Below are positions 1 to 5,147 of a stretch of DNA of 5,147 nt, one piece after another. Origin of the DNA: Candidatus Eiseniibacteriota bacterium (GTDB taxonomy: Bacteria; JAFGKV01); contig JALOPK010000263.1 in NCBI GenBank assembly GCA_025453925.1, positions 1-5,147 of the forward strand, read 5' to 3'. Made by a program: the position numbers and the translations under genes. The notes under the pieces are model-generated. The model did not search any database, was not told where the DNA came from, and saw only the letters and a program-made list of their open reading frames with translations. Each line of letters opens with the position of its first letter. Position 1 is the first letter of the stretch.

Positions 1-100
1 TGGTGCTGGCAATGCAGACCGACGAAAACCACCTCACGCTGGAGTACCGGCCCCGGTGGTGGCGGCTGAGAGGCTTCAGCCTGAACTCAACTATTCAGCT
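1..100. other. Window edge, no gene assigned
   Basis: This stretch lies downstream of the minus-strand chimeric gene and runs to the window edge. Plus-strand frames 2 and 3 are open across it but continue into the antisense of the chimera, and none has a recognisable motif. Frame 1 closes with TGA at 67-69 after a Gly/Thr-rich low-complexity stretch. A gene end from the left edge cannot be excluded, but nothing supports one. Confidence 0.3.
67..89 (-). terminator. Weak hairpin after the chimeric gene
   Basis: Bases 67-75 and 78-89 pair as TGAG+AGGCT against AGCCT+CTCA, with a 3-base bulge (GAA at 83-85) and a very short loop. It starts 12 bases past the minus-strand stop codon at 101-103, where a terminator would sit. 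No T-run follows on the minus strand, so an intrinsic terminator is only a weak possibility. Confidence 0.2.
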
Positions 101-367
101 TCAATCGTCGACCCGGCCGCGCATGGCCTTCACCCGGCCGCGCTTGACTTTGCCGTCCAGCCGTTTTTCCTTGGACCCGCGGGTCGGCCGGGTGGGCCTG
201 CGCTTGCGGCGTGGTACGGCAATGCCGGCAATCAGTTCCTGAAGCCGCCGGAACGCCTCCGCCTTGTTCTTCTCCTGGCTGCGGTACTGCTGGGCCTTGA
301 TGACGACCACCCCCTCCCGGGTGATGCGCTGGTCGTTCAGCTTTAATAGACGCTCCTTGATGAGACC
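101..367 (-). pseudogene. arfB: ArfB (peptidyl-tRNA hydrolase / ribosome rescue factor) C-terminal fragment
   Basis: ArfB enters stalled non-stop ribosomes, places its basic C-terminal tail in the empty mRNA channel and hydrolyses peptidyl-tRNA with a GGQ motif. Residues 292-376 of the chimeric frame carry the family's second half: [20 protein letters not shown], then [20 protein letters not shown], then the basic tail [15 protein letters not shown] and VKAMRGRV before the stop. This parallels E. coli YaeJ, whose corresponding segments read [41 protein letters not shown] and VKAMRGKV (from memory). E. coli ArfB is about 140 residues; the ~50 residues missing here hold the GGQ loop, so hydrolysis is impossible. 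The fragment reads in frame from a receptor with a signal peptide, which would send it away from the ribosome. Recognition of the family is firm; treating it as a broken copy is inference. Confidence 0.88.
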
Positions 368-1231
368 GGGCATGGCGCGTGTTCCGTCATCGATGCCCAG
401 GAAGTCATGATCCCCGCCCTTGTAGCTGTACATGTCCTTGGCCGTCGTCGCCGTATTCATCCCGCTGGATGATGAGACTGAAAAGGTGAGGTGCTCGGGA
501 TACTCCTTGCCCACGATTAGAACGCAGCCCCCCGCGAAATCGCCTGGAAGGTCGGGTGTGAAGTTCTTGGCGATCTGCACGTGATCCAGCAGACTGGCGG
601 GAAACACATCCATGGGGACAATGACCCGGTTGGGCTCGGGGCTGGGTACTTTGGCCCCGTTGAGCAGCGCGGTACCGTACCGGCCTCCCAGGCCGCGGAC
701 ATAGGCGTGCTTGCCGACCATGGTAACGCCGGTCACGCGCTTCAAGGCCTCGCCCGCGTCCGACGAACTGGTCTTGCTCATCAGCTCAGCACTGATGCCG
801 TCGGTGATCTTGTCGCTCCTCTGCTGAATCCGAAGCAGACCAGCCTCGGCAGATTCCATGGCCTCCGCGGTGACTTCGACGGTAATGCCAAGGGTGATGG
901 GTTGCTGTTCGAGGGCGAAGTCCATGGTTACCGCCATGCCCGACTCGACGCGCACTCCGGTGACCGTGCGGGCCGTGTGCCCGATGAGCTCCGCCCTGAG
1001 CGTGTGGACGCCGGGAGGCACCCGCAGGGCGTATCGCCCGTCGATGTCGACTGTCACGCCCAGTTCAGATCCCTCGACGAACACCACCGCTCCCGGCAGG
1101 GGTTCGCCGGATTCGGAGTCCACCACCATGCCGCGTATGGTGCCCGTTTCTTGGGAGTGAGAGAGCCACGGCATAGAGAGGAACAGCCCTGCCAGGAAGA
1201 GCATCCTGGCGGACGAATTGAATCTGAACAT
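101..1231 (-). CDS. TonB-dependent receptor N-terminus fused in frame to ArfB C-terminal half (chimera)
   Basis: This is a 376-residue frame. Residues 1-27 form a signal peptide (short basic start, hydrophobic core [14 protein letters not shown], cleavage likely near SHS-QE). Residues ~28-115 are a carboxypeptidase-regulatory-like beta sandwich ([20 protein letters not shown], then [20 protein letters not shown]). Residues ~137-245 are a TonB receptor plug: [50 protein letters not shown] and [10 protein letters not shown]. Residues ~246-288 look like the first barrel strand and loop ([19 protein letters not shown]). The frame then changes identity: residues ~292-376 match the C-terminal half of ArfB. 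A normal receptor of this type continues with several hundred more barrel residues, so it cannot form a pore or channel. GAGGAG lies 8 bases before ATG 1229-1231, fixing the start. Cys236 replaces the Ser usual in the plug motif FAGGSV. The product would be exported and is probably non-functional as either parent. A true fusion or an assembly join are both possible. Confidence 0.85.
   Translation of the reverse strand: [376 protein letters not shown]
365..1231 (-). pseudogene. TonB-dependent receptor, N-terminal part only (barrel missing)
   Basis: This segment encodes residues 1-289 of the chimera and holds every exported, regulatory and plug element of a receptor of the Bacteroidota/Gemmatimonadota-like class with a carboxypeptidase-regulatory-like domain. 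Family members normally run to about 800-1000 residues, with a 22-stranded outer-membrane barrel after the plug. Here the barrel stops after its first strand region at [10 protein letters not shown]. No TonB box is obvious between the regulatory domain and plug; the segment [17 protein letters not shown] (residues 110-126) sits where one would be expected. Substrate cannot be inferred without the barrel. The plug motifs are intact, so the loss looks like a single event rather than gradual decay. Confidence 0.82.
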
Positions 1232-1239
1232 ATGGGGTT

Positions 1240-1245
1240 CTCCTC
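1240..1245 (-). promoter_or_regulatory. Ribosome binding site of the chimeric receptor gene
   Basis: GAGGAG on the minus strand lies 8 bases before the ATG at 1229-1231. Strength and spacing make this start much better supported than the next in-frame ATG, codon 10 inside the signal peptide. Confidence 0.75.
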
Positions 1246-1277
1246 ATGCGGGTGCCTTCACGAACTGTGCCCGGCAT

Positions 1278-1296
1278 CATCCGCCCGCAGCGGATG
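1278..1296. repeat. Perfect 7-bp inverted repeat in the receptor 5' leader
   Basis: CATCCGC (1278-1284) and GCGGATG (1290-1296) are exact reverse complements around a 5-base CCGCA loop. The centre lies about 56 bases upstream of the receptor ATG. It could fold as a GC-rich hairpin in the leader mRNA or be a dyad for a dimeric regulator. Such short repeats also arise by chance in GC-rich DNA. Confidence 0.5.
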
Positions 1297-1386
1297 GACG
1301 GCAGCCGCTCTGCAGCTCTCGAACTGTAACGATTTGTGATGTCGAGGAGGTGAAGCCTGTGTGAGCTTTGCGTAAATACCTGAGAA

Positions 1387-1407
1387 CGTGCAGTCTCCTG
1401 CTGCACG
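1387..1407. repeat. Perfect 7-bp inverted repeat, possible weak terminator
   Basis: CGTGCAG (1387-1393) and CTGCACG (1401-1407) flank a 7-base loop. It lies 62-82 bases past the minus-strand stop of the 233-residue gene. On that strand it is followed by TTCTCAGGTATTT, only mildly T-rich. It could end the upstream transcript or be an operator dyad; neither is proven. Confidence 0.4.
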
Positions 1408-1468
1408 CATGGGGTCGGTGGCCGGAAGACGCGGGATCAGGCTGGCAGAGGAGTGTCCATGGTCCCCA

Positions 1469-2170
1469 CTACATCGCCGGATTGTCCGCGAGGGCTGCCT
1501 CTCCATCCTGGGCGGCTAGCGCGCCTGGCGCGGAGGCGATCTCGAGGGCGAGCACCAGAAACGGGGGTTCCCCCTGTTCATCGCGCCTGAGATCGCGCGT
1601 GGGGTGGTGCCTCGCAGAAAGCACATAGACTTCAATCTGGGTTGAGGCGCCACTGCGGCTGGACCTGGCAGCGGCTGTGCTGCCGACCACCCAGTCCTGC
1701 GGTGACCCATCAGCTGTCCACACCACTCGAGGCGTCACATCGATCGTCATTCCATGTGTTGGTCCAAAGGTCTTGGGAAGCTCGAAGAGGAATGCCCTGC
1801 CAACCCATTGGCCGACATCACAGCTCCAAGCAAAGGAAGACGGCATGATGCCGGCGATGGGTGGATTCATGCCGCCCTCTGCTGCTTGGATGGCGTCACG
1901 GCCCATTCGCACCGAGACGCCGGACTCCGTTCCGTACAGGTGGGAACCGTCTTGGCCCACGGCAACGAGGACTGTGTCGCGTTGGCATTTGACGTCAACT
2001 GGAGGAGAGACGCAGGCCCACGCCTGCGCTCCGACCTGCTGAGCCGGGGTCTGGATCCCAGTTGTCCCTGGTGCGTTCCCCGCGACGTGCGGTGCTGGCC
2101 CGCCAGTCGATGAATCGAGCGCGGGTAGTATCGAGCGGAGAATGAACATGATGACGGCTACCGTTCCCAC
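1469..2170 (-). CDS. Hypothetical membrane-anchored protein, 233 residues
   Basis: I do not recognise this family. Residues ~2-18 (GTVAVIMFILRSILPAL) are one hydrophobic segment, best read as an uncleaved anchor or signal. Residues ~19-50 are a Pro/Gly/Ala/Thr-rich linker. Residues ~51-215 look like an extracytoplasmic domain with alternating beta-like stretches (DTVLVAVG, RAFLFELPKTFG, GMTIDVTPRVVW, QIEVYVLSARHH, FLVLALEIA). Cys53, Cys62 and Cys117 could allow one disulfide. The GTG start at 2168-2170 is chosen because GAGGAG lies 6 bases upstream. The frame stays open and protein-like for a further 36 codons upstream, to a TGA at 2279-2281, reading LTRTEERIV just before the anchor, so the true start may be earlier. 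It points the same way as the receptor, 237 bases away. The antisense frames here are less protein-like and lack ribosome binding sites. Confidence 0.6.
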   Translation of the reverse strand: MGTVAVIMFILRSILPALDSSTGGPAPHVAGNAPGTTGIQTPAQQVGAQAWACVSPPVDVKCQRDTVLVAVGQDGSHLYGTESGVSVRMGRDAIQAAEGGMNPPIAGIMPSSFAWSCDVGQWVGRAFLFELPKTFGPTHGMTIDVTPRVVWTADGSPQDWVVGSTAAARSSRSGASTQIEVYVLSARHHPTRDLRRDEQGEPPFLVLALEIASAPGALAAQDGEAALADNPAM

Positions 2171-2176
2171 GATGCG

Positions 2177-2182
2177 CTCCTC
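2177..2182 (-). promoter_or_regulatory. Ribosome binding site deciding a GTG start
   Basis: GAGGAG on the minus strand is 6 bases before the GTG at 2168-2170. It is the main reason for placing the start of the 233-residue gene here and not at the later in-frame ATG (2147-2149), which lies inside the hydrophobic anchor. Confidence 0.6.
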
Positions 2183-2362
2183 AGTTCGGGTCAGACCATC
2201 CGCCGCCTCAGTACCCGGGGGGACTCGCGGAAGGCCCTCTATCCCATCCAGTTTCGATTCAATGATACCTCCCGCAGGTCAAGGGAACGCGAAGAGCCTG
2301 TTAGGAATCGACGAGGCGCGAGGTGAGAAGATTCGAGGTTTCGCAGGCCGATCGGATGGACC

Positions 2363-2497
2363 ATGACGGGGCTCCAGGTTGTCTGTGTCGTGTCCGACTT
2401 GCTCCCGGCGCGCCTGCCAGAGTTCGACAGGCTGGCGGATGCAGGAGAAGCACTCCTATCTTGTGGCACGCCTCATGGTTTCATGCCCGTGCCGTGA
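2363..2497 (+). CDS. Doubtful small ORF, 44 residues, or truncated gene start
   Basis: ATG 2363 to TGA 2495-2497 encodes 44 residues beginning MTGLQVVCVVSDLLPARLPE, a hydrophobic beta-like start followed by a helix-like FDRLADAGEALL. About two-thirds of its codons end in G or C, compatible with coding in this genome. No good ribosome binding site precedes it (only GGATGGA close to the ATG). It ends 67 bases before the ATPase gene. It may be a small protein, the remnant of a longer one, or chance. No family recognised. Confidence 0.2.
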   Translation: MTGLQVVCVVSDLLPARLPEFDRLADAGEALLSCGTPHGFMPVP

Positions 2498-2553
2498 CTG
2501 CGCGAGTGTGTCGCCTGACGACCACAGTGGACCATGATTCGACTCCCCGCTCT

Positions 2554-2560
2554 GGAGGAA
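2554..2560 (+). promoter_or_regulatory. Ribosome binding site of the ATPase gene
   Basis: GGAGGAA precedes the ATG at 2565 with the GGAGG core 6 bases from it, an optimal arrangement that fixes the start. Confidence 0.8.
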
Positions 2561-2564
2561 CCTG

Positions 2565-5063
2565 ATGCCCATCATCGAGAAACTCGGCTCGTTCTACCTG
2601 GGTCGCGAGTACGATCTCGCCACACGCACCCGCCGTGACGCCGCAATCAACTACGATGCCCGCGACCTCGTCACCCACGCCGTGTGCGTCGGCATGACTG
2701 GCTCCGGCAAGACCGGGCTCTGCATCGACCTCCTGGAAGAAGCGGCGATCGACCAGGTCCCCGCCATCATCATCGATCCCAAGGGCGACATTGCCAATCT
2801 GCTCCTGAAGTTCCCCGCGCTGCGGCCTGGAGACTTCGAGCCCTGGGTCAATGTGGATGATGCCCGGCGCAAGGGCATGAGTCTGCAGGAGTACGCGTCG
2901 TCCGTGGCCGCGACATGGGCCAAGGGCCTGGCCGACTGGGAACAGGGGCCGGAGAGAGTGCTCCTCGCCAAGGAAAGCGCCGAGGTCCGGGTGTTCACCC
3001 CGGGTTCGGACGCCGGGATTCCCGTGTCCATTCTGGCATCCCTCGCCGCACCCCGCCTGAGCTGGGATGACGACGGCGAGGCCATCCGGGAGCAGATCCA
3101 GGGTACCGTGAGCGCCCTGCTGGGTCTCGTTGATGTTCAGACTGACCCTCTTCAGAGCCGCGAGCATATCCTCCTTTCGACCATCGTTGAGCACTATTGG
3201 CGCCAGGGGCGGGATCTGGATCTGCCGACGCTTATCAAGGCCGTGCAGTCGCCGCCGGTTCGCCAGCTTGGCGTGTTCGACGTCGACACCTTCTTCCCCG
3301 AGAAGGACCGTTTCGGCCTGGCGCTGCGGCTGAACAGCATCATTGCCTCCCCGGGGTTTGCCGCCTGGCTCAGTGGTGAACCACTGGATGTCGAACAGCT
3401 TCTCCACGACCATGGCGGACGGCCGCGGCACAGTATCTTCTATCTCGCCCACCTGAGTGAACCGGAGCGGATGTTCTTCGTGACCCTGCTGTTGGAGCAG
3501 GTCGTGTCGTGGGTGCGCCGTCAGTCCGGCACCACCAGCCTTCGTGCACTGCTCTACTTCGACGAGGTCTTCGGCTACTTCCCTCCCGTGAGCATGCCCC
3601 CGTCCAAGCGACCTCTGATGACACTGCTGAAACAGGCGCGGGCGTCAGGCCTCGGCGTGCTGCTTTGCACCCAGAATCCAGTTGATCTTGACTACAAGGG
3701 TTTGAGCAATGCCGGCACCTGGTTCGTCGGCAAGCTGCAGACCGACCGCGACAAGGCGCGCATGTTGGATGGCCTGGAATCGGTGAGCGCGGAGGGAGGC
3801 ACGGCGACTGATCGTGGCGAGCTGGAGCGCATCATCGCGGGGCTGGACTCACGCATTTTCCTGCTCCACAACGTCCACTCCGGCTTGCCCGTCGTGTTTG
3901 AGACTCGCTGGGCGATGAGCTACCTGCGCGGACCGTTGACGCGGAGCCAGCTCCGTGCGCTGGCGCCCCCGAAGACCCCGTCGGAGCCTTCCGTTCCCGT
4001 GGCTACGGGAACCCCGGCCGCCCCGCCGTCGGTAGCGCCGGTCGCTCCTTTCCCGCTCGCCGCGAGTCGTGACACTCCGCCGGTGCTCCCTGCCGATGTC
4101 CCGGTTGTCTTCCTGCCGATTCGAGTGGGCTCGAGCACGGCACGGCAGAAAGCTGGCGCGGCACCTGTCGCAGGCGCTCCTGCCCTTGCCTATGAGCCGG
4201 CCCTTGCAGTGCTGAGCCAGGTCGGATTCCATGACCCCCGTCGCGGCGTGAGCCTATTGCGCCGCGACGGGATGCTGGTGCCGCCCGAGAGTCTCACTCC
4301 CGTCGCGCGATGGGATGAGGCGGAAGCCTTTGACATCGCGCCGGCAGACCTGGCGGCCTCTGGTGAGCCGGGTGCACGCTTCAGCGACCTGCCCCGGGAG
4401 TTGAGCACCGCCGCGTCACTCCGAGGGTTCGGTCGCACGGCGGCAGACCACCTGTATCGCCAGGCACGGCTTGAGATCTGGCATTGTCCCGCCCTCGACC
4501 TGTTCGGCGCGCCGGGAGAGACCGAGGGGGCGTTCAGGGTGCGCGTGCAGCATGCCGCGCACGAAAGGCGAGACGACGAAGTGCAGGCGATGCGGCGCTC
4601 ACTGGATGATCGCCGCGACAGGCTGGAGGCACAACTGGAGCGTGAGCGAAGGGAGCTCGAACGTGATCGCGAGCGGCACTCGGCCCGGCAGCGGGAGGAA
4701 CTCCTCTCCGCAGGTGAGTCGGTTGTCCGCATGCTGGGACTTTTCGGACGCCGGCGGAGCGCGAGCATCTCCAAGGCGGCGACCAAGCGCCGGATGACTT
4801 CATCCGCGGGGGCGGAGGTGGAAGAGTCGGAAATGGAGATCACCCGCCTGCGCGAAGAGATCGATGAACTGCGGGCAACCATCGAACGGAACGCCGGAGA
4901 GGTCGCCCAGCGATGGGAACGCACGGCCTCTGATATCAAGGCCCATGTCATCACCCCTCGTCGCAGCGATGTCACGGTCGAACTCGTCGCCGTTGCCTGG
5001 GTCCCCTACTGGGAGTTCGGCGCGCCCGGAACCACGCTGCAGCGCGTACCGGCGTGGCGGTAG
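2565..5063 (+). CDS. HerA/FtsK-superfamily P-loop ATPase with coiled-coil C-terminus
   Basis: This 832-residue soluble protein (no signal or membrane segment) is a predicted ring-type ATPase of the DUF87/HerA-like group. Motifs: Walker A GMTGSGKT at 43-50; the superfamily strand IIIDPKGD at 68-75; Walker B ALLYFDEV at 328-335 (Asp333, Glu334); sensor strand LLCTQNP at 366-372; and GTWFVGKLQTDRDKAR at 384-399, whose arginines are candidates for the finger acting on the next subunit. Only ~40 residues precede Walker A, too few for the HAS barrel of classical HerA. Residues ~467-510 are a Pro/Ala/Val linker. The remaining half has a mixed domain (~511-660), a charged coiled coil (~664-716), a basic patch LGLFGRRRS to ATKRR (~724-743), a second coiled coil (~752-785) and a closing strand VTVELVAVAWVPYWEF (803-818). 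The family is recurrent in bacterial genomes but, to my knowledge, uncharacterised. DNA or protein translocation is inferred from the fold. No nuclease partner lies within the window. The ribosome binding site GGAGG supports the start. Confidence 0.88.
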   Translation: MPIIEKLGSFYLGREYDLATRTRRDAAINYDARDLVTHAVCVGMTGSGKTGLCIDLLEEAAIDQVPAIIIDPKGDIANLLLKFPALRPGDFEPWVNVDDARRKGMSLQEYASSVAATWAKGLADWEQGPERVLLAKESAEVRVFTPGSDAGIPVSILASLAAPRLSWDDDGEAIREQIQGTVSALLGLVDVQTDPLQSREHILLSTIVEHYWRQGRDLDLPTLIKAVQSPPVRQLGVFDVDTFFPEKDRFGLALRLNSIIASPGFAAWLSGEPLDVEQLLHDHGGRPRHSIFYLAHLSEPERMFFVTLLLEQVVSWVRRQSGTTSLRALLYFDEVFGYFPPVSMPPSKRPLMTLLKQARASGLGVLLCTQNPVDLDYKGLSNAGTWFVGKLQTDRDKARMLDGLESVSAEGGTATDRGELERIIAGLDSRIFLLHNVHSGLPVVFETRWAMSYLRGPLTRSQLRALAPPKTPSEPSVPVATGTPAAPPSVAPVAPFPLAASRDTPPVLPADVPVVFLPIRVGSSTARQKAGAAPVAGAPALAYEPALAVLSQVGFHDPRRGVSLLRRDGMLVPPESLTPVARWDEAEAFDIAPADLAASGEPGARFSDLPRELSTAASLRGFGRTAADHLYRQARLEIWHCPALDLFGAPGETEGAFRVRVQHAAHERRDDEVQAMRRSLDDRRDRLEAQLERERRELERDRERHSARQREELLSAGESVVRMLGLFGRRRSASISKAATKRRMTSSAGAEVEESEMEITRLREEIDELRATIERNAGEVAQRWERTASDIKAHVITPRRSDVTVELVAVAWVPYWEFGAPGTTLQRVPAWR

Positions 5064-5147
5064 ACAATCGCGAGGTCTTGGCAGGGTAACGCCTTCCTGT
5101 TTGGCGAGTGCTGTGATCGAACGACGGTCGCCGGCCCCGGGCTGGTG
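5064..5147. other. Window edge after the ATPase gene
   Basis: These 84 bases follow the TAG stop. All three minus-strand frames are open across them and could be the end of a convergent gene, but none has a recognisable motif. On the plus strand a GTG inside the ATPase gene opens a few codons ending at TAA 5088-5090, too short to call. The CCGGCCCCGG palindrome near 5130-5140 has no T-run after it. Confidence 0.3.

Follow-up and report, generated by a model that had tools for sequence, protein, structure and literature searches.

The window analysed here, 5,147 bp long, is the entire contig C297 of the host assembly (G000), which comprises 3.9 Mb in 502 contigs and is 82% complete and 2.9% contaminated. 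It carries one long plus-strand gene, a minus-strand open reading frame close to one contig end, and two joins between gene pieces within this end. The features, in window coordinates, are the following:

3-95, plus strand: internal fragment of a GMC-type FAD oxidoreductase, cut by the contig end and by a join; approximately residues 380-411 of about 519, with 75% amino-acid identity to the query protein
91-101, no strand: second join, where the arfB stop codon abuts the GMC oxidoreductase fragment; similarity to GMC genes extends as far as 88-91 (DNA) or about 95 (peptide), that to arfB as far as 100
100-372, minus strand: 3′ part of arfB, of Deltaproteobacterial type, corresponding to ArfB residues ~60-148 and lacking GGQ; the 273 bp that align with an intact arfB in JACRCN010000071.1 (L062) are 92% identical in nucleotide sequence
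about 366-381, minus strand: first join, from receptor to arfB, in frame; receptor homology reaches residue ~288-294, arfB homology starts at residue ~288
373-1231, minus strand: TonB-dependent receptor gene, 5′ part only (putative signal peptide, CarboxypepD_reg, plug and first strand, no barrel), recognised by Pfam and NCBIfam; 41% identical to L013, a receptor that is intact
2565-5063, plus strand: gene for a HerA/TraD-like ATPase of 832 aa; over its full length 63% identical in the relative of the same genus and 57% in that of the same family

Genomes of the same phylum available for comparison were two only, one belonging to the same genus and the other to the same family. As the HerA/TraD-like ATPase gene is conserved in both at the identities given above, the main part of the contig is host DNA. 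The ATPase itself has a long charged C-terminal region and stays below every Pfam and NCBIfam cut-off; it looks like a member of an undescribed subfamily. Between this gene and the receptor frame, a candidate minus-strand ORF (1469-2170, 233 aa) has no Pfam or NCBIfam match, and in the relatives G001 and G002 the ATPase gene has no equivalent ORF next to it. A search of the window against Rfam gave zero matches.

The minus-strand ORF 101-1231 consists of 376 codons, has a start codon and contains zero internal stops, which confirms the preliminary description in its central observation, namely that a TonB-dependent receptor and ArfB meet within a single open minus-strand frame, with the switch located at ~366-381. 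Pfam matches along this frame are CarboxypepD_reg (residues 31-108, 2.1e-17), Plug (PF07715, residues 142-232, 1.3e-07) and RF-1 (residues 304-371, 1.6e-09), and by inspection only its N-terminus looks like a Sec signal peptide. The plug domain of a TonB-dependent receptor is therefore present, but the 22-stranded beta-barrel is absent: intact relatives run ~650 residues further, where the ORF switches to ArfB instead. The rest of the receptor found no match in the host assembly, other contig ends included, in searches that used as queries one intact receptor and a two-sequence barrel profile, both distant, against an assembly that is 82% complete, the barrel profile being without a positive control in the genomes searched.

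At the first join, intact receptors align with the ORF as far as residue ~288-294, the DDGTRALP motif included, and plasmid-borne receptors stop aligning at residue 288; from residue ~288 to the C-terminal end it is intact ArfB that aligns. No step in base composition marks this join. Microhomology at the switch, which had been put forward earlier, proved weak: a likeness of LP to MP exists in the protein, and the DNA offers only some 4-5 common bases.

Beyond the join, residues 286-375 match positions 49-138 of the 140 positions of the NCBIfam ArfB model NF006718 (4.5e-30, above the curated cut-off). Since this match begins at profile position 49, the GGQ-containing N-terminal catalytic domain of ArfB is absent from the frame, and the basic C-terminal tail is present and near-identical to that of intact ArfB. 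The intact gene closest to it, in a Deltaproteobacteria MAG (L062), encodes 148 aa with GGQ at residue 37. Counted in 20-base bins, identity to this gene is 15-20 of 20 from position 360 to 101 and falls outside towards a background of 3-13 of 20, so that similarity is lost abruptly on either side of 100-372. Judged by this similarity, the arfB part of the window is foreign to the host.

The host has, besides proteins of the size of RF1 and RF2, a 188-aa protein of its own with an RF-1 domain and GGQ, encoded on contig C79, and the relatives G001 and G002 have three release-factor-like genes each, none of which reaches the ArfB cut-off. A short GGQ release-factor-like protein below that NCBIfam cut-off recurs in the host lineage (L087 2704-3270, minus strand; L094 163-588, minus strand; 188 aa in G000 and 141 aa in G002). 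The RF-1-like gene at L094 163-588 (minus strand), which in G002 precedes the HerA homologue by ~2 kb on its upstream side, was considered as a syntenic source of the arfB piece and rejected, because its sequence resembles the 188-aa host protein of C79 and not the window's ArfB, and because its match to the ArfB model is confined to the GGQ stretch (positions 7-42).

The second join, at ~91-100, was overlooked in the preliminary description. Past the arfB stop codon, the 100 bp that remain of the contig no longer follow the arfB locus of the Deltaproteobacterial MAG; instead, window positions 3-95 code on the plus strand, opposite to the arfB piece, for VLAMQTDENHLTLEYRPRWWRLRGFSLNST, an internal stretch of a GMC oxidoreductase. 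The GMC homologues, among them an intact protein (L106) with both GMC_oxred_N and GMC_oxred_C of Pfam, all run more than 100 residues further, and the similarity of the window ends sharply after LNST. At the DNA level the best matches of the fragment, in a search confined to the order of G041 and of the arfB-bearing MAG, are 74-79% identical and lie in six genomes of that order. No GMC protein matches were obtained elsewhere in G000 or in G001, G002 and G041, and none of the GMC or arfB loci examined had arfB and a GMC gene within ~2 kb of each other.

Two abrupt joins between pieces of at least three unrelated genes, two of which resemble Deltaproteobacterial DNA, thus lie less than 400 bp from the contig end, and the final 372 bp of the contig, as read from its matches, is made up of fragments of foreign genes. 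The parts match different organisms, the arfB piece a Deltaproteobacteria MAG, the GMC piece the order of that MAG, to which its DNA search was confined, and the native HerA-like gene the host lineage. We consider window positions 1 to ~372, at one extremity of contig C297, to be chimeric and to represent an assembly or library artefact, not a gene fusion, with a probability close to 0.88. A Deltaproteobacterial arfB scrap and a GMC oxidoreductase scrap would have been attached where a TonB-dependent receptor gene was broken off; the joining would have taken place during library preparation or metagenome assembly, that is, in vitro or in silico and presumably not in the cell, and the reading frame across the first join would have been kept by chance. 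With two orientations and three frames to choose from, about one random join in six keeps both, and an open frame therefore says nothing in favour of selection. On the other side stand the unchanged base composition at the first join and the failure to find the receptor barrel at another contig end, the latter of little weight given the distant queries and the incomplete assembly. The preliminary description had named an assembler joining two contigs as one of its alternatives, and the foreign arfB, the native main gene and the second join, situated 270 bp further, all speak for it. It had also looked to intact copies at separate loci for a decision; such a copy was found for arfB in another organism (L062), and for the receptor as distant relatives only (L088, L115).

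Its other proposal, a microhomology-mediated deletion that created the fusion, is not supported. Loss of the DNA between a receptor gene and an adjacent arfB is rejected because it leaves the GMC fragment past the arfB stop, and with it the second join, unexplained; moreover, receptor and arfB parts lie together in one place in no genome searched. Nor was a second receptor-ArfB fusion encountered in 41 genomes of assorted families, in a degenerate-pattern scan of 84,980 species genomes, among the IMG/VR viral contigs or among the PLSDB plasmids, where no record covers 80% of the frame, and a native fusion is accordingly rejected. The same dearth of examples weighs against the idea that receptor and ArfB form a functional fusion protein with a novel role, which we regard as extremely improbable. 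Such a protein would be compatible with the uninterrupted frame, its start codon and its probable signal peptide, but the signal peptide would export the ribosome-binding tail from the cytoplasm, the beta-barrel is missing, and the frame has no GGQ domain, which catalysis needs (PMC7427801). Peptidyl-tRNA hydrolysis by ArfB depends on the GGQ motif of its N-terminal domain, and the protein inserts its C-terminal tail into the mRNA channel (PMC7427801). With the GGQ domain and the receptor barrel both absent, the product of a real join, too, would have lost the functions of both parents.

A genuine scar in the genome, left when foreign GMC and arfB pieces were ligated into the receptor gene by illegitimate recombination in the cell, with a dead receptor pseudogene as the outcome, appears unlikely. 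Small DNA scraps do undergo horizontal transfer, the frame is open, the joins are clean, and 92% identity to the nearest arfB fits a donor from the genus of G041. However, unrelated scraps of 273 bp and ~95 bp sit exactly at the contig end, the arrangement occurs in no relative, no mobile-element remains were recognised, and an artefact predicts the identical pattern. That the locus is real and that two Deltaproteobacterial scraps, captured side by side in a receptor gene, led to the expression and secretion of a protein that ends in an ArfB tail is very improbable. If the junction were true, it would represent captured foreign DNA scraps, probably functionless without a catalytic domain or barrel.

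Read as a chimeric contig end, the case illustrates that an in-frame chimera in this position can pass as a natural fusion and clear the curated cut-offs of both parents (Plug and ArfB). Two lessons follow for supposed fusions: the stretch from the fusion to the contig end should be inspected, and a near-identical intact copy of either half should be looked for in another phylum.

Compared with known systems, the receptor part resembles TonB-dependent receptors with an N-terminal CarboxypepD_reg (TIGR01782-like, PF07715) in its putative signal peptide, CarboxypepD_reg-type domain, plug and DDGTRALP motif, but differs from them in stopping at the first strand, with the barrel absent. The remainder of the frame is like the ribosome-rescue peptidyl-tRNA hydrolase ArfB (YaeJ; NF006718, PF00472) over the C-terminal ~89 residues, basic tail included, and unlike it in being devoid of the N-terminal GGQ domain and attached to a receptor. 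The contig end as a whole departs from the usual chimeric metagenome contigs in having one join in frame and in nothing else of note; like such misassembled contigs, it consists of gene fragments of different organisms abruptly joined close to the contig end.
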